Source: Anaerolineaceae bacterium (GTDB lineage Bacteria; Chloroflexota; Anaerolineae; Aggregatilineales; Phototrophicaceae). Taken from it: a stretch of DNA of 64,000 nt. The notes under the pieces were generated by a model that saw only the letters and a list, made by a program, of their open reading frames with translations, searched no databases and was not told the origin of the DNA. Of this stretch, positions 1 through 64,000 are shown piece after piece. Position 1 is the first letter of the stretch; the number at the start of each line of letters is the position of its first letter. Made by a program: the position numbers and the translations under genes. The stretch spans positions 1 to 64,000 of the forward strand of contig REDR01000131.1 of the NCBI GenBank assembly GCA_007693385.1, in the 5' to 3' direction.

Positions 1-108
1 GTGACCGTGTCTGTCGGCGCATCAGTGGGCGATGCTGTGACCGTGTCTGTCGGCGCATCAGTGGGCGATGCTGTGGCCGTGTCTGTCGGCTCATCGGTAG
101 GCGATGGC
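1..108. repeat. 36-bp tandem repeat in coding sequence
   Basis: Three consecutive 36-base units occur at 1-36, 37-72 and 73-108. The first two are identical and the third is degenerate. On the minus strand they encode the 12-residue repeat TASPTDAPTDTV in the tail of the SH3 protein. The unit length is a multiple of three, so copy number can change without a frameshift. The array continues past the window edge. Confidence 0.9.
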
Positions 109-878
109 GTGGCTGACAGTGTAGCCGTCGGCGTGTTCGATGGCGTCGGCGTCACCGTCTCGGTAGGCGTGGGGGAGGGCGTCAGGTTGTCGGCGGTGAT
201 GACTGGTAGCGCGTCGATGTCGTCATCCCAGAAGACCAGAGGCCGCGCCACCCAGCCGAACCCGTCGAAATCCGGTTCAATCGTCGCGCCAAAGGCCGAT
301 GCCGTCGGCGATACGTCGGTGTAGCGAATCAGTACCCAATTGCCGCTCTCGTCGATGGATACCGGCTCGACGGTCTGGCCGGGACTCAAGCGCCCCAATC
401 GCGGAAATCCTATGCCGGGTCCGGCGCGTACCAGCACATTCGCCATCGCTAGCACGTAATTGCCCTGTGGCGTCGCGCTGGCGAAGGGGATGATGGTGTC
501 GTCGTCAGTTGGCGGGGCGGTGGGCGTCAGCGCGTCATCTTCGAGGATGGGTAGCGCGTCGATGTCGTCCACCCAGAAGCCGAGATCGCGCCGTATCCAG
601 CCCACCCCGCCGCGATGTAGCACCAGCACCCATTGACCATCGGCGCTGATGTTGAACGGCACAAGCGGCGATCCTTCGACCAGCGAACCGACGGTCACGA
701 AGCGTTGATCTGGCCCGGCACGGAGCAGGGCTTCCGGCACGACGACCAGATTAATAGCGGGCGTCGGCGTCGCTAACGGCTCATCTTCTGCTTCATCGTC
801 GGCCTGTGCGCTGACGATCAACGCCGAAGCGATGACCAGCAACACGCCGACCAGCAATTTCATCCAACCGGTTTTCAA
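1..878 (-). CDS. Exported SH3-domain protein with Thr/Pro-rich repeat tail (3' end beyond window)
   Basis: The frame is open from 878 down to the window edge, so the ORF track missed it; the + ORF at 1-324 is its shadow. A hydrophobic N-terminus (KLLVGVLLVIASALIVSAQA) is a likely signal peptide. Two bacterial SH3-like modules follow. The clearer one contains VLVRAGPGIGFPRLGRL and ends in a GWVAR motif; the first contains LLRAGPDQRF and ends in GWIRR. Both are followed by a near-identical FWxDDIDALP segment, which suggests internal duplication. The C-terminal part is a low-complexity Thr/Pro/Ser/Asp tail that turns into exact 12-residue repeats. I chose the TTG at 878 because GGGGGAAG lies 5 bases upstream; the ATG at 863 is the alternative and is about 20 bases from that site. 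The role is probably at the cell surface or wall. The exact function is unknown. Confidence 0.8.
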   Translation of the reverse strand, partial: MKTGWMKLLVGVLLVIASALIVSAQADDEAEDEPLATPTPAINLVVVPEALLRAGPDQRFVTVGSLVEGSPLVPFNISADGQWVLVLHRGGVGWIRRDLGFWVDDIDALPILEDDALTPTAPPTDDDTIIPFASATPQGNYVLAMANVLVRAGPGIGFPRLGRLSPGQTVEPVSIDESGNWVLIRYTDVSPTASAFGATIEPDFDGFGWVARPLVFWDDDIDALPVITADNLTPSPTPTETVTPTPSNTPTATLSATPSPTDEPTDTATASPTDAPTDTVTASPTDAPTDTV

Positions 879-928
879 CGGCACTTCCCCCCGATAAGTT
901 AGGTTAAACGACGCCCGAGTCGTCTGTG

Positions 929-1687
929 CTAGCTGGGGTCCATGCGGAATGTCGCCGGATCGACAACTAGCGTGTTATTCGCGTAGAGATAGATGATCCA
1001 TGTGCCGGGCGTAAAAGCCATGTCGGATTGCGTGACGACGAAAGACCGGCATTCATTCGTGATCGGGCTGTTGATGTCCCAGCTTTCGCGCCAGCGCACC
1101 GTGCCCTCATGCTCCCACACGATATTGAGCCGCGTTCCGGCGGGCACATCGCGCAGGCGCATCGTATACATGATGCGTCCGTCGCGCTGGGCGAAGAACG
1201 TGGTGCGCGGGTTCAATACGCAATTGTCATCACCCACGCCGTCGGTCAGTCCGGTGAAGGCGATGTCTGCGCCCACGCCGGACGGCGCGGCGAACAGCGA
1301 CCACGATTCCAGCGTCGGGAAGCCGGCCACCTCCGGCACGACCACGCCCGGCCAGAACGGGGCGACCTCATCCGGCGCGTACAGATGCTCAAAGTCCGGC
1401 ATCGGCAAAGCGCCCACGCGCAGAGTCGGCACGGCGGGGTTGCTGGCATCGACCATCGCGCCCAGCGTCGCGTTAGCTGACCGCGCTGAAGCGACCTGTG
1501 CCTCGTTCGCTTCAATCGTCGCGCTGATAATCCTGCGCTCGGCGGATACTGTCGCGTTGGCTAACGCGACTTCCGTCTCGATTTGAAAATCACCGCTAAC
1601 CAGCGTCGCGTTGATCTCCTGTTGATCGAGCGCTCCACACGCGGTCAGCAGGCCGCCTAACATGATAATCCAGATGAAATATCTCAC
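929..1687 (-). CDS. Predicted lipoprotein of unknown function
   Basis: 252 residues. The N-terminus MRYFIWIIMLGGLLTAC ends in a lipobox (LTAC), so lipid attachment at Cys17 is predicted. Residues about 25-70 are rich in Ala, Glu and Ser (for example SAERRIISATIEANEAQ) and look like a helical, coiled-coil-prone stalk. The C-terminal half has beta-like character with several aromatic and Gly positions, including FAPGTW-like and IVWEHEG segments. I do not recognise the family. Translation starts at GTG with AGGAAA just upstream. The SH3-domain gene follows 50 bp downstream on the same strand, so the two may be one transcript for envelope proteins. Confidence 0.75.
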   Translation of the reverse strand: MRYFIWIIMLGGLLTACGALDQQEINATLVSGDFQIETEVALANATVSAERRIISATIEANEAQVASARSANATLGAMVDASNPAVPTLRVGALPMPDFEHLYAPDEVAPFWPGVVVPEVAGFPTLESWSLFAAPSGVGADIAFTGLTDGVGDDNCVLNPRTTFFAQRDGRIMYTMRLRDVPAGTRLNIVWEHEGTVRWRESWDINSPITNECRSFVVTQSDMAFTPGTWIIYLYANNTLVVDPATFRMDPS

Positions 1688-1705
1688 GGTTTCCTATCTC
1701 ACACC

Positions 1706-1734
1706 ATCATACAGCAAGCCGTCATCATAGCAAA
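1706..1734 (-). promoter_or_regulatory. Candidate promoter for lipoprotein/SH3 operon
   Basis: On the minus strand TTTGCT and TATGAT are separated by 17 bases, about 20 bases before the GTG start at 1687. The -10 matches 5 of 6 consensus bases and the -35 only 3 of 6. The rest of 1740-1830 shows no gene or motif that I recognise. Confidence 0.4.
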
Positions 1735-1834
1735 GGATACGCCCAGCGTCACGGGGGCGATGCACGGCGTCGGGTGATCGTCCGGCGGAGGAGGGCATCG
1801 CGGGCGCGTTCATCGAGCGTGATAAAATGCACTC

Positions 1835-1863
1835 TTGCCGCGTCACGCGCTTTCTGTTACGCT
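1835..1863 (+). promoter_or_regulatory. Promoter of tRNA-Arg
   Basis: TTGCCG and TACGCT are separated by exactly 17 bases. The -10 ends 10 bases before the first base of the mature tRNA, as expected for a dedicated tRNA promoter. Confidence 0.6.
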
Positions 1864-1873
1864 TATAGCGTAT

Positions 1874-1945
1874 GCCCCCATAGCTCAGTGGATAGAGCGT
1901 TGCCCTCCGGAGGCAAAGGCCATGGTTCGAGTCCATGTGGGGGTG
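1874..1945 (+). tRNA. tRNA-Arg (anticodon CCG)
   Basis: The cloverleaf can be drawn by hand. The acceptor GCCCCCA pairs with TGGGGGT (one G-T). The D arm is GCTC..GAGC. The anticodon stem TTGCC/GGCAA has loop CTCCGGA, giving anticodon CCG for Arg codon CGG. The T arm is CATGG-TTCGAGT-CCATG and the discriminator is G. CCA is not encoded. A promoter precedes it and a terminator follows within 10 bases, so it is a single-gene transcript. Confidence 0.95.
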
Positions 1946-1952
1946 CTGAACG

Positions 1953-1984
1953 AGACGACTACTTCAAACAGGGTCGTCTTTTTT
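1953..1984 (+). terminator. Rho-independent terminator after tRNA-Arg
   Basis: AGACGAC and GTCGTCT form a 7-bp stem across a 13-base loop, followed directly by a run of six T. It lies 7 bases after the tRNA. Confidence 0.85.
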
Positions 1985-2006
1985 GTTGGTAGGCGGAGGT
2001 GATCGC

Positions 2007-3155
2007 TTGATAGACGCTATGCGTTTTGTGTCATCGTGGCTGTTCCGTCTGGGATGTGTGGCGCTGACCGTCGCCTTGTTAACGCCCGCGCCGTTTCGCT
2101 TCGTGACCGCGCCGCCGCAAACGCTCATCACCGAAAATCCGCATGTTTGCGTCCATACAGACCTCATTCACGAAGTAGACGAATGGAAGATCGAGCGCTC
2201 GCTGAGTCTGGTGCGCGAGATGGGCGCGTCAACGATTGTGGAGTTCTTCCCGTGGGCGTATGTCGAATCTGAGCGCGGCGTGTACGACTGGCGACAGGCT
2301 GACCGCATCGTGCATCATGCCCGCAATCAGGATGTGACCATCATCGCCCGCATGGGCTTAGTGCCGGATTGGGCGCGGCCAGACGATAGCACGCTCAACA
2401 CATTGCCGCCGGAATCAGACCGTTACTTCGCGGAATTCGTGGCGGCCTTCGCCGCCCGTTACGCCGGAATCATCGACCATATCATCATCTGGAACGAGCC
2501 GAACTTAGCTTTTGAATGGGGCTTCGCGGATTTCTCGCCGGAGCGCTACGCCGATTTGCTCCGTGTTGTGTATCCCCATGCGCGGCGCGGCAATCCCGAT
2601 GTGGTGGTGCTGGCCGGTGCGTTAGCGCCCACGCTGGAGCCAGAGGACAGCACGAACGGCCTGAACGATCTACTGTATCTGGAGCGCATGTATCAGGCGG
2701 GCGCGGCGGATTATTTCGACGGGCTGGCGGTGCATACTTACGGCTTCAACCAACCGGCGGACGCGCCACCCGCGCCTTCTGCGCTCAACTTCCGGCGGGC
2801 GGAATTGCTATACGCGATCATGGCGGAGCATGGCGACGCGCACAAGCCGGTTTACATCACCGAAAGCGGCTGGAACGATAGCCCGCGCTGGACGTATGGC
2901 GTCCAGCCTTCCGCCCGTATCGCGCACACGCTGGACGCCTTCCGCATTGTGGCCGATGACTGGGAGCAAGCACGGCGGCTGTGCCTGTGGATATTCCGCC
3001 ACCCCACGCCGCGCAATAGCTACCGCGACCATTACACGCTGGTGACGCCGGAATTTCAGATCAAGCCGATCTATTACGCGGTGCAGGCTTACGCGCTCGG
3101 CGCGGAGGCCGACGGTGTGCCGTTATGGTTGCCCGCCCCGCAGGAGGTGCGATGA
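2007..3155 (+). CDS. Exported clan GH-A type glycoside hydrolase
   Basis: About 382 residues. A hydrophobic N-terminus (FVSSWLFRLGCVALTVALLT) acts as a signal or anchor. The rest fits a GH-A (beta/alpha)8 barrel. An early strand has IVEFFPWAYVESERGVYDW. The acid/base Glu sits in IIIWNEPN, and the second catalytic Glu in VYITESGW near residue 290. This arrangement is typical of GH39/GH5-like enzymes that cleave beta-linked polysaccharides; the substrate cannot be read from sequence. The track start (1983) lies in the T-run of the tRNA terminator. The TTG at 2007 has GGAGGT six bases upstream and is preferred over the ATG at 2019. It overlaps the next gene by 4 bp and heads a glycan cluster. 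Confidence 0.8.
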   Translation: MIDAMRFVSSWLFRLGCVALTVALLTPAPFRFVTAPPQTLITENPHVCVHTDLIHEVDEWKIERSLSLVREMGASTIVEFFPWAYVESERGVYDWRQADRIVHHARNQDVTIIARMGLVPDWARPDDSTLNTLPPESDRYFAEFVAAFAARYAGIIDHIIIWNEPNLAFEWGFADFSPERYADLLRVVYPHARRGNPDVVVLAGALAPTLEPEDSTNGLNDLLYLERMYQAGAADYFDGLAVHTYGFNQPADAPPAPSALNFRRAELLYAIMAEHGDAHKPVYITESGWNDSPRWTYGVQPSARIAHTLDAFRIVADDWEQARRLCLWIFRHPTPRNSYRDHYTLVTPEFQIKPIYYAVQAYALGAEADGVPLWLPAPQEVR

Positions 3156-3952
3156 TGTTCGCCCGTTATGGTCGCTTTTTGCTGGCTGGCATCGGCCTGA
3201 TCTTGCTTGGCCTGCTGACCATCCCGCCCACCGTTGACCACGCCCGCACCAGCATCCGCGAAGCGCGGGCACAACGCGCCGACCCGTTCCCGTCCGGCGT
3301 GATGCGCGTCGGCATCAATCCCAATAACCCGCCGTTCGCCTTTTACACGCCGCAAGGGGAGATGATCGGTTTTGAGGTTGATCTCGCCCACGCTCTCGCC
3401 GCCGAGATCGGCGTGGAGGTGGTGCTGGTGCCGGTGGGCTTCGATGCGCTGTTCGATGCGCTGACTGCTGATCGCGTGGACATCCTGATCGCCGCGCTGA
3501 TCGCGGATAATTTCAGGGGGACGCGGGCGGAGCTATCCCAGCCGTATTATGACGCCGGTCTTATGCTGGTCAATGCGATGGGCTGGGACGCGATGCGCGA
3601 CGTGGCCGGTCATGCGCTGGCCTTCCAGCTTGGCGGGACGGCGGATGAAGTGGCGCGGAACTGGTCACGGCGCATCGCTCCATTTACGATGTTGCCTTAC
3701 GAGACGCCCGACCACGCGCTGGACGCGGTGCGGTTGGGCATCGCACCGGCGGCGCTGGTCGAAGCGTCTGCGGTGGCCGGTTATCTGCGAGCGCACCCCG
3801 ACTGGACGCCGGATACGCCGTATGTCGTCAATCAGCCGTATGTGGTTGGCGTGCGGGCGGGCGCGTCGGCTATCCGCCGCGAAGTCAACCGCGCTATCTC
3901 CGCGCTGTATCGCACCGGCCAGATGCAAACGCTTATTGAACGATGGCTGTAA
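3152..3952 (+). CDS. Family 3 extracellular solute-binding protein
   Basis: About 266 residues. An N-terminal membrane segment (FLLAGIGLILLGLLTI) is followed by an SBP_bac_3 fold: GVMRVGINPNNPPFAF opens lobe 1, then MIGFEVDLAHALAAEIGV, and VDILIAALI marks the crossover. Such proteins deliver polar amino acids or similar small ligands to ABC permeases, or act as sensor domains. No permease or ATPase gene is adjacent, so the partner is unknown. ATG 3152 overlaps the upstream stop (ATGA). ATG 3155 has slightly better spacing from AGGAGG, so either may be used. The four genes that follow are glycosyltransferases, which is an odd setting for a solute receptor. Confidence 0.8.
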   Translation: MMFARYGRFLLAGIGLILLGLLTIPPTVDHARTSIREARAQRADPFPSGVMRVGINPNNPPFAFYTPQGEMIGFEVDLAHALAAEIGVEVVLVPVGFDALFDALTADRVDILIAALIADNFRGTRAELSQPYYDAGLMLVNAMGWDAMRDVAGHALAFQLGGTADEVARNWSRRIAPFTMLPYETPDHALDAVRLGIAPAALVEASAVAGYLRAHPDWTPDTPYVVNQPYVVGVRAGASAIRREVNRAISALYRTGQMQTLIERWL

Positions 3953-3971
3953 CACCGCTATACTGCACGGT

Positions 3972-5048
3972 ATGACACACATCGGAATTGACGCACGACT
4001 GACCGCGTATCGACCGGGCGGCATCAGCACCTATACCCGCCGCTTGATCGAAGCGCTGAGCCAGACTGACCACGACAATCGCTATACGATTTTGCAGAGC
4101 CGCAAGGCGACATCGGCGATCACGGCGCGACTGCCGGAGCGCCATCTGTGGACGCCGCCGCATCATCGCTGGGAGCGTGTGGCGCTGTCCATCGAAATCA
4201 GCCGCTTTAAGCTGGATGTATTCCATAGCACGGACTTCATTCCGGCGCGGTGGGGCGCACGCCGTCAGGTGATTACCGTGCATGATCTGGCCTTTTTGCT
4301 GTTGCCAGAACACAAAGACCGCGCCGCTTCGCGCTATTACAACGATCAGATCGCGTGGGCGGTAGCGCGTGCCGACCATATTCTATCGGTCAGCGAAGCC
4401 ACCCGCGACGACCTCATGCGCCTGCTGGATGTGCCCGCGCACAAGATCACCGTTCAGCCGCACGGCGTCGAGCCGCGCTTCTTCGATGCGGCGGAGGATG
4501 TCGCCGTTGATGGCCTGCCGCCGGTCTATCTGCTGTACGTCGGCACGTTGGAGCCGCGCAAGAACATCGACACGTTATTGAGCGCCTACCAGCGATTAAC
4601 CGCGCCGCCGCCTCTGGTATTGGCCGGACGCATCGGCTGGCTGTTCGATGCTACTTTGCACCGCATCAAAGCATTGCAAGCGGACGGTCACGCCATCATC
4701 CACCGTGACGACATCACCGACGCGCAATTGCCCGCGCTGTATCGTGGGGCGGCGGCGCTCCTGCTACCGTCGCACTATGAAGGCTTCGGCCTGACCGCGC
4801 TGGAGGGGATGGCGTGCGGCGTGCCGGTCATCGCGGGCGATACCTCATCTTTGCCGGAAGTGGTCGGCGATGGCGGCCTGTTGTTGCCGCCGGACGATGT
4901 ATCGGATTGGGTGGACGGCATCCGGCAAGCGCTAGACGATAGCGGCTGGCGTGCGGCGGTCATCGAGCGCGGCCTGCGTCGGGCGCGTCAATTCACGTGG
5001 GCGAATTCCGCGCAAATCGCCCGCAGTGTATACGAGAACATCAGTTAA
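3972..5048 (+). CDS. GT4 family glycosyltransferase
   Basis: 358 residues counted from MTHIGIDARL. The N-terminal Rossmann half carries the acceptor-side GGISTYTRRL loop typical of mannosyl- or rhamnosyl-type GT4 enzymes. The C-terminal half carries LYVGTLEPRKN and the donor-binding region HYEGFGLTALEGMACGVPV, an E-x7-E motif. It probably transfers a sugar from a nucleotide donor onto a surface glycan on the cytoplasmic side. The track ORF extends upstream into the previous gene in another frame, so I set the start at ATG 3972, 19 bases after the previous stop. It is part of the five-gene glycan cluster 2007-7492. Confidence 0.88.
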   Translation: MTHIGIDARLTAYRPGGISTYTRRLIEALSQTDHDNRYTILQSRKATSAITARLPERHLWTPPHHRWERVALSIEISRFKLDVFHSTDFIPARWGARRQVITVHDLAFLLLPEHKDRAASRYYNDQIAWAVARADHILSVSEATRDDLMRLLDVPAHKITVQPHGVEPRFFDAAEDVAVDGLPPVYLLYVGTLEPRKNIDTLLSAYQRLTAPPPLVLAGRIGWLFDATLHRIKALQADGHAIIHRDDITDAQLPALYRGAAALLLPSHYEGFGLTALEGMACGVPVIAGDTSSLPEVVGDGGLLLPPDDVSDWVDGIRQALDDSGWRAAVIERGLRRARQFTWANSAQIARSVYENIS

Positions 5049-5065
5049 GGGGCTATCCTGAAAGC

Positions 5066-6274
5066 ATGAACGTCCTCATCATTTCGCCTTCCGTCCCGTA
5101 TCCGCCCGCGTTTGGCGGCGCGATCCGCGTGCATGGCATCGTCGAAGGCTTGCGCCGCGCCGGACATCGCATCACGCTACTATGCTTCGCGGAAGACTCC
5201 GCCCCGCCGCCGGAATTGCCCGACGATGTGCGCCTGCTGGTCGCGCCATTACCGCAGAGGGGCAAGTCGGCACGCCTGCGCGATCTACTCACCACGCGCC
5301 AGCCGGACATCGCCCGTCGCCTTTACAGCGCGACTGCCGCCCGGATGCTGACCGAATTGCTTGAGCGTGAGCGCTTCGACATGGTGCAATTTGAAGGCAT
5401 CGAGATGGCGTATTTTCAGCCCATCGTGGCGCGTATCCAGCCATCCGCCCGCCGCGTTCTCGACCAGCATAACGCCGAATACGCCCTGCAAGCGGCGATC
5501 TTCAAGATTGATCGGCGGCAGATCAAGCGCTGGCCTGCCGCGCTGTATTCGCTGATGCAAGTCGGGCGCATCAAGCGTTACGAATCCGCGATGTGCCGGT
5601 CTGCCTCTGCGGTGGTTTACGTCTCCGATGAGGACGCCGAATTACTGCGCGAGCTATGCGCGGGCACGCCGTCGGCGGTGGTGTCTAACGGTATCTGGGT
5701 GGATCGCTACGCCGAAGAAAGCGCCAGCCCGTTCACCGACGCACAGCGCCGCCAGATCGTGTTTACCGGCAAGATGGACTATCGCCCTAACGTGGACGCG
5801 ATGCTGTGGTTCACCGAATCCATTTTGCCGCGCCTGCATGATGATGTCCATTTGACCATCGTCGGGCAGAAGCCGCACCCGCGCTTAGATCATCTGCGCG
5901 ATTGGCCGAACGTGACGATCACCGGTCGCGTGCCGTCCGTCCTGCCGTATCTGCAACACGCGACGGTCTACATCGCGCCGCTACGCATGGGCAGTGGCAC
6001 GCGCTTGAAATTATTGGAGGCGATGGCCTGCCGTGCGCCCATCGTCGCTACATCCACCGCCGCCGCCGGAATGAACGCGGCGGTGCGCGAAGTCATTCAG
6101 ATTGCTGATGGCGCGGAAGCATTCGCCTCTGCGGTCAACGCGCTACTGGACGATCCCGCCCGCCGCCAGACGATGACCGACTCTGCGGCCGGGCGTGTCG
6201 CTGAATTCTATGATTGGTCGGCGCTGGTGCCGCGCCTGCTGGATTTATACCGACAAATCGGGCTGGAGGTCTGA
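5066..6274 (+). CDS. GT4 family glycosyltransferase
   Basis: 402 residues from MNVLIISPSVPYPP. It has the GT4/GT-B architecture: an N-terminal GGAIRVHGIVEGL loop, a central DQHNAEYALQ segment, IVFTGKMDYRPNVDAM at the start of the donor domain, and GSGTRLKLLEAMACRAPIVA for nucleotide-sugar binding. This resembles sugar transferases that act on undecaprenyl-linked oligosaccharides. The start at ATG 5066 lies 17 bases after the preceding stop and 3 bases separate its stop from the next gene. It is a distant relative of the upstream gene rather than a recent copy. Confidence 0.87.
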   Translation: MNVLIISPSVPYPPAFGGAIRVHGIVEGLRRAGHRITLLCFAEDSAPPPELPDDVRLLVAPLPQRGKSARLRDLLTTRQPDIARRLYSATAARMLTELLERERFDMVQFEGIEMAYFQPIVARIQPSARRVLDQHNAEYALQAAIFKIDRRQIKRWPAALYSLMQVGRIKRYESAMCRSASAVVYVSDEDAELLRELCAGTPSAVVSNGIWVDRYAEESASPFTDAQRRQIVFTGKMDYRPNVDAMLWFTESILPRLHDDVHLTIVGQKPHPRLDHLRDWPNVTITGRVPSVLPYLQHATVYIAPLRMGSGTRLKLLEAMACRAPIVATSTAAAGMNAAVREVIQIADGAEAFASAVNALLDDPARRQTMTDSAAGRVAEFYDWSALVPRLLDLYRQIGLEV

Positions 6275-6277
6275 GCG

Positions 6278-7492
6278 ATGGATCGCGAGACGCTGGTCTT
6301 ACGCAATCGCGCTATGACCGAAGCCTATCACACACCACCGCCCAAGCATTTCATCCGCCGCCTGCTATTACGCGCCGTCGCCTGCCTGCCGGTGTCGTCG
6401 TCGCGCTCGCCGGATGCCGAGCGCATCTTGCTGATGCGTCCCGATCATCTGGGCGATGTCCTGCTGACGACGCCCGCGTTTCACGCTTTGCGACGGGCGC
6501 GGACGGGCACAGAGTTACACGCGCTCGTCGGCCCGTGGTCGGCGGCGGTGCTGGCGACGAATCCCGATGTAGATGTGGTGTTGACGCTGGACTTCCCCGG
6601 ATTCAATCGGGCGGGTAACGAGAATTTGCGCTCGCCTTACGATCTGGCGATCCGCACGGCGCGGCAGTTGCGGCAGGTCGGTTATACCCATGCGGTGATC
6701 TTGCGCCCCGATCATTGGTGGGGGGCGATGGTGGCTTTTCTGGCCGGGATTCCGGTGCGTATCGGCTATGACGTGGGCGATGTGTCGCCATTTCTGACTG
6801 ACCGCATCGCGTTTGAACGCGGCCACGCCGTCATGCAGAATGTCAGATTGCTGTCGCGCTGGGTGGGCGATATGGCCGCGCCGGATGTCGTCTACCGCTA
6901 TGTGATAAACGATGCCGACCGCGCCGACATCGCCGCCTATCTCGCCCGCCACCAGCTCAACGCGGACGGAGCGCGTTATTTTTGCATCCACGCCGGAAGC
7001 GGCACGACGGTCAAACAATGGACGGCGGCTAACTGGTCTGTCGTGGCCGACACGCTGGCCGAACAACTGGACGCGGTGCCGGTGTTCACCGGCGGCGACC
7101 ATGAGCGCGGTCTGGTGGATGACATCACCGCCGCCATGCAATCGCGCTATGTGGTGGCGGTAGGCGATACCGACATCGGCGGGTTGGCCGCGCTCTTTGA
7201 GCGGGCGCTGGTGGTACTGGGCACGGATAGCGGGCCGTTGCATCTGGCGTCCGCCGTTGATGTGCCGACTGTCGCGCTGTTCGGCCCGGCTGATCCCGTC
7301 GAGTTCGGGCAGTGGGGGGACGCGGAGCGCCACATCATCCTGACAACCGACATCGCCTGCCGCCCGTGCCGCGTGCTGGATTGGGCGGGGGATGATCTAG
7401 CGCATCACCCCTGCGTGCGTGAGATCAGCGTGGGGCGCGTGCTGGAAGCGGCGCGCCGCGTCGTCGCCGGTGATCCGCCTATTCGGGTATAA
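6278..7492 (+). CDS. GT9 family glycosyltransferase (heptosyltransferase-like)
   Basis: 404 residues. The RPDHLGDVLLTTPAFHALR motif near residue 54 is the GT9 signature. Later come FCIHAGSGTTVKQW, VLGTDSGPLHLASA and VALFGPADP, and a Cys-containing tail (CRPCRVLDW) often seen in this family. In Gram-negatives GT9 enzymes add ADP-heptose to the LPS core. Here the acceptor is unknown, and no heptose genes are in the window. GGAGG lies 8 bases before the ATG. The last 14 bp overlap the convergent PPK2 gene. Confidence 0.85.
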   Translation: MDRETLVLRNRAMTEAYHTPPPKHFIRRLLLRAVACLPVSSSRSPDAERILLMRPDHLGDVLLTTPAFHALRRARTGTELHALVGPWSAAVLATNPDVDVVLTLDFPGFNRAGNENLRSPYDLAIRTARQLRQVGYTHAVILRPDHWWGAMVAFLAGIPVRIGYDVGDVSPFLTDRIAFERGHAVMQNVRLLSRWVGDMAAPDVVYRYVINDADRADIAAYLARHQLNADGARYFCIHAGSGTTVKQWTAANWSVVADTLAEQLDAVPVFTGGDHERGLVDDITAAMQSRYVVAVGDTDIGGLAALFERALVVLGTDSGPLHLASAVDVPTVALFGPADPVEFGQWGDAERHIILTTDIACRPCRVLDWAGDDLAHHPCVREISVGRVLEAARRVVAGDPPIRV

Positions 7493-8288
7493 CGATGTCG
7501 GCGAGATCGTCGTCGGCGGGTGGGAACTGCGGGTCCATCGCCTCTAATGTCTCGATCACCCGTTGCGCGATGACCAGATCGCGGTACCATTTGCGATTAG
7601 CCGGTACGATGTGCCACGGCGCATAGTCGGTATTACAGCGCGTCAATACATCCTCAAACGCCCGCATGTAATCGTCCCAGCGTTCGCGCACCGGCAGATC
7701 ACCCCGATCAAACTTCCAGTTCTTCTCCGGCTCGTCGATGCGGTCTTGCAGGCGTTCGCGCTGTTCTTCCTTGCTGATATGCAGATAAAACTTCAAGATG
7801 CGTGTGCCGCCATCGTATAGCAGGCGCTCGAAATTGTTGATGTGGTCATAACGTGCCTGCCACACGTCTTCCGGCACTAGCTGATTGACGCGCACGATCA
7901 ACACGTCTTCGTAATGACTGCGATTGAATATGCCGATCATACCGGCGGGCGGCGTCCGGCGATGCACACGCCACAGGAAGTCATGCGACAGTTCTTCGGT
8001 TGTCGGCTGACGGAATGGCGCGACGCGCACCCCCTGCGGATTCAGCACGCCGAACACGCGCCGGATCGTGCCATCTTTGCCGCCGGTGTCCATCGCCTGC
8101 AACACCACCAGCAACGACTGCTTGCGCTCCGCGAACAGTCGGGTTTGCAGGGCGTTCATGCGCTTTTGCAGGCGGCGCAACAGTTCTCTAGCGGCGGATT
8201 TATGATGATCGGCTTGATAGTCGGGGTCGTAGTCAGCCAGATTGACCGGCTCACCTTTAGGGGGAATAAGCGGTTGTTTGGGCATCAT
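7479..8288 (-). CDS. ppk2: Polyphosphate kinase 2 family protein
   Basis: 269 residues, the normal length for a single-domain PPK2. The Walker A-like MDTGGKDGTIR lies near residue 67. NRSHYEDVLIVRV and the lid region FYLHISKEEQRERLQDRI follow, then the C-terminal NRKWYRDLVIAQ motif. The family moves phosphate between polyphosphate and nucleoside mono- or diphosphates; the preferred nucleotide cannot be assigned from motifs alone. Two ATGs (8288, 8285) follow a GGAGAGAAGAG site. It is transcribed toward the glycan cluster and overlaps the GT9 gene tail to tail by 14 bp. Confidence 0.9.
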   Translation of the reverse strand: MMPKQPLIPPKGEPVNLADYDPDYQADHHKSAARELLRRLQKRMNALQTRLFAERKQSLLVVLQAMDTGGKDGTIRRVFGVLNPQGVRVAPFRQPTTEELSHDFLWRVHRRTPPAGMIGIFNRSHYEDVLIVRVNQLVPEDVWQARYDHINNFERLLYDGGTRILKFYLHISKEEQRERLQDRIDEPEKNWKFDRGDLPVRERWDDYMRAFEDVLTRCNTDYAPWHIVPANRKWYRDLVIAQRVIETLEAMDPQFPPADDDLADIVIPE

Positions 8289-8362
8289 CTACTCTTCTCT
8301 CCACACGGAAATAACCGCCGTGACTCTAACACGTCACCGCCCTTTATGACAACAGCAAAACG

Positions 8363-10084
8363 TCAGGCGTGTTCGATGTCGTCTTCGCTGATGGGGGCGA
8401 CGTTCAGCGTGCGCTCGTTGCGATACGTGACCATACCCTGCGCCGCGCCTTTGATCTTCTTGACGTATTTGATGCGCGTCACATCCACCGGCACGCGCCC
8501 GTCCGCCCGCCGTTTGGAGTAATACGCGGCGATTCCGGCGGCCTGCTCGATCACCGCTTCGGGGATGGCGCGACCATCAAACTTGATGATGACATGAGCG
8601 CCCGGCACCTGTCGCGCATGAAGCCACAGGTCTTCGGCGTTGGACTTCTTGAAGGTGACGATCTCGTTTTGTCGGCTGTTGCGCCCGATCCAGATCACGA
8701 ATCCATCACGGCTGACCACGCGAATCGGGGCGCTTTGCCCGCCGCCGATGCGTTGAGCTTTGCGCCCTTGCCAGTAGCCGCCAGCCTGTAGCGCCTGCTG
8801 AACGTCGTCGATCTCCGGCCAGTTGGTGGCGACTTCTAAATCCATTTCGAGCTGATCGAGATGGGCTAACGCTGTATCGGTTTCTTCGATCAGCGCGGGC
8901 ACGTCCTCAAGCGCACGTTTGGCCTTGTTGTAGCGGTTGAAGTAGCGCTGGGCGTTATCCAGTGGCGAGAGCGTCGGGTCAATCTGGATATGCAGGGGCG
9001 GGGCGTCCATGTCGTACTGTGCGACCAGTTCGGTCTGGCCTTTTTCCAGCGTGTATTGATAGGCCAGCAATAACTCGCCACTTTGCCGCAATAGCTCGCG
9101 CTCGCTATCGTCTTTGAGGGCGCTATCCAGCGAGTCGCGCTTGGCCTGTAGTTTGCCGCGTGCCGCTTTAATGGCGGCCTGTACCGGCTTCTTGGCGTTG
9201 TTATAGGCGTCCGCGCCCGCCGGAGCGCCGTAGTAGGCCAGTAGCGCGTCGTTGATTGATTCGACAGCCTGCCACCCGTCCAGATGCTGGATCGGGTACA
9301 CGCTGTAAGCGCTCACGCCGCTTTCGTCATCGCCGACGATGCCGGGACGCCACTCACGGCGGCGCAGGTCGGCGGTCAATTCGCGCAGAGCATCATACAG
9401 CGCGTTGGGGTCGGCATCGCTCAAGCGCTGGGCGCTGTCGCCGCTTGCGCGAAAGACGATCTCGCGGGCGATGAGCGGGCTGAATCCCAGCAGGTTGGCC
9501 GATAGCGCCTGAAACGTCTTGCGCTTGGGGTCGTCGCTCTGCATGATGAAGCCGCGCATGTCGTCGGCGGTCACATCGAACGGGCTACGCCTGCCGACCA
9601 TCGGCGGCGGTGGCTGGTAAGCGTGCGCCGGAAGGCTCAGCCGGTAGCGGTTATCATCCGGGCCGACGCGCCGCATACAGTCGATTATCTTGCCATCCTG
9701 CACGACCAGCACGTTAGCGCGGCGCTCCATCGGCTCGATGATGATTTCGATTTCGCCTTTTTCGCCCTCAATGTGAAAATGTACCACGCGCTCCCATGCT
9801 GGCTGGCTGATGTGGACGATGCGCCCGCCTTCCGCGTAACTGCGTAACACCAGCGCGACGGGCGATAGCTTGGGCATCCCGCGCCGTAACTTCTCCGGCG
9901 TCACCAGCAGATGCGGCCGGTTGTTATCCGCGCTCAGGTAAAGATAGCGGCGCTGACGGTTGGCGTAAATTTCCAGCCCGACGCCGTTCTGATCGACATC
10001 GAGCGTGTTCTGTATTTTGCCGCCGACCAGCGTATCCATGTATTCATCGACCAGCGCCGACAGCGTGAAAGCGTCCAGATACAT
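8363..10084 (-). CDS. rqcH: NFACT family protein, RqcH-type ribosome quality control factor
   Basis: 573 residues from MYLDAFTLSALV. It has the full NFACT layout: an NFACT-N domain (to about 240), a helix-hairpin-helix region, a long helical coiled coil (about 300-430) and the C-terminal NFACT-R domain with NAEDLWLHARQVPGAHV. RqcH binds 60S-like obstructed large subunits and recruits tRNA-Ala to add Ala tails to stalled chains. One position deserves care: the segment PAWERVVHF seems to align with the DR pair that is important in Bacillus RqcH, giving E for D. The track start lies inside the cytochrome gene, so I used ATG 10084, 13 bases after that gene's stop. Confidence 0.88.
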   Translation of the reverse strand: MYLDAFTLSALVDEYMDTLVGGKIQNTLDVDQNGVGLEIYANRQRRYLYLSADNNRPHLLVTPEKLRRGMPKLSPVALVLRSYAEGGRIVHISQPAWERVVHFHIEGEKGEIEIIIEPMERRANVLVVQDGKIIDCMRRVGPDDNRYRLSLPAHAYQPPPPMVGRRSPFDVTADDMRGFIMQSDDPKRKTFQALSANLLGFSPLIAREIVFRASGDSAQRLSDADPNALYDALRELTADLRRREWRPGIVGDDESGVSAYSVYPIQHLDGWQAVESINDALLAYYGAPAGADAYNNAKKPVQAAIKAARGKLQAKRDSLDSALKDDSERELLRQSGELLLAYQYTLEKGQTELVAQYDMDAPPLHIQIDPTLSPLDNAQRYFNRYNKAKRALEDVPALIEETDTALAHLDQLEMDLEVATNWPEIDDVQQALQAGGYWQGRKAQRIGGGQSAPIRVVSRDGFVIWIGRNSRQNEIVTFKKSNAEDLWLHARQVPGAHVIIKFDGRAIPEAVIEQAAGIAAYYSKRRADGRVPVDVTRIKYVKKIKGAAQGMVTYRNERTLNVAPISEDDIEHA

Positions 10085-10097
10085 CAGGTTTTTAGTC

Positions 10098-11024
10098 TCA
10101 TTCGTCCGCGTAAGTGAGCAGATAGGCGATGATGTCGCCCAGATCAACCGTGCTAATCATCTCGGCGTAGTCGTCCGGCATGTTATCATCCCAGCCTTCA
10201 ACGGTGTTGCGGCGCGGATAGATGATCGCTTCGTATAGATACGCGGCGGCGCTGAGTGGTGGCCGCCGTTCCGCCGCCATCTGCCCCATCTCCGCGTAGC
10301 CCGCCGCCAATATGCCCGCCGCCAGATCGCCATGACATACGCTACAGCCGTATTCGATCACCAATTCCGGCCCGCGTTCGGGGTTCGCACCGGCCAGCAA
10401 AAACTCGGCTAAATCCTCATATTCGCGGATCAATGCCGGCGTTAAAATCACATTGCCGTCCGCAGACAGCGCGAATTCTTCGTCGGCGTCTGTCGCGTCG
10501 TCGCCGCTTGGCGTCTCGATGCTTAGCGGATCATCTTCCGGAATTTCCGGCGCAGGCTCGGCTTCGACGCCACTCAAAAACGCGATCAAGTCGCCGAGAT
10601 GCGCCTCGTCGATGGTGTCGCTGTAGGTGCGCGGCATGTTGTTCTGGTAGCCCGGCACGACGAACGCGCCCGGATAGATGATCGATTCGTAGATGTAGGC
10701 GACGGCCTGCATCGGCGGTCGGCGCTCGCCCGCGCTGGCGATCATCACATCAACGGCAGGCGCGAGATTCTGATTGCCATGACAGGCGGTGCAACCGTAG
10801 CGCTGAAAGTGTTCGCGTCCGCGCTCGGGATCGGCATCCACCAGTAACGGTGTCACGATGTCCATGTAGGCCGTCTCGGTGATGTCGTCGGCGTCCATGC
10901 CGGTGTCCTCGCCGGAAAGCACGATGAACGCCACTACGAAAATAGCCAGCATAATTAGGAAAAAACCGCCCGCGATGACCAGCGGCCAGCGCGACATATC
11001 TGCCGGTTGCGTTTGTTCTGCCAT
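10098..11024 (-). CDS. Membrane-anchored diheme cytochrome c
   Basis: 308 residues. One N-terminal membrane helix (PLVIAGGFFLIMLAIFVVAF) leaves the rest outside. Two class I cytochrome domains are evident, each with CxxCH (YGCTACHGN and YGCSVCHGD) and a distal Met ligand in NMPRTY and NMPDDY. The two halves share the pattern YEx-IIYP..NMP..Y...LGD-IA, so they arose by duplication. An acidic linker joins them. AGGAGA lies six bases before ATG 11024, which decides the start. It sits between heme O synthase and rqcH on one strand. A role passing electrons to a heme-copper oxidase is likely, but no oxidase subunits are in the window. Confidence 0.87.
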   Translation of the reverse strand: MAEQTQPADMSRWPLVIAGGFFLIMLAIFVVAFIVLSGEDTGMDADDITETAYMDIVTPLLVDADPERGREHFQRYGCTACHGNQNLAPAVDVMIASAGERRPPMQAVAYIYESIIYPGAFVVPGYQNNMPRTYSDTIDEAHLGDLIAFLSGVEAEPAPEIPEDDPLSIETPSGDDATDADEEFALSADGNVILTPALIREYEDLAEFLLAGANPERGPELVIEYGCSVCHGDLAAGILAAGYAEMGQMAAERRPPLSAAAYLYEAIIYPRRNTVEGWDDNMPDDYAEMISTVDLGDIIAYLLTYADE

Positions 11025-11125
11025 ATTGTCTCCTGCTCGATTCAACACAAAGGCGCGATAATCCGGTGAATTATCCGCGCCCCGTACATTTAGCGTTTCG
11101 TTTGACGATGCGCCGGATTACCAGC

Positions 11126-12025
11126 TTAGACGACCAGCACATCCACGATCATAGCGAGAAACACCAGCGCCAGATACATCGTGGAAAACTTATAAGTTCG
11201 CCGCGCCATCGACAGGCCGCCCACGCGCATCAACTTGATGGACAGCCGGATTAAACCCGCGCCGAGTAGCACGGCAGTTATCATGTAAACCACGCCCAGC
11301 ACGCCGAATAATACCGGCAACAGTGAGATGATGAACAACTGTACCGAATACAGCACGATCTGAACGTGCGTGGCTTCTTCGCCCTTAGCGACCGGCATCA
11401 TCGGCACGTTGGCTTCGGTATAATCTTTGTTGACCAGCAAGGCCAGCGCCCAGCTATGCGGCGGCGTCCAGTAAAACACGATGGCGAATAGCAGTAACGC
11501 CTCGAACGTGATCGCGTTCTGTACCGCCGCCCAGCCGACTAGCACCGGAAACGCGCCCGCGCCGCCACCGATCAAAATATTGACGACGGTATTACGTTTA
11601 AGCAGTAGGGTGTAGATCACCACGTAGTAAATCGCGCCGATGAAGGCCATCAGCGCCGCCAACGGGTTGACCAGCGTGCCCAGCACCACCACCGACCACA
11701 ACACCAGCGCCACGCCGAACATCAGCGCGTTAAGCGGCGCGATGCGCCCCGATGGGATCGGACGCCATGCGGTGCGTTGCATTTTGGCGTCCATGTCGCG
11801 GTCTACGTACTGGTTGATCGCGCTCGAACCGCCGGATGCTAAGATGCCGCCGATCATGGTGATGAACGCGGTCATCAGATCAGGGACGCCGCCCGCCGCG
11901 ACGAACATCGCGGTTAACGTGGTGAAGCACAGCAAGCCGACGATGCGGAGCTTCATCAATTGTAGATAGGCGCGGATGGTATCGCCCGCGCTTAGTTTGT
12001 CACCGTTTAGGACTGTGCTTGCCAT
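11126..12025 (-). CDS. ctaB: Protoheme IX farnesyltransferase (heme O synthase)
   Basis: 299 residues with about eight or nine membrane helices of the UbiA superfamily. The prenyl-diphosphate/Mg site is NQYVDRDMDAKMQRTAWRP near residue 70, and a second acidic site contains DYTEANVPMMP. It converts heme B plus farnesyl diphosphate to heme O, the precursor of heme A. The start codon lies inside the last 19 bp of ctaA, so translation is probably coupled. The next gene downstream is the diheme cytochrome, which fits an aerobic oxidase assembly operon. Confidence 0.94.
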   Translation of the reverse strand: MASTVLNGDKLSAGDTIRAYLQLMKLRIVGLLCFTTLTAMFVAAGGVPDLMTAFITMIGGILASGGSSAINQYVDRDMDAKMQRTAWRPIPSGRIAPLNALMFGVALVLWSVVVLGTLVNPLAALMAFIGAIYYVVIYTLLLKRNTVVNILIGGGAGAFPVLVGWAAVQNAITFEALLLFAIVFYWTPPHSWALALLVNKDYTEANVPMMPVAKGEEATHVQIVLYSVQLFIISLLPVLFGVLGVVYMITAVLLGAGLIRLSIKLMRVGGLSMARRTYKFSTMYLALVFLAMIVDVLVV

Positions 12026-12963
12026 GTTAACTCTTTCTGTTCTTGATTTTCAGACGATAGGCCGTCCAGTGTATCTACCGTGCAGACCGCCACCAGAAGC
12101 GCCCACGTCACCGCCGCCATGCCGACGTGTGCCGCGCCCCAGATAGCGGCCGCTTCGCTAAACACATACAACGCGCCGACACCCGCCTGCATCAAGTAGA
12201 CGACGAAAGCCGCTACCGTCAAGCGCCGCGTGATCGGGTTCGCCCGCATCTTCAGCACGTAATACACCAGCATCAACTGCGTGAGACCAAGCCCGAGCAC
12301 CGCGTAACGGTGCATCATGTGGACGGTTTCCAGCGTACCTTGACTGAAGGGCAATACCTGCCCGTTACACAGCGGCCAGTCCGCACAGGCCAGCGTCGCG
12401 CCACTGCCGCGCACCAGCGTTCCGGTCAGGATGATGACCAGCGTCAGCGCGGCGGTGATGTAGGCTAGCGCGGTGACGCTATCGCGTCCGGTTGGCTCCG
12501 GTGGTGGGCGATGCCACGCCATCACCGCCGCCATTAGCAACGCCCCCAGCAACAGCATCGCCGTTCCTAGATGCAACGTGACCATCGTCGGCGGCAGATC
12601 ATAGATGACGACGAACGCGCCCAGCGCACTTTGTAGCACGAAAATCCCCGCCGCAATCGCGGTGATGTTCAAGACGCCACTGTGCCGCCGCCGGTACGAA
12701 CGCCACGCGACGCCCAGCATCCATAGGCCGAAAACGCCGATCAGCGCGGCGAATAAACGATGCGACCACTCGATCCACGCCGTAACGTTATCCAGTGGCG
12801 GCACGATCCGCCCGTCGCATAGCGGCCAGTCGTTGCCGCATCCCAGCCCGGAATCGGTGACGCGCACCACCGCGCCGAATACGATCAGGCCGAGTGTTAG
12901 CATGACTGTGGTTAGCGACAGCTTGACGAAGAAGTTTGATTGCTCTGTTTTGTTGTTTTCCAT
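12007..12963 (-). CDS. ctaA: Heme A synthase
   Basis: 318 residues and eight predicted membrane helices in two homologous halves. The four heme-ligating His are visible in WSHRLFA, TLHLGTA, MMHRYAV and AAHVGMA. Both extracytoplasmic Cys pairs of the Bacillus-type enzyme are present (GLGCGNDWPLC and LACADWPLC). It oxidises heme O to heme A in an O2-linked reaction, so the organism should make an aa3-type oxidase. It overlaps ctaB by 19 bp. A weak TTGGAC/TAGAAT pair with 19-base spacing lies at 13037-13007 and may give an internal promoter. Confidence 0.94.
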   Translation of the reverse strand: MENNKTEQSNFFVKLSLTTVMLTLGLIVFGAVVRVTDSGLGCGNDWPLCDGRIVPPLDNVTAWIEWSHRLFAALIGVFGLWMLGVAWRSYRRRHSGVLNITAIAAGIFVLQSALGAFVVIYDLPPTMVTLHLGTAMLLLGALLMAAVMAWHRPPPEPTGRDSVTALAYITAALTLVIILTGTLVRGSGATLACADWPLCNGQVLPFSQGTLETVHMMHRYAVLGLGLTQLMLVYYVLKMRANPITRRLTVAAFVVYLMQAGVGALYVFSEAAAIWGAAHVGMAAVTWALLVAVCTVDTLDGLSSENQEQKELTWQAQS

Positions 12964-13066
12964 AACGATAAACGCTTCTATCTAACTAAACCGTACACCT
13001 GATGATATTCTAACCGATAGCGCGAACGGGCGTCCAACACAATGGACTGCACGAAGATCAAACGGG

Positions 13067-13366
13067 CTAGCTGTTTTCTTCGGCTTCTTCCTGCGCTTGC
13101 GATAGCTTGGTGCCACGATTCAACAGCCAGAAGATACCGGCCAGCGTCGCGCCGATGCCGATAATGTTGAACAGGATGAAAGCGATCATCAAGAATAGTT
13201 GTTCGGCTTGCCATGGTTCGATCATTTCGGTGGCGGCGGCGGCGTCCCCGCTTTGCTGTAGGATCGGCAAGAATTCCCCGATTCCACCCGCGCCACTGAT
13301 GGCGGTCATGAAGCCACCGGCGATCAATAAACCTAGAAAGACGATCATGAATCCGTATTTTCTCAC
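13067..13366 (-). CDS. Small two-helix membrane protein, unknown
   Basis: 99 residues with two clear membrane segments (GFMIVFLGLLIAGGFMTAI and LFLMIAFILFNIIGIGATLAGIFWLL), separated by a loop with EPWQAEQ, and a charged Glu-rich C-terminus. The start is GTG with GGGGAGA upstream. I do not recognise the family. Its place just before ctaA-ctaB, on the same strand and behind a good promoter, suggests a link to heme A or oxidase assembly, but nothing in its sequence proves this. Confidence 0.65.
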   Translation of the reverse strand: MRKYGFMIVFLGLLIAGGFMTAISGAGGIGEFLPILQQSGDAAAATEMIEPWQAEQLFLMIAFILFNIIGIGATLAGIFWLLNRGTKLSQAQEEAEENS

Positions 13367-13405
13367 GGTTTTCTCCCCAAATAGTATTCAACGCTCGTGC
13401 GGTGG

Positions 13406-13434
13406 ATTGTACTCTTTCTCACAACTGTCTGCAA
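13406..13434 (-). promoter_or_regulatory. Candidate promoter of the heme A/cytochrome operon
   Basis: TTGCAG and TACAAT with a 17-base spacer lie on the minus strand, with the -10 about 40 bases before the GTG of the small membrane protein. The -10 matches 5 of 6 consensus bases; the -35 is weak. Confidence 0.45.
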
Positions 13435-13464
13435 GCTATTCTCGTGCCAATGCGCCGACCTTCA

Positions 13465-14163
13465 TCAGCCGTTTATGCCGATTGGCAGGCTGATATGAAA
13501 CGTCGTGCCGACATTGAGGCCGCTCTCTAGCCAGATGCGCCCGCCGTGCGCGGTGATGACGCGCTGTGTCACCGCCAGCCCCAGCCCGTTGCCGGTGATG
13601 TGGCGTCCGGCGTGCTTGTGTGAGGCGCGGAAGAAGCGATCAAATACGCGGCTCTGTTCCTCCGGCGCGATGCCGATGCCGTTGTCGCGTACCGACAGCC
13701 GCACGCCGTCCGCGTCGCGCCGCACCGTCACCCACACCGCGCCGCCACGCCGGTTATATTTGATCGCATTGGATAGCAGATTGGTGATCGCGTGTGCCAG
13801 CAGATCGCCGTCGCCGTTGAGGTTGGCCGCGCCGTCGGCGATGTCGATGTGTAACGTGATGTCGCTCTGCGTGGCGATGCTCTCTATCAGCGCGACACAT
13901 TCGCCCACCAGATGCGCCAGATCAACCGCGCCGGATTTCGCCGGATGCCCGTATGTCAATTGCATCCATGCGTTCAGGTTGCGGATGACATCCTCCATCC
14001 GATCCAGCGACATCATCGCCCGCGCCATGTGTTGCTTCTGCAAGGCGTTTAGTTCGCCGGTGTTCTCTATCAGGTCTAAAAATCCTTTGACGGCGGTGAT
14101 CGGCGTCTTGAGCTGGTGGACGGCTTCCGCGATGTCGTGCGCGTCGAGTTCGTCATTACTCAT
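13465..14163 (-). CDS. Sensorless soluble histidine kinase
   Basis: 232 residues, only the transmitter. The dimerisation/H box is AVHQLKTPITAVKG, with His near residue 16. The ATPase domain shows NLLSNAIKYN (N box), DNGIGIAPEE (G1), VFDRFFRA (F box) and GNGLGLAV (G2), so it should be catalytically competent. There is no membrane segment and no PAS, GAF or HAMP domain before the H box. The start ATG at 14163 overlaps the stop of the BtuF-like gene as TGATG, with GGAGGAAG upstream, so the longer track ORF is wrong. No response regulator gene is adjacent; input and output partners are unknown. Confidence 0.88.
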   Translation of the reverse strand: MSNDELDAHDIAEAVHQLKTPITAVKGFLDLIENTGELNALQKQHMARAMMSLDRMEDVIRNLNAWMQLTYGHPAKSGAVDLAHLVGECVALIESIATQSDITLHIDIADGAANLNGDGDLLAHAITNLLSNAIKYNRRGGAVWVTVRRDADGVRLSVRDNGIGIAPEEQSRVFDRFFRASHKHAGRHITGNGLGLAVTQRVITAHGGRIWLESGLNVGTTFHISLPIGING

Positions 14164-15086
14164 CAGACTTCCTCCGGCGGATACAACAGCGCGGGCAATG
14201 TCTCCAGCGCGTAGGCGATGCGCGTGCCGTGCCATGTCAGCAGAGAGCCATCAACCGGATGAATCCGGTCATGATGCGCGGCGGGGATGTCCAGCGTCTT
14301 GAATATCGGGATGTGCGTCTCGTCGAATGCGAACGGCTCGCTGGGCAACAGCACCACGTCGGGGCGGGCGTCGATGACTTCCTGCAAGCTGACACGCGGA
14401 TAGCGTGTGTCACGTCCGGCGACGCGCCGATCATCGGCGGGCAGTGGCTCGGCTTCGCCTAAATCCGCCGCTAGCGGATACTGCCTTTCGCGCTCCGCGA
14501 ACACGTTCAGCCCGCCGCACACGCGCAGGAGGTCATGGGCGTATGTGTCGGCGTTGAACGTCATCCACGGCTCCGACCATATCGGGCAAAAGACGCGCAA
14601 CAGGCCGCCTTGCTCCTCGCGTTGCTGGCTGATGCCACTGACCCAATCATACTGTCGTTCGATCAAGCGCACGCGATGCACCATGCTGGTCTCGTTGAAG
14701 GTGTCCATCACCAGCCACAGCAGATTAAACGCATCCGGTACGGTGCGCGGATGCGTCACCCAGACGATGACGCCGCGCTCGCGCAAGGCCAGCACATCCT
14801 CGCGGCGGTTCTCCTCGCGGTTGGCGATCACCACATCGGGCGCTAACGCGAGAATTGCGTCGATGTCGGGATTTTTCGTGCCGCCGATGCGCGGCAATCC
14901 GGCCAGCGCGTCCGCCGGATGGATGCAATAATCGGTCACGCCGACCACGCGCCCGCCCAAGTTCAGGTCGAATAGCGTTTCGGTCATGCTGGGCACCAGC
15001 GACACCACGCGACGCAGGTCTTTGTCGCGCAGGGCTTCCGGCGGGTGGCCGTGAAAATCGTCGTCGGGTGGTGGTGTGTTCATCAT
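14163..15086 (-). CDS. BtuF-like helical-backbone metal receptor without signal peptide
   Basis: 307 residues. LRRVVSLVPSMTETLFDLNLGGRVVGVTDYC opens a periplasmic-binding-protein (cobalamin/iron-siderophore) fold. The second lobe begins near LRVFCPIWSEPWMTFNADTYAHDLLRVCGG. BtuF-type proteins bind corrinoids or metal chelates for ABC uptake. This one starts MMNTPPPDDDFHGHPPEA, with no hydrophobic leader or lipobox, so it is predicted to stay in the cytoplasm. No permease is adjacent. It is translationally coupled (1-base overlap) to the sensorless histidine kinase, and purA lies 15 bases upstream on the same strand. Confidence 0.8.
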   Translation of the reverse strand: MMNTPPPDDDFHGHPPEALRDKDLRRVVSLVPSMTETLFDLNLGGRVVGVTDYCIHPADALAGLPRIGGTKNPDIDAILALAPDVVIANREENRREDVLALRERGVIVWVTHPRTVPDAFNLLWLVMDTFNETSMVHRVRLIERQYDWVSGISQQREEQGGLLRVFCPIWSEPWMTFNADTYAHDLLRVCGGLNVFAERERQYPLAADLGEAEPLPADDRRVAGRDTRYPRVSLQEVIDARPDVVLLPSEPFAFDETHIPIFKTLDIPAAHHDRIHPVDGSLLTWHGTRIAYALETLPALLYPPEEV

Positions 15087-15101
15087 GCTGGCTTTCGTCA
15101 G

Positions 15102-16418
15102 TTAGTCGCGGACAATCAGTTGATCGCGCTCCGGGCCGACGCTGACCATGATCGCGGATACGCCGCACAGTTCTTCAACGCGCCGGATGTAGTAACGCGC
15201 TTCTTCCGGCAACTTGTGATACCGCCGGATAGCGCTCACGTCTTCTGACCAGCCGGTCAGCGTCTCATACACCGGACGGGCGCGGGCGATGTCGTCGGCA
15301 TTGGCTGGCGGATAGTCGAGTCGCTCGCCGTCTAGCTCATAGGCATACGCGATCTTGAGTTCGTCCAGCCCGCTCAGGATGTCCAGCTTGGTCAGCGCTA
15401 AATCGGTGTAGCCGTTCACATCGCACGAATAGCGAAGCATGACCGCATCCAGCCACCCGACGCGGCGCGGGCGTCCGGTTGTCGTGCCGAATTCGTCCCA
15501 GAAGTTCGCGCCGGTGCCGCGTAGATGACGGGCGACGGCGGTTTCGGCGGGGTCACCATCTTCGATGTCTAGCTCCGTCGGCATTGGTCCGCCGCCGACT
15601 CGCGTGCTGAACGCTTTCGCCACGCCAATCACGCGGTTGACGTGTGTCGGTCCGAAGCCCAGCCCGATCAACGCGCCGCCGGTGCTGGGGTTGGAACTGG
15701 TCACGAACGGGTAACTACCATGATCCACGTCTAATAGCGTGCCTTGTGCGCCCTCGCATAGAATCTGCGCTCTGTCCTCGCGCAAGCGCCGGTTGATGTA
15801 GCGTGCGGTATCGGTCAGGTACGGGCGCAGGCGTTCGGCGGCTTGCAGAAGCGGCGGCGTCACTTCGTCGGCGTTCAGTAGCGGCTGTCCCATCGCGCTC
15901 AGCGTCTGGTTGGCGGCGCGGATGGCGGCGTGCAGTTTATCGCCGAACACCTCAAGATCGCGCATCTCACCGGCGCGGATGCCGTTGCGTCCGGCTTTGT
16001 CCAGATAAGCCGGGCCGATGCCGCGTAGCGTGGTGCCGATGGCGTTCTCGCCGAGCTTCTGCTCTTTGGCCGCGTCCAGCGCGATATGGGCGGGCGTGAT
16101 GAGGTGAGCGCGGGTGCTGACTTTCAGGCGCTCCGGCGATACATCCAGCCCCAAAGCGGCCAGCGTATCCATCTCCTTGAGCAGATTGACCGGATTGATG
16201 ACCATGCCATTCCCCAGCACGTTCACGGCGCGGTCATGTAAGATGCCGGACGGGATCAAATGCAGTTTGAAAACATCATCCCCGACGTAAAGGGTATGAC
16301 CGGCGTTATCGCCACCGCCGAAACGGGCGACGACATCCGCGCTCGCCGCCAGCCAATCGACGGCGCGGCCTTTGCCTTCGTCGCCCCATTGTGCCCCTGT
16401 GATGATTGTGATGGGCAT
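15102..16418 (-). CDS. purA: Adenylosuccinate synthetase
   Basis: 438 residues. It joins IMP and Asp using GTP in the first committed step to AMP. The P-loop is GAQWGDEGKGRAVD, followed by the GGDNAGHT motif with catalytic His and VLGNGMVINP. The later motifs GTTLRGIGPAYLDKAGR and EGAQGTLLDVDHGSYPFVTSS are all intact. The start is set at ATG 16418 (MPITIITG), with AGGTGG upstream; the track ORF adds 20 residues that do not fit the family. A possible -10 (TATACT) lies at 16459-16454. It is probably transcribed with the two downstream genes. Confidence 0.96.
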   Translation of the reverse strand: MPITIITGAQWGDEGKGRAVDWLAASADVVARFGGGDNAGHTLYVGDDVFKLHLIPSGILHDRAVNVLGNGMVINPVNLLKEMDTLAALGLDVSPERLKVSTRAHLITPAHIALDAAKEQKLGENAIGTTLRGIGPAYLDKAGRNGIRAGEMRDLEVFGDKLHAAIRAANQTLSAMGQPLLNADEVTPPLLQAAERLRPYLTDTARYINRRLREDRAQILCEGAQGTLLDVDHGSYPFVTSSNPSTGGALIGLGFGPTHVNRVIGVAKAFSTRVGGGPMPTELDIEDGDPAETAVARHLRGTGANFWDEFGTTTGRPRRVGWLDAVMLRYSCDVNGYTDLALTKLDILSGLDELKIAYAYELDGERLDYPPANADDIARARPVYETLTGWSEDVSAIRRYHKLPEEARYYIRRVEELCGVSAIMVSVGPERDQLIVRD

Positions 16419-16554
16419 AAATTTATCCACCTCTCGCAAATTATTCAGGCCAAAGTATAACCGTTTTAGCGCAATCAAACATTCGGGATGACATCGCGGC
16501 CATTCCCATATTAGTTTAACTGCTCAACGCGCAGATTTCTACATTTGGCACGTT

Positions 16555-16563
16555 TGCTATAAT
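16555..16563 (+). promoter_or_regulatory. Extended -10 promoter of the PSP1-domain gene
   Basis: TGCTATAAT is a perfect extended -10 (TGnTATAAT), so a good -35 is not needed. It lies about 98 bases before the ATG at 16661 in the divergent spacer with purA, giving a leader of about 90 nt. Confidence 0.65.
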
Positions 16564-16580
16564 ATCTCTATGCGGGATTG

Positions 16581-16604
16581 ATCGTCCCCTTTTTTTGGGG
16601 CGAT
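16581..16604 (+). other. Leader hairpin with poly-U loop
   Basis: ATCG(T)CCCC pairs with GGGGCGAT across a loop of seven T, with one bulged T. It begins about 11-12 bases after the predicted transcription start and about 57 bases before the start codon. There is no T-run after the stem, so it is not a typical terminator. A structural or protein-binding role in the 5' leader is possible. Confidence 0.5.
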
Positions 16605-16660
16605 TGCCTGTTATCATGCCAATAGGCTCACAAGTGGACTGGTATTTTAAGGAAATTGTT

Positions 16661-17614
16661 ATGTCAGAAGCACAAGCGGAAGAACAACGGCTGATCGCCG
16701 GTGTGCGTTTTACCAAAATCGGTAAACTTTATCACTTCGATTATAGCGCTTATCCCGAGCTTAAAGCGGGTGACTATGTAATTGTGGAAACCGGACGCGG
16801 GCGCAATATGGGGCAGGTGATGGGCTTCACGCCTGCGGAGAATGGCAAGCAGGACTATAAACCAATTTTGCGTCCGGCCACCCCGCGCGATCTGTTATTG
16901 CGCCAGCAGTGGGAAGAGAAACAACCGGAAGCGCTGGTCATCTGTCGTGAGAAGGCGCAACAGGTCGGCAATTACGAAGAGGTGAAGTTCATCGCGGCGC
17001 AATACAACTATGACGGCTCTCTGCTGACGTTTTTGTATTCCGCCGAGCAAAAAATCAATATCGGCTCGCTGTGGAATCAACTCAAGCGCGAGTTCAAAGC
17101 CCGCGTGGAGATGCGGCAAATCGGCCCGCGTGACGTGGCGAAAGTGCTGGGTGGCTTCGGCGCGTGCGGCGAATTGCGCTGTTGCTCGACGTTCCTCACC
17201 GACTTCAGCCCGATCTCGATCAAGATGGCGAAAGTACAGGGCATCTCGCTGAATCCGTCGGAGATTACCGGCATGTGCGGGCGTTTGCGTTGCTGTCTGG
17301 TGTACGAATACGAGCAATACGTCGAAGCACGCAAGCGGCTACCCAAGCGCAATAAACGCATCGGGACGCCGTTGGGCGTCGGCAAGGTGATTGACGTGCA
17401 ACCGTTGGCCGATACCGTCACCGTCTACGTCGAAGAAGAAGGGCGGCATACCTTCCACCGCGAAGACCTTGTGCCACTCGAAGAACTGGAAGCGCTCCAG
17501 CGCAAGGCGAAAGAGCCGTGCAGTAAACACGGTGATGAGCCGTGCGATTGTGGCAAGAAGCCCGGCGAGCGTATGGCCGACAAGATTGATACCGATGACG
17601 ATGACGACCAATGA
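16661..17614 (+). CDS. PSP1-domain (RicT/YaaT-type) protein
   Basis: 317 residues. The PSP1 C-terminal domain is clear: YNYDGSLLTFLYSAEQKINIGSLWNQL, then QIGPRDVAKVLGGFGACGELRCC and ITGMCGRLRCCLVYEYEQY. The conserved Cys residues match RicT, which in Bacillus works with YlbF/YmcA and carries FeS clusters to influence RNase Y activity. The C-terminal extension has further Cys residues (EPCSKHGDEPCDCGK) and an Asp tail. AAGGAAA precedes ATG 16661, and the track's 22 extra residues are leader. The two amidohydrolase genes follow 18 bp downstream. Confidence 0.88.
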   Translation: MSEAQAEEQRLIAGVRFTKIGKLYHFDYSAYPELKAGDYVIVETGRGRNMGQVMGFTPAENGKQDYKPILRPATPRDLLLRQQWEEKQPEALVICREKAQQVGNYEEVKFIAAQYNYDGSLLTFLYSAEQKINIGSLWNQLKREFKARVEMRQIGPRDVAKVLGGFGACGELRCCSTFLTDFSPISIKMAKVQGISLNPSEITGMCGRLRCCLVYEYEQYVEARKRLPKRNKRIGTPLGVGKVIDVQPLADTVTVYVEEEGRHTFHREDLVPLEELEALQRKAKEPCSKHGDEPCDCGKKPGERMADKIDTDDDDDQ

Positions 17615-17632
17615 TGAAGAGAGGTCTTGAGC

Positions 17633-18811
17633 GTGAGCACAATCGACTATAAAGCGGCGGCGGGCGCATTGCATGATGATCTGGTGACGATGCGCCGTGA
17701 CCTGCACCGCCATCCGGAAATCGCCTTTCAAGAAGTGCGAACCGCCGCCATCATCGCCGAGAAGTTGAGCGGATTGGGCTTTGAAGTGCAGACCGGCGTC
17801 GGCAAGACCGGCGTCGTCGCCGTGCTAGAAGGCGCGGCGGACGGGCGGACGGTATTATGGCGAGCCGACATGGACGCGCTTCCGGTGCAGGAGGAGAATC
17901 AGACCGATTACGTCTCGACGGTTAGCGGACGGATGCACGCTTGCGGCCATGATGGGCATGTCAGCATCGCGCTGGGCATCGCCCGCCTGCTGGCGGAACA
18001 CCGCGATAGCTTGAAAGGCCGCGTTAAGTTCGTGTTTCAGCCCGCCGAAGAGATCGTCGCGGGCGCACAGGCCATGATCGCCGATGGCGTGCTGGACGCG
18101 CCGCGCCCCGATGTCAGTCTCGGCCTGCACCTGTGGAATGAGTTGCCGGTGGGGACGGTGGGGGTCACGGATGGCGCGGTGATGGCCGCCTCGTCTAACC
18201 TGATAATCCGCATCAGTGGCAAGGGCGGGCACGCCGCCATGCCGCACCGCACCGCCGATCCGGTGGTGTGTGCCGCGCAGATTATCTCCGCGTTGCAGAC
18301 TATCGTCAGCCGCAACGTTGATCCGGCACAGACCGCCGTCGTCAGCATCACGCAGTTGAAGGGGAGCAACGCCGACAACATCATACCGGAATGTGTGGAA
18401 CTGGGCGGTTCGCTCCGCGCCTATTCGCTCGACATCCGCGATCACAGCGCCCGCCGCATCCACGAAATCGCCGAATCGATCAGTCAGGCGATGGGTTGCA
18501 CGGCGGAAGTCAAATTGCGGCATGGCACGATTCCGGTCATCAATTCTGCGGAGGTGACCGCACAACTGCGCGAGACGTTCGCGGAGGTGGTCGGCGCGTC
18601 GGCGATCAACACCGATTTCCGCACGATGGCCTCTGAGGATATGTCGTTTTTCATGGACGGCATCCCGGGCGCTTATTTCTTCGTCGGCTCGGCCAACTCT
18701 GCGAAAGGTCTGGACTATCCGCACCATCACGCCCGCTTTGACATCGACGAAGAATCGTTAGCGTTGGGCGTGGCGCTGGGGGCGGCGGCCATCGGCAGTT
18801 ACCTATTTTGA
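17633..18811 (+). CDS. M20D family amidohydrolase
   Basis: 392 residues. Metal-binding motifs of the IAA-amino acid hydrolase/N-acyl-amino acid hydrolase subfamily are complete: MHACGHDGH, FVFQPAEE, GLHLWN, GHAAMPHRT and the C-terminal YPHHHARFDIDE. Such enzymes release amino acids from N-acyl or peptide-like conjugates in the cytoplasm; the substrate is not evident. I prefer GTG 17633, 8 bases after GAGAGG, over TTG 17627. It is followed at once by a close paralogue on the same strand, so this is a tandem duplication. Confidence 0.9.
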   Translation: MSTIDYKAAAGALHDDLVTMRRDLHRHPEIAFQEVRTAAIIAEKLSGLGFEVQTGVGKTGVVAVLEGAADGRTVLWRADMDALPVQEENQTDYVSTVSGRMHACGHDGHVSIALGIARLLAEHRDSLKGRVKFVFQPAEEIVAGAQAMIADGVLDAPRPDVSLGLHLWNELPVGTVGVTDGAVMAASSNLIIRISGKGGHAAMPHRTADPVVCAAQIISALQTIVSRNVDPAQTAVVSITQLKGSNADNIIPECVELGGSLRAYSLDIRDHSARRIHEIAESISQAMGCTAEVKLRHGTIPVINSAEVTAQLRETFAEVVGASAINTDFRTMASEDMSFFMDGIPGAYFFVGSANSAKGLDYPHHHARFDIDEESLALGVALGAAAIGSYLF

Positions 18812-18854
18812 CGGGCGGGCGTGATGGCTCGCATGACAAGAGATTGACAGTTAC

Positions 18855-20036
18855 ATGATGGACTATCGAGCAGAAGCGCAAGCATTGCGGGAACGGCTGG
18901 TCGCGTGGCGGCGGGATTTTCACCGCCATCCAGAAGTCGGCTATGAGGTGCATCGCACGGCGGGCATCATCGCTGATGTGTTGCGGGGGCTGGGGTTGGA
19001 AGTGCAGACCGGCGTCGGGCAGACCGGCGTCGTCGGCATATTAGAAGGCGCGGCGGATGGCGACACGGTGTTATGGCGCTCCGATATGGATGCGCTCCCC
19101 ATTCAGGAGGAGAACGACACCGATTATGTCTCGTCTTACGCGGGCAAGATGCACGCTTGCGGCCACGATGGGCACATGGCGATTGCGCTGGGCGCGGCGA
19201 CTTTGCTCAGCCAACAGCGTGAGCACATCAAAGGGCGCGTGAAGTTCGTCTTCCAACCGGCGGAGGAGATGGGCGCGGGCGGGGCGCTGGCGATGATCCG
19301 CGATGGCGTGCTGGACGATCCGGAGCCGGATGTCAGCTTCGGCCTGCACCTGTGGAATACGCTCCCGTTGGGGCAGGTGGGCATCAGTTCCGGCGCGATT
19401 ATGGCCGGTTCGTCGTTCTTCAATCTGCGCGTGCGCGGGTTGGCCGGTCACGCCGCCATGCCGCACACCACGATTGATCCGGTGGCGTGCGCCGGTCAGT
19501 TGATTTCTGCGTTGCATACGATCGTCGGGCGCAAGATGGACGCGATGGCGGGCGCGGTGGTGCTATCGGTTACGTCGGTGGAAACTAGCAGTCACGCCTA
19601 CAACGCCATCCCCGCTTATGTCACCATCGGCGGCACGTTTCGCTCCTTCAATGCGTACACCAGCGAGATGCTAGAGCAACATATCCGTTCGGTGGCGGTT
19701 TCGGTGTGTGAGTCGGTGGGCTGTGAAGTTGACATTCACATTCGCCACCCGAATATACCGGTGGTCAATGATGCCGGTGTGGTGCGGCGCTTGCGGCGGG
19801 CGTTCGCGCAGATCGTCGGTGCGGATCATATCGTTGACGAGCGCACGATGGCGTCAGAAGACATCGCCTATATTCTGGAAGATGTGCCGGGCGCTTATTT
19901 CTTTCTGGGCACGGCGAATCCGGCTAAAGGGCTGACTTACGCGCACCATCACCCGCGCTATGATTTCGATGAAGACGCGCTGGCGACAGGGGTCGCGCTG
20001 GCCTGCCGCGCCATCGGCGATTACGTGTTTGATTAA
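18855..20036 (+). CDS. M20D family amidohydrolase (tandem paralogue)
   Basis: 393 residues, clearly homologous to the upstream gene along its whole length (WRSDMDALPIQEENDTDYVSS, MHACGHDGHMAIALGAA, FVFQPAEEMGAGG, GHAAMPHTTIDP, YAHHHPRYDFDED). All metal ligands are retained in both copies. Differences cluster in the lid/dimerisation domain (residues about 190-300), which might give separate substrate ranges. There is no clear Shine-Dalgarno site. The bases before the ATG (TTGACAGTTACATGATGG) nearly match those before aspartate kinase. ATG 18858 is an equal alternative start. Confidence 0.9.
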   Translation: MMDYRAEAQALRERLVAWRRDFHRHPEVGYEVHRTAGIIADVLRGLGLEVQTGVGQTGVVGILEGAADGDTVLWRSDMDALPIQEENDTDYVSSYAGKMHACGHDGHMAIALGAATLLSQQREHIKGRVKFVFQPAEEMGAGGALAMIRDGVLDDPEPDVSFGLHLWNTLPLGQVGISSGAIMAGSSFFNLRVRGLAGHAAMPHTTIDPVACAGQLISALHTIVGRKMDAMAGAVVLSVTSVETSSHAYNAIPAYVTIGGTFRSFNAYTSEMLEQHIRSVAVSVCESVGCEVDIHIRHPNIPVVNDAGVVRRLRRAFAQIVGADHIVDERTMASEDIAYILEDVPGAYFFLGTANPAKGLTYAHHHPRYDFDEDALATGVALACRAIGDYVFD

Positions 20037-20082
20037 TCGTTCGCCGCACGATGAGCGATGAGATGTACGGAAAGACGGGTGA

Positions 20083-20730
20083 ATGATGGACAATCGCAAT
20101 CTGGTTTTGCAGTGGGAGACAGGCGCGGGTTGGCTGATCTTATCCGGTGGCCCGGACGCGCTGAGCGACATCCGCGCCGAAGCGCTCAGCCGCATGATTC
20201 CCGACGGCGAGATTATCTATATCGGCGTCGATGAATCAGCGGCGGATGATCTGATCGAGGATATGGGCGAATTGGGCGCGACGACGGGCTTTCTGGTTAA
20301 TGTGCTGATTGAGGACGATGACAGCATCGCCGCGCATCTATCCAACGCGGCACTGGTGGTCATACCGGCGGAGATCGACCCGCGTGATCTGTTTTCGGTC
20401 TTGCAGGGGGCGGCGATCAAAGCGATCCGCGAGGCGTACCAGCGCGGCACGGTGATTCTCGTAGAAGGGGACTCCAGCGCAGTATTCGGCCATTTATATG
20501 TTGTGGATGGCGTCGGCTATGAGGGCTTCGGCTGGTTGCAGGGCGCTTTGATCGTACCGCGTGTGACCAGCATCAACGATTCGGCTGTGGCGCAGGATGT
20601 CTTGACCGCTAACGCCGCCGGAATCGCGGTGGGCGTCGGGGTGGGTTCGGCGCTGGCGCTCGGCCCGCAGGGGCAGGTCGAAACGTGGGGGCGCGGTGAG
20701 GTGACTGTGGCGCTGGGACGCGGCTCGTAA
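20083..20730 (+). CDS. Peptidase S51/cyanophycinase-like protein, divergent
   Basis: 215 residues. I do not see a close family match, but the order of motifs follows the cyanophycinase/S51 (class I amidotransferase-like) fold: LILSGGPDALSDI, a segment like IYIGVDES, SNAALVVIPAEID, then IREAYQRGTVILVEGDSSAVFG where family members carry GTSAGA. It ends with EGFGWLQGALIVPR and AVGVGVGSALALGPQGQVETWGRGEVTV, which resembles the usual GIGIDE-TAL..G.G.V ending. The nucleophile motif is altered, so peptidase activity is uncertain. It follows the two M20D genes on the same strand, with 46 bp between. Confidence 0.55.
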   Translation: MMDNRNLVLQWETGAGWLILSGGPDALSDIRAEALSRMIPDGEIIYIGVDESAADDLIEDMGELGATTGFLVNVLIEDDDSIAAHLSNAALVVIPAEIDPRDLFSVLQGAAIKAIREAYQRGTVILVEGDSSAVFGHLYVVDGVGYEGFGWLQGALIVPRVTSINDSAVAQDVLTANAAGIAVGVGVGSALALGPQGQVETWGRGEVTVALGRGS

Positions 20731-20754
20731 CGGCGCGTCCGGTTTGTCGTCGCA

Positions 20755-20783
20755 TTGACAAAGGCGGGCGACATTGCTATGCT
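20755..20783 (+). promoter_or_regulatory. Promoter of aspartate kinase
   Basis: A perfect -35 TTGACA, a 17-base spacer and -10 TATGCT lie about 62 bases before the ATG. The aro operon promoter has the same two hexamers and the same spacing. Confidence 0.8.
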
Positions 20784-20844
20784 GAAATCCGCTTCAATCT
20801 GGCTTTATAACACAATGACAATCTAAAGAATTGACTGTTACATC

Positions 20845-22242
20845 ATGGGCACATTGGTGATGAAGTTCGGCGGCGTCTCCGTCGCTACGACCACCGCGTT
20901 GACGCAGGTCATCAGCATCGTTTTGCAGGAAAAAGAACGCTGGCAACGGCTAATCGTCGTCGCTTCCGCGCTGGAAGGCGTGACCGATGCGCTGATCGAA
21001 GCCGCACGGCTGGCACAACTGAGCAATCAACGCGGCTATCGGCGCATCGTCGCCACGATACGCACGCGCCATTTAGCGCTGGTGGAGCAATTGCCATTGA
21101 GCGCCGACGAGCGCAACGCGCTCAACGCCGATATTGACCAGCTTCTATTCGAGATGCTCGACGTGTGTCAGGCGCTTTCTGATGCGCTGGAAGATCGCTT
21201 TTTGACCGAGAAAATGGATGCGATCATCGGCGTCGGCGAACGGTTGTCAGCGCGGATCATCGCGGCGCTATTGCGCGAGAACGACCTGCGCGGCGTCGCC
21301 ATCGAGTCGATGAACCTACTGGTCACCGATGACATCTTCGGCAACGCGACGCCCGACATACAGGCCACCCGCGCCCGCGTCGAGCGCGACCTGTTGCCGA
21401 TGCTGGAACGCGACATCATACCGGTGATTACCGGCTTCGTCGGCGGCACGGTGAGCGGCAAGCCGACCACCGTCGGGCGCGGCGGTAGCGATTACACCGC
21501 CTCCGTGTTGGCGGCGTGTGCTGGCGCGGATGAGGTGTGGATGTGGACGAGCGTTGACGGCATGATGTCGGCGGATCCCGGCGACGTAGAAGCGGCGCGG
21601 GTGATCCCGGCGATGTCTTACGAAGAAGTGGCGGAACTGGCCTATTTCGGTGCGCGTATTTTGCACGCCCGCATGGTACAGCCGCTACGCGATTATGGCA
21701 TCCCGCTACGCATCAAGAACGTGTTCAAGCCACAACAGACCGGCACATTCGTCCATCACAGCGCGGCGGGTGACCAGATCAAAGCGGTCACGTCAATCGG
21801 TGGGCTAGGTTTGCGGACGGCGGAACCCACTACCTTGACCGCCATCTCCAAGCTGGTCAACCGCGTTTTCACTGAGGTGATTGGCACATCGGCGGACGTG
21901 ATGCTGTCGGCGCAGTCGTCGTCGGCCACATTCTTGAGTGTGATCGTGCCGACTAGCGCCGGACTGGATGCGACACGCTCGCTACAATCCGCCCTGCGCC
22001 ACGCGCTCAAACAGCATCCAGAGGTCGGCGCGTGGACGGTTGAGCCGATCAGCGTGATAACCGCCGTCGCCGCCGGAATCAACCGCCAGCCGCGTTTGTT
22101 GTCGCGCCTGTTCTTCGCGCTGGATGATGCGCCGTTGTTGGCTGTCGCGCAGGGGCCATCCCATTGTAGTCTGTCGGTGGTCGTGGCGAGAGATGACGCC
22201 GACGCCGCGCTACAGCGCATCCATCAGCACATCATCGGTTAA
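20845..22242 (+). CDS. lysC: Aspartate kinase
   Basis: 465 residues, close to monofunctional ThrA/LysC-type kinases. MKFGGVSVA opens the kinase domain (the usual motif is KFGGTSV, so T is V here). DDIFGNATPD, VGRGGSDYTASVLAA, the substrate loop TSVDGMMSADPGDV and YFGARILHARMVQPL follow. Two C-terminal ACT domains (about 310-465) should sense Lys or Thr. It phosphorylates Asp for Lys, Thr, Met and diaminopimelate synthesis. It has its own strong promoter but no clear Shine-Dalgarno sequence. It ends convergent with glnA, 23 bp apart. Confidence 0.93.
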   Translation: MGTLVMKFGGVSVATTTALTQVISIVLQEKERWQRLIVVASALEGVTDALIEAARLAQLSNQRGYRRIVATIRTRHLALVEQLPLSADERNALNADIDQLLFEMLDVCQALSDALEDRFLTEKMDAIIGVGERLSARIIAALLRENDLRGVAIESMNLLVTDDIFGNATPDIQATRARVERDLLPMLERDIIPVITGFVGGTVSGKPTTVGRGGSDYTASVLAACAGADEVWMWTSVDGMMSADPGDVEAARVIPAMSYEEVAELAYFGARILHARMVQPLRDYGIPLRIKNVFKPQQTGTFVHHSAAGDQIKAVTSIGGLGLRTAEPTTLTAISKLVNRVFTEVIGTSADVMLSAQSSSATFLSVIVPTSAGLDATRSLQSALRHALKQHPEVGAWTVEPISVITAVAAGINRQPRLLSRLFFALDDAPLLAVAQGPSHCSLSVVVARDDADAALQRIHQHIIG

Positions 22243-22265
22243 CTGATCTATCGGCCTGACGGGTG

Positions 22266-23597
22266 CTAGTATTTGCCTAAATATTGATCCAGTTCCCAGC
22301 GCGTCACGATCTGGTTATACTGGTCGAATTCTTGCTGTTTGGCTTCAAGGAAGCGGTCACTGATGTACGGGCCGAGCGCGTCCAGAATGACATCATCTTC
22401 GCGCAGGGCGTCCAGCGCATCGCCGAGCGTGGTCGGCAGGTGCGCCGCGTTGCGTAGTCGGCTTCGCTTCTGGCCGAGAATCGTCTCCTCGAACGGCTCT
22501 TGTAACGTCATCTTCTGCTGAATGCCGTCCAGACCGGCCTTGAGCATGACCGCAATCGCCAGATATGGGTTACAACTGGGATCAGGACAGCGCAATTCAA
22601 GCCGCGTGTGGTCTTCGCGTCCGGGTTGCGGGCGCGGCACGCGGATCAGCGCGGCGCGGTTGACGTGCGCCCATGTGACGTAAGTTGGCGCTTCAAAGCT
22701 CTTGCCCAGTCGCTTATACGAATTGACCAGAGGCGCTAAGATGGCGGTCATGGCGCGGGCGTGGTGTAGCTGTCCGGCCAGAAAATAGCGGGCGATGTCG
22801 GATAGCCCGTATTCTTGCTCGCTATCGCTGAATATGTTGTCGTCGGTGTGGATGTCGTGCAGGCTTTGATGCGTGTGCAAACCGGAGCCGGGCTGATCCG
22901 TGATCGGGCGTGGCATGAACGTGCAGAATAGGCCGTGTTGTTGCGCGACGGTCTTGATAGCGACGCGGGCGGTCAGCATGGCGTCGGCGATGGTCAGCGC
23001 GTCGTCGTAGGCGAATTCAAATTCGTGCTGGCCTCTGGCGATCTCCGAGTGAATCGCGTGCGTGCGGATGTCCAGCGCATCCATCACGCGCACCATCTGC
23101 CGCCGGATGTTCTGCATCGGCTCCGGCGGCATATCAAAATAGCTAGCTTCTTCCGTCGGTTCGACGCCCTGCTGACCATTCTCGCGCCGCCGGAACAAGA
23201 AGAACTCCATCTCCATACCGACTTTGAAGCGATAACCGGCTTCTTCTGCCTGCTTGATGACGCGGATTAGCGCGTTGCGCGGATCACCGATGAATGGCTC
23301 GCCCTGCGTGTTGTGCGCGTTACAGATCAAGCGGGCGGTGCGCGTCTCGCCCGCGCTCCATGGGAGCAGGCGGAATGTATTCAGGTCGGGGTGTAGCTCC
23401 ATATCGCTTTCAGCGACGCGGGCAAAGCCGTCAATCGAAGAGCCGTCGAAGTGCGAACCGTGCGCGATGACGCCTTCTAGCTGGCTGGCGGGGATGGTGA
23501 CGCTCTTCACGATGCCGAGAATATCGGTAAACCACAGATCAATGAATTGCACGCCTTCGCGCTCGATGGTCTGTAAGATGGCTGTTTGCTGGCTCAT
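22266..23597 (-). CDS. glnA: Glutamine synthetase type I
   Basis: 443 residues. It makes Gln from Glu, ammonia and ATP. The beta-grasp part holds HFDGSSIDGFARVAESDMELHPD. The catalytic domain has KVGMEMEFFLF, the GSGLHTHQSL metal/ATP loop, APLVNSYKRLGKSFEAP and RLELRCPDPSCNPYLAIAVML. The length and the lack of an evident adenylylation Tyr loop fit the shorter GSI-alpha-like group. The start is at ATG 23597 (MSQQTAIL), with GGAGG 11 bases upstream. It lies 107 bp downstream of aroQ on the same strand. A TAAAAT box in that gap could be its own -10. Confidence 0.93.
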   Translation of the reverse strand: MSQQTAILQTIEREGVQFIDLWFTDILGIVKSVTIPASQLEGVIAHGSHFDGSSIDGFARVAESDMELHPDLNTFRLLPWSAGETRTARLICNAHNTQGEPFIGDPRNALIRVIKQAEEAGYRFKVGMEMEFFLFRRRENGQQGVEPTEEASYFDMPPEPMQNIRRQMVRVMDALDIRTHAIHSEIARGQHEFEFAYDDALTIADAMLTARVAIKTVAQQHGLFCTFMPRPITDQPGSGLHTHQSLHDIHTDDNIFSDSEQEYGLSDIARYFLAGQLHHARAMTAILAPLVNSYKRLGKSFEAPTYVTWAHVNRAALIRVPRPQPGREDHTRLELRCPDPSCNPYLAIAVMLKAGLDGIQQKMTLQEPFEETILGQKRSRLRNAAHLPTTLGDALDALREDDVILDALGPYISDRFLEAKQQEFDQYNQIVTRWELDQYLGKY

Positions 23598-23704
23598 GGG
23601 GTCACATGCCTCCGCTTTTTGCTCGCTGATAAACACGCCCTCATTTTACCGGATAGATGGCCGTCGGGATGTTGGCGGATTGCGCCAAGAATGCTGACGC
23701 GCTT

Positions 23705-24175
23705 TTAGTCAGATTGCGACAACGGCGCGGCGGGGATGATCTTGAAGTGGCGCAACAGCGCATCCAGCCCCAGTAGATAGCCGTGCCAACCAAACCCGCT
23801 AATCTGTCCCAGACACGCACCGGCCAGCATCGAATGATGGCGGAACGATTCGCGGGCGTGGATGTTGCTCAGATGTACCTCGACGACGGGAATCGCTATC
23901 GCGCTGATCGCGTCGCGCAGGGCGACGGATGTATGCGTGAATCCGCCCGGATTGAACACCACGCCATCCGCCCAATTGCGCGAGACGTGCAACATATCAA
24001 TCAATTCGCCCTCGTGATTGCTCTGGCCGCTACGCAATTCGACGCGGTGCGGCCTGACGTGGGCGATGCACGCCGCGCTGATGTCTTCCAGCGTCATGTG
24101 GCCGTATACGTCCGGCTCGCGTGTCCCCAGCAGGTTCAGGTTAGGCCCGTTCAACAGGAAGAATTTTTTGCTCAT
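23705..24175 (-). CDS. aroQ: 3-dehydroquinate dehydratase, type II
   Basis: 156 residues, standard for the dodecameric type II enzyme. [20 protein letters not shown] carries the conserved Asn and Arg, and the catalytic Tyr is in [18 protein letters not shown] and [18 protein letters not shown] complete the active site. It removes water from 3-dehydroquinate, step 3 of the shikimate pathway. ATG 24175 has AAAAGGGG upstream and is preferred over ATG 24199. It is the last gene of the aro operon, 28 bp after aroB. Confidence 0.95.
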
Positions 24176-24203
24176 ATCCGCGCCCCTTTTCGTATTCATC
24201 GCA

Positions 24204-25241
24204 TTATCGCAGACCGTCTAGCACATCAATCACCGCATCTTTGCTGACATTTTCCATGATAAGCGGTTGGCCGATACCGCGCAACAACACGAAGCGATTC
24301 ACCCCGCTTTGCCACTTCTTATCGGCGCTCATCGCCGCCCACAGCGCCGCCGACTCCAGCCCATCAATCCGCGTCGGTAGGCCGATTTGACGCAATAGCC
24401 CGTCCACGCTATCGACCAGCCGCGCATCACACAGATTCAGCGCGTGCGACAGTCGCGCCGCCGCCAGCAGGCCAACGCCCACCGCTTGCCCGTGCGCCCA
24501 TGCGTAGCCGCTGACCTGTTCGATAGCGTGCGCGAACGTGTGGCCGAGATTGAGGTGAGCGCGTTCGCCGCGCTCGTAGGGGTCGCGCTGGACGACGGCG
24601 ATCTTGACCGCTACCGCCCGCTTGACCAGTTCGACGGCGCGTTCGCGGGTCAGCGCCGCCGGATCGAGTAGGGCGGGGTCGGCGATCAACCCGTGCTTGA
24701 CTACTTCCGCCAGTCCGTTCACCCATTCGACATCGGGCAGGGTGTGCAGGGTGTCAGTGTCGATGAGAACCGCGTCCGGTTGCTTGAACGCGCCCGCCAG
24801 ATTCTTTCCGGCGGGCAGATCAACGCCGACTTTGCCGCCCACGCTGGAATCGACCATCGCCAATAGCGAAGTCGGCGCTTGCACCAGCCGCACGCCGCGC
24901 ATATAGGTCGCCGCCACGAATCCGGCGGTATCGCCGACCACGCCACCGCCCAGCGCGATCACCGTGCTAGCGCGATCCGCGCCCCGCGCCACCATCTGCG
25001 CGTACAGATCGGCGACGGTATCCAGCGTCTTGTACGCTTCGCCGTCGCGCATCAGCAACAATGGCGCGTGCAGGGCTTCGGCCAGCGCTGATGCGTGCAA
25101 TGGCGCGATGGTGTCGTTAGAGACGACCACCGGCTGGCGGATGCCGAAGCGTCCCGGATCAGCGATGACGGCTTCGTATAGTCCGGCTTCGATGTGGATG
25201 TCATAACCATTCTGCGGCGTGGTTACAGGCAAGACCGCCAT
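24204..25241 (-). CDS. aroB: 3-dehydroquinate synthase
   Basis: 345 residues. The NAD-binding [20 protein letters not shown] and the substrate/metal region [22 protein letters not shown] are both intact, as are the metal ligands in EVVKHGLI and the [12 protein letters not shown] motif. It cyclises DAHP to 3-dehydroquinate, step 2 of the pathway. Its start lies within the last 19 bp of aroK, so coupled translation is likely. Confidence 0.96.
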
Positions 25242-25735
25242 AACGTGATGACCTCCTCCGCGACCTCTTCCGGTGATTTGTCGCCGGTGTCGATTTTCTG
25301 CTCGATTGCCTCATAGATTGGACGCCGCGATTCATACAGCGCCCGCCAATCCGCCGCTAACGGGCGGCCACTCTCGCCCGCGATGCGCTCCGCGATGACA
25401 TCCGGCGCGGCCTGCAAGCAGATCACCACCCCTGACGATTCCAGCAGATGGCGGTTGGCCGCGTTCATCAACATGCCGCCACCGGTGGCGATGACCAGCC
25501 CGGAACGTGCCGCAAGACCTTGCGCGACTTCCGCTTCTAACTGCCGGAAGGCGGCCTCGCCGCGTTCGGCGAAGATTTGCGCGATGCTGAGGCCGGTCTG
25601 CTCGCTGATGGCGGTGTCGGTGTCGATGAATTCCCGCCCCAGTCGTTCCGCGACGATCTCGCCGACGGTGGTCTTGCCCGCGCCCATGAATCCGGCCAGT
25701 ATGATATTGTCATGGCTGGTATGGGTATCAGACAT
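25223..25735 (-). CDS. aroK: Shikimate kinase
   Basis: 170 residues. The P-loop is GFMGAGKTTVG; the shikimate-binding DTDTAISEQTG and ATGGGMLM follow, then the adenine-side Arg motif ESRRPIYE. It phosphorylates shikimate at O3. The start was moved from the track's 25819 to ATG 25735, where the kinase fold begins. That gives an 8-bp overlap with the end of aroC, and 19 bp overlap with aroB downstream. Confidence 0.95.
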   Translation of the reverse strand: MSDTHTSHDNIILAGFMGAGKTTVGEIVAERLGREFIDTDTAISEQTGLSIAQIFAERGEAAFRQLEAEVAQGLAARSGLVIATGGGMLMNAANRHLLESSGVVICLQAAPDVIAERIAGESGRPLAADWRALYESRRPIYEAIEQKIDTGDKSPEEVAEEVITLWRSCL

Positions 25736-26903
25736 AGCCGAAGCGCCATTCGCTATTGTCCATCGGCAGATCAGACAGGCGATTACCGCGTAGCGCCTCG
25801 AAGCGCGGGCGCATTTCATCGATGCTATCGCCGCCTAGCTTGCTCATCAGTTCATCGGCCAGCACGATAGACAGCATCGCCTCGCCGACCGGCACGGCAC
25901 GCGGCACCGCGCAGAAGTCGCTACGCTCGTATGTGGTGGATTCCGGCTCGCCCGTCGCTAGATTGACCGAATCCGCGCCGCGCAACATGGTAGAGATCGG
26001 CTTCATGGCGACTCGCGTGATGATCGGGTCGCCGGTGGTGATGCCGCCTTCCAGCCCGCCAGCGCGATTGGTGCGCCGTGTCAGGTCGCCGTTCGCGCCT
26101 TTGTCGATCATGTCGTGAACCTGACTGCCGGGCAGTCCGGCGTTCTCGAACGCCCGCCCGATCTCCGCGCCTTTCATCGCCTGTATGCTGACCAGCGCCC
26201 CGACGATCCGCGCATCTAACCGCCGATCCCAATGCACATGCGAGCCGAGTCCGGGCGGCACACCCAGCGCGAAAATCTCGAACACGCCGCCTAATGTATC
26301 CTTGTCGATCTTGGCCTGCCGGATGGCTTGGTGCATCTGGTCGGCGATGGCGGGATGCGGACAGCGCACATCGTTCGACTCGGCGGCGGTATACAGCGCC
26401 TCGAAGTCGTCGCCGTCATTGATCCGTGTTTCCACCGCGCCGATCTGCACCACATACCCGCCGACGCGCACGCCGAATTCCGCCAGAAAGCGACGGCAAA
26501 TCGCGCCCACCGCGACGCGCATCGTCGTCTCGCGTGCTGATGAGCGCTCCAGACCGAGCCGTAGTTCGCGGTAGCCGTATTTGACCGCACCGGTGAGGTC
26601 GGCATGGCCGGGTCTTGGCGTGGTCATCGGGGTGATGTCGCGCTCCTGCCAGTTCTTGAAGTCGCGGTTCTCCACGATCAGCGCGATAGGGCCGCCGGTG
26701 GTCATACCGTTCATCACGCCGCCGACGATGCGTACACCGTCTTTTTCAATGTGCATCCGCCCGCCGCTACCATAGCCGACCTGACGCCGTGCTAATTGCT
26801 CGTTGATGTCGTCCGCACTGAGGGGCAAACCGGCGGGCATCCCCTCTAATATCGCGGTCAGCATCGGCCCATGACTTTCACCTGCGGTCAAAAATCGTAT
26901 CAT
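25728..26903 (-). CDS. aroC: Chorismate synthase
   Basis: 391 residues. The FMN-binding signatures are present: GESHGPMLTAILEGMPAGLP at the N-terminus, RRQVGYGSGGRM, the RSSARETTMRVAVGAICR signature with its conserved basic residues, and GLEGGITTGDPI. It converts EPSP to chorismate, the last common step. It lies 20 bp after aroE and overlaps aroK by 8 bp. Confidence 0.96.
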   Translation of the reverse strand: MIRFLTAGESHGPMLTAILEGMPAGLPLSADDINEQLARRQVGYGSGGRMHIEKDGVRIVGGVMNGMTTGGPIALIVENRDFKNWQERDITPMTTPRPGHADLTGAVKYGYRELRLGLERSSARETTMRVAVGAICRRFLAEFGVRVGGYVVQIGAVETRINDGDDFEALYTAAESNDVRCPHPAIADQMHQAIRQAKIDKDTLGGVFEIFALGVPPGLGSHVHWDRRLDARIVGALVSIQAMKGAEIGRAFENAGLPGSQVHDMIDKGANGDLTRRTNRAGGLEGGITTGDPIITRVAMKPISTMLRGADSVNLATGEPESTTYERSDFCAVPRAVPVGEAMLSIVLADELMSKLGGDSIDEMRPRFEALRGNRLSDLPMDNSEWRFGYV

Positions 26904-26923
26904 CTTCGCTCACTCTCTCATGC

Positions 26924-27757
26924 TCAACTATTGGCGGCCAATTCGATCAAAGCCGCCGCCATCATCGTCTCTAAAGGTGCTTCGCGTTCCGTCCACGCCT
27001 GAAAGCTCAACGCGCCCTGACGTACCAGCATCCCGACGCCGCCGATAGCGCGTCCGCCGTTGTCTTCGGCCTGTGTCATCAAGCGTGTCTGTTGCGGGCG
27101 ATAGATCATGTCATACACGGTGACGCCACGCGGGAACGGCACACCGGCGATCCACGGCGAGTCGTCGGCGTTCGGCCACATGCCGACAGGCGTCGCGTTG
27201 ACGATCAGCGTCGGGGCGTGTTCCGCCGCTTCATCCAGTGTCAGCACGCGGGCACGCTCGCGCACACCGGCGGAAACGGTGAGGTCGGCCAGCATCTTGT
27301 TAGCGCGTTCTAGCGTGCGATTGACGACGATCACATCCGCGCCCGCCCGCCACAAACCATAAACCGCCGCCCGCGCCGCGCCGCCCGCGCCCAGTACGAT
27401 GACCGTCTGCCCGCTCACGTTGATCTGGTGGGCGCTCAGGTCGCCCATGAAGCCGTCCACGTCGGTATTGGTGCCGGTCAGTTTGCGGAAATCCACCGTA
27501 TTGACCGCGCCCACCGCCCGCGCCACGTCATCGGGCGTCACGATGCGCATGACCGCCTCTTTGTGCGGGATGGTGACGTTCACGCCGATGTAGCCATGCC
27601 GCATCGGTTCGCGGATGCCGTGCGTCACGATGTCGGGCGGTATCGCCATGACATCATAATGCCAATCCATGCCCAGCGCTTGAAAAGCGGCGTTGTGCAT
27701 GGCCGGGCTGATGCTGTGTGTCACAGGCCAGCCGATCAAGCCGACTCGATTCGTCAT
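26924..27757 (-). CDS. aroE: Shikimate dehydrogenase
   Basis: 277 residues from MTNRVGLIGWPVTHSISPAMHN, whose SxS pair binds shikimate. The catalytic Lys is in NVTIPHKEAV. GTNTDVDGF and the NADP-binding VLGAGGAARAAVYGL with following NRT are typical. The C-terminal GVGMLVRQGALSFQAW also fits. It reduces 3-dehydroshikimate. AGGAGCG lies six bases before ATG 27757, which rejects the track's 38-residue extension. Confidence 0.95.
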   Translation of the reverse strand: MTNRVGLIGWPVTHSISPAMHNAAFQALGMDWHYDVMAIPPDIVTHGIREPMRHGYIGVNVTIPHKEAVMRIVTPDDVARAVGAVNTVDFRKLTGTNTDVDGFMGDLSAHQINVSGQTVIVLGAGGAARAAVYGLWRAGADVIVVNRTLERANKMLADLTVSAGVRERARVLTLDEAAEHAPTLIVNATPVGMWPNADDSPWIAGVPFPRGVTVYDMIYRPQQTRLMTQAEDNGGRAIGGVGMLVRQGALSFQAWTEREAPLETMMAAALIELAANS

Positions 27758-27804
27758 AATCGCTCCTAATCGCAATCTCGCGTTTGTCGGTGGGGCGGCG
27801 GCGC

Positions 27805-29091
27805 TCAGGCCATATCCGCGCCCAATTTTCGCATTGTACCGGCGAAGTCGGGGAACGAATCCCCGGCACATTGCGCGTCGTCGATGTGTACCGCAGATGC
27901 CGCCACCAGTCCGGCCACCGCCAGACTCATCGCCACGCGATGATCGTCGTGTGCGTGGACGTGCCCGCCGTTGATCGCCTGCCCGCCTTCGATGATGAAG
28001 CCGTCCGGCGTTTCCTCCACCGTGACGCCCAGCGCCGCCAATTCCCGCGCCATCACCGCGATGCGATCCGTCTCCTTGACGCGCAACTCCGCCGCATCAC
28101 GCACGACGGTGCGCCCTTCCGCTTGAGTCGCGGCGATCATCAATACCGGAAACTCATCAATCATTCGCACCACCATCTCACCGCCAACCTCAACGCCTTT
28201 GAGCGTACCGCCGCGTACATGCAAATCACCGACTGGCTCACCCGCTTCTTTGCCGGTGGGAATCACGGTGATGTCCGCGCCCATCCGTACCAGCACATCT
28301 AGTAGGCCGGTGCGCGTGGTGTTCAGGTTGATGTGCCGCAGGGTGATGTCGCTATCCGGCACGATGCACGCGGCGACCAACGGGAACGCGGCGGACGAAA
28401 AATCGCCGGGCACGGTCATGTCAAGCGGGCTGAGTGGCGTGGCCGATGGTGTCAGGATGACCGTGTCGCCTTCCATGCGGATGTCAGCGCCCATCGCCTT
28501 GAGCATGATCTCGGTGTGGTCGCGGGCGGGCGCGGGCTGGGTGATGCGCGTCTCGTCCTTTGCGAAAAGCGCGGCCAACAGTATCGCACTTTTGACCTGT
28601 GCGCTGGCAACCGGCAGGCGATAGTCAATGCCTTTGAGCGCCGCCGGTTGGATGGTTAGCGGGGCGCATTCGTCGCGTCCGGTGATGCCTGCGCCCATCA
28701 AGCGCAACGGCTCGATGATGCGCCGCATCGGACGGCGGCATAGTTGCTCACTGCCGGTCAGCACGGCGGGGAAGGGCTGACCGCACAGGATTCCGGCTAG
28801 TAAGCGGATGCCGGTGCCCGCGTTGACCAGATCGAGCGTTTGTGTCGGCGCGTGCGGCGTGTCGCCGTGAATGACCAGCGTATCATCCGCTTCGTCAATC
28901 TGGATGCCCAGCCCCTTGACGGCGGATAGCGTGGCGACGGTATCGCCCGCCCGCAACCAGCCGCGCACATGGCTGACTCCCCGCGCCAGCAACCCGCCGA
29001 ACATCACCGCGCGATGGCTGATGGATTTATCGCCGGGCACGTCGGTCTCGCCGCGCAATGCGCCGCCCGGTCTGGTGGTCAATGTCTGCAT
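27805..29091 (-). CDS. aroA: EPSP synthase (3-phosphoshikimate 1-carboxyvinyltransferase)
   Basis: 428 residues. VPGDKSISHRAVMFGGLL carries the Lys and Ser of the phosphate site. LVNAGTGIRLLAGIL is the PEP/glyphosate-site loop, with GTG where class I enzymes have GTA. Later motifs are LPVASAQVKSAILLAALF, PGDFSSAAF and LRVKETDRIAVMA. It joins shikimate 3-phosphate and PEP. I chose ATG 29091 because GGGAGA lies six bases upstream; ATG 29106 would overlap the tyrA stop as ATGA and remains possible. Confidence 0.95.
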   Translation of the reverse strand: MQTLTTRPGGALRGETDVPGDKSISHRAVMFGGLLARGVSHVRGWLRAGDTVATLSAVKGLGIQIDEADDTLVIHGDTPHAPTQTLDLVNAGTGIRLLAGILCGQPFPAVLTGSEQLCRRPMRRIIEPLRLMGAGITGRDECAPLTIQPAALKGIDYRLPVASAQVKSAILLAALFAKDETRITQPAPARDHTEIMLKAMGADIRMEGDTVILTPSATPLSPLDMTVPGDFSSAAFPLVAACIVPDSDITLRHINLNTTRTGLLDVLVRMGADITVIPTGKEAGEPVGDLHVRGGTLKGVEVGGEMVVRMIDEFPVLMIAATQAEGRTVVRDAAELRVKETDRIAVMARELAALGVTVEETPDGFIIEGGQAINGGHVHAHDDHRVAMSLAVAGLVAASAVHIDDAQCAGDSFPDFAGTMRKLGADMA

Positions 29092-29102
29092 GGATTCTCC
29101 CG

Positions 29103-29978
29103 TCATTTTTTGTAGTGCTTCTCCCATTTTAAGCGCGAATCGCGCTGGGGGGCTAAGGCTTCTGCGAGCCGTTCTTTATCGCCCGCGATCAGCATGGTCT
29201 CCAATATCGCCAACTGCATCCGAAAGTGTGCCAGCAGTTCCGCGATGGCCTGCGTGTTGGTGCCGGTGATGTCGCTCATCATGGTGATGTCGCTACCGGC
29301 TAGCCGCGTCATATCGCGGAAGCCGCCCGCCGCCAGCGCCCACACGCCCTCATCTTGCTGGGCTTGATGTGAGGCCGTCGCCATCAGCGCGATGCTCAAC
29401 AGATACGGTACATGGCTGATGGTGGCGACGACGCGATCATGCCGCGCCGCTTCCATCTCAACCGGCAACGCGCCCAGCGCCGCGAGTAACTCATGCGCCC
29501 GGATGCGCGTCGCCGGTGTGGTGCGCCGCGTCGGAGATAGCACAAACGGCTTGCCGCGATACAGGTCAGGGTCGCTGAACGCGATGCCGTTGCGCTCTTT
29601 GCCGGTCATCGGGTGGCCGCCGATGGCCTGCACGCCGATGGGTAGCTGTCCCATCGCTTCGCAGATGTCGGCTTTGGTACTGCCGATGTCGATAATCAGC
29701 GTATTGGAACGCAGATACGGCGCGATCTGCTTTCGCAATAGCATCAAGATCACATTGACCGGCGCGGCCAATAGCACGGTGTCGGCATCGTGGACGGCGG
29801 TCTTGAGGTCGTCGGTGGCGATGTCGATAATGCCATCGTCTAAGGCTCGCTGGCGCGTCTCGGCGTTCATATCCATGCCGATGATGCAATCGGCGTGCTG
29901 GCGCAAGCCTATCGCCAGCGAACCGCCCATCAAACCGAGTCCGATGATCGCCAATTTTTGACTTTTGAAGGCGCTCAT
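29103..29978 (-). CDS. tyrA: Prephenate dehydrogenase
   Basis: 291 residues. The NAD-binding motif is KLAIIGLGLMGGSLAIGL. DIGSTKADICEAM and GGHPMTGKERNG carry the catalytic His region, and the C-terminal helical domain holds SHVPYLLSIALM. It converts prephenate to 4-hydroxyphenylpyruvate, the precursor of Tyr. AGGAG is placed six bases before ATG 29978, so I prefer this over the track start 30020, which overlaps the aroF stop. No ACT domain is present, so regulation may lie mainly at the leader peptide. Confidence 0.93.
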   Translation of the reverse strand: MSAFKSQKLAIIGLGLMGGSLAIGLRQHADCIIGMDMNAETRQRALDDGIIDIATDDLKTAVHDADTVLLAAPVNVILMLLRKQIAPYLRSNTLIIDIGSTKADICEAMGQLPIGVQAIGGHPMTGKERNGIAFSDPDLYRGKPFVLSPTRRTTPATRIRAHELLAALGALPVEMEAARHDRVVATISHVPYLLSIALMATASHQAQQDEGVWALAAGGFRDMTRLAGSDITMMSDITGTNTQAIAELLAHFRMQLAILETMLIAGDKERLAEALAPQRDSRLKWEKHYKK

Positions 29979-30016
29979 ATTCGCTCCTGTGGTCGCGTGT
30001 GTCGTGCTCTGCTGGC

Positions 30017-31033
30017 TCATGCGTCGCGCCCGATGGCCTGCGCCACCTGTTTGACGCTCGCCATCATCGCCGCGAATTGCTCAAACGTCAGGCTCTGGCG
30101 GCCATCGCTCCACGCCTCATCGGGCGCGGAATGCACCTCGACGATCAAGCCATCCGCACCGGCGGCAACCGCGCCTAATGATACTTGCGGCACATATTCG
30201 CGCAAGCCCAAAGCATGGCTGGGGTCGGCGATGACCGGCAGATGCGTCAGCGCTTTTAACACCGCGATGGCGTTCAGGTCAAATGTATTGCGCGTGTGCT
30301 TCTCGAATGTGCGGATGCCGCGCTCGCACACCATCACCTGCGCGTTGCCCTGCGCCAGCACGTACTCCGCCGCCATCAGCAAATCCTCGATGGTGCTACT
30401 CATGCCGCGTTTGAGCAGTACCGGATGCTGACTCTGGCCGACGGCGGTCAGCAGGGTGAAGTTCTGCATGTTGCGTGCGCCGACCTGCAACACATCGGCA
30501 TAGTCACAGACCAGTGGCACCAGATTAGCGTCCATGATCTCGGTCACGATGGGCAGGCCGGTTTGTTCACGCGCTTCGGCCAGCCATTTCAACGCCTGCT
30601 CACCGTGCCCCTGAAAGCTGTAGGGCGATGTACGCGGCTTGTACGCTCCGCCACGTAACGCCGTCGCGCCTGCCTCTTTGATGGCGTGGGCGATCTCTAG
30701 CAGGTTCTCGCGGCTTTCCACCGAACACGGCCCGGCGATGACCAGCACGTTATCCCCGCCCATCGGCTTACCGTTCAACGGGATGATGGAATCTCGCGGG
30801 TGCATCTGGCGGCTGGCTAGCTGGTACGGCACGGTGACGCGGGCGACACGCGCCACGCCGGGCAACGCTTCGTACTCCGCCTGCTGAAATGCGCCGCGCC
30901 CCTCGCCGACGATGCCGACCAGCGTGTTATCGTCGCCGTCGGCCAGATGCGCGGCGTAGCCGTCCGCTTCGATCTTGGCGATAACCTCCGCCAGTTGTTT
31001 GGCGCTGGCGCCGCGTTTCATCACAACAATCAT
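30017..31033 (-). CDS. aroF: DAHP synthase, type I-beta with N-terminal ferredoxin-like domain
   Basis: 338 residues. Residues 1-75 ([26 protein letters not shown] onward) form the ferredoxin-like regulatory domain known from the Thermotoga enzyme, where Phe and Tyr inhibit. The barrel starts near [15 protein letters not shown] and carries [34 protein letters not shown] and IADPSHALG. It condenses PEP and erythrose 4-phosphate, the entry step of the pathway. GAGGGA precedes the ATG. It follows aroH by 14 bp. Confidence 0.95.
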
Positions 31034-31047
31034 CTGATTTCCCTCTT

Positions 31048-31416
31048 CTAGTTCTGCCGGTCAGGACGCAGTCGAACGGCGTCGTTCTGGTAGATGTGGC
31101 GGATGGCTTGCGGCGCTTTGTCGGTGTTCCAGTGGATCAACACGCGGATACAACGCGCCACGCCGCCCGGCACCACCATCTCTTTAGCACCCATCAACGC
31201 GACGCTGTGCCAGCCGGTGCGCTCGCGGGCGGCGCGGGCGGGATGCGCGGCGCTGAGGTCGGGCGTGGTGGTGAAGAAGATGCTGGCGACATCATCTTCG
31301 CGGATGTCGTTGGCGTCGATGATCGCCTGTAGTAGATCGTGTGTGGCGCTGAGTATGGCGTTCTCGTCGTCTGCATCGACGGTGGTCGCGCCGCGCACCC
31401 CTCTAACATATACCAT
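31048..31416 (-). CDS. aroH: Chorismate mutase, AroH class
   Basis: 122 residues, the usual length of the trimeric AroH fold. [18 protein letters not shown] carries the conserved Arg, and [22 protein letters not shown] and the C-terminal [15 protein letters not shown] match Bacillus AroH. It turns chorismate to prephenate. It is the first structural gene of the aro operon, with AGGAGA eight bases before the ATG. Its transcription must pass the terminator at 31533-31503. Confidence 0.95.
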
Positions 31417-31502
31417 TGCGCTATTCTCCTATCATTCAGTTTATCAATCAATCGGCGGATCAAGCATCTTATCGACAACCCGCGCCCGACAAGCGGACAG
31501 AC

Positions 31503-31533
31503 AAAAAAAGCGCCGGACAGATGTCCCGCGCTT
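31503..31533 (-). terminator. Attenuator terminator of the aro operon
   Basis: On the minus strand AAGCGC-G-GGACA and TGTCC-G-GCGCTT pair around a 2-base loop with one G-G mismatch, followed by a T-run. It sits 26 bases after the leader peptide stop and 86 bases before the aroH start, inside the transcribed leader. It is therefore a conditional terminator. Confidence 0.9.
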
Positions 31534-31607
31534 CACTGTTTTTTGATCGTCGTAAACCTTACCGACCAATCGCACCCAAGCACATCTGCCGACCATCTTC
31601 GATGTCG
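31516..31607 (-). promoter_or_regulatory. Antiterminator and competing hairpin segments of the aro leader
   Basis: The leader segment CGGCAGATGT (31591-31582) can pair with ACATCTGTC (31524-31516), which is the 5' arm and loop of the terminator, giving about nine pairs including one G-U. The upstream ACATC (31605-31601) can instead pair with GATGT (31586-31582), and CGACATC with GATGGTCG as a local hairpin. These are the mutually exclusive 1:2, 2:3 and 3:4 pairings expected of a ribosome-controlled attenuator. The pairings are read by eye; energies were not computed. Confidence 0.75.
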
Positions 31608-31666
31608 TCCGTGAAATAAAAATAGTAATAGGCAAATGTGTTGTTGTGGCCGCTAGCCAGCATCAT
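31559..31666 (-). CDS. Aromatic leader peptide (attenuator peptide) of the aro operon
   Basis: A 35-residue peptide, too short for the ORF track. It begins MMLASGHNN and contains TFAYYYFYF, seven Phe or Tyr codons in a stretch of eight, and stops at TAA 31559. AAGGG lies six bases before the first ATG. There is no Trp codon, which fits an operon with DAHP synthase, chorismate mutase and prephenate dehydrogenase. A ribosome stalled in the aromatic run would leave the segment CGGCAGATGT free and favour antitermination. A ribosome reaching the stop would cover that segment and allow the terminator to form. The role is inferred from architecture; the peptide itself probably has no other function. 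Confidence 0.9.
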   Translation of the reverse strand: MMLASGHNNTFAYYYFYFTDDIEDGRQMCLGAIGR

Positions 31667-31708
31667 GTTAAACCCTTGTATCCGGCCTTGTCCGGTTGGA
31701 TAGACAAA

Positions 31709-31737
31709 AGCATAACCAACATCGCGCCGGATGTCAA
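31709..31737 (-). promoter_or_regulatory. Promoter of the aro operon
   Basis: TTGACA, a 17-base spacer and TATGCT on the minus strand. The -35 box overlaps the stop codon of the last trp-operon gene (31734). The predicted start lies about 35 bases before the leader peptide ATG. Confidence 0.85.
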
Positions 31738-32834
31738 CTTTTTGGATCGTCCGGCGTTGCGATGATGCGCCCTAGCCAGCCGTCTACATCTTCTGGCGTC
31801 AACTTGTCGGCCACGCGCACGGCAGGCTCTAGCCCCTCAAAGATGGACGTGATCCCGAACGGGCGTGTATAGGGCGCATCACCGAGTAAGACGACGCGGA
31901 CGCCATCGAAGCGCGGGATGTCCGCCGGAAAGCCCTCCGGCCACAGCCACGTATCGGCGTTGTCGCCGACCTCGACCACGCCTTCCGCGTTGAGCGCCCG
32001 CCAATTCGCATAATGAAACGCGAATACGTGCGGCGTCGCCTGATTGTACTGGTTATATTGCCGCGCCGCCTCGACGGTCTGCGGGCGCGGACGGTCACCG
32101 TCCAGCCAACCGGCGGACTCATCGCCGATGAGCGCTTCTTCCAGCAGGACGAAAAGCTGATGATTACCGGCGATGCCCTCAATCTGTACGCGATAACCGC
32201 GCCGATAATCGGGGTGAATCACGATCAATTCTTCGTCGTCCAGCACCGCCAGCAGTTGCGATAGCCAGTGGATCATATCGTGATGCAACGGGAAGCGCCG
32301 CAGACGCGAAGCCATGCGCCCCTCGTCGTTGGCGGCGCGGCGGGCGCGTTTACTGCGCGAGATCATCGCCACCGCCGGACGGCAAAATATCTCCATCGCG
32401 GAGAAAGCGTTAGCCTGCACGCTCATCGTGCGGGCGACGCCCGCGCCGTAACGGTCAATCGCTTCGGCTTCGGGCACGTCATCAGCGCGGGCGCGTTCCA
32501 GACAGGCAGAGACGAATTGCGACGCCTCGCCCAGCGTTTCGCCCAGCCGCGTGATGATGGCATGGACGGCGATATAGGGGTGTGCGCCTTGCTCGACCAA
32601 CGCGCCACACGCCGCCGATACCATCGCGGAGCGCATCGGCGCGGCGGCGAGAATGGTATCCACCAATCGCCCGACGCCCTGAGAGCGCGTCTCGTGGTCT
32701 ACGAATTCGCCAGCGTTGACCACCAATCCGGCGACCTCACGCAGATCATCGAATGTCATCGGGCGACCATCCGCCATGCGCGTGATGACCGCCTCCACCG
32801 CTTCGTTGAATTGCGTTATCTCCGGCGTTGTCAT
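31734..32834 (-). CDS. Unknown protein at the end of the trp operon
   Basis: 366 residues, no signal peptide or membrane segment. I do not recognise the family. The N-terminal third is helical and acidic (MTTPEITQFNEAVEAVITRMADG; AAPMRSAMVSAACGALVEQGAHPYIAVHAI). A basic patch (SRSKRARRAANDEGRMASRLRRF) follows, then a beta-rich half with LLAVLDDEELIVIHPDYRRGYRVQIEGI and HVFAFHYANWRALN. It is coupled to trpA by a 4-bp overlap, so it is co-translated with the trp genes. The aro promoter -35 lies in its stop codon. A role in aromatic metabolism is only suggested by position. Confidence 0.7.
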   Translation of the reverse strand: MTTPEITQFNEAVEAVITRMADGRPMTFDDLREVAGLVVNAGEFVDHETRSQGVGRLVDTILAAAPMRSAMVSAACGALVEQGAHPYIAVHAIITRLGETLGEASQFVSACLERARADDVPEAEAIDRYGAGVARTMSVQANAFSAMEIFCRPAVAMISRSKRARRAANDEGRMASRLRRFPLHHDMIHWLSQLLAVLDDEELIVIHPDYRRGYRVQIEGIAGNHQLFVLLEEALIGDESAGWLDGDRPRPQTVEAARQYNQYNQATPHVFAFHYANWRALNAEGVVEVGDNADTWLWPEGFPADIPRFDGVRVVLLGDAPYTRPFGITSIFEGLEPAVRVADKLTPEDVDGWLGRIIATPDDPKS

Positions 32835-33628
32835 GTGTTCAGCGCGTCCCGTAGTGATTTCGCCAGATCATGCACGGCGGCTCTGCTTTCGCCCGCCGCC
32901 CGCACCAGCGCACTACCGACGATGAAGCCATTGACCAGCCCGTTCATCATGCGGGCGTGTTCCGGCTTGCTGATGCCGAACCCCAGCACAAGCGGGGCGT
33001 CAGTCTGGGCGCGTAGATCGGCGATGAACGCCTGCAAATCGGACGGCAAGCTCTGGCGCTCGCCGGTGATGCCGGTCAGCGATAGTACGTAGATGAAGCC
33101 CGTCGCCCGTTGCGCCACCAGTGCGACGCGGCTGTGGTCGCTGGTCGGCGCGAGGAAGAACACCAGCGCCATATTTTCCTGCTCACAGACCGCAAACATC
33201 GGCGCTTCTTCCGGCGGCAGGTCGGGGATGATGAAGCCATCCGCGCCGGCCGCTTTCGCCGCCAGCACGAAGCGCTCCACGCCGTAATTGATGATCGGGT
33301 TCAGATAGCTGAACATCAAAATCGGCTGATCGATGCCGCGCTCGCGCAGTGTCCGCACCGCGTCCAGCGCGTGCTGAATGGTGGTGCCATTTTCCAGCGC
33401 GACTTGCGAAGCCTGCTGGATCGTCGGCCCGTCAGCTAGCGGATCGCTGAACGGGATGCCGATCTCGAAGCCGTCAGCGCCAGTGGCCGCCATCGCTTCG
33501 ATAGCGGCCAGTGAATCCTCATACGTGGGATAGCCTACCGGAAAGAAGGGCAGGAAAGCCGCCCGCCCCTCCGCTTCCGTTCGGGCGAACATCGCCGCGA
33601 TTGCATCTAGTCCCCTTTGTGATCGCAC
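32831..33628 (-). CDS. trpA: Tryptophan synthase alpha subunit
   Basis: 265 residues. It cleaves indole-3-glycerol phosphate; indole passes to TrpB. The catalytic Glu and Asp are in GFEIGIPFSDPLADGPTIQ, and FIIPDLPPEEA, LVFFLAPTSDHSR and GFIYVLSLTGITG are standard. The start is a GTG that overlaps the TAG of the upstream small gene by one base. It is separated from trpB by an alpha/beta hydrolase gene and a small unknown gene, which is an uncommon trp order. Confidence 0.96.
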   Translation of the reverse strand: MRSQRGLDAIAAMFARTEAEGRAAFLPFFPVGYPTYEDSLAAIEAMAATGADGFEIGIPFSDPLADGPTIQQASQVALENGTTIQHALDAVRTLRERGIDQPILMFSYLNPIINYGVERFVLAAKAAGADGFIIPDLPPEEAPMFAVCEQENMALVFFLAPTSDHSRVALVAQRATGFIYVLSLTGITGERQSLPSDLQAFIADLRAQTDAPLVLGFGISKPEHARMMNGLVNGFIVGSALVRAAGESRAAVHDLAKSLRDALNT

Positions 33629-33933
33629 TACTCGTAATCCTCTAAATCGTCACCATCGACATATTCGCTGTCACCGCGAAACGTATTGACCATATCGAAC
33701 AGGTAATCGCTGATGTCGGCGGTTAGCGCCGCCGATTCGGTCAGTTGCAGTTGCAACATATCGACATCATCGCGCACCGCATCCAGCCACTTGCCGCGCC
33801 CATTTTCCTCGATGAACTGTAGCGCCATTTGCACCATCGCCATCTGCTTTTGAATCTCGTCAAAGACATTAGCCAGCATCATAGAGGCGTCTTCGGTTGC
33901 ATTAAGGTCCATCACGGTAATATCGTCGTTCAT
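33628..33933 (-). CDS. Small acidic protein between hydrolase and trpA, unknown
   Basis: 101 residues, strongly acidic and mostly helical, with many Met and Gln (MLANVFDEIQKQMAMVQMALQFIEENG) and an Asp/Glu tail (YVDGDDLEDYE). No known domain is seen. GAAAGGATG lies upstream of the ATG, and its stop overlaps the trpA start, so it is co-expressed with trpA. It might be an adaptor or an oligomerising helical protein. Upstream, 33934-34066 has no gene; it holds a perfect 6-bp hairpin ATGCGG/CCGCAT (33956-33973) and a TACAAT that may be a -10. Confidence 0.65.
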   Translation of the reverse strand: MNDDITVMDLNATEDASMMLANVFDEIQKQMAMVQMALQFIEENGRGKWLDAVRDDVDMLQLQLTESAALTADISDYLFDMVNTFRGDSEYVDGDDLEDYE

Positions 33934-34066
33934 AGGCCATCATCCTTTCTTTGTTATGCGGAGAATGCCGCATACTCCCATTGTAGCGTCTACCGCGTCA
34001 GATTACCGTAGCCATTTGCGGATGTGGCACTATTTTTACTTTTTTATGGCGATTCTTACGGCGCGT

Positions 34067-34948
34067 TTATGTGGCGCGGCGATAGTCTTCAACCAGCGCC
34101 CCCAGTATCGCCTCCCAATGCTCGAAGAAGGCGAAATGCCCGCCGCCCTCCATGAAGTACGGTGTGGTGTTGGGCAATACTTTCTCATAATATTGCCCCA
34201 TCTGTAGCGGCGTTAATGTGTCATATTGCCAGTACCACAGATGAACCGGCGCGGTGATCGCGTTGAGTGGAATCGCCCATTTACCAACGATCATCTTGGC
34301 CTCATGTACCCAGCCGCGCACGCCGTCGCGCACCGCCTCCCCGCGCCAACCGCGCACCTGTTCGGCGTATTGCGGCTGTTGCAGGATGGCTTGATCGTAC
34401 TCATTCGCCCGCAGAAGCACGTTATGCCATGCGCGGGTCGGATTGCGCGATTCGGAGCGCATCTGCAACGACATCAGCAGGCGCAAAAGCGGGCGCGGCC
34501 AGCGCGATGTCTGGTAGGCGATGCGATAATCTTCGGCCACATTATCCAGCCCGCCCGGACGATCTAGCGGCGCGACGCCACTGATGATCGCGCCGACTTT
34601 GACGCGCTCCCGCAGGGCGTAGGCCGTCGCGGTCACGTAGGGCGCACCCGCCGAAATACCCATCACGCCGAAATGCGCGATCTTCAGCGCGTCGGCCAGT
34701 TGCGCGATGTCGTCGCCCATGTCCAGATAGCGCCGCTTCTTCTGGAAATCCGACAGGCCATAGCCCGGACGATCCGGCGTGATGAGCTTGACGCCCAGCC
34801 TGTCCGCGATGTTCTCGTCGGGGTGGCGCATGTAGCGCGATCCGGGGTTGCCGTGAAACAGAAAGACGGGCACGCCGTCCGCCGCGCCGTGTACGGTATA
34901 CGCCAGCGTCCGCCCGTCTTTCAGCGTCAATGTGTCCTCATGATTCAC
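34067..34948 (-). CDS. Alpha/beta hydrolase
   Basis: 293 residues. [12 protein letters not shown] supplies the oxyanion hole, [11 protein letters not shown] the nucleophile elbow Ser, YDTLTP the acid and GGGHFAFFE the catalytic His, so the triad is complete. The fold is like haloalkane dehalogenase/esterase relatives; the substrate is unknown. It overlaps the trpB stop by 4 bp (ATGA), so it is translated with the trp operon. There is no signal peptide. Confidence 0.88.
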
Positions 34949-36180
34949 GGATTCAGCACCTCCATCACGGTGTCGAGGTCTTTATCGCCGCGCCCGGATA
35001 GATTCACCAGAATGATGCTATCCGGTGGCATGGTCGGCGCTCGCTTGATGACTTCGGCGATGGCGTGGGCACTCTCCAGCGCGGGGATGATGCCTTCGGT
35101 CTGGCTGAGCGTCTGGAATGCTGATAGCGTCTCGGAGTCGGTGGCGTAGGTGTAATGGGCGCGTTCCATCTGGCGCAGGTAGGCATGTTCCGGGCCGACG
35201 GACGCATAATCTAATCCGGCGCTGATGCTGTGCGTGTTCATGATGTTGCCGTCGCTGGTCTGCATCACATAAGAGCGCGTGCCCTGCAACACGCCGGGAC
35301 GACTGACATCGAGATCGGCGAAGCGTGCCGCGTGTTCGCCGCCGATGATGCCGCGTCCGCCCGCCTCCACGCCGATCAAGTCGATCTGCTCATCGTCGCG
35401 GAAAGCATGAAATAGCCCGATGGCGTTACTGCCGCCGCCGACGCAGGCGATACAGACATCCGGCAGGCGTCCGGCCTGTGCCACGATTTGCCGCCGCGCT
35501 TCGTGGCCGATGATGCTCTGGAAGTCGCGCACCATGCGCGGGTAGGGGTGCGGCCCCAGCGCCGAGCCGAGCAGGTAGAACGTGTCGCGCACGTTGGTCA
35601 CCCAGTCGCGTATCGCCTCATTGATCGCGTCTTTCAGCGTTTTACTGCCGCTTTCCACCGCGATGACCTCCGAGCCGAGTAAGCGCATCCGAAACACGTT
35701 GGGCTGTTGCCGCTTGATGTCGGTACTGCCCATGTAGACGTGGCAATCCAGCCCCAACAAAGCCGCCGCCGTCGCCGACGCGACGCCGTGCTGTCCCGCG
35801 CCGGTCTCCGCGATGACGCGCTGTTTGCCCATGCGCTTCGCCAGCAACGCCTGACCGAGCGCATTATTGATCTTGTGTGCGCCGGTATGGGCGAGGTCTT
35901 CGCGCTTGAGGTAAATCTGCGCCCCACCTAGCATTTCGCTGAGGCGTTTGGCGTGCGTTAACGGCGTCTCGCGCCCGACATACGTGCTTTGCAGATTTGC
36001 CAATTCCGCCTGAAATTCTGGATCGGCCATCGCGCCCAGATACGCCGCCTCTAATTCGTTGAGTGCAGGTACTAAGGTCTCCGGTACGAAGCGCCCGCCG
36101 AATTCACCGAAGTAGCCGCGCTCGTCCGGCACGTTGGCGGTGTTGATGTCGATGTATAAATTTCCGTCCGTCGTCGTCAT
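34945..36180 (-). CDS. trpB: Tryptophan synthase beta subunit
   Basis: 411 residues. The PLP lysine is in [15 protein letters not shown], and the [18 protein letters not shown] and [11 protein letters not shown] phosphate loops are intact. It joins indole with Ser to make Trp. It is the TrpB1 type, which pairs with TrpA. AAGGATG precedes the ATG. It lies 65 bp after trpF. Confidence 0.96.
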
Positions 36181-36245
36181 GATTTCATCCTTCTATCTCG
36201 TTGATCTGCTCTAACGATAAGTCGCTTTTTCTGGTGTATCACGCT

Positions 36246-36917
36246 TTAATCTCCCGCCGCATTTTTGGCCGCCGCCACGAATGCGCGTATTTTGTCATGA
36301 TCTTTGACGCCCGCCGTGCCGGATTCGACGCCGCTCGCGGTATCCACGCCCCACGGACGCAAGCCGCGCACGCGCTCCGCGACGTTGTGCGCGTTCAAGC
36401 CACCGGCCAGCATGTAGCGCGGTACCCGTTCGCCCACCGCCAGCCCGATCTCCGCGCTGATCGTCTCGCCGGTGCCGCCACGCAAGCGCGGATGGTACGC
36501 ATCGACCAGCACGGCGGGCAATCCGGCGGACTCTGGCGGAAAAGTCGGCGCGTAGTACGTCAGATCGTCCAGCGCCGCGTTCACGTCCGGCGGCTGGATC
36601 GCCTTGAACGCCGTTCCGCGCAGTTCCTTGAGCATATCGCGGGATTCGTCGCCGTGCAGTTGTGCGCCGCTCAGCCCGACCTGTCCCATGATCGCCGAGA
36701 TGCGGCTGACCGGCTCGTTGACGAATACGCCGATTAAGCGCGGGGTATCTGCGCCCGCCGCATCACGGAGCGCCGCGCATAGCGCCGTCGCGGACTCCGG
36801 CGTGATGTAGCGCGGACTGCCGCTATAGAAGTTCAGCCCGATCATATCCGCGCCCGCCTCCGTCGCCGCCAGCGCATCGGCTAGCCGCGTCACACCGCAA
36901 ATCTTGACCTGTACCAT
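36246..36917 (-). CDS. trpF: Phosphoribosylanthranilate isomerase
   Basis: 223 residues from MVQVKICGVTR, whose Cys is the catalytic base. GLNFYSGSPRYI, LSGAQLHGDES, VLVDAYHP and the phosphate-binding LAGGLNAHNV and VDTASGVES motifs follow. It isomerises PRA to CdRP. GGAGA lies 9 bases before ATG 36917; the track ATG at 36926 is only one base from that site, so I prefer the shorter form. Confidence 0.93.
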   Translation of the reverse strand: MVQVKICGVTRLADALAATEAGADMIGLNFYSGSPRYITPESATALCAALRDAAGADTPRLIGVFVNEPVSRISAIMGQVGLSGAQLHGDESRDMLKELRGTAFKAIQPPDVNAALDDLTYYAPTFPPESAGLPAVLVDAYHPRLRGGTGETISAEIGLAVGERVPRYMLAGGLNAHNVAERVRGLRPWGVDTASGVESGTAGVKDHDKIRAFVAAAKNAAGD

Positions 36918-36935
36918 ATCGCTCATTCTCCGCGC

Positions 36936-37757
36936 CTATGTTGTCTGCTCGCCGCGTGTTTGACTGCTGAATGTCCGCACGGCGGCCGGGATGTCGGGCG
37001 CTGTGACTAGCCCTTCGCCGACCAGTACCGCCCGTGCGCCTAGCTCGCCCATGCGTACCACATCAGCGCCGGACTTGATGCCGCTTTCCGCCACCAGTAC
37101 CACCTCATCGGGCAGGCCATCAGCCAGTCGCGCCGTCGTGTTCAAATCGACATCGAACGTCTTGAGATCGCGATTATTCACGCCGATCAACGTCGCGCCG
37201 ATCTTCAAAGCGCGTTCTAATTCCGCTTCGTTGTGGACTTCGACCAGCGCCGCCATGTCTAGCTCGGTGATGGTCGCGTGCAGTTCGGCCAGTTGTGTAT
37301 CATCCAGCGCGGCGACGATCAGCAGAACCGCGTCGGCATCGGCGGAACGCGCCTCAAACACCTGATACGGGTCGATGATGAAATCCTTACGCAGTACCGG
37401 CAACCGCGTCCGCCCTCTGACGTTGGTCAGGTCATCCAGATGGCCGCGAAAGAACGTCTCGTCGGTCAATACGCTGATCGCCGATGCGCCGTTAGCCTCA
37501 TACGTGGTCGCCAGTCGCACCGCGTCGAAGTCGTCCGTCAGCACGCCTTTGCTGGGCGACGCCTGCTTGACTTCTGCGATCAGCGCGACGTGCGGCTTGA
37601 CCAGCGCGGCGGCGAAATCACGCGGGGTACACGCCCGCCGCGCCGCGCCCATCATCTGATTCAGTGGCGCACGCCCCTGACGTTCGCGCACCTCTTCGAC
37701 CTTCTTCGCCAGAATTTTATCTAATATGGTATCCGTCTTGACATAAGCCACCGGCAT
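36936..37757 (-). CDS. trpC: Indole-3-glycerol phosphate synthase
   Basis: 273 residues. VALIAEVKQASPSKG holds the catalytic Glu and Lys. VLRKDFIIDPYQV, LIGVNNRDLKTF and VAESGIKSGADV complete the barrel. It closes the indole ring from CdRP. The ATG at 37757 is very close to GGGAG; the GTG at 37751 would have better spacing and is an alternative. It is a separate protein, not fused to TrpF as in enterics. Confidence 0.95.
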   Translation of the reverse strand: MPVAYVKTDTILDKILAKKVEEVRERQGRAPLNQMMGAARRACTPRDFAAALVKPHVALIAEVKQASPSKGVLTDDFDAVRLATTYEANGASAISVLTDETFFRGHLDDLTNVRGRTRLPVLRKDFIIDPYQVFEARSADADAVLLIVAALDDTQLAELHATITELDMAALVEVHNEAELERALKIGATLIGVNNRDLKTFDVDLNTTARLADGLPDEVVLVAESGIKSGADVVRMGELGARAVLVGEGLVTAPDIPAAVRTFSSQTRGEQTT

Positions 37758-37789
37758 CTCTCCCGTTTGATAAACCCGACAAACACGCG

Positions 37790-38815
37790 CTAGAATTGCT
37801 GGCTAAATTCGATCAGCGCGTCCAGTTTCGCCAGCGCCGCGCCACTGTCGATGATTTCCCGCGCCTGCTTGATGCCTTCCGCGATGTCGTCCGCTTTGCC
37901 GGCCACGTTCAGCGCCGCGCCCGCGTTGAGTATCACGACATCGCGCTTGGCGTCTTTGACTTCGCCGCGCAGGATGCCGCGCAGGATGGCGGCATTTGTC
38001 GGCGCGTCATCGCCCAGTAGCTGGTTGATATTCGCGCCCGCGAAGCCGTAATCAAGCGGGTCAAGCTCGAATGAAGTCACCACGCCGTCATCATAATAGC
38101 TGATGCGATTCGGCCCGGTGGTGGTCAATTCATCCAGCCCGCCGTAGCCACTGACTACCATCGCGCTTTTAGCGCCGAGTTCACCCAATACGTTCGCCAG
38201 CAAGTCGGTCAAGTCCGGCGCGAATACGCCCATCAATTGCCGCCGCGCCCCCGCCGGATTGGTCAACGGGCCGAGTATGTTGAAGATCGTCCGCACGCCC
38301 ATCTCGCGGCGCGGTCCGATGGCGTGGCGCATGGCGGGGTGTAGCTTCTGCGCGAACAGAAAGCCGATGCCGACTTCATCGACGCACGCGCCGACTTGCT
38401 CCGGCGTTAAATCCAGCTTCAAGCCGAGTTCGCCCAGCACATCCGCGCTACCGCATTTGCTACTGGCGGCGCGGTTGCCGTGCTTGGCGACGGGAACGCC
38501 CGCGCCCGCCGCCACAAAAGCCACCGTCGTGCTGATGTTGAATGTGCCGCTACGATCACCGCCGGTGCCGCACGTATCCAGCAAATTCACGCCCGCGTGC
38601 CGCGTCGGGACTTTTTCGGCATTGGCACGCATCGCCATCGCGCTTCCGGTTATTTCGTCCTGCGTTTCACCCTTCATGCGCAAGCCCATCAGGTAACTGC
38701 CGATCTGCGCGTCGGTAGCTCCGCCCTGCATGATCTGGTTCATCACGCCTTCCGCTTCGCTGGCTTGCAGGTGGCCGAAGCGCCCGATGAGGTCTATCGC
38801 GTTTTTGATGTCCAT
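37790..38815 (-). CDS. trpD: Anthranilate phosphoribosyltransferase
   Basis: 341 residues. The PRPP site LDTCGTGGDRSGTFNISTT, then VAKHGNRAASSKCGSADVLGELG and the Mg/anthranilate region FNILGPLTNPA are intact. It transfers phosphoribose to anthranilate. AAAGGCG lies upstream of the ATG. It lies 28 bp after trpG; there is no trpG fusion. Confidence 0.96.
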   Translation of the reverse strand: MDIKNAIDLIGRFGHLQASEAEGVMNQIMQGGATDAQIGSYLMGLRMKGETQDEITGSAMAMRANAEKVPTRHAGVNLLDTCGTGGDRSGTFNISTTVAFVAAGAGVPVAKHGNRAASSKCGSADVLGELGLKLDLTPEQVGACVDEVGIGFLFAQKLHPAMRHAIGPRREMGVRTIFNILGPLTNPAGARRQLMGVFAPDLTDLLANVLGELGAKSAMVVSGYGGLDELTTTGPNRISYYDDGVVTSFELDPLDYGFAGANINQLLGDDAPTNAAILRGILRGEVKDAKRDVVILNAGAALNVAGKADDIAEGIKQAREIIDSGAALAKLDALIEFSQQF

Positions 38816-38843
38816 ATGTCGCCTTTCGTGCTGTTGCGCGGCC

Positions 38844-39422
38844 TTATACCGCCAAAAACTGATTTTCCATGAAGTTCTTCAGGATGCGCGGCCCGTAGCG
38901 CGTCAGGATGCTCTCCGGATGGAATTGCACGCCGATCACCGGATGCGATTCGTGCCGCAACGCCATGATGTCGCCTTCTTCGGTGAACGCGATGATCTTC
39001 AACGGGTGCGGCATCGTATCCTCTTCGACGATCAAGCTATGGTAGCGCGTGGCCTCAAACGGGCTGGGGATGCCGGTGAATAGCGGATCGTGTTTGTGAT
39101 ACACCATGCTGGTTTTGCCGTGCATCAGCTTTCCGGCTCTCGCCACGATGCCGCCGTAAGCCTGCCCGATGCATTGATGCCCCAGACACACACCAAGAAT
39201 CGGCGTGCTTTCGCCTAGCTCGCGGATGATGTCCAGCGAGATACCGCCGTCATCCGGCGTGCCCGGCCCGGGCGATATGACGATGTGTGACGGCTGATAA
39301 GCCCGCACATCGTCTAGCGTGATGTGATCGTTGCGGACGACGTGCAAATCCGCGCCCATTTCGCCCATCTGTTGCACGAGGTTATAGGTGAAACTATCGT
39401 AATTATCAATCACCAGAATCAT
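38844..39422 (-). CDS. trpG: Anthranilate/aminodeoxychorismate synthase glutamine amidotransferase
   Basis: 192 residues. The triad is visible: Cys in ILGVCLGHQCIGQAYGG, and His and Glu in VIGVQFHPESIL. The oxyanion motif is VISPGPGTPDDGG. It feeds ammonia to TrpE. No second copy is in the window, so it may also serve PabB for folate. It overlaps the altered phosphatase gene by 4 bp (ATGA), which places that gene firmly in the operon. Confidence 0.95.
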   Translation of the reverse strand: MILVIDNYDSFTYNLVQQMGEMGADLHVVRNDHITLDDVRAYQPSHIVISPGPGTPDDGGISLDIIRELGESTPILGVCLGHQCIGQAYGGIVARAGKLMHGKTSMVYHKHDPLFTGIPSPFEATRYHSLIVEEDTMPHPLKIIAFTEEGDIMALRHESHPVIGVQFHPESILTRYGPRILKNFMENQFLAV

Positions 39423-40090
39423 GATGCGTCGTCTCCTCTGACATCGGGCGGCATGTGACGGCTGACCAGCCCTTCCAGATGTGTTAGATCATTAGCGCGT
39501 ACCAGACTCCAGCCGTCGCCGTCGCGCATGATCGTCGTTACCGATGAGTTATCAAAAGACATCGCCGATAGGTCAATGTCGGGCACCAGTTGCTTGAGCA
39601 TCAAGCGGGTGGTGAACGTATGCGACAGGATGCCGACGGTTTCGTTTTTCTCGCTTTCCGCCTCATAGCGTGCCAGCAGTTCCGCTAAGAACTCTGCGAC
39701 CCGTTGCCGCACTTCTACCATCGACTCGCCGCCGGGGATTTTGTAATTCTCTGGATCGGCCAGCAATTGTGCGTATTCGTCATGATACCAGCCGTGAATT
39801 TCCGGCACGGTCAACCCTTGAAAGTACCCGATGGAGCGTTCACGCAGACGCTGATCGTATATCGGTTCAAAGCCGAGTTTCTCCGCTAGAATTTGGGCAC
39901 TCTGACGGGCGCGGCGGTTGTCACTGCTGTACAGGGCGGCTAGTCCGATGTGGCGGATGAAGTTCGCCAGCCGGTACATCTGCTGTTGGCCGAGTTCGTT
40001 GAGGGGCGCGGCCACCCAGCCCTGCCAGCGTCCGGCTAGATTCCAGTCTGTTTCGCCCGAACGGATGAACACCAAGCGTTTTAACGGCAT
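39419..40090 (-). CDS. Histidine phosphatase superfamily protein with altered catalytic motif
   Basis: 223 residues from MPLKRLVFIRSGETDWN. The fold is phosphoglycerate mutase-like: GRWQGWVAAPLNELG, YSSDNRRARQSAQIL, LRERSIGYFQGL and the C-terminal ILSHTFTTRLML. In the RHG signature the nucleophile His is replaced by Ser (RSGE; codon TCG in the sequence). The second His is kept. Ordinary phosphohistidine chemistry should be blocked, so a binding or regulatory role, or an unusual mechanism, is likely. It sits between trpE and trpG and overlaps trpG by 4 bp. A TTG at 40144 is a possible upstream start. Confidence 0.82.
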   Translation of the reverse strand: MPLKRLVFIRSGETDWNLAGRWQGWVAAPLNELGQQQMYRLANFIRHIGLAALYSSDNRRARQSAQILAEKLGFEPIYDQRLRERSIGYFQGLTVPEIHGWYHDEYAQLLADPENYKIPGGESMVEVRQRVAEFLAELLARYEAESEKNETVGILSHTFTTRLMLKQLVPDIDLSAMSFDNSSVTTIMRDGDGWSLVRANDLTHLEGLVSRHMPPDVRGDDAS

Positions 40091-40153
40091 TTTGTCTAAA
40101 AACTCCTCTTTAATAAATCGAACAACGCGCCAATCATAAACCAAATCCGCCGC

Positions 40154-41674
40154 CTACATCAGACCGCGTTCGGCGTACTCGATAGCGACGGCCAGCGCTC
40201 GCGCTTTGTTGACCGTTTCTTCGTACTCTTTGGCCGGGTCGCTATCGGCGACGATGCCCGCGCCCGCCTGTAGATAGATGCGATCACCGCGCATGACCAG
40301 CGCGCGAATGGTGATGCAGGTATCCATCGAGCCATCATAGCTGAAATAGCCCACCGCGCCGCCATACGTGCCGCGCCGCACGCCTTCTAGCTCCTCGATG
40401 ATCTCCATAGCGCGGACTTTCGGCGCTCCGCTCAGCGTACCCGCCGGAAACGTGGCGCGGAACAGGTCGAAGCCGTCGATGTTTTCGCGCACTTGCCCGT
40501 CTACCTGACTGACGATGTGCATCACATGCGAGTATAGCTCAACATTCATCATGCTCGAAACTTTGACCGTGCCATACTCACTGACGCGCCCGATGTCGTT
40601 TCGCGCCAGATCAATCAGCATGACGTGTTCGGCGCGTTCTTTCGGATCAGCGAGCAGGTCTTCGGCTAGTGCGCGGTCTTCGGCGTCGGTTTCGCCGCGT
40701 TTGCGCGTACCCGCGATGGGGCGCATGGACGCGATGCCGTCTTCCAGCCGTACCATCATCTCCGGCGATGCGCCGAGCAAGGTCATGCCGTCGCCGAAGT
40801 TCAGATAGAACATATAAGGCGATGGGTTCAGCGCCCGCACAGCGCGGTAGATGGTCAACGGGTGGGCGTTGGTGCGCCGTGTGAAGCGTTGCGATAGCAC
40901 GATCTGGAAGGCGTCGCCCGCCGCGATGTACTCTTTGGCCTGCCGAACGTTGGTCTCGAATTTTTCGCGGGTGATGTTGGACTGCATCGGCTCATCAAGC
41001 GGATTGTTGGCGTATTCCACCGGCGGCAACGGCTTGCCCAGCGCGGCCACAATCTGATCGACGCGGCGCACCGCGTCACGATAGGCGCTGTCGGGGTCGC
41101 CTTGATTGTGCGCGTTCGCCATCACGATTAATTCGTGCTTGGCGTGGTCAAAGATGACCAGCGTATCCGGCAACATGAAGGCCGCCGTCGGCATATCCAG
41201 ATCATCCTCTGCGGTCTGCGGCAGGCGCTCGAAGTAGCGCACGATGTCATAGCCGACATAGCCCACCGCGCCGCCGACCAGACGCGGCAACTTCGGCAAG
41301 CTGACCGGCGTCACGCGGTTTAACTCCGCCTTGAGCGCGTGCAACGGGTCTTCGTCTTCGGCTAGCTGGCGCGTCGTGGTCTGGCCGTCGGTGGTGTGGT
41401 GCATGGTATCGCCCTTGAAGGTGATGACCGCCTGCGGATTGACGCCGAGAAACGAATACCGCCCGACGTGTTCGCCGCCTTCCACGCTTTCCAGCAAGAA
41501 CGACACATCGCTGACTTGCGATAGCTTCATGTAGACCGATACCGGCGTTTCCAGATCGGCCAGCAGTCGCCGGTAGACCGGCACCAGATCGCCCTGTTTG
41601 AATAACTCGCCGATCTCATCGCGTGATGGCGTGATGTCGGTGCGGATTCGTCCGCTTGATTGTGTGTTCATCAT
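40154..41674 (-). CDS. trpE: Anthranilate synthase component I
   Basis: 506 residues. The Trp feedback site region SFLLESVEGGEHVGRYSF is present. The chorismate-binding domain has GDAFQIVLSQRF, IAGTRKRG, LIDLARNDIGRV and TLSGAPKVRAMEIIEELE. It makes anthranilate with TrpG. The track ORF (start 42052) reads through the leader RNA; the true start is ATG 41674 or 41671, after the terminator at 41740-41707. It is the first gene of the trp operon and under T-box control. Confidence 0.95.
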   Translation of the reverse strand: MMNTQSSGRIRTDITPSRDEIGELFKQGDLVPVYRRLLADLETPVSVYMKLSQVSDVSFLLESVEGGEHVGRYSFLGVNPQAVITFKGDTMHHTTDGQTTTRQLAEDEDPLHALKAELNRVTPVSLPKLPRLVGGAVGYVGYDIVRYFERLPQTAEDDLDMPTAAFMLPDTLVIFDHAKHELIVMANAHNQGDPDSAYRDAVRRVDQIVAALGKPLPPVEYANNPLDEPMQSNITREKFETNVRQAKEYIAAGDAFQIVLSQRFTRRTNAHPLTIYRAVRALNPSPYMFYLNFGDGMTLLGASPEMMVRLEDGIASMRPIAGTRKRGETDAEDRALAEDLLADPKERAEHVMLIDLARNDIGRVSEYGTVKVSSMMNVELYSHVMHIVSQVDGQVRENIDGFDLFRATFPAGTLSGAPKVRAMEIIEELEGVRRGTYGGAVGYFSYDGSMDTCITIRALVMRGDRIYLQAGAGIVADSDPAKEYEETVNKARALAVAIEYAERGLM

Positions 41675-41701
41675 CGTTAATATCTCATCCCCTATCCCTG
41701 A

Positions 41702-42012
41702 AAAACAAAAAACCCTCTCATCCACACAAGGACGAGAAGGCGCTCCCGCGTTGCCACCTTGTTTCATGCACGCATAATCTGCGGACATGCACTCAGTAGG
41801 TACATGCGAACATATACCCTGCGCCATGATAACGGAGCGCTCGCCGTCGCCAGCTAATGAGCGATACATGATGATCGCCTTTCGCCTGCGCAACTCCCCG
41901 GCCCATTCAGTCCGTCCGTATGTATCGCCTTTCCAGCCACCGGCGACTCTCTGGACATCGTGTGCGAACTTACTATTCCGGTTCACAGTCTTTAGCACGT
42001 ATTCAGCTAGAT
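41702..42012 (-). promoter_or_regulatory. Trp-specific T-box leader upstream of trpE
   Basis: The minus-strand leader has the main T-box parts in order. AGAGAG and a distal Stem I hairpin TCGCC/GGCGA enclose GGTGGCTGGAAA (fits the GGUG..GA loop). The specifier region CTGAATGGGCC has codon TGG (41905-41903) for Trp. The T-box AAGGTGGCAACGCGG lies at 41760-41746, whose UGGC bulge would pair with the GCCA end of tRNA-Trp (discriminator G). The leader ends in an intrinsic terminator. Uncharged tRNA-Trp should stabilise the antiterminator and allow trp transcription. The 5' boundary is approximate. Confidence 0.9.
41707..41740 (-). terminator. T-box controlled terminator before trpE
   Basis: CCTTCTCGTCC and GGATGAGAGG pair around a short TTGTGT loop with one bulge and one G-T, then GTTTTTTG. 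It begins just after the T-box sequence, as expected for the competing terminator helix. Confidence 0.88.
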
Positions 42013-42018
42013 GCTGAA

Positions 42019-42048
42019 ATGTTAACTTGAAAGGCGGCCATCTGTCAA
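42019..42048 (-). promoter_or_regulatory. Promoter of the trp operon
   Basis: TTGACA and TAACAT are separated by 18 bases on the minus strand, just before the T-box leader. The -35 is perfect and the -10 moderate. Confidence 0.65.
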
Positions 42049-42135
42049 GCATTCCGTCGGATTTGATTCTGCGCTTTGTCGATCCAAGCGTTCGGTATTC
42101 GGCAGTATTGCGGCCATTATCCGGCGGCCATTTGA

Positions 42136-42144
42136 TGTTATAAT
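42136..42144 (+). promoter_or_regulatory. Extended -10 promoter of polX
   Basis: TGTTATAAT is a perfect extended -10, 34 bases before the polX ATG at 42179. No good -35 is seen. It faces away from the trp promoter in the same spacer. Confidence 0.6.
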
Positions 42145-42178
42145 CGCTTCGTGAAGCCTGACGAACGACGGAGACGAT

Positions 42179-43936
42179 ATGTTATCAAACCGCGAAATCG
42201 CCGACATCTTCGAGACGATCAGCGATATGTTGCAATTAAAGGGCGAAGTCGTCCACCGCTATCTATCTTACCGGCGGGCGGCGGAAACCATCCGCGAGTT
42301 GCCGCGTGACCTGCGGGCTATCGCGGCTGAGGGCGATCTGACCGCTATCGACAATATCGGGCGCACGCTGGCCGACAAAATCGAGGAGATGCTGGCTAGC
42401 GGCGAGTTGCAATTCTACGAAAAACTGAAAGCGGAAATCCCCGAAGGCGTGGTCGAGATGATGCGCTTGAACGGCGTCGGGCCGAAGAAAGCCCGCCTAT
42501 TCTGGGACGAACTGGACATCACCGACGTGAACGCGCTGGAAACGGCGGCGCGGGCGGGTAAGCTAGCCGCGCTTAAGGGCATGGGGCAGAAGTCGGAGCA
42601 GAAGATCATCGACGCTATCGACGCGCAAGCCCGCCGCACCGGACGGGCGCCGCTAGGCAAGGCATTGCCCGCCGCGCAGAACATCGTCGCGTTATTGCGC
42701 GAGATCGACGCGGTGAAGCAGATCGAAATCGCCGGAAGCATCCGCCGCGCTCGCCCGACGATTGGCGATGTGGATATTCTGGTCGCCGTCGATGATATGG
42801 CGGACAGCGCCGAAATCATGCGAGCGTTCGTCAACATGCAGAACGTCGCCCGCGTGCTAGGTCACGGCGAGACGAAATCCAGCGTGGAACTGCTGGACGG
42901 CGTTCAGGTTGATCTGCGCGTGTTGCCTGCGGCGCGGTGGGGTACGGCTCTGCAATACTTCACCGGAAGCATGGCGCACAACGTCAAAGTACGGCAAATC
43001 GCGCTGGCGAAGGGCTACAGCCTCAATGAACACGCGCTGAGTCCGGTGGACGAGGACGGCGAGATCATCGCGGATGCCGACAAGCGCACTTTCTCGACGG
43101 AGGCGGCGCTGTATGAGGCGCTCGGGCTGGCATGGATTCCGCCGGAATTGCGTGAGGACACTGGCGAGATAGAAGCCTCTCGCGGCGACGGATTACCGGC
43201 GCTCATCACGTTGGACGACATCCGCGCTGACCTGCACATGCACACCACCTACAGCGACGGCAAGGCCTCCGTCCGCGACATGGCGCTGGCCGCCATCGAG
43301 CGCGGGCGCGAATACATCGTCATCACCGACCATTCGCGCAGTCTGGGCATCGCCAACGGCTTGAGCATCGAGCGCTTGCTGGCACTCGGCGCGGAGATAG
43401 AGCGCGTTAACGATGAATTGGGCGATAGAATCCGCGTGTTCTGGGGTACGGAGATGGACATTAACGCCGATGGCTCGCTGGATTATCCCGACGATGTGCT
43501 GGCACGGCTGGATTTCGTCATCGCGTCGTTGCATACCAGTCTGGGGCAGGAGCGCCAGCGCATCACCGAGCGCCTGCTGAACGCCATCCGCAACCCGCAC
43601 GTTGATTTGATCGGCCATCCGCACGCGCAGAGAATCCCCGAACGCGAGCCGGTAGACGCCGACATGGACGCGGTATTCGCCGCCGCGCTGGAACACGACA
43701 CCGCGCTGGAGATCAACGCCAACCCCATCCGGCTTGATCTGTCGGCGGCGTATGCGCGGCGGGCGGCTGAGATGGGAATTCGGCTGGCGATCAACACCGA
43801 CGCCCATCACCCGCGTGACATGGACTTGATGCACTACGGCATCCGCACCGCGCGGCGCGGCTGGATCACGGCGGAGACGGTCATCAACACATGGCCGCTA
43901 GCGCGTTTTGCGGCGTGGTGTCGCCGCCACGATTGA
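42179..43936 (+). CDS. polX: DNA polymerase X family with PHP domain
   Basis: 585 residues. Residues 1-150 hold the helix-hairpin-helix modules (IDNIGRTLADKI; LNGVGPKKARLF; LKGMGQKSEQKI). The nucleotidyltransferase site is IAGSIRRARPTIGDVDILV (about 183-201), with the third Asp in VQVDLRVL. The PHP phosphoesterase domain starts with DLHMHTTYSDG (351-361) and continues with ITDHSRS, GTEMDI, HPHAQR and INTDAHHP, so its metal ligands are complete. This bacterial type fills short gaps in base excision repair and has 3'-5' exonuclease activity from the PHP domain. GGAG precedes the ATG. Confidence 0.95.
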   Translation: MLSNREIADIFETISDMLQLKGEVVHRYLSYRRAAETIRELPRDLRAIAAEGDLTAIDNIGRTLADKIEEMLASGELQFYEKLKAEIPEGVVEMMRLNGVGPKKARLFWDELDITDVNALETAARAGKLAALKGMGQKSEQKIIDAIDAQARRTGRAPLGKALPAAQNIVALLREIDAVKQIEIAGSIRRARPTIGDVDILVAVDDMADSAEIMRAFVNMQNVARVLGHGETKSSVELLDGVQVDLRVLPAARWGTALQYFTGSMAHNVKVRQIALAKGYSLNEHALSPVDEDGEIIADADKRTFSTEAALYEALGLAWIPPELREDTGEIEASRGDGLPALITLDDIRADLHMHTTYSDGKASVRDMALAAIERGREYIVITDHSRSLGIANGLSIERLLALGAEIERVNDELGDRIRVFWGTEMDINADGSLDYPDDVLARLDFVIASLHTSLGQERQRITERLLNAIRNPHVDLIGHPHAQRIPEREPVDADMDAVFAAALEHDTALEINANPIRLDLSAAYARRAAEMGIRLAINTDAHHPRDMDLMHYGIRTARRGWITAETVINTWPLARFAAWCRRHD

Positions 43937-43991
43937 ACGCACGATGTAAAGGATCAGCGATAATCTGTCAGCCACAGTATGGAAGCGTGAT

Positions 43992-44705
43992 ATGGACGAT
44001 CCACGAAATCAACCAAACGATCAACCGGACGCGGGCGGCTTACCACCGCCACCACCGCCACGCCGCCCACGACGGCCACCGCCGAATCCGCAACAGCGCG
44101 GACGGGCACGACATCGCCGCGATAGCGGGCTGTATCTGCCGCTATGGTCTATCCTGCTGGTGATCGTGCTGGCCTGTGCGGTTACGGCGGGCGTGGTCTT
44201 TGTGGTGTTGAATCTGGGCGGCGACAATCAGCGCGTTGTCGATGCACAGGGGACGCCGCTCCCGCCCACGCAACCGCCGCCGGTGCTGATCGTCAGTTCG
44301 CCGGTGCCTACCGAGCGTCCGGCAGATTTTCCGGTATCACCGGCGACGGCCACCATCCCGCCTGAATTTGATCTGCAAAGCCTGTTTCAGTTGCCGCCTG
44401 ATTTCAGCTTGGCCGGGCCGACTTTGCCGACGCCGGTCTTAACGCCGACGCCTATCGCCATCACCATCGGCGCGGAGGTGGTCGTCTTTGATCTGGGCGG
44501 GCAGGAGCTAAACGTGCGCGACTCGCCCGGCGTGTTCGGCACCAGCATCTTATTCCGTGCGACAGAAGGCGAGCGCTTCGTCGTGGTGGATGGGCCGGAA
44601 CAGCAAGATAACCTGACGTGGTGGCAGATTCAAAGCGTCGGCCAGCGCTCACAGGTTGGTTGGGCGTCCGGGCAATATCTGCAAGCGGTACCCGCCACTC
44701 AGTAG
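43992..44705 (+). CDS. Membrane-anchored SH3-domain protein
   Basis: 237 residues. A Pro/Arg-rich cytoplasmic tail (GLPPPPPPRRPRRPPP) is followed by one membrane helix (LPLWSILLVIVLACAVTAGVVFVVL, about 48-75), a Pro/Thr-rich spacer, and a C-terminal SH3-like module with ELNVRDSPGVFG, FVVVDGPEQQ and VGWASGQYLQ. The SH3 module would face outward and may bind cell-wall peptide or glycan. Its last 7 bp overlap the convergent methyltransferase gene. The partner of the proline-rich tail is unknown. Confidence 0.8.
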   Translation: MDDPRNQPNDQPDAGGLPPPPPPRRPRRPPPNPQQRGRARHRRDSGLYLPLWSILLVIVLACAVTAGVVFVVLNLGGDNQRVVDAQGTPLPPTQPPPVLIVSSPVPTERPADFPVSPATATIPPEFDLQSLFQLPPDFSLAGPTLPTPVLTPTPIAITIGAEVVVFDLGGQELNVRDSPGVFGTSILFRATEGERFVVVDGPEQQDNLTWWQIQSVGQRSQVGWASGQYLQAVPATQ

Positions 44706-45901
44706 ACGCGCAATAACAGCCCCTTGAGGTAATCGCCCTCGGGGAAGGTCAGCGCGATGGGGTGGTCGGGCGTTGCGTTCAGGCGGGCGACGATCTGCGC
44801 GTCGCGTCCGCTATCGACCAGCGCCCCGAATACGATCTTCTGGAATAAATCCGCCGTGATCGCGCCGGAGCAAGAGAACGTCATCAGGTAGCCGCCCGGA
44901 CGCACCACCGCCAGCGCATTCAGGTTGATGTCCTTATAGCCGCGTGCGGCGCGTTCCACCTGTGATTTACTCTGCGCGAATTTCGGCGGATCGAGAATCA
45001 CCGCGTCGTAGACCGCGCCCGCGTCGGCGATGTCGCGCAGGTAGTCGAACACGTCCGCTTGCACATGCTCGGCGCGTTCGGCGTCGAAGCCGTTCAGCGC
45101 GATGTTGGCTTCGGCTAGTTCCAGCGCATCCAGCGACGCATCCACATTGGTGACTGTTGCGCCGGGCACGGTCAGCGCGTGTAGGCCGAAACCGCCGCTA
45201 TAGCTGAACAGATTCAGCACGCGGGCGGCGGGCATCTCAGCGCGGAGGTGTGCTGAAAGCAGGGCGCGATTATCCGCTTGATCGAGATAAAAGCCGGTCT
45301 TGTGGCCGTTGTATACATCCACGTCGATCTTGACCGCGCCGCCCTCCGTGATGGTGATTGCTTCCGGCGGTTCATGCCCCCAGATGTGAGCGTTACGGAT
45401 TTCTAAACCCTCTTTTTTGCGGGCGTCGGCGTCACTGCGCTCATAGATACCGTCCACATCGAGCAGGGTGGCGAGGATGTCGGCGATCAGGTGGCGGCGC
45501 TTGTCGATGCCCAGCGTCAACGCCTGCATGACCAGAAAGCGCCCGTAACGATCAACGATCAGGCCGGGCAGATAGTCGCTCTCGGCATGGATCAGCCGGT
45601 AGCCGCCGTCCGCTTGCCCGTTGTAATGAGCGCGGGCGGTGACGGCGCGGCGGATGGTCTTCAGCCACCAATCATCGTCAATCGCCTCCTCATCCCATGT
45701 CAGGGCGCGGGCTTGAATCTGCGAATGCGGATTCCAGTAACCCCGCGCCAGAAAGCGCCCGTCGTGGGCGCGAATGTCGATGATGTCGCCGGGCTGTGGA
45801 TCGCCTTCCAGCCCGCGAATCGCGCCGGAAAATATCCACGGGTGACGGTTGATGATTGGCCGGTCACGATTCGGCTTGAGGTAAAGTCGGCCTGCGCTCA
45901 T
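44699..45901 (-). CDS. Class I SAM-dependent rRNA methyltransferase (RlmI-like)
   Basis: 400 residues. An N-terminal PUA domain (KPNRDRPIINRHPWIFSGAI) is followed by an EEHD-like middle region and a Rossmann methyltransferase domain: VLNLFSYSGGFGLHAL (SAM site), NVDASLDALELAE, VILDPPKFAQSK and LMTFSCSGAI with the catalytic Cys. The family makes m5C in 23S rRNA (RlmI at C1962 in E. coli). It overlaps the FHA gene by 4 bp on the same strand. Confidence 0.9.
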   Translation of the reverse strand: MSAGRLYLKPNRDRPIINRHPWIFSGAIRGLEGDPQPGDIIDIRAHDGRFLARGYWNPHSQIQARALTWDEEAIDDDWWLKTIRRAVTARAHYNGQADGGYRLIHAESDYLPGLIVDRYGRFLVMQALTLGIDKRRHLIADILATLLDVDGIYERSDADARKKEGLEIRNAHIWGHEPPEAITITEGGAVKIDVDVYNGHKTGFYLDQADNRALLSAHLRAEMPAARVLNLFSYSGGFGLHALTVPGATVTNVDASLDALELAEANIALNGFDAERAEHVQADVFDYLRDIADAGAVYDAVILDPPKFAQSKSQVERAARGYKDINLNALAVVRPGGYLMTFSCSGAITADLFQKIVFGALVDSGRDAQIVARLNATPDHPIALTFPEGDYLKGLLLRVY

Positions 45902-46338
45902 TCGATCTCCAGACGGTAATGTGTTTCGCCGATGCTGATGATGTCCTCACTGGTGAGGATGATCGGCTCTTTGACCGGTAAATTATTGAGTAGCGTCCCG
46001 TTGCGGCTGTGGCGGTCTTCCAGCCACCATTGACCATCGCGCAGGAAAACGCGGGCGTGTTCGCTACTGGCGAAGGTATCGTCGATATGCACGCTGTTAG
46101 AACGGGCGCGTCCGAGCGTGGTTAGCGGCAACAGTGGCGCGGATTCGCCGGTGGTGATGTATTGCCCATCAGCTTCGATCAACTTCGCCAGACGGCCATA
46201 ACTGCGCTTGCTGGCTTTGATGCGCTCGATGGCAGTGCGGTGTTCGCGCCAGATGGCGTAAAACATCAGCGCGAGGATCAGCAAGAGGAGCAAGGCGGCG
46301 CTGATGCGTAAGATCAACAGGATGGCGGCGGTACTCAC
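45898..46338 (-). CDS. Membrane-anchored FHA-domain protein (FhaB-like)
   Basis: 146 residues. One N-terminal helix (LLLILRISAALLLLLILALMFYAI) anchors a C-terminal FHA domain: LTTLGRARSNSVHIDDTFASSEHARVF, WWLEDRHSRNGTLLNN and VKEPIILTSEDIISIGETHYRL. The phosphothreonine-binding R, S and N positions are kept. GTG start, with AAGGAG upstream. It pairs with the next FHA gene, an arrangement known from Actinobacteria where FhaA/FhaB link Ser/Thr kinases to wall synthesis. No kinase or phosphatase gene is near here. Confidence 0.87.
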   Translation of the reverse strand: MSTAAILLILRISAALLLLLILALMFYAIWREHRTAIERIKASKRSYGRLAKLIEADGQYITTGESAPLLPLTTLGRARSNSVHIDDTFASSEHARVFLRDGQWWLEDRHSRNGTLLNNLPVKEPIILTSEDIISIGETHYRLEIE

Positions 46339-46357
46339 GGCGGGCGGCTCCTTCGGC

Positions 46358-47152
46358 TCAGTTAAATGAGTCTTGCGGGCCGGTAGCGTCGTCTACGTCG
46401 TCGGCCTCATCGTCGTCGTTATCGTCAACCATATAGACCATCTGCGTATCGCCCAGTTGAATCACATCGCCGGAGTTCAGCCGGTGTTCGCGGATTTGCA
46501 CGCCGTTGACGAACGTGCCGCTTTTGCTCCGCGCATTGAACAGGATATGCTCATCGAAGCGGCGGCGAATCTGCGCGTGATGACGTGACACGGCGGGGTC
46601 GCTCAGCACGATCTGGTTATCGCTGTGCCGTCCGATGTTGGTCACCGGCGCGATCAATGGCACGATCAACTGATCGTCAATGATGAGTTGTGCGCCCGAT
46701 AGCGTGGCGGACGCCTTCGGGATGCTGACCGCCTGCATGGTGGCGGTACTGCTTTGCTGTTCGCGTTCGCGGTGGGCGGCGTGGACGGTGAAGCGATTGA
46801 CCGCCAGTGACGCATCCGCCAGAAGCACGACGCGGGGTTCGGCGGGCAGATGATAGCCCGCGCTCCGTGCCAGTTCGACCAGATGGCCGGTCAGTGAAGC
46901 GCTGAGCGCCGGATGCCGCCGTATGAGCGCTGACTGTACATCGGGATGCAGGCCGATCAGGTATTCATCCGGCGCGACGGGTGGCGCGTCGGGTTCGTCC
47001 GGACGATGTGCGCCGGATTCCATCTCCCGCACCAATTGAAGCGCGATGTCCTGAGCGCGGATGCGATTGCCGAACAGCGCGACGAACGTGCTTTCGACCA
47101 GTTCGGCCAGTTGTGTTTCAAGGCGTGTGATGTGCTGTTGTTTTATCATCAT
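46358..47152 (-). CDS. DUF3662 and FHA domain protein (FhaA-like)
   Basis: 264 residues. The N-terminal DUF3662-type domain (ITRLETQLAELVESTFVALFGNRIRAQDIALQLVREME, then YLIGLHPDV) is followed by a linker and an FHA domain (VTNIGRHSDNQIVLSDPAVSRHHAQIRRR, SKSGTFVNGVQIREHRL). The phosphothreonine-binding R, S, H and N residues are present. The C-terminus is very acidic (DDNDDDEADDVDD). It lies 19 bp upstream of the FhaB-like gene on the same strand. Confidence 0.88.
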   Translation of the reverse strand: MMIKQQHITRLETQLAELVESTFVALFGNRIRAQDIALQLVREMESGAHRPDEPDAPPVAPDEYLIGLHPDVQSALIRRHPALSASLTGHLVELARSAGYHLPAEPRVVLLADASLAVNRFTVHAAHREREQQSSTATMQAVSIPKASATLSGAQLIIDDQLIVPLIAPVTNIGRHSDNQIVLSDPAVSRHHAQIRRRFDEHILFNARSKSGTFVNGVQIREHRLNSGDVIQLGDTQMVYMVDDNDDDEADDVDDATGPQDSFN

Positions 47153-47234
47153 AGCTGGCGATTATAGTCAAATAAGCGGTGATGGGCAATGTAGCGGCGA
47201 TTCACCGGCATGGCATCGTCAGCTAAACGTGGGG

Positions 47235-47277
47235 CAGGCGCGGCGGGTGTGCGTCATGCCTGCCCGCGCCGCGCCTG
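47235..47277. other. GC-rich stem-loop between foldase and FHA genes
   Basis: CAGGCGCGGC...GGG pairs with CCC...GCCGCGCCTG, a stem of 10 plus 3 pairs with a small bulge. It lies 16 bases after the stop of the foldase gene (minus strand). No T-run follows, so it may be a weak or Rho-assisted terminator or a transcript-stabilising hairpin. The remaining bases of 47153-47292 hold nothing else that I recognise. Confidence 0.45.
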
Positions 47278-47292
47278 TTAGATGTCGGTGTT

Positions 47293-48741
47293 TTAACGTT
47301 GCCGGAATGTGAAGCCGGGTTCTTGCGGCACGACATCCGGCCAGATGTCTGACGTGCTGATCTCGTTGTCCGGCTGACTGCGGAATTCGCGCAACCACTC
47401 GCTGAAGCCTTCTTCCAGCACCGCAGACACTTCGGCATCTTCGATGTCGCGTTCTTCACGTTCGCGCACCTGTATGATGTGGAAGCCAAAGTCGGTCTGG
47501 ACGGGTTCTTCGCTGATCGCGCCGACGGGTTGCTCGCGCACCGCCTCGCGGAAGCCGGCCACGAAGTTGTAGCTGTTCACCCAATTTAGCTCACCACCGT
47601 TCGCGCCGGAGCCGGTATCCTGTGAACTGACGCGGGCGATAGCGGCGAAGGATTCGCCATTATTCAGCGCCTCGATGATGTCTTGCGCTTCGCTCTCCGT
47701 GCTGACCAGAATGTGACGGCTGTTCACCCAGATGGCGGCCTCCGGCACGTCCAGCACTTCCCGCGCTAGCTTGTCGCGCAGGGCGCGTATGCGGAACACT
47801 TCGCGGATGTCGTTGCGGCTGACGTTGGCATCAATGCCGACGTTGCGATAGAACAGCGCGAGCTGGTCGTTCACCGCTTGCTGACGCTCCTCAGCGCTGG
47901 GGCGCTCGGTTGGCGTCGGTGACGGGAACGGCGTCAGGCTGGGAGTCGGGGAGATTTCCGGCTCGGGCGTTTGCGTCGGCTCCGGTGATGGAGTTGGCGA
48001 GACAAGCGGGGTCGGCGTGGCGTCGATGACCGGTTCTTCGGCCTCTTCGCCTTCTTCACCTTCAAACGCTTCGTCGATGTCGTCAACGCCTACCGGCAAC
48101 GGGTCTTCAACGTCCAGCAGGTCGGCGGGGTCTTCTTCAAATTCGCCGATTTGCAAGAAGCGCTTGATCGCCTCGTCGATTTCTTCATCGGTCACGCTGA
48201 CTCCCAGTCGTTCGGCTTCCTGTTCGATCAGCCGATCATCAATCATGGTATTCAGCACGCGCAGGCCAAGCCGGTCGGACGCGCCGAGATCGTCGATCAG
48301 TTGGCGGAATTCAGGGTCAAACTGATAAAGCTGGTTGATGGCGTCGTTGGGGTCGGCCACCAATCCCAGCGAGATCAACGGGCTGACAGTGATGCTGACT
48401 TCCTCGTTGATGAGGGCGCGTTCAATGCGGACGCGCGTCTGAAATTCAGCGACAGAAATGCTCTGGTCATTGACGTTGGCGACGGTGCGGCGCGGGTTAA
48501 TGACTTGATCGACGACGAATACCACGCCGATCAAGGCCGCCACACCGACTAGAAAGACGACAGACCAGAAAAGCACATTACGCATGGTTTCCTGTTCTTG
48601 CTCGCGCCGCGATTTTTGCTCTTTTGAGGCGGCAGGCGTCAGTTTCTTTTCACCTTGCACCGCTTCGCCATTGGACTCGGGTTGTTGCGGTTGATTGTCG
48701 CGTGGCTTGGGCAACCCGGTTGATTGGCGTTTCTTTGCCAT
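47293..48741 (-). CDS. Membrane-anchored parvulin-type peptidylprolyl isomerase (SurA/PrsA-like)
   Basis: 482 residues. A charged cytoplasmic N-terminus precedes one membrane helix (VLFWSVVFLVGVAALIGVVFVV, about 55-76). A SurA-like N domain (VANVNDQSISVAEFQTRVRIE; MIDDRLIEQEAERLGVSV) contains an unusual acidic and Pro/Thr-rich insert (ATPTPLVSPTPSPEPTQTPEP). The parvulin domain is near residues 345-440 (NSRHILVSTESEAQ, SQDTGSGANGGELNWV, TDFGFHIIQV). It folds exported proteins. GAGGAG precedes the ATG. It follows rpsR by 84 bp on the same strand. Confidence 0.88.
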   Translation of the reverse strand: MAKKRQSTGLPKPRDNQPQQPESNGEAVQGEKKLTPAASKEQKSRREQEQETMRNVLFWSVVFLVGVAALIGVVFVVDQVINPRRTVANVNDQSISVAEFQTRVRIERALINEEVSITVSPLISLGLVADPNDAINQLYQFDPEFRQLIDDLGASDRLGLRVLNTMIDDRLIEQEAERLGVSVTDEEIDEAIKRFLQIGEFEEDPADLLDVEDPLPVGVDDIDEAFEGEEGEEAEEPVIDATPTPLVSPTPSPEPTQTPEPEISPTPSLTPFPSPTPTERPSAEERQQAVNDQLALFYRNVGIDANVSRNDIREVFRIRALRDKLAREVLDVPEAAIWVNSRHILVSTESEAQDIIEALNNGESFAAIARVSSQDTGSGANGGELNWVNSYNFVAGFREAVREQPVGAISEEPVQTDFGFHIIQVREREERDIEDAEVSAVLEEGFSEWLREFRSQPDNEISTSDIWPDVVPQEPGFTFRQR

Positions 48742-48825
48742 GTGCGTTACTCCTCAAGTCGGTGCGGCGATCGCGCCGGATAAGAGCGCCATCGCCGCAT
48801 CAATAGCTCACAGGGGAAAAGCGTC

Positions 48826-49218
48826 TTAGTCGCCGGAATCAACAAACGGGAGCAGACCGAGATGGCGGGCGCGTTTGATCTCTCGCGCTAGCTCACGCTG
48901 GCAACGGGCACAGTTGCCGGTCTGACGGCGCGGTTTGATCTTGCCGACTTCGGTCAGGTAGCGGCGCAGGGTGTCCGGGTCTTTATAGTCAAAGCATTTA
49001 CCCTCCGGGCAATAGCCGCTACGGTTACGCCGTCCACGTCGTCCGCGTGGTCCACCGGCGCCACCGCCGCCACCACCGCCGCCGCGATGCGGGCGATTGC
49101 GTCCGCCACCGCCACCGCCGCCGCGATTGTCGTCACGGTCACGTCTCGGCCTTGATCCTGTTTCACCGGCAGGGGCGGAATCCCCGGCCGCTTGTGTGGT
49201 TTCTTCTTCGTTACTCAC
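48826..49218 (-). CDS. rpsR: Ribosomal protein bS18 with Gly/Arg-rich N-terminal extension
   Basis: 130 residues against the usual 75 or so. The S18 core begins near residue 67 ([32 protein letters not shown]) and ends in the conserved [23 protein letters not shown]. The CPEGKC and CARC pairs make it the zinc-binding form. The first 65 residues are acidic, then [18 protein letters not shown]-like low complexity, which is not part of normal S18. GTG start, with GGGAGA upstream. It is the third gene of the classical rpsF-ssb-rpsR operon. Confidence 0.94.
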
Positions 49219-49254
49219 AGCGATTTTTCTCCCAAAAACTCATGTTTGGCTGGT

Positions 49255-49650
49255 TCAAAAGGCGTAGTCGCCACTATCCGGGCCTTCGCCATAATCAAAG
49301 TCGCCGTGTAGATTCTTGCGATCACCCAGCAAGATCATCTCGTTGGCGACTAACTCGGTGCGGAAGTGCTTCTTGCCGCTCTCGTCTTCCCATCCGCGTG
49401 TTTGCAGGCGACCTTCGACGTAGACCTGCTGACCTTTGCTCAAATGCGATTTGCAAATCTCGGCCAGATTGCCCCACGCCACCACGTTAAACCACTCGGT
49501 TTCTTCGCGGCGTTCGCCTTCGGCGGATGTCCAACTGCGGCTGGTGGCAACGCTAAAACTGGTCACGGGTCGTCCGCTAGGCGTGTAGCGCATTTCCGGT
49601 TCTCGCCCGACGTGGCCGATAATCATGACTTTGTTCAGTCCGCGTGCCAT
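49255..49650 (-). CDS. ssb: Single-stranded DNA-binding protein
   Basis: 131 residues. The OB fold is complete: LNKVMIIGHVGREPEMRYTPSGRPVTSFSVAT, TEWFNVVAWGNLAEI and LSKGQQVYVEGRLQTRGW. The C-terminal tail is short (GEGPDSGDYAF) and ends in an acidic/aromatic tip that is less standard than DDDIPF but should still attract partner proteins. It lies between rpsF and rpsR, as in many bacteria. AGGGAGA precedes the ATG. Confidence 0.95.
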   Translation of the reverse strand: MARGLNKVMIIGHVGREPEMRYTPSGRPVTSFSVATSRSWTSAEGERREETEWFNVVAWGNLAEICKSHLSKGQQVYVEGRLQTRGWEDESGKKHFRTELVANEMILLGDRKNLHGDFDYGEGPDSGDYAF

Positions 49651-49683
49651 GAGACACTTCTCCCTGTTCTTTGCGAACGGTTT

Positions 49684-49980
49684 TTACTCGTCGCCACGAA
49701 TGATGAGATGGCGCAAGACGAAAGGCGCCAGACGTAGCTCGCGCTCGATCTCCTCATTGGCCGTGCCGTCGATCTCCGCATGGAAGATGACGTAATAGCC
49801 TTCACGCTGACCGTCGATTTCGTAGGCCAGCCTGCGCCGCCCGAAGAAGTTGGTATCGACTTTGTTGACCGTCCCCAGCCCGTCAGCCTCAATCCAATCT
49901 TTGACCTGCTGGATGTTCTCGCGCAGGGTTTCGTCGTTGTCCAGTCGTAGCACAACAGTTAACTCGTATGATCTTTTCAT
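49684..49980 (-). CDS. rpsF: Ribosomal protein bS6
   Basis: 98 residues from MKRSYELTVVLRLDNDET. NKVDTNFFGRRRLAYEIDGQREGYYVIFHAEI is the family signature, and the protein ends in LRHLIIRGDE. It binds bS18 in the 30S platform. The start is ATG 49980; the track extension (to 50052) is upstream leader. AAAGGAAA lies about 13 bases before it. It heads the rpsF-ssb-rpsR operon, 93 bp from the end of the O-antigen ligase-like gene. Confidence 0.95.
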   Translation of the reverse strand: MKRSYELTVVLRLDNDETLRENIQQVKDWIEADGLGTVNKVDTNFFGRRRLAYEIDGQREGYYVIFHAEIDGTANEEIERELRLAPFVLRHLIIRGDE

Positions 49981-50073
49981 AAGGTGTGAAATTTCCTTTC
50001 CACGGAATAGCTCCACATCGGCGCGGGCGCGTCGTATGAAGCGGAAAGACACTTTGAAATCAGAGGCTCGATG

Positions 50074-51573
50074 CTACTCGATTCTCGCTGATTTGACAAC
50101 GGTTGATTCCGTGCTGGCGCGGCGCGGCGTCAGCAATGCCAGCCGTGAACTCGCCAGTGATAACGCCACCACCAGCCAGAACAGCGTGATGAGTGGCTGG
50201 AAGTCCAGCCGGAAGAAGTACAGGTCGGCCACCGCATTGACCAGCGCCGTGACCAGCGCCGCATGAAATCCCAGATGGATCGCTTCGAGGTCGGCATCCT
50301 GACGGGCGAAATGCCACGCCCGCCAGCCATAGGCCAGCACGCCGATCATCGTGCTCATGAAGATGGCGACGCCCACCAGCCCGATCTGATTCGCCATAAT
50401 CAGGTACATATTGGCGACATCGGTGTAGATGTCGATGTCGGGCGTGCCGGTGAAGCCGACGCCGGTTATCGGATAGCGGCTGATGAGCCGGAGCGAGTCC
50501 GTCCATTCACCGATTCGCATCTGTGTAGCGAGGTCGGCGGCGGTGAACGCCTCCACGAAGCGCCCCAGATAATACTGCGCCTGTGGCAAGAATAGCATCA
50601 ACACGCCACCCAACGCCAGAACCGGCAGAAAACGCCGGTAGCGGACGAAGGCGATCACCAGCAGGCCGAACGCGAGAGCCAACGCCGACGCCCGCGAGAA
50701 CGTGATAATCAGCGCCAGCCCGATCAAGCACAGGATGGCGAACGTCAGCCAGCGATAGCGAAAGACCGGACGCGCCGCGAACACCTGTGGCGCGATGATG
50801 ACGGCGACAATCGCCAGCATCCCGCCTAGCGAGTTCGGCGCGATCCATGTGCCGATGGCGCGTTGACCTAAATCCGGCGTCGCTTCGATGTATTGCAGGA
50901 CGCCGCCCGTCGGATAGCCGAAACGCGCCAGCCGGTTCAGCGCAAGGTTGGCCGTCTCCTCCGGTATCAGATACAGCCCGATGGTGATGAGCGATTGCAA
51001 CGTCGCGCCGACCAGCACCACCAGCACCAGCCGTCGCAACAGATGACGCCGGTTGAGGATGTCTACCAGCACGAATGTCGCGCCAATCGCTAGCAGAGTC
51101 TCCACGAATTGGCGGGCGATGGTGGTCGTCATCGGCGCGTGACGCAACCCCAGCGCGAACGCCAGCAACAGCCACATCAGGTACAGCAAAATCACCCCAT
51201 GAACCGGCGTCAGCTTTAGCGATTGCCGGTCACGCTTCATCCACTGCAACAGGTAAATCAGCAATGTGACACCGATCACGCTATCGAGCAATGTCGGCGT
51301 GAAGCCGATGTTGAGCGGCACCGTGCCGAACGGCAACAGCATCAAGATCAGGATGATACTATACAGCGCGGCCTGCAAGCTGGTCAGCAGATATAGCCCG
51401 ATCAGCCCGCCGACCACGCCGCCGACCACGAGCAACGGATTAGCGACGGCCACCGCCAAGCCCAGCACGCCACCGACCACCCCCATACACAGGCCGATCA
51501 GCACGGCGGCGGTGCGGCGATCCAGATTAGCGAACCAGATTTGAATGTCTGAAGGGCTGTCTATCCGTTGCAT
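50074..51573 (-). CDS. O-antigen ligase-like multi-pass membrane protein
   Basis: 499 residues with about 12 hydrophobic segments. It has the Wzy/WaaL family layout, including a long outward loop before the last helices. GTWIAPNSLGGMLAIVAVI, LIITFSRASALALAFGLLV and SLRLISRYPITGVGFTGTPD (an RxxxxxxPxxGVGF-type motif) are family hallmarks. Members polymerise or ligate lipid-linked glycans at the outer membrane face. It is the last gene of a glycan cluster with GT4, GT2, gmd and rmd. The organism may have no LPS, so a teichoic-like or protein-linked glycan is possible. Confidence 0.82.
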   Translation of the reverse strand: MQRIDSPSDIQIWFANLDRRTAAVLIGLCMGVVGGVLGLAVAVANPLLVVGGVVGGLIGLYLLTSLQAALYSIILILMLLPFGTVPLNIGFTPTLLDSVIGVTLLIYLLQWMKRDRQSLKLTPVHGVILLYLMWLLLAFALGLRHAPMTTTIARQFVETLLAIGATFVLVDILNRRHLLRRLVLVVLVGATLQSLITIGLYLIPEETANLALNRLARFGYPTGGVLQYIEATPDLGQRAIGTWIAPNSLGGMLAIVAVIIAPQVFAARPVFRYRWLTFAILCLIGLALIITFSRASALALAFGLLVIAFVRYRRFLPVLALGGVLMLFLPQAQYYLGRFVEAFTAADLATQMRIGEWTDSLRLISRYPITGVGFTGTPDIDIYTDVANMYLIMANQIGLVGVAIFMSTMIGVLAYGWRAWHFARQDADLEAIHLGFHAALVTALVNAVADLYFFRLDFQPLITLFWLVVALSLASSRLALLTPRRASTESTVVKSARIE

Positions 51574-51580
51574 GAAAATC

Positions 51581-51796
51581 CTATCTCACGAATCCGACTA
51601 CAAAGACCAGCAACAGGCCGAACGCGATCAAGCCGACGCCGATACTGCGATTGGTCGTCTCCCAGTATTCCGGCATGTAAGACGGGGCGTTATTGTCGAT
51701 GAATTTCTTGACGCGCCATGTGCGCTCCGCGCTGGAAAGCACCAGCACGCCGCCGATGATCGACAGTACAATCAATATCAACAGGAATAGCGTCAT
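51581..51796 (-). CDS. Small two-helix membrane protein, unknown
   Basis: 71 residues. Helix 1 is LFLLILIVLSIIGGVLVL and helix 2 is SIGVGLIAFGLLLVFVVGFV, with a polar loop (SSAERTWRVKKFIDNNAPSYMPEYWETTNR). AAAGGGCG lies before the ATG. It precedes the ligase-like gene by 7 bp and is likely co-translated. No known domain is seen; a helper of the glycan machinery is only a guess from position. Confidence 0.65.
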   Translation of the reverse strand: MTLFLLILIVLSIIGGVLVLSSAERTWRVKKFIDNNAPSYMPEYWETTNRSIGVGLIAFGLLLVFVVGFVR

Positions 51797-51863
51797 GATC
51801 GCCCTTTCACTTGCCCGCCGGATTCTCGCGTCATCGAGTATAAAACGCGCCGCGCCACGTTGA

Positions 51864-53024
51864 CTAGGCTTTCATGACCTTCTCGAAGAAGGCCAGCGTA
51901 TCGGCGACGATGCGCTCCCATTGGAAATGCGCCGCTAATTCGCGTGCGCCGCGCTGGATGCGTTCGCGCAGGGCGTCATCGCGGTACAGTTGCAGGATGC
52001 CCGGCGACACATGCAGAAATGGCGGCGTGGAATCGCTGATGAGTTCGTATCGCGCCATCAGCATATTCTCGCCATCGACGAACGCCGGTATCTCGACTCG
52101 CGGCTTGGTGGTGACGATGGCGCAACCGTGTTGAATCGCCGCCATCAGACTACCGCGCCGATATGATGCGCCATCCGTGAAGGGCAGGGCGACGACATCG
52201 CAGGCGCGTAGATAAGCGCTGACCGCCGCCGAATCGACATAGCCCGTCCACGTCACATACTGGCCGATGCCCAGTTCCGCGATGAGCGCGTCGATCTCGT
52301 CAGCATAGGCCGCGTTCGCGCCGTCGCTATCGCCGGTGCGCCCGCCAATCATCACCAGCTTGACCGGATATTCCGCGTTGATGAGCCGCGCCACGTCCTC
52401 GACCAGAATATCCACCCCCTTTGAGCGATTCATGAAGCCGAAATGCGCCACCAGAAAATCATCATCGCCCGCGCCCGCCCGCAGTCGCCACGCTTCGCGG
52501 TCATAATCCGGCGGGCTGTCGTCGGGAATATTACTGCCGATGGGGATCAGTGCATGGTGCGGGTGATGCGATAAGCGGGCGTGGTCTTCGTGGTTGGTGG
52601 CGATGACGCCGCCCGATCTGCTCGCCAGATACATCATCGCCCATTCGCGCAAGCGTCCCGCCTTCGGGAACAGATACGGCACGAGCAAGTCATGAAACGT
52701 GGTGATGACCGGCACATCACGCAACAGGCGCGGTATCAGATGCACCCAGCCCGACATCTGATAGGCGGCGGTCTCGAATTGCAGATTAACCACGTCCAGC
52801 GCGTTGTCGTCAACCCATTGCCGGATGCGGCGGAGCGCCGCGTAATTCCAGCGCCGTGTCGTCGCTTCTAGCGTGATGTCGGCGCGTGGCTCTTGCGCTT
52901 GATGTCCGGCGAAGATGTGAACCGCGTGGCCGAGATCGGCGAAATGGTGCGCCATGATGCGCGTATACGCGCCGACTCCGCCTTGCATCGGTGGATATTC
53001 GCCGGTGATGATGCCGATTCGCAT
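51864..53024 (-). CDS. GT4 family glycosyltransferase
   Basis: 386 residues from MRIGIITGEYPPMQGGVGAYTRIMAHHF, whose GGVGAYT loop is the GT4 acceptor motif. The donor side contains FLVAHFGFMNRSKGVDIL, VTWTGYVDSAAVSAYL and DVVALPFTDGASYRRGSLMAAIQHGCAIVTT. It adds a hexose or deoxyhexose to a glycan. The start ATG overlaps the TAA of the GT2 gene (TAATG), with GAGGGA upstream; the track's 51 extra residues belong to the neighbouring gene's region. Confidence 0.88.
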   Translation of the reverse strand: MRIGIITGEYPPMQGGVGAYTRIMAHHFADLGHAVHIFAGHQAQEPRADITLEATTRRWNYAALRRIRQWVDDNALDVVNLQFETAAYQMSGWVHLIPRLLRDVPVITTFHDLLVPYLFPKAGRLREWAMMYLASRSGGVIATNHEDHARLSHHPHHALIPIGSNIPDDSPPDYDREAWRLRAGAGDDDFLVAHFGFMNRSKGVDILVEDVARLINAEYPVKLVMIGGRTGDSDGANAAYADEIDALIAELGIGQYVTWTGYVDSAAVSAYLRACDVVALPFTDGASYRRGSLMAAIQHGCAIVTTKPRVEIPAFVDGENMLMARYELISDSTPPFLHVSPGILQLYRDDALRERIQRGARELAAHFQWERIVADTLAFFEKVMKA

Positions 53025-53953
53025 TAGTCCCTCACCCTCAATCCGGAGCGTAACACGCGCCAATACACGCGGATGCGCTCCGTTCGCATGTCGCGCTTGT
53101 GGCCGACTAGCGCCTTCGCGCCTTCGATCATGATTTGCGTCGCGTAGTTGAGCAGTAAAAAGACGCGCAACGCCCACGCCATCCCCGCGCCGTGATGTTT
53201 GCGATAGTAGCGCAATTTGCTCTCGTTAAAGTGAATATGCTTGCGGGCTTGCACTTGCTCGGTACTCTTGCCGCCGTGATGAATGATGCGCCCCGTGCCC
53301 ATGTAGGCCGCGTCCCATCCGGCGGAAGCGGCGCGTTTGCACCAGTCCACCTCTTCAAAAAACATCACGTAGCCGGTATCCAGCCCGCCGATCTGCTCGT
53401 AGACCGCCCGCCGCGCCAGCAAAGCGGAACCCTGCACCCAGTCCACACCGGCAACCGCGTCATCGTCGATGTCGTGCATGTAATAGCGATCTAGCACGCG
53501 GCGCGGCGCGTAGGGCTGTAGCCATGTACTCTCGAAGAAGGCGGTTTGCCAGTTCGGGAAGCGGCGGCGCGTCGATTGATGCGTGCCGTCGGTGTTGCGC
53601 GTGTGCGGGCCGATGATGCCGACTTCGGGATGCGCTTCCAGATGGTCGATCATCTTCTGCATCGCGTCGCCTAAGATCACCGTATCGGGATTCAGCAGGA
53701 AAAGATAACGCCCGCGTGCCGCTTCCAGTCCGATGTTATTGCCGCGTGTGAAGCCGACATTTTCCGTCTGTGCCAGCAAAACCACGTCGGGGAACTCGTC
53801 GCGTATCATCGCCGGTGTGTCGTCGGTGCTGGCGGAATCCACCACGATGATCTCATAGCTGAGGCCGTCGGCGTTCTCGCGGATGCTGTGCAGACAGTCG
53901 CGCAATAGGTCGCGCACGTTCCAGCTAACGATGATGATGGACAGTGTTATCAT
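53024..53953 (-). CDS. GT2 family glycosyltransferase (rhamnosyltransferase-like)
   Basis: 309 residues. The GT-A fold starts LSIIIVSWNVRDLLRDCLHSI. VVDSASTDDT, ENVGFTRGNNIGLEAARGRYLFLLNPDT (a DxD-like NPD metal site) and QGSALLARRAVYEQIGGLDTGYVMFFEEVDWCKR are as in WbbL-type rhamnosyltransferases. With Gmd and Rmd nearby, a GDP-rhamnose donor is possible, but WbbL itself uses dTDP-rhamnose. The last 40 residues are membrane-associating (WALRVFLLLNYA). Confidence 0.88.
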   Translation of the reverse strand: MITLSIIIVSWNVRDLLRDCLHSIRENADGLSYEIIVVDSASTDDTPAMIRDEFPDVVLLAQTENVGFTRGNNIGLEAARGRYLFLLNPDTVILGDAMQKMIDHLEAHPEVGIIGPHTRNTDGTHQSTRRRFPNWQTAFFESTWLQPYAPRRVLDRYYMHDIDDDAVAGVDWVQGSALLARRAVYEQIGGLDTGYVMFFEEVDWCKRAASAGWDAAYMGTGRIIHHGGKSTEQVQARKHIHFNESKLRYYRKHHGAGMAWALRVFLLLNYATQIMIEGAKALVGHKRDMRTERIRVYWRVLRSGLRVRD

Positions 53954-53974
53954 GATGGGTGGCTTCCCTGTCGA

Positions 53975-54763
53975 TTAGCTGATGTTGAATAGGCGCTCCG
54001 CGTTGCGCGTGGTGATCTCCGCCATCTGCTCGGTGGTCTTGCGGTGCAGGGCGGCCAGCCGATCCGCGACGTAGTACACATGCGCCGGTTCGTTGCGCTT
54101 GCCGCGATACGGCTCCGGCGTCAGGAACGGCGCGTCGGTCTCTACCAGCACGCGATCAAGCGGTACGTGCCGCGCAACGTCGCGCAGGTCTTCGGCTTTC
54201 TTGAACGTCAACGGGCCGGTGAATCCGATGTAAAATCCGGCGTCTAGCGCTCGTTTGGCGATGTCGGCGGACGCGCTGAACGAATGCAACACACCGGCGC
54301 GACCGTGCAGGGCGGGCGGCAAATCCCGCGCCCACGCGGATAACACCGGCATGATGTCGTCGCTGGCGTCGCGGTTGTGGATGATGACCGGCAATGCCAG
54401 CGCTTTCGCCAGATCAAGCTGAGCTTGTAGCGCGTCCTGCTGACGCGATACCGGCGATTTGTCCCAGTAGTAATCCAGTCCGATTTCACCGATGGCGACC
54501 ACCTTCGGATGATCGGCCAGCGCCCGAATCGCGTCGATATCGGCAGATGTAAATTCGGCGGTGCTGTTGGGATGCACGCCGACGGCGGCATACACCGCCT
54601 CATAGCGTTCGCCCAGCGCGATTCCGGCGCGTGATGACTCCAGATCAACGGCGGGGTTGATGATGCGCGTGACGCCTTTCTGCGCGGCGCGTTCGATCAC
54701 CGTCTGGCGGTCATCGTCGTATTGGCCGAAGTTCAGATGGCAATGCGTATCAACCAGCCGCAT
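53975..54763 (-). CDS. TatD family metal-dependent hydrolase
   Basis: 262 residues, a full TIM-barrel amidohydrolase. Metal ligands are visible in VDTHCHLNFGQYDDD, GEIGLDYYWDKS, VIIHNRDASDDI, VLHSFSAS and ETDAPFLTPEPYRGKRNEPA. Members are 3'-5' exonucleases and D-aminoacyl or DNA quality-control enzymes. The ATG follows the gmd stop with no spacer, so the two are co-translated, though the functions look unrelated. Confidence 0.92.
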   Translation of the reverse strand: MRLVDTHCHLNFGQYDDDRQTVIERAAQKGVTRIINPAVDLESSRAGIALGERYEAVYAAVGVHPNSTAEFTSADIDAIRALADHPKVVAIGEIGLDYYWDKSPVSRQQDALQAQLDLAKALALPVIIHNRDASDDIMPVLSAWARDLPPALHGRAGVLHSFSASADIAKRALDAGFYIGFTGPLTFKKAEDLRDVARHVPLDRVLVETDAPFLTPEPYRGKRNEPAHVYYVADRLAALHRKTTEQMAEITTRNAERLFNIS

Positions 54764-55747
<984 letters not shown>

Positions 55748-55814
55748 CTAGTTGTGTCCTCTCTCTGTAGATAAATACGGCGCGATAGTGCCGCGCAACG
55801 CATGATGCCGCCGG

Positions 55815-56765
55815 TTATCCCGCTTGGACGCGCTGGCGGCAATCGTCGAGTATATCGGCTAGCGATTGCGCGAACGGTATCTCTGGCCGCCAGCCGGTAT
55901 GCGTGTGTAATCGCGTGTAATCGCCCTGCAAGATCGGCAGTTTGGCCGGACGAAGCCGCGCCGGATCGACTTCCACGCGGATTTCTACCGGACTCAAAGC
56001 GAGTAGGCCATCCAGTAGCGCCTGTATGCTATGCGCCTGATTCGATGCCACGTTGTAAGCCGCGCCCGCCCGTCCGCTTTCTAGAATGCGCTGATACGCC
56101 CGCACGATGTCGCGCACATCGGTGAAGTCGCGCTGATCGGATAGGTCGCCCACGTAGATGACCGGCTCTTGCAATCCGGCCTCAATGCGGGCGATCTGCA
56201 TGGCGAAAGCGGGCGCGACGAAGCGCTCGTTCTGTCCCGGCCCGATGTGGTTGAATGCGCGTGCGCGGTATAGCGGGAGCGCGTGGCTGGCGTGATATTG
56301 CGCCGCCATCATGTCCTGTGTGATCTTGCTGACGCTGTACGGACTGGTCGGGCGCAGTTCCGCCCGTTCGTTTAGCGGCACTTCGTCCGGCGCGACGATG
56401 CCGTATATCTCCGCCGAACTGACCACCAGCATTGACGGCGCGGAGTCCATCTGCAAGCTAGCGCTGATGAGATTGAGTTGTGATCGGATGTTGTTATGCA
56501 GGGTGTCCCACGGGTCTTCAAACGAAAGCGGGACGAAGGCTTGCGCCGCCAGATGATAGACCTGATGCGGTTGGATGGAGTCGATTAGCGCGTGCGTCGC
56601 GTCGGGATCGCGCAGGTCAATCTCGTGCGCGTGGACGCCATCCGGCAGGCGTTCGGCGCGGCTCAATACCGTGCCGTGCAGTGTCGCTTGTGGATAAGCC
56701 CGCGCCAGCCATCCGGCCAGATGCCCGCCGACGAATCCACCAGCGCCCGTTATCAAAATCTGCAC
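55815..56765 (-). CDS. rmd: GDP-6-deoxy-D-lyxo-4-hexulose (GDP-4-keto-rhamnose) reductase
   Basis: 316 residues of the NAD-dependent epimerase/dehydratase family. VQILITGAGGFVGGHLAGWLARAYP, YHLAAQAFVPLSFEDP, LVVSSAEIYGIV, LRPTSPYSVSKITQDMM (the YxxxK pair) and AFNHIGPGQNERFVAPAFAMQIARIE closely fit Rmd rather than fucose synthase. It reduces the Gmd product to GDP-D-rhamnose. The start is GTG 56765, with GGGGAG six bases upstream; the track's first 26 residues are leader. It is the first gene of the glycan cluster that runs left to 50074. Confidence 0.88.
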   Translation of the reverse strand: MQILITGAGGFVGGHLAGWLARAYPQATLHGTVLSRAERLPDGVHAHEIDLRDPDATHALIDSIQPHQVYHLAAQAFVPLSFEDPWDTLHNNIRSQLNLISASLQMDSAPSMLVVSSAEIYGIVAPDEVPLNERAELRPTSPYSVSKITQDMMAAQYHASHALPLYRARAFNHIGPGQNERFVAPAFAMQIARIEAGLQEPVIYVGDLSDQRDFTDVRDIVRAYQRILESGRAGAAYNVASNQAHSIQALLDGLLALSPVEIRVEVDPARLRPAKLPILQGDYTRLHTHTGWRPEIPFAQSLADILDDCRQRVQAG

Positions 56766-56900
56766 TGTTCGCTCCCCTCTGTTGTGTCGTCGCTTCATGC
56801 GCCGCGCTATGTGTGCGCCAATACAGACCACAAACCCCGTCACACGATGGGCGGCGGGGCTTGCGGTTCGTGTCGTTTCTGCGCCGTCAGCTAACGCCGC

Positions 56901-59450
56901 TTATTCGTCGTCTTCGTCAGTGTCCGGCGTCGCGGTCTCGATGACCGGAATCTCTTCCAGATTGACCGCGATGCCGTTGAACGTCACCGTGACGAAGGCG
57001 CTGGCGATCCAGCCCTGAGCGCCTTCATAGTTGGTCTGCAACCATAGCTCATCGGCGGTGCGCCCGTCGATGAATACCTGTGACTGCGACGGGATTTGTG
57101 CCAGCACTTCGGCCTGTGCGTTCGGGTTACGGCGCAGGTTCAGGTTCGCGCCCGGGTTGATCTGCACGGTGGCGATGTAGACGTTGCGCGTCGGGTCAAC
57201 CGTCGGGGCGGGGGCGGGCGGTGCATCCGCGCTGATTTCGCCGCGCCGCGTCTCCTCGATGATGACCAGCCGATCTAACTCTTCCAGACCTTCCAGCGTG
57301 ATCGGGCGGTCATTGAACTGCACGTCAGCGAATTGCAGGTTGATCCAGCCGGTGACCAGACCGCCCTGTGTCGGCTGGAAGCGGATGAAGCCCCATTCGC
57401 GGCTCTCGTCCACACCTTCTAGCGGCGTGACCGTGCCGAGCGGGATGCCGAACAGGATTTCACCCGCGACTTCCGGCGTGCGGCGCACGTTGAGGTTAAC
57501 GCCCGGGTTCAGATTGACGATGCGAACGGTGACGCTCGGCGCGGTGGCTGATGGCGGCTGTACCGATGTATTCACCGCTTCGCCCGGCTGACTGGCCGGT
57601 ACTGTCGGCAGGTCGCGCAACGCGCCCAGATTGCCGCGCTCGTCACGTACCAGTACGAACTGCGCGTTGATCCATGCGGTGATCTGGCCGCCGTCCGGCG
57701 TGTTGTATGTCACGTTCAGCCACGTCTCAGACTGGTTGAGGTCTTGATTTTCCTCGAGTAATTCCGCCGGATCGACGTAATCTTCATCGACTAGCTCACC
57801 GTCAATGTCGAGTTCCGCCCCTTCGCGGCCATTGATGAGCAATGTGGTGCCGGAAGGCGCTTGACCGAGTACGAAAGCATCCGCGTTGGGATATTGCCGC
57901 AGGTTCAAGTTCGCGCCCGGATTCAACTGAATACGCGCCGTCGGCCCGGTCTGTGCGGGGACGGGGGTCGGCGCTTGTGTGACTTCGCTGGCCTCCGTGA
58001 CTTCTGTCACTTCTTGCGGCTCTTCGACTTCGGTCACTTCCTCGACGACTTCTTCCGGTTCTTCAACGACTTCTTCGACAACCTCTTCGGGTTCTTCGAT
58101 AACTTCCGGTTCTTCAACTTCTTCAACTTCTTCAACGACTTCGGCGGGCGGCTCTTCATCTTGCGCCACGACTGCACGCGCCGCGCCCGGCGCGCTGGCC
58201 GTCATCTGCGCGAGTGCGGTCTGCGCGAAAACCACAGCCGGTTGAGGGAATGGCCCGCTTGTATCGAGAACCACGAAAGCATTGACATATACGCCGCCGT
58301 AGAAATCAAACTGACCGAGCGCGACCTGCTGGCTTTGCCCGTCTAGCGTGAAGTCCAGCGACCCGATGCCGCGTGTCGGATCGAACGCGACTGCATCGCC
58401 CGCGCTGTTGAAGTCCAGCGCATCGGCTAGCACCGTGCCATCGTTCAAGCTGATGCTAACTTCGCTGTCGGGGATGGTGTTGATGACGCTGACGACGCTC
58501 GTCCCGCCATCTAACGCGGTCAGATCGTCCTCGAACACGTTGACAACCAGATCATCAGCGCTACCCATCGCCGCTAGCGTCAATGCGACACCGGCTTCGA
58601 TTTCCAGCGTCGCGCTCAATAGCGATTCTGCCGTGCCCGCTTGACGCAACTCGACTTCAAAAGCACCGGCGGGCAGTTGCAGGTGTTCGGTCACATCGCC
58701 GAAGCCCAGACGGGCGGCGATCAGCACATCGTCGGCGTACAGGTCAACGGGGGGCGCGTCGGCGGTATGTGCCACACGCACAAAGCCGACATCACCGGCG
58801 CCGGTGGTGGGTGCGGTCAAAATGACGATCTGCGGCGCGTTGGGCGTGCCGTAAATCACCATTAGTTGCGACGTGGAACTGATGAGCGTGGTATCAACCG
58901 TCGCTATTTCGTCCCCGTCTACGTTGATGTTGAACAGATAGCGCTCCGCTTGCAGGTCAAAGCCGCCGGAGTTCCCGCCGTATGTCAGGCCACTGACGAC
59001 TTCTTGATCTTCAAATGTGATGTTGACCGCCGGGCCGCCCTGAATGGCGTGGATGATACGCAGGCGCGAGACGCCCGGCTCTATGGCTGATAGATCATCC
59101 TCGAACGCGGCGAACTCTAGCGGATCAATGCCGGAGGCGATCAACGTCTTGGGCGTTTCCGCGTCAGCGTTGACCTGTTGCCGCCATAGCTCGGTAGTTA
59201 GTCCGGCGGGGCGCACGATGATCTGCCGCACACCAGCTTCCGCCCGAATGTAATTGGATGTCCGCCCGTAGCCGAGATCAATCACGCTCAGGTCGCCGTC
59301 GATGTATACATCAACCGCGCCGACGCCCGGGATCGCATGGACGAAACGCAACAGCCCATCGTCATCTTGTTGGGCGCTGGCGGAAAATACGCCGACGGTT
59401 AACGCCGCGATCAGCAGTACGATAATGCTTTTTATCCTGTTGATTCTCAT
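56901..59450 (-). CDS. Secreted DUF4397 and multi-SH3 domain protein
   Basis: 849 residues. A signal peptide (SIIVLLIAALTVGVFSASA) is followed by several DUF4397-type beta modules (about 30-410), for example LLRFVHAIPGVGAVDVYIDG, LRIIHAIQGGPAVNI and VRVAHTADAPPVDLY. A Glu/Val/Pro linker (about 430-490; EEPEEVVEEVVEEPEEVVEE) leads to three SH3-like modules, each opening with a copy of NPGANLNLRRNPNA. It ends in an acidic tail. The architecture suggests a wall- or surface-associated protein. A perfect -10 TATAAT (59564-59559) lies upstream, and GGGAG precedes the ATG. The function is unknown. Confidence 0.85.
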   Translation of the reverse strand: MRINRIKSIIVLLIAALTVGVFSASAQQDDDGLLRFVHAIPGVGAVDVYIDGDLSVIDLGYGRTSNYIRAEAGVRQIIVRPAGLTTELWRQQVNADAETPKTLIASGIDPLEFAAFEDDLSAIEPGVSRLRIIHAIQGGPAVNITFEDQEVVSGLTYGGNSGGFDLQAERYLFNINVDGDEIATVDTTLISSTSQLMVIYGTPNAPQIVILTAPTTGAGDVGFVRVAHTADAPPVDLYADDVLIAARLGFGDVTEHLQLPAGAFEVELRQAGTAESLLSATLEIEAGVALTLAAMGSADDLVVNVFEDDLTALDGGTSVVSVINTIPDSEVSISLNDGTVLADALDFNSAGDAVAFDPTRGIGSLDFTLDGQSQQVALGQFDFYGGVYVNAFVVLDTSGPFPQPAVVFAQTALAQMTASAPGAARAVVAQDEEPPAEVVEEVEEVEEPEVIEEPEEVVEEVVEEPEEVVEEVTEVEEPQEVTEVTEASEVTQAPTPVPAQTGPTARIQLNPGANLNLRQYPNADAFVLGQAPSGTTLLINGREGAELDIDGELVDEDYVDPAELLEENQDLNQSETWLNVTYNTPDGGQITAWINAQFVLVRDERGNLGALRDLPTVPASQPGEAVNTSVQPPSATAPSVTVRIVNLNPGVNLNVRRTPEVAGEILFGIPLGTVTPLEGVDESREWGFIRFQPTQGGLVTGWINLQFADVQFNDRPITLEGLEELDRLVIIEETRRGEISADAPPAPAPTVDPTRNVYIATVQINPGANLNLRRNPNAQAEVLAQIPSQSQVFIDGRTADELWLQTNYEGAQGWIASAFVTVTFNGIAVNLEEIPVIETATPDTDEDDE

Positions 59451-59582
59451 TGAAAATCTCCCTCTGTCTGGTGTCGGGGGTGTGGTGTATGCGGGAATGT
59501 CATCCCCTATGTCGGTTAAAACCTATGGGGCGGCTACAGACGGCGGCCACCCCATGTCATTATAGTTGATATAGCAGGTGGT

Positions 59583-60848
<1,266 letters not shown>

Positions 60849-60896
60849 TCACGTCTCCTGCGTTTTTGTTATTATGCACGGCGCGGCATTGTAGCC

Positions 60897-61880
60897 TTAA
60901 ACGCGCGTGTTTTCCAGTAAGGTATTCAGCACGCCGTTGTCGTCATAATGCCGACGATAGCGTGCGACGAATTCGGCGGGTGTGTAGTGGTGGGTCTGCG
61001 TGCCGACTTGCTCGATGCAGTAGGTTGCCGATAGCGATCCGACCTGCGCGGCGATCTCTAGCGGCCAATCGTTGACCAGCCCGTAGATGAATCCGGCGCG
61101 GTAAGCGTCGCCGCCGCCCGTCGGGTCTTTGATGTCGTTGGCGGGGAACGCCTCGACCTCGCTATGCTTCGGCGCATCGCCGCGATTATCGTAAATCACC
61201 GAGCCGCTTTTGCCGTTAGTGATGACCAGTATATCGACCATCCCGCGAATCTCGTCCAGCGTCTTGCCGGTCTTCTGGCAGATGACCTCTGATTCGTATT
61301 TGTTGGTGATGAGGACATGAGCGCCAGCCAGATCGCGGGCGAGTTCCTCTCCCGTCAGGCGCGGCACTTGCTGGCTGGGGTCGTAGATGAAGCGGATGCC
61401 CTGTTCGCGGCATTCCCGCGCAATGTTGCTCATGGCGTGGGGATCGTTGGGCGAGACGATGACCAGATCGGGCTGGCCGTCATATGCTTCTGCCAGTGTG
61501 TAACCACCGGCCAAGCCCATCGCACCGGCGTAAAAAGAGGCGATCTGATTATTCTCAAGGTCGGTATTGCAGAAAAATGACGCGGTGAAAACGCTGTCGA
61601 TCTGCTTCACTGTGCTACAATCGACACCATGCGATTCGAGCCACTGGCGATAGTCCGGGAAGTCGCGTCCGGCGGTACCCATTAATTTCGGACGTAGGCC
61701 GAGTAGCGCCATGCTATAAGCGATGTTGGCGGCCACGCCGCCCCAATGTTTGGTCATGTCATCGACCAAAAAACTCAAACTGACGTTTTCCAGATGCTCG
61801 GCCAGCAGATGCTCGCTGAATTTGCCCGGAAAGCGCATCAGATAATCATAGGCGATAGAGCCTGTAGCGATGATTTGCAT
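60897..61880 (-). CDS. PfkB family sugar/nucleoside kinase, possibly adenosine kinase
   Basis: 327 residues from MQIIATGSIAYDYLMRFPGKF. HWGGVAANIAYSMALLG is the first PfkB signature, and VKDPTGGGDAYRAGFIYGL-like ending (KDPTGGGDAYRAGF) is the second, with the catalytic Asp. The overall pattern resembles adenosine kinase/ribokinase relatives. Adjacency to ahcY supports adenosine as substrate, since its removal pulls SAH hydrolysis forward; this is inference. The track start was moved to ATG 61880. A TTTACA/TATATC pair about 18 bases apart upstream may be the promoter of the pair. Confidence 0.85.
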   Translation of the reverse strand: MQIIATGSIAYDYLMRFPGKFSEHLLAEHLENVSLSFLVDDMTKHWGGVAANIAYSMALLGLRPKLMGTAGRDFPDYRQWLESHGVDCSTVKQIDSVFTASFFCNTDLENNQIASFYAGAMGLAGGYTLAEAYDGQPDLVIVSPNDPHAMSNIARECREQGIRFIYDPSQQVPRLTGEELARDLAGAHVLITNKYESEVICQKTGKTLDEIRGMVDILVITNGKSGSVIYDNRGDAPKHSEVEAFPANDIKDPTGGGDAYRAGFIYGLVNDWPLEIAAQVGSLSATYCIEQVGTQTHHYTPAEFVARYRRHYDDNGVLNTLLENTRV

Positions 61881-61937
61881 GTAAAATTGATCTCGCACTC
61901 TGTTCTTTGATATAGAAAGTAACAGGCGCAATTGTAA

Positions 61938-61956
61938 ACTAGAATCGAAGTCTAGT
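61938..61956 (+). other. Inverted repeat in front of nicotinate phosphoribosyltransferase gene
   Basis: ACTAGA-ATCGAAG-TCTAGT is a perfect 6-bp dyad with a 7-base loop, directly before the ribosome site AAGGGTGA. It could be an operator or a small hairpin affecting initiation. It lies between divergent genes. Confidence 0.45.
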
Positions 61957-61970
61957 AAGGGTGATTTTTT

Positions 61971-63302
61971 ATGACCGTTTTTGATGGCAAGCGATTGTCG
62001 GCGGAAATACTACGGCTTGATGTGGACGGATTACGGCGCGGATTCTATGCAGACCGCTACTTCGTCAACGTGGCGAACATTCTCGCGGAACTGAGGACGG
62101 CGGGGTATCGTTACCCGGATAATTCGCCGCGTGGCGTGTCGGCGGAGGGCTTCGCGGTGGGCGATGTCGAAGTCGAAGCGCAGATATTCACGCGGCGTCA
62201 GCCTTCGGCGCTGATCGCTGGCGTGGATGTCGCCTTGCAGATTCTACGACACTGCGCCGGATATTTTGAAGGGGAGCGCTTCGTCCCAACATGGGATGAC
62301 CTGCATGTGCAAGCGCTGGCTGATGGCGAGATGACGCGCTATGACGGCGATCCGCTAAACGTCCAGCCGGTCATGCGGATTCGCGGGCATTATCGCCATT
62401 TCGCATTGCTGGAGACGGCATTGCTCGGCTATCTGACGCGGGCGACGCGGGTCGCCTCGCAGGTGTATGACGTGTTACGGGCGGCGGATGGCAAAGAGAT
62501 ATTGTTTTTTCCGGCGCGGTTTGACCTGCCCGCCGTGCAAAGTCTGGACGGCTACGCTTATTGGTTGGCGGTGGCGCGTTACAATCAGGGTGCGCCGACT
62601 CCGGTCAGGCCGCTAGTCAGCACCGACGCGGGCGCGGCGTGGTGGGGGGGAAGCGGCGGCGGGACGATGCCGCACGCGCTGATCGCCTGTTTTCTGGCGG
62701 ATACGGCCGAATCGATGATCGCTTTTGCGCGGCACATGCCGCCCGATATGGCGCGTATCGCACTGGTCGATTTCAATAATGATGTGGTCGGCGACTCGTT
62801 GCGCGTGCTGGATGTGCTGTGGCCGGAATACAGCGCGGCTTATCAGCGCGGCGATGAGGCGGAAATGCGGCGCTGGTCGCTGGATGGCGTGCGGTTGGAT
62901 ACTGCTAGCGGTATGCGCGATATTTCGCTGGTATCGGAAGATGCAACCGGCGTCAGCTCGCAGTTGGTGCGCTTGGTGCGCGAAGCGCTCGACAACGCTT
63001 ACACGCGCTGGGATGTCGCATCGCAGATGCAGACCGTCGCCCGTGAATTCTGCGAACGGGTGAAGATCGTCGTCTCTGGCGGGTTCAACACGGAACGCAT
63101 CCGGCGCTTTGAGGCGGAGCGCGTGCCGGTTGACTCTTACGGCGTCGGCTCAACGTTGCTGGCGAATCGTGGCGATACCGACTTCACGCAGGATATTGTG
63201 CGCGTCAAAATCGATGGGCGCTGGGTGGATATGGCGAAGACCGGACGCGCCCCGAACGATCACCCCGACCTGCAAGACATAGATTTAGGAGCGTTAACCT
63301 GA
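61971..63302 (+). CDS. pncB: Nicotinate phosphoribosyltransferase
   Basis: 443 residues. The type II PRTase layout is present: LRRGFYADRYFVNVANIL near the N-terminus, MRIRGHYRHFALLETALLGYL, the SGGGTMPHALIACF loop, ALVDFNNDV with the metal/PRPP acidic residues, and IVVSGGFNTERI for the phosphate. It makes NaMN from nicotinate and PRPP in NAD salvage. AAGGGTGA precedes the ATG. Its stop overlaps the next gene as TGATG. Confidence 0.88.
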   Translation: MTVFDGKRLSAEILRLDVDGLRRGFYADRYFVNVANILAELRTAGYRYPDNSPRGVSAEGFAVGDVEVEAQIFTRRQPSALIAGVDVALQILRHCAGYFEGERFVPTWDDLHVQALADGEMTRYDGDPLNVQPVMRIRGHYRHFALLETALLGYLTRATRVASQVYDVLRAADGKEILFFPARFDLPAVQSLDGYAYWLAVARYNQGAPTPVRPLVSTDAGAAWWGGSGGGTMPHALIACFLADTAESMIAFARHMPPDMARIALVDFNNDVVGDSLRVLDVLWPEYSAAYQRGDEAEMRRWSLDGVRLDTASGMRDISLVSEDATGVSSQLVRLVREALDNAYTRWDVASQMQTVAREFCERVKIVVSGGFNTERIRRFEAERVPVDSYGVGSTLLANRGDTDFTQDIVRVKIDGRWVDMAKTGRAPNDHPDLQDIDLGALT

Positions 63303-64000
63303 TGAGCGATAGCGACGCCGACAAAAGCGAAGGCCGCCGCCTGATAGATACATTGCGCGACATCAACCGCGACGCCGACAAAGGCCGCGAACCGGCATTC
63401 TTGCCAGCGCGGGACGGACGGCGACAAGTCTCGATCAGCGCGTTAGTCGAACGCATCATCGACCAGTTCATCGCCGAGCATGGCGAACGCGAATCCGACG
63501 CGGTGCAACGTGCCGTCACCACCACCGAGCGCATCAAGCTAGTGAAAGCGGTGGCCGAATATGTCATCGCGCTGGAGTCGATACAGGTCAGCGACGCGCA
63601 AAAAGCGCGGATTATCCGCCGCGTGTACGCCGAAATGTTCGCGTATGGTGCGCTGGATGATCTGATAAACGATCCGCAAATCACCACCATCACCATCGAA
63701 GGCGCGGACAAAGTGGCGATCCGGCGCGGGCACGGCGAACTCAAACCGGCTCAGCCGCTATTTGATGACGAAGCGCACCTCAAACGCATCATCCGCCGCT
63801 TGTTGGAAGACGCGGGCGCGTCTCTGCGTCCTGATGTGCCGATGATCGAAACCGGCCTGATGATTGACGGGCGACGAGTCAGTTTGAACGCGGTGTTGCC
63901 ACCGGCCACCGTGTTGATCTCCGCCGATTTGCGCCTGCATCCTCCCGAACCGCCGACGCTGGACGCGCTAGCGGAAGATTGGGCGATGCCGCCCGCCGCA
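63302..64000 (+). CDS. CpaF/TadA family secretion ATPase, N-terminal part (cut by window end)
   Basis: 233 residues are visible; the frame stays open to the end. The N-terminal region is charged (DSDADKSEGRRLIDTLRDINRDADKG). Then comes the family's conserved segment FAYGALDDLINDPQITTITIEGADKVAIRRG, followed by FDDEAHLKRIIRRLLEDAG and PMIETGLMIDGRRVSLNAVLPP. This is the N-terminal domain of type IV/Tad pilus ATPases. The Walker motifs lie beyond the window, so activity cannot be checked. The ATG overlaps the upstream stop by one base. Confidence 0.82.
   Translation, partial: MSDSDADKSEGRRLIDTLRDINRDADKGREPAFLPARDGRRQVSISALVERIIDQFIAEHGERESDAVQRAVTTTERIKLVKAVAEYVIALESIQVSDAQKARIIRRVYAEMFAYGALDDLINDPQITTITIEGADKVAIRRGHGELKPAQPLFDDEAHLKRIIRRLLEDAGASLRPDVPMIETGLMIDGRRVSLNAVLPPATVLISADLRLHPPEPPTLDALAEDWAMPPAA

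Follow-up and report, generated by a model that had tools for sequence, protein, structure and literature searches.

In the 64 kb window (the whole stretch of DNA analysed), a trp operon and its leader occupy the minus strand, and the positions of the individual features are collected in Table 1. Downstream of a T-box leader RNA, the genes follow in the order trpE, a histidine-phosphatase-family gene, trpG, trpD, trpC, trpF, trpB, an alpha/beta hydrolase gene, and an open reading frame that we take, from its translation, to be trpA, all in the same orientation. Genes resembling those of the chorismate pathway adjoin the operon downstream on the same strand (27805-31033); from their translations, these presumably encode DAHP synthase, prephenate dehydrogenase, and EPSP synthase (aroA).

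Table 1. Coordinates of the leader, the trp operon, and the other T-boxes of the host (window positions unless a locus is named).
Feature	Position	Strand	Evidence
sigma-70-type promoter: -35 TTGACA (42048-42043), -10 TAACAT (42024-42019)	42019..42048	-	motif scan
T-box leader RNA (RF00230), Stem I to antiterminator	41725..41995	-	cmscan
AGAGAG motif (AG bulge) of Stem I	41947..41952	-	RF00230 alignment
specifier codon UGG (Trp)	41903..41905	-	RF00230 alignment; GAA directly 5'
antiterminator: CAAGG/CCUUG helix and GCGGG-containing helix around the bulge	41727..41761	-	RF00230 alignment, RNA folding
T-box sequence AAGGUGGCAACGCGG	41760-41746	-	
antiterminator bulge UGGCAAC; UGGC (41756-41753) pairs with the GCCA end of tRNA-Trp	41750..41756	-	
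intrinsic terminator: 12-pair stem, then U tract	41707..41741	-	motif scan, folding
trpE (ATG 41674 or 41671)	40154..41674	-	Pfam PF04715, PF00425; in-frame starts
histidine-phosphatase-family gene	39419-40144	-	
trpG	38844..39422	-	Pfam GATase
trpD	37790..38815	-	Pfam Glycos_transf_3
trpC	36936..37757	-	Pfam IGPS
trpF	36246..36926	-	Pfam PRAI
trpB	34945..36180	-	Pfam PALP
alpha/beta hydrolase gene	34067-34948	-	
probable trpA	32831..33628	-	translation
valS T-box, specifier GUC	L001 1501-1739		
pheST T-box, specifier UUC	L003 1501-1776		

The leader matches the Rfam T-box family (RF00230) over the whole model (positions 1-219) with 110.5 bits and an E-value of 1.5e-23 in cmscan, above the gathering score of 93, and is one of only two Rfam matches above gathering in the window, the other being a tRNA-Arg. 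The preliminary description had proposed a Trp T-box leader before trpE and named this covariance search as the check; the significant, full-length match, the UGG specifier, and the trp operon downstream bear the proposal out. Each of the motifs it listed (the TGG specifier, AGAGAG, distal loop, T-box sequence, and terminator) lies where it was placed, on the minus strand. Both the AG bulge and the distal loop of Stem I are present, and in the alignment of related elements (A1) the AGAGA of Stem I is invariant, with the sixth base differing in two sequences.

The specifier codon, UGG, suits the regulated gene, trpE, and is embedded in a GAAUGG that recurs in all 11 aligned sequences and in 20 of the 21 elements examined. 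Because GAAUGG is invariant, conservation alone cannot choose the register, and a T-box reading another codon within it (AAU, Asn) has to be weighed. The other two T-boxes of the host, before valS and pheST, have specifiers that match their own genes, and the pheST codon stands directly 3' of GAA, in the same register as the GAA/UGG of the trpE element, which makes an AAU or AUG reading unlikely. The acceptor end of the tRNA provides a further comparison. In the host tRNA-Trp (L118; identified with ARAGORN), the acceptor stem AGGGGUA/UGCCCCU is followed by G73, the pairing partner of the C in the UGGC bulge of the window element; the valS and pheST T-boxes both carry UGGU, and their tRNAs have A73. 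The match between this C and G73 had been put forward as a check independent of the specifier: the pairing holds, but as a check it is weaker than stated, since tRNA-Asn, -Gln, -Ser, and some -Arg of the host also have G73. With UGGC in the bulge, AUG (Met, A73) and GGG (Gly, U73) are thus ruled out as shifted readings, and because tRNA-Asn shares G73, the discriminator alone cannot exclude AAU. Of the 21 elements, 17 have C as the variable bulge base and four have U, a base found at this position in 46% of the Trp T-boxes in TBDB (PMC7778990). Given the register of the pheST element and the identity of the regulated gene, we consider it very improbable that the element reads another codon; the same holds for action on translation rather than transcription, against which stands the conserved intrinsic terminator with its U tract.

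The predicted terminator stem (41741-41712) has a folding energy of -19.9 kcal/mol (z -5.1 relative to shuffled sequences), the terminator ends ∼33 nt 5' of trpE, and an equivalent stem is found in the 12 relatives that were folded. The segment CCUUCUCGUCC is common to the predicted antiterminator and the predicted terminator, such that the two folds are predicted to be mutually exclusive, as in class I elements. When the antiterminator is folded alone, an alternative structure (-10.8 kcal/mol) comes out slightly ahead of the canonical one (-9.9 kcal/mol), whose formation in this folding model would therefore depend on tRNA binding. In one relative (L037), the CAAGG/CCUUG helix of the antiterminator is replaced by UGAGG/CCUCA, and two-sided changes occur in 24 of 57 predicted pairs (RNAalifold, 11 sequences).

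The bulge of the antiterminator departs from the full UGGNACC consensus, reading UGGCAAC, one base off UGGCACC. The consensus is a conserved motif and not a requirement for membership in the T-box family. Among 29 other T-boxes of the host's family (L004-L032), AAC occurs once, in L019, against 28 cases of ACC; the L019 element (L019/L155) is the trpE T-box of another genus, scores 119.5 bits, and has the same divergent neighbor gene as the window. Its recurrence in another genus makes a sequencing error an unlikely source of AAC. Other genomes with GGUGGYAACRCGG were tested as carriers of the AAC variant, and none has a T-box at that sequence except G003. The prevalence of ACC in nearly all other T-boxes compared could be read as a sign that the window element is decaying and that its altered bulge no longer antiterminates; we judge this very unlikely, given that the well-scoring trpE T-box of the other genus has the same AAC and that the promoter, Stem I, terminator, and operon in the window are intact. 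It is conceivable but doubtful that UGGCAAC, shared by trpE T-boxes from two genera, has been selected because it alters antiterminator strength or acceptor-end recognition in the Trp T-boxes of the host's family.

Upstream of the T-box is a sigma-70-type promoter. Of 16 related loci, 15 have a perfect TTGACA and a -10 box of TAnnnT or TATAAT-like form, mostly 16-22 nt 5' of the T-box and amid flanking sequence that has diverged. This promoter bears on the start of trpE, for which a mechanical call gives a 632-aa open reading frame (40154-42052) that runs from ATG 42052 through the leader; the preliminary description had rightly cautioned that such a call would hide the element. The window promoter begins 4 nt downstream of ATG 42052, and this codon therefore cannot start a protein made from the promoter's transcript, while the in-frame ATGs at 41674 and 41671 lie 3' of the terminator. 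That the region 41725-41995 encodes an N-terminal extension of TrpE (632 residues in all) and resembles a T-box only incidentally is extremely improbable: the frame is open from 42052 into trpE with no stop, but the conserved promoter (beginning at 42048) leaves that ATG outside the transcript, the same frame in relatives is stopped 11-57 codons before similarity to TrpE begins, the Pfam TrpE domain begins only at residue 166, and chance does not account for an RF00230 match with an E-value of 1.5e-23. The 632-aa open reading frame is an artifact, the start of trpE being ATG 41674 or 41671. A reading of the open frame as a leader peptide or an extended protein was likewise rejected, as the frame is closed in relatives. 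Recognition of the T-box corrects both the regulatory and the start-site annotation of the trp operon and keeps a gene caller from lengthening TrpE by ∼126 residues through the leader RNA.

The covariance match, the codon register, G73, the terminator and antiterminator, and the operon agree with one another, and relatives conserve each of these, which supports the reading of specificity: the trp operon is almost certainly under the control of a tRNA-Trp-specific T-box riboswitch of class I (transcriptional). Points against this are the UGGCAAC bulge, in a motif that is otherwise highly conserved, the slightly greater stability of the alternative antiterminator fold, and the distance between T-box and trpE at L045. 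In the proposed mechanism, the transcript would begin ∼7 nt past the -10 box (last base 42019), and the UGG in Stem I would meet the tRNA-Trp anticodon, CCA. If this tRNA were uncharged, its GCCA end would pair with UGGC and stabilize the antiterminator, allowing RNA polymerase to read into trpE; if it were charged, the terminator (41741-41707) would form and transcription would stop. The sequence, structure, and cognate tRNA are described here directly, and the response to the tRNA would be that expected from the established mechanism of the T-box family.

The window element truly belongs to this family, as an ordinary representative of it. Relative to a class I transcriptional T-box of RF00230 with Trp specificity, it shares the whole model, the UGG specifier, AG bulge, distal loop, UGGN bulge, antiterminator and terminator, and trpE downstream, and differs by UGGCAAC in place of UGGCACC. 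T-boxes are common in the host's Chloroflexota group: each of the 61 genomes sampled from the host's family has RF00230 matches, mostly 2-5 copies. The 20 nearest trpE loci from other Chloroflexota all have an upstream match (13 above gathering and seven below it, with E ≤ 2.2e-10), and at one locus (L045) the T-box lies ∼1.5 kb upstream of trpE. The trpE T-boxes of Anaerolineae MAGs (L033-L043) align with the window in promoter, GAAUGG, antiterminator, and terminator; unlike the window, all have ACC in the bulge, and two of those aligned have UGGU rather than UGGC. The Chloroflexi are among the phyla holding T-boxes (PMC3766115), and T-boxes before trpE were reported from this phylum, in Dehalococcoides, in 2008 (Wels et al., 2008; PMC2494555), so that the window element is a further example of something known. 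Dehalococcoides likewise has a tryptophan-biosynthesis T-box before trpE, but belongs to a different Chloroflexota lineage; its other reported elements are one for an ile-tRNA-ligase and another trp element, trpB-like (PMC2494555), as opposed to the valS and pheST elements of the host. These observations strengthen the case that, in this part of the Chloroflexota, trpE is generally preceded by a Trp T-box.
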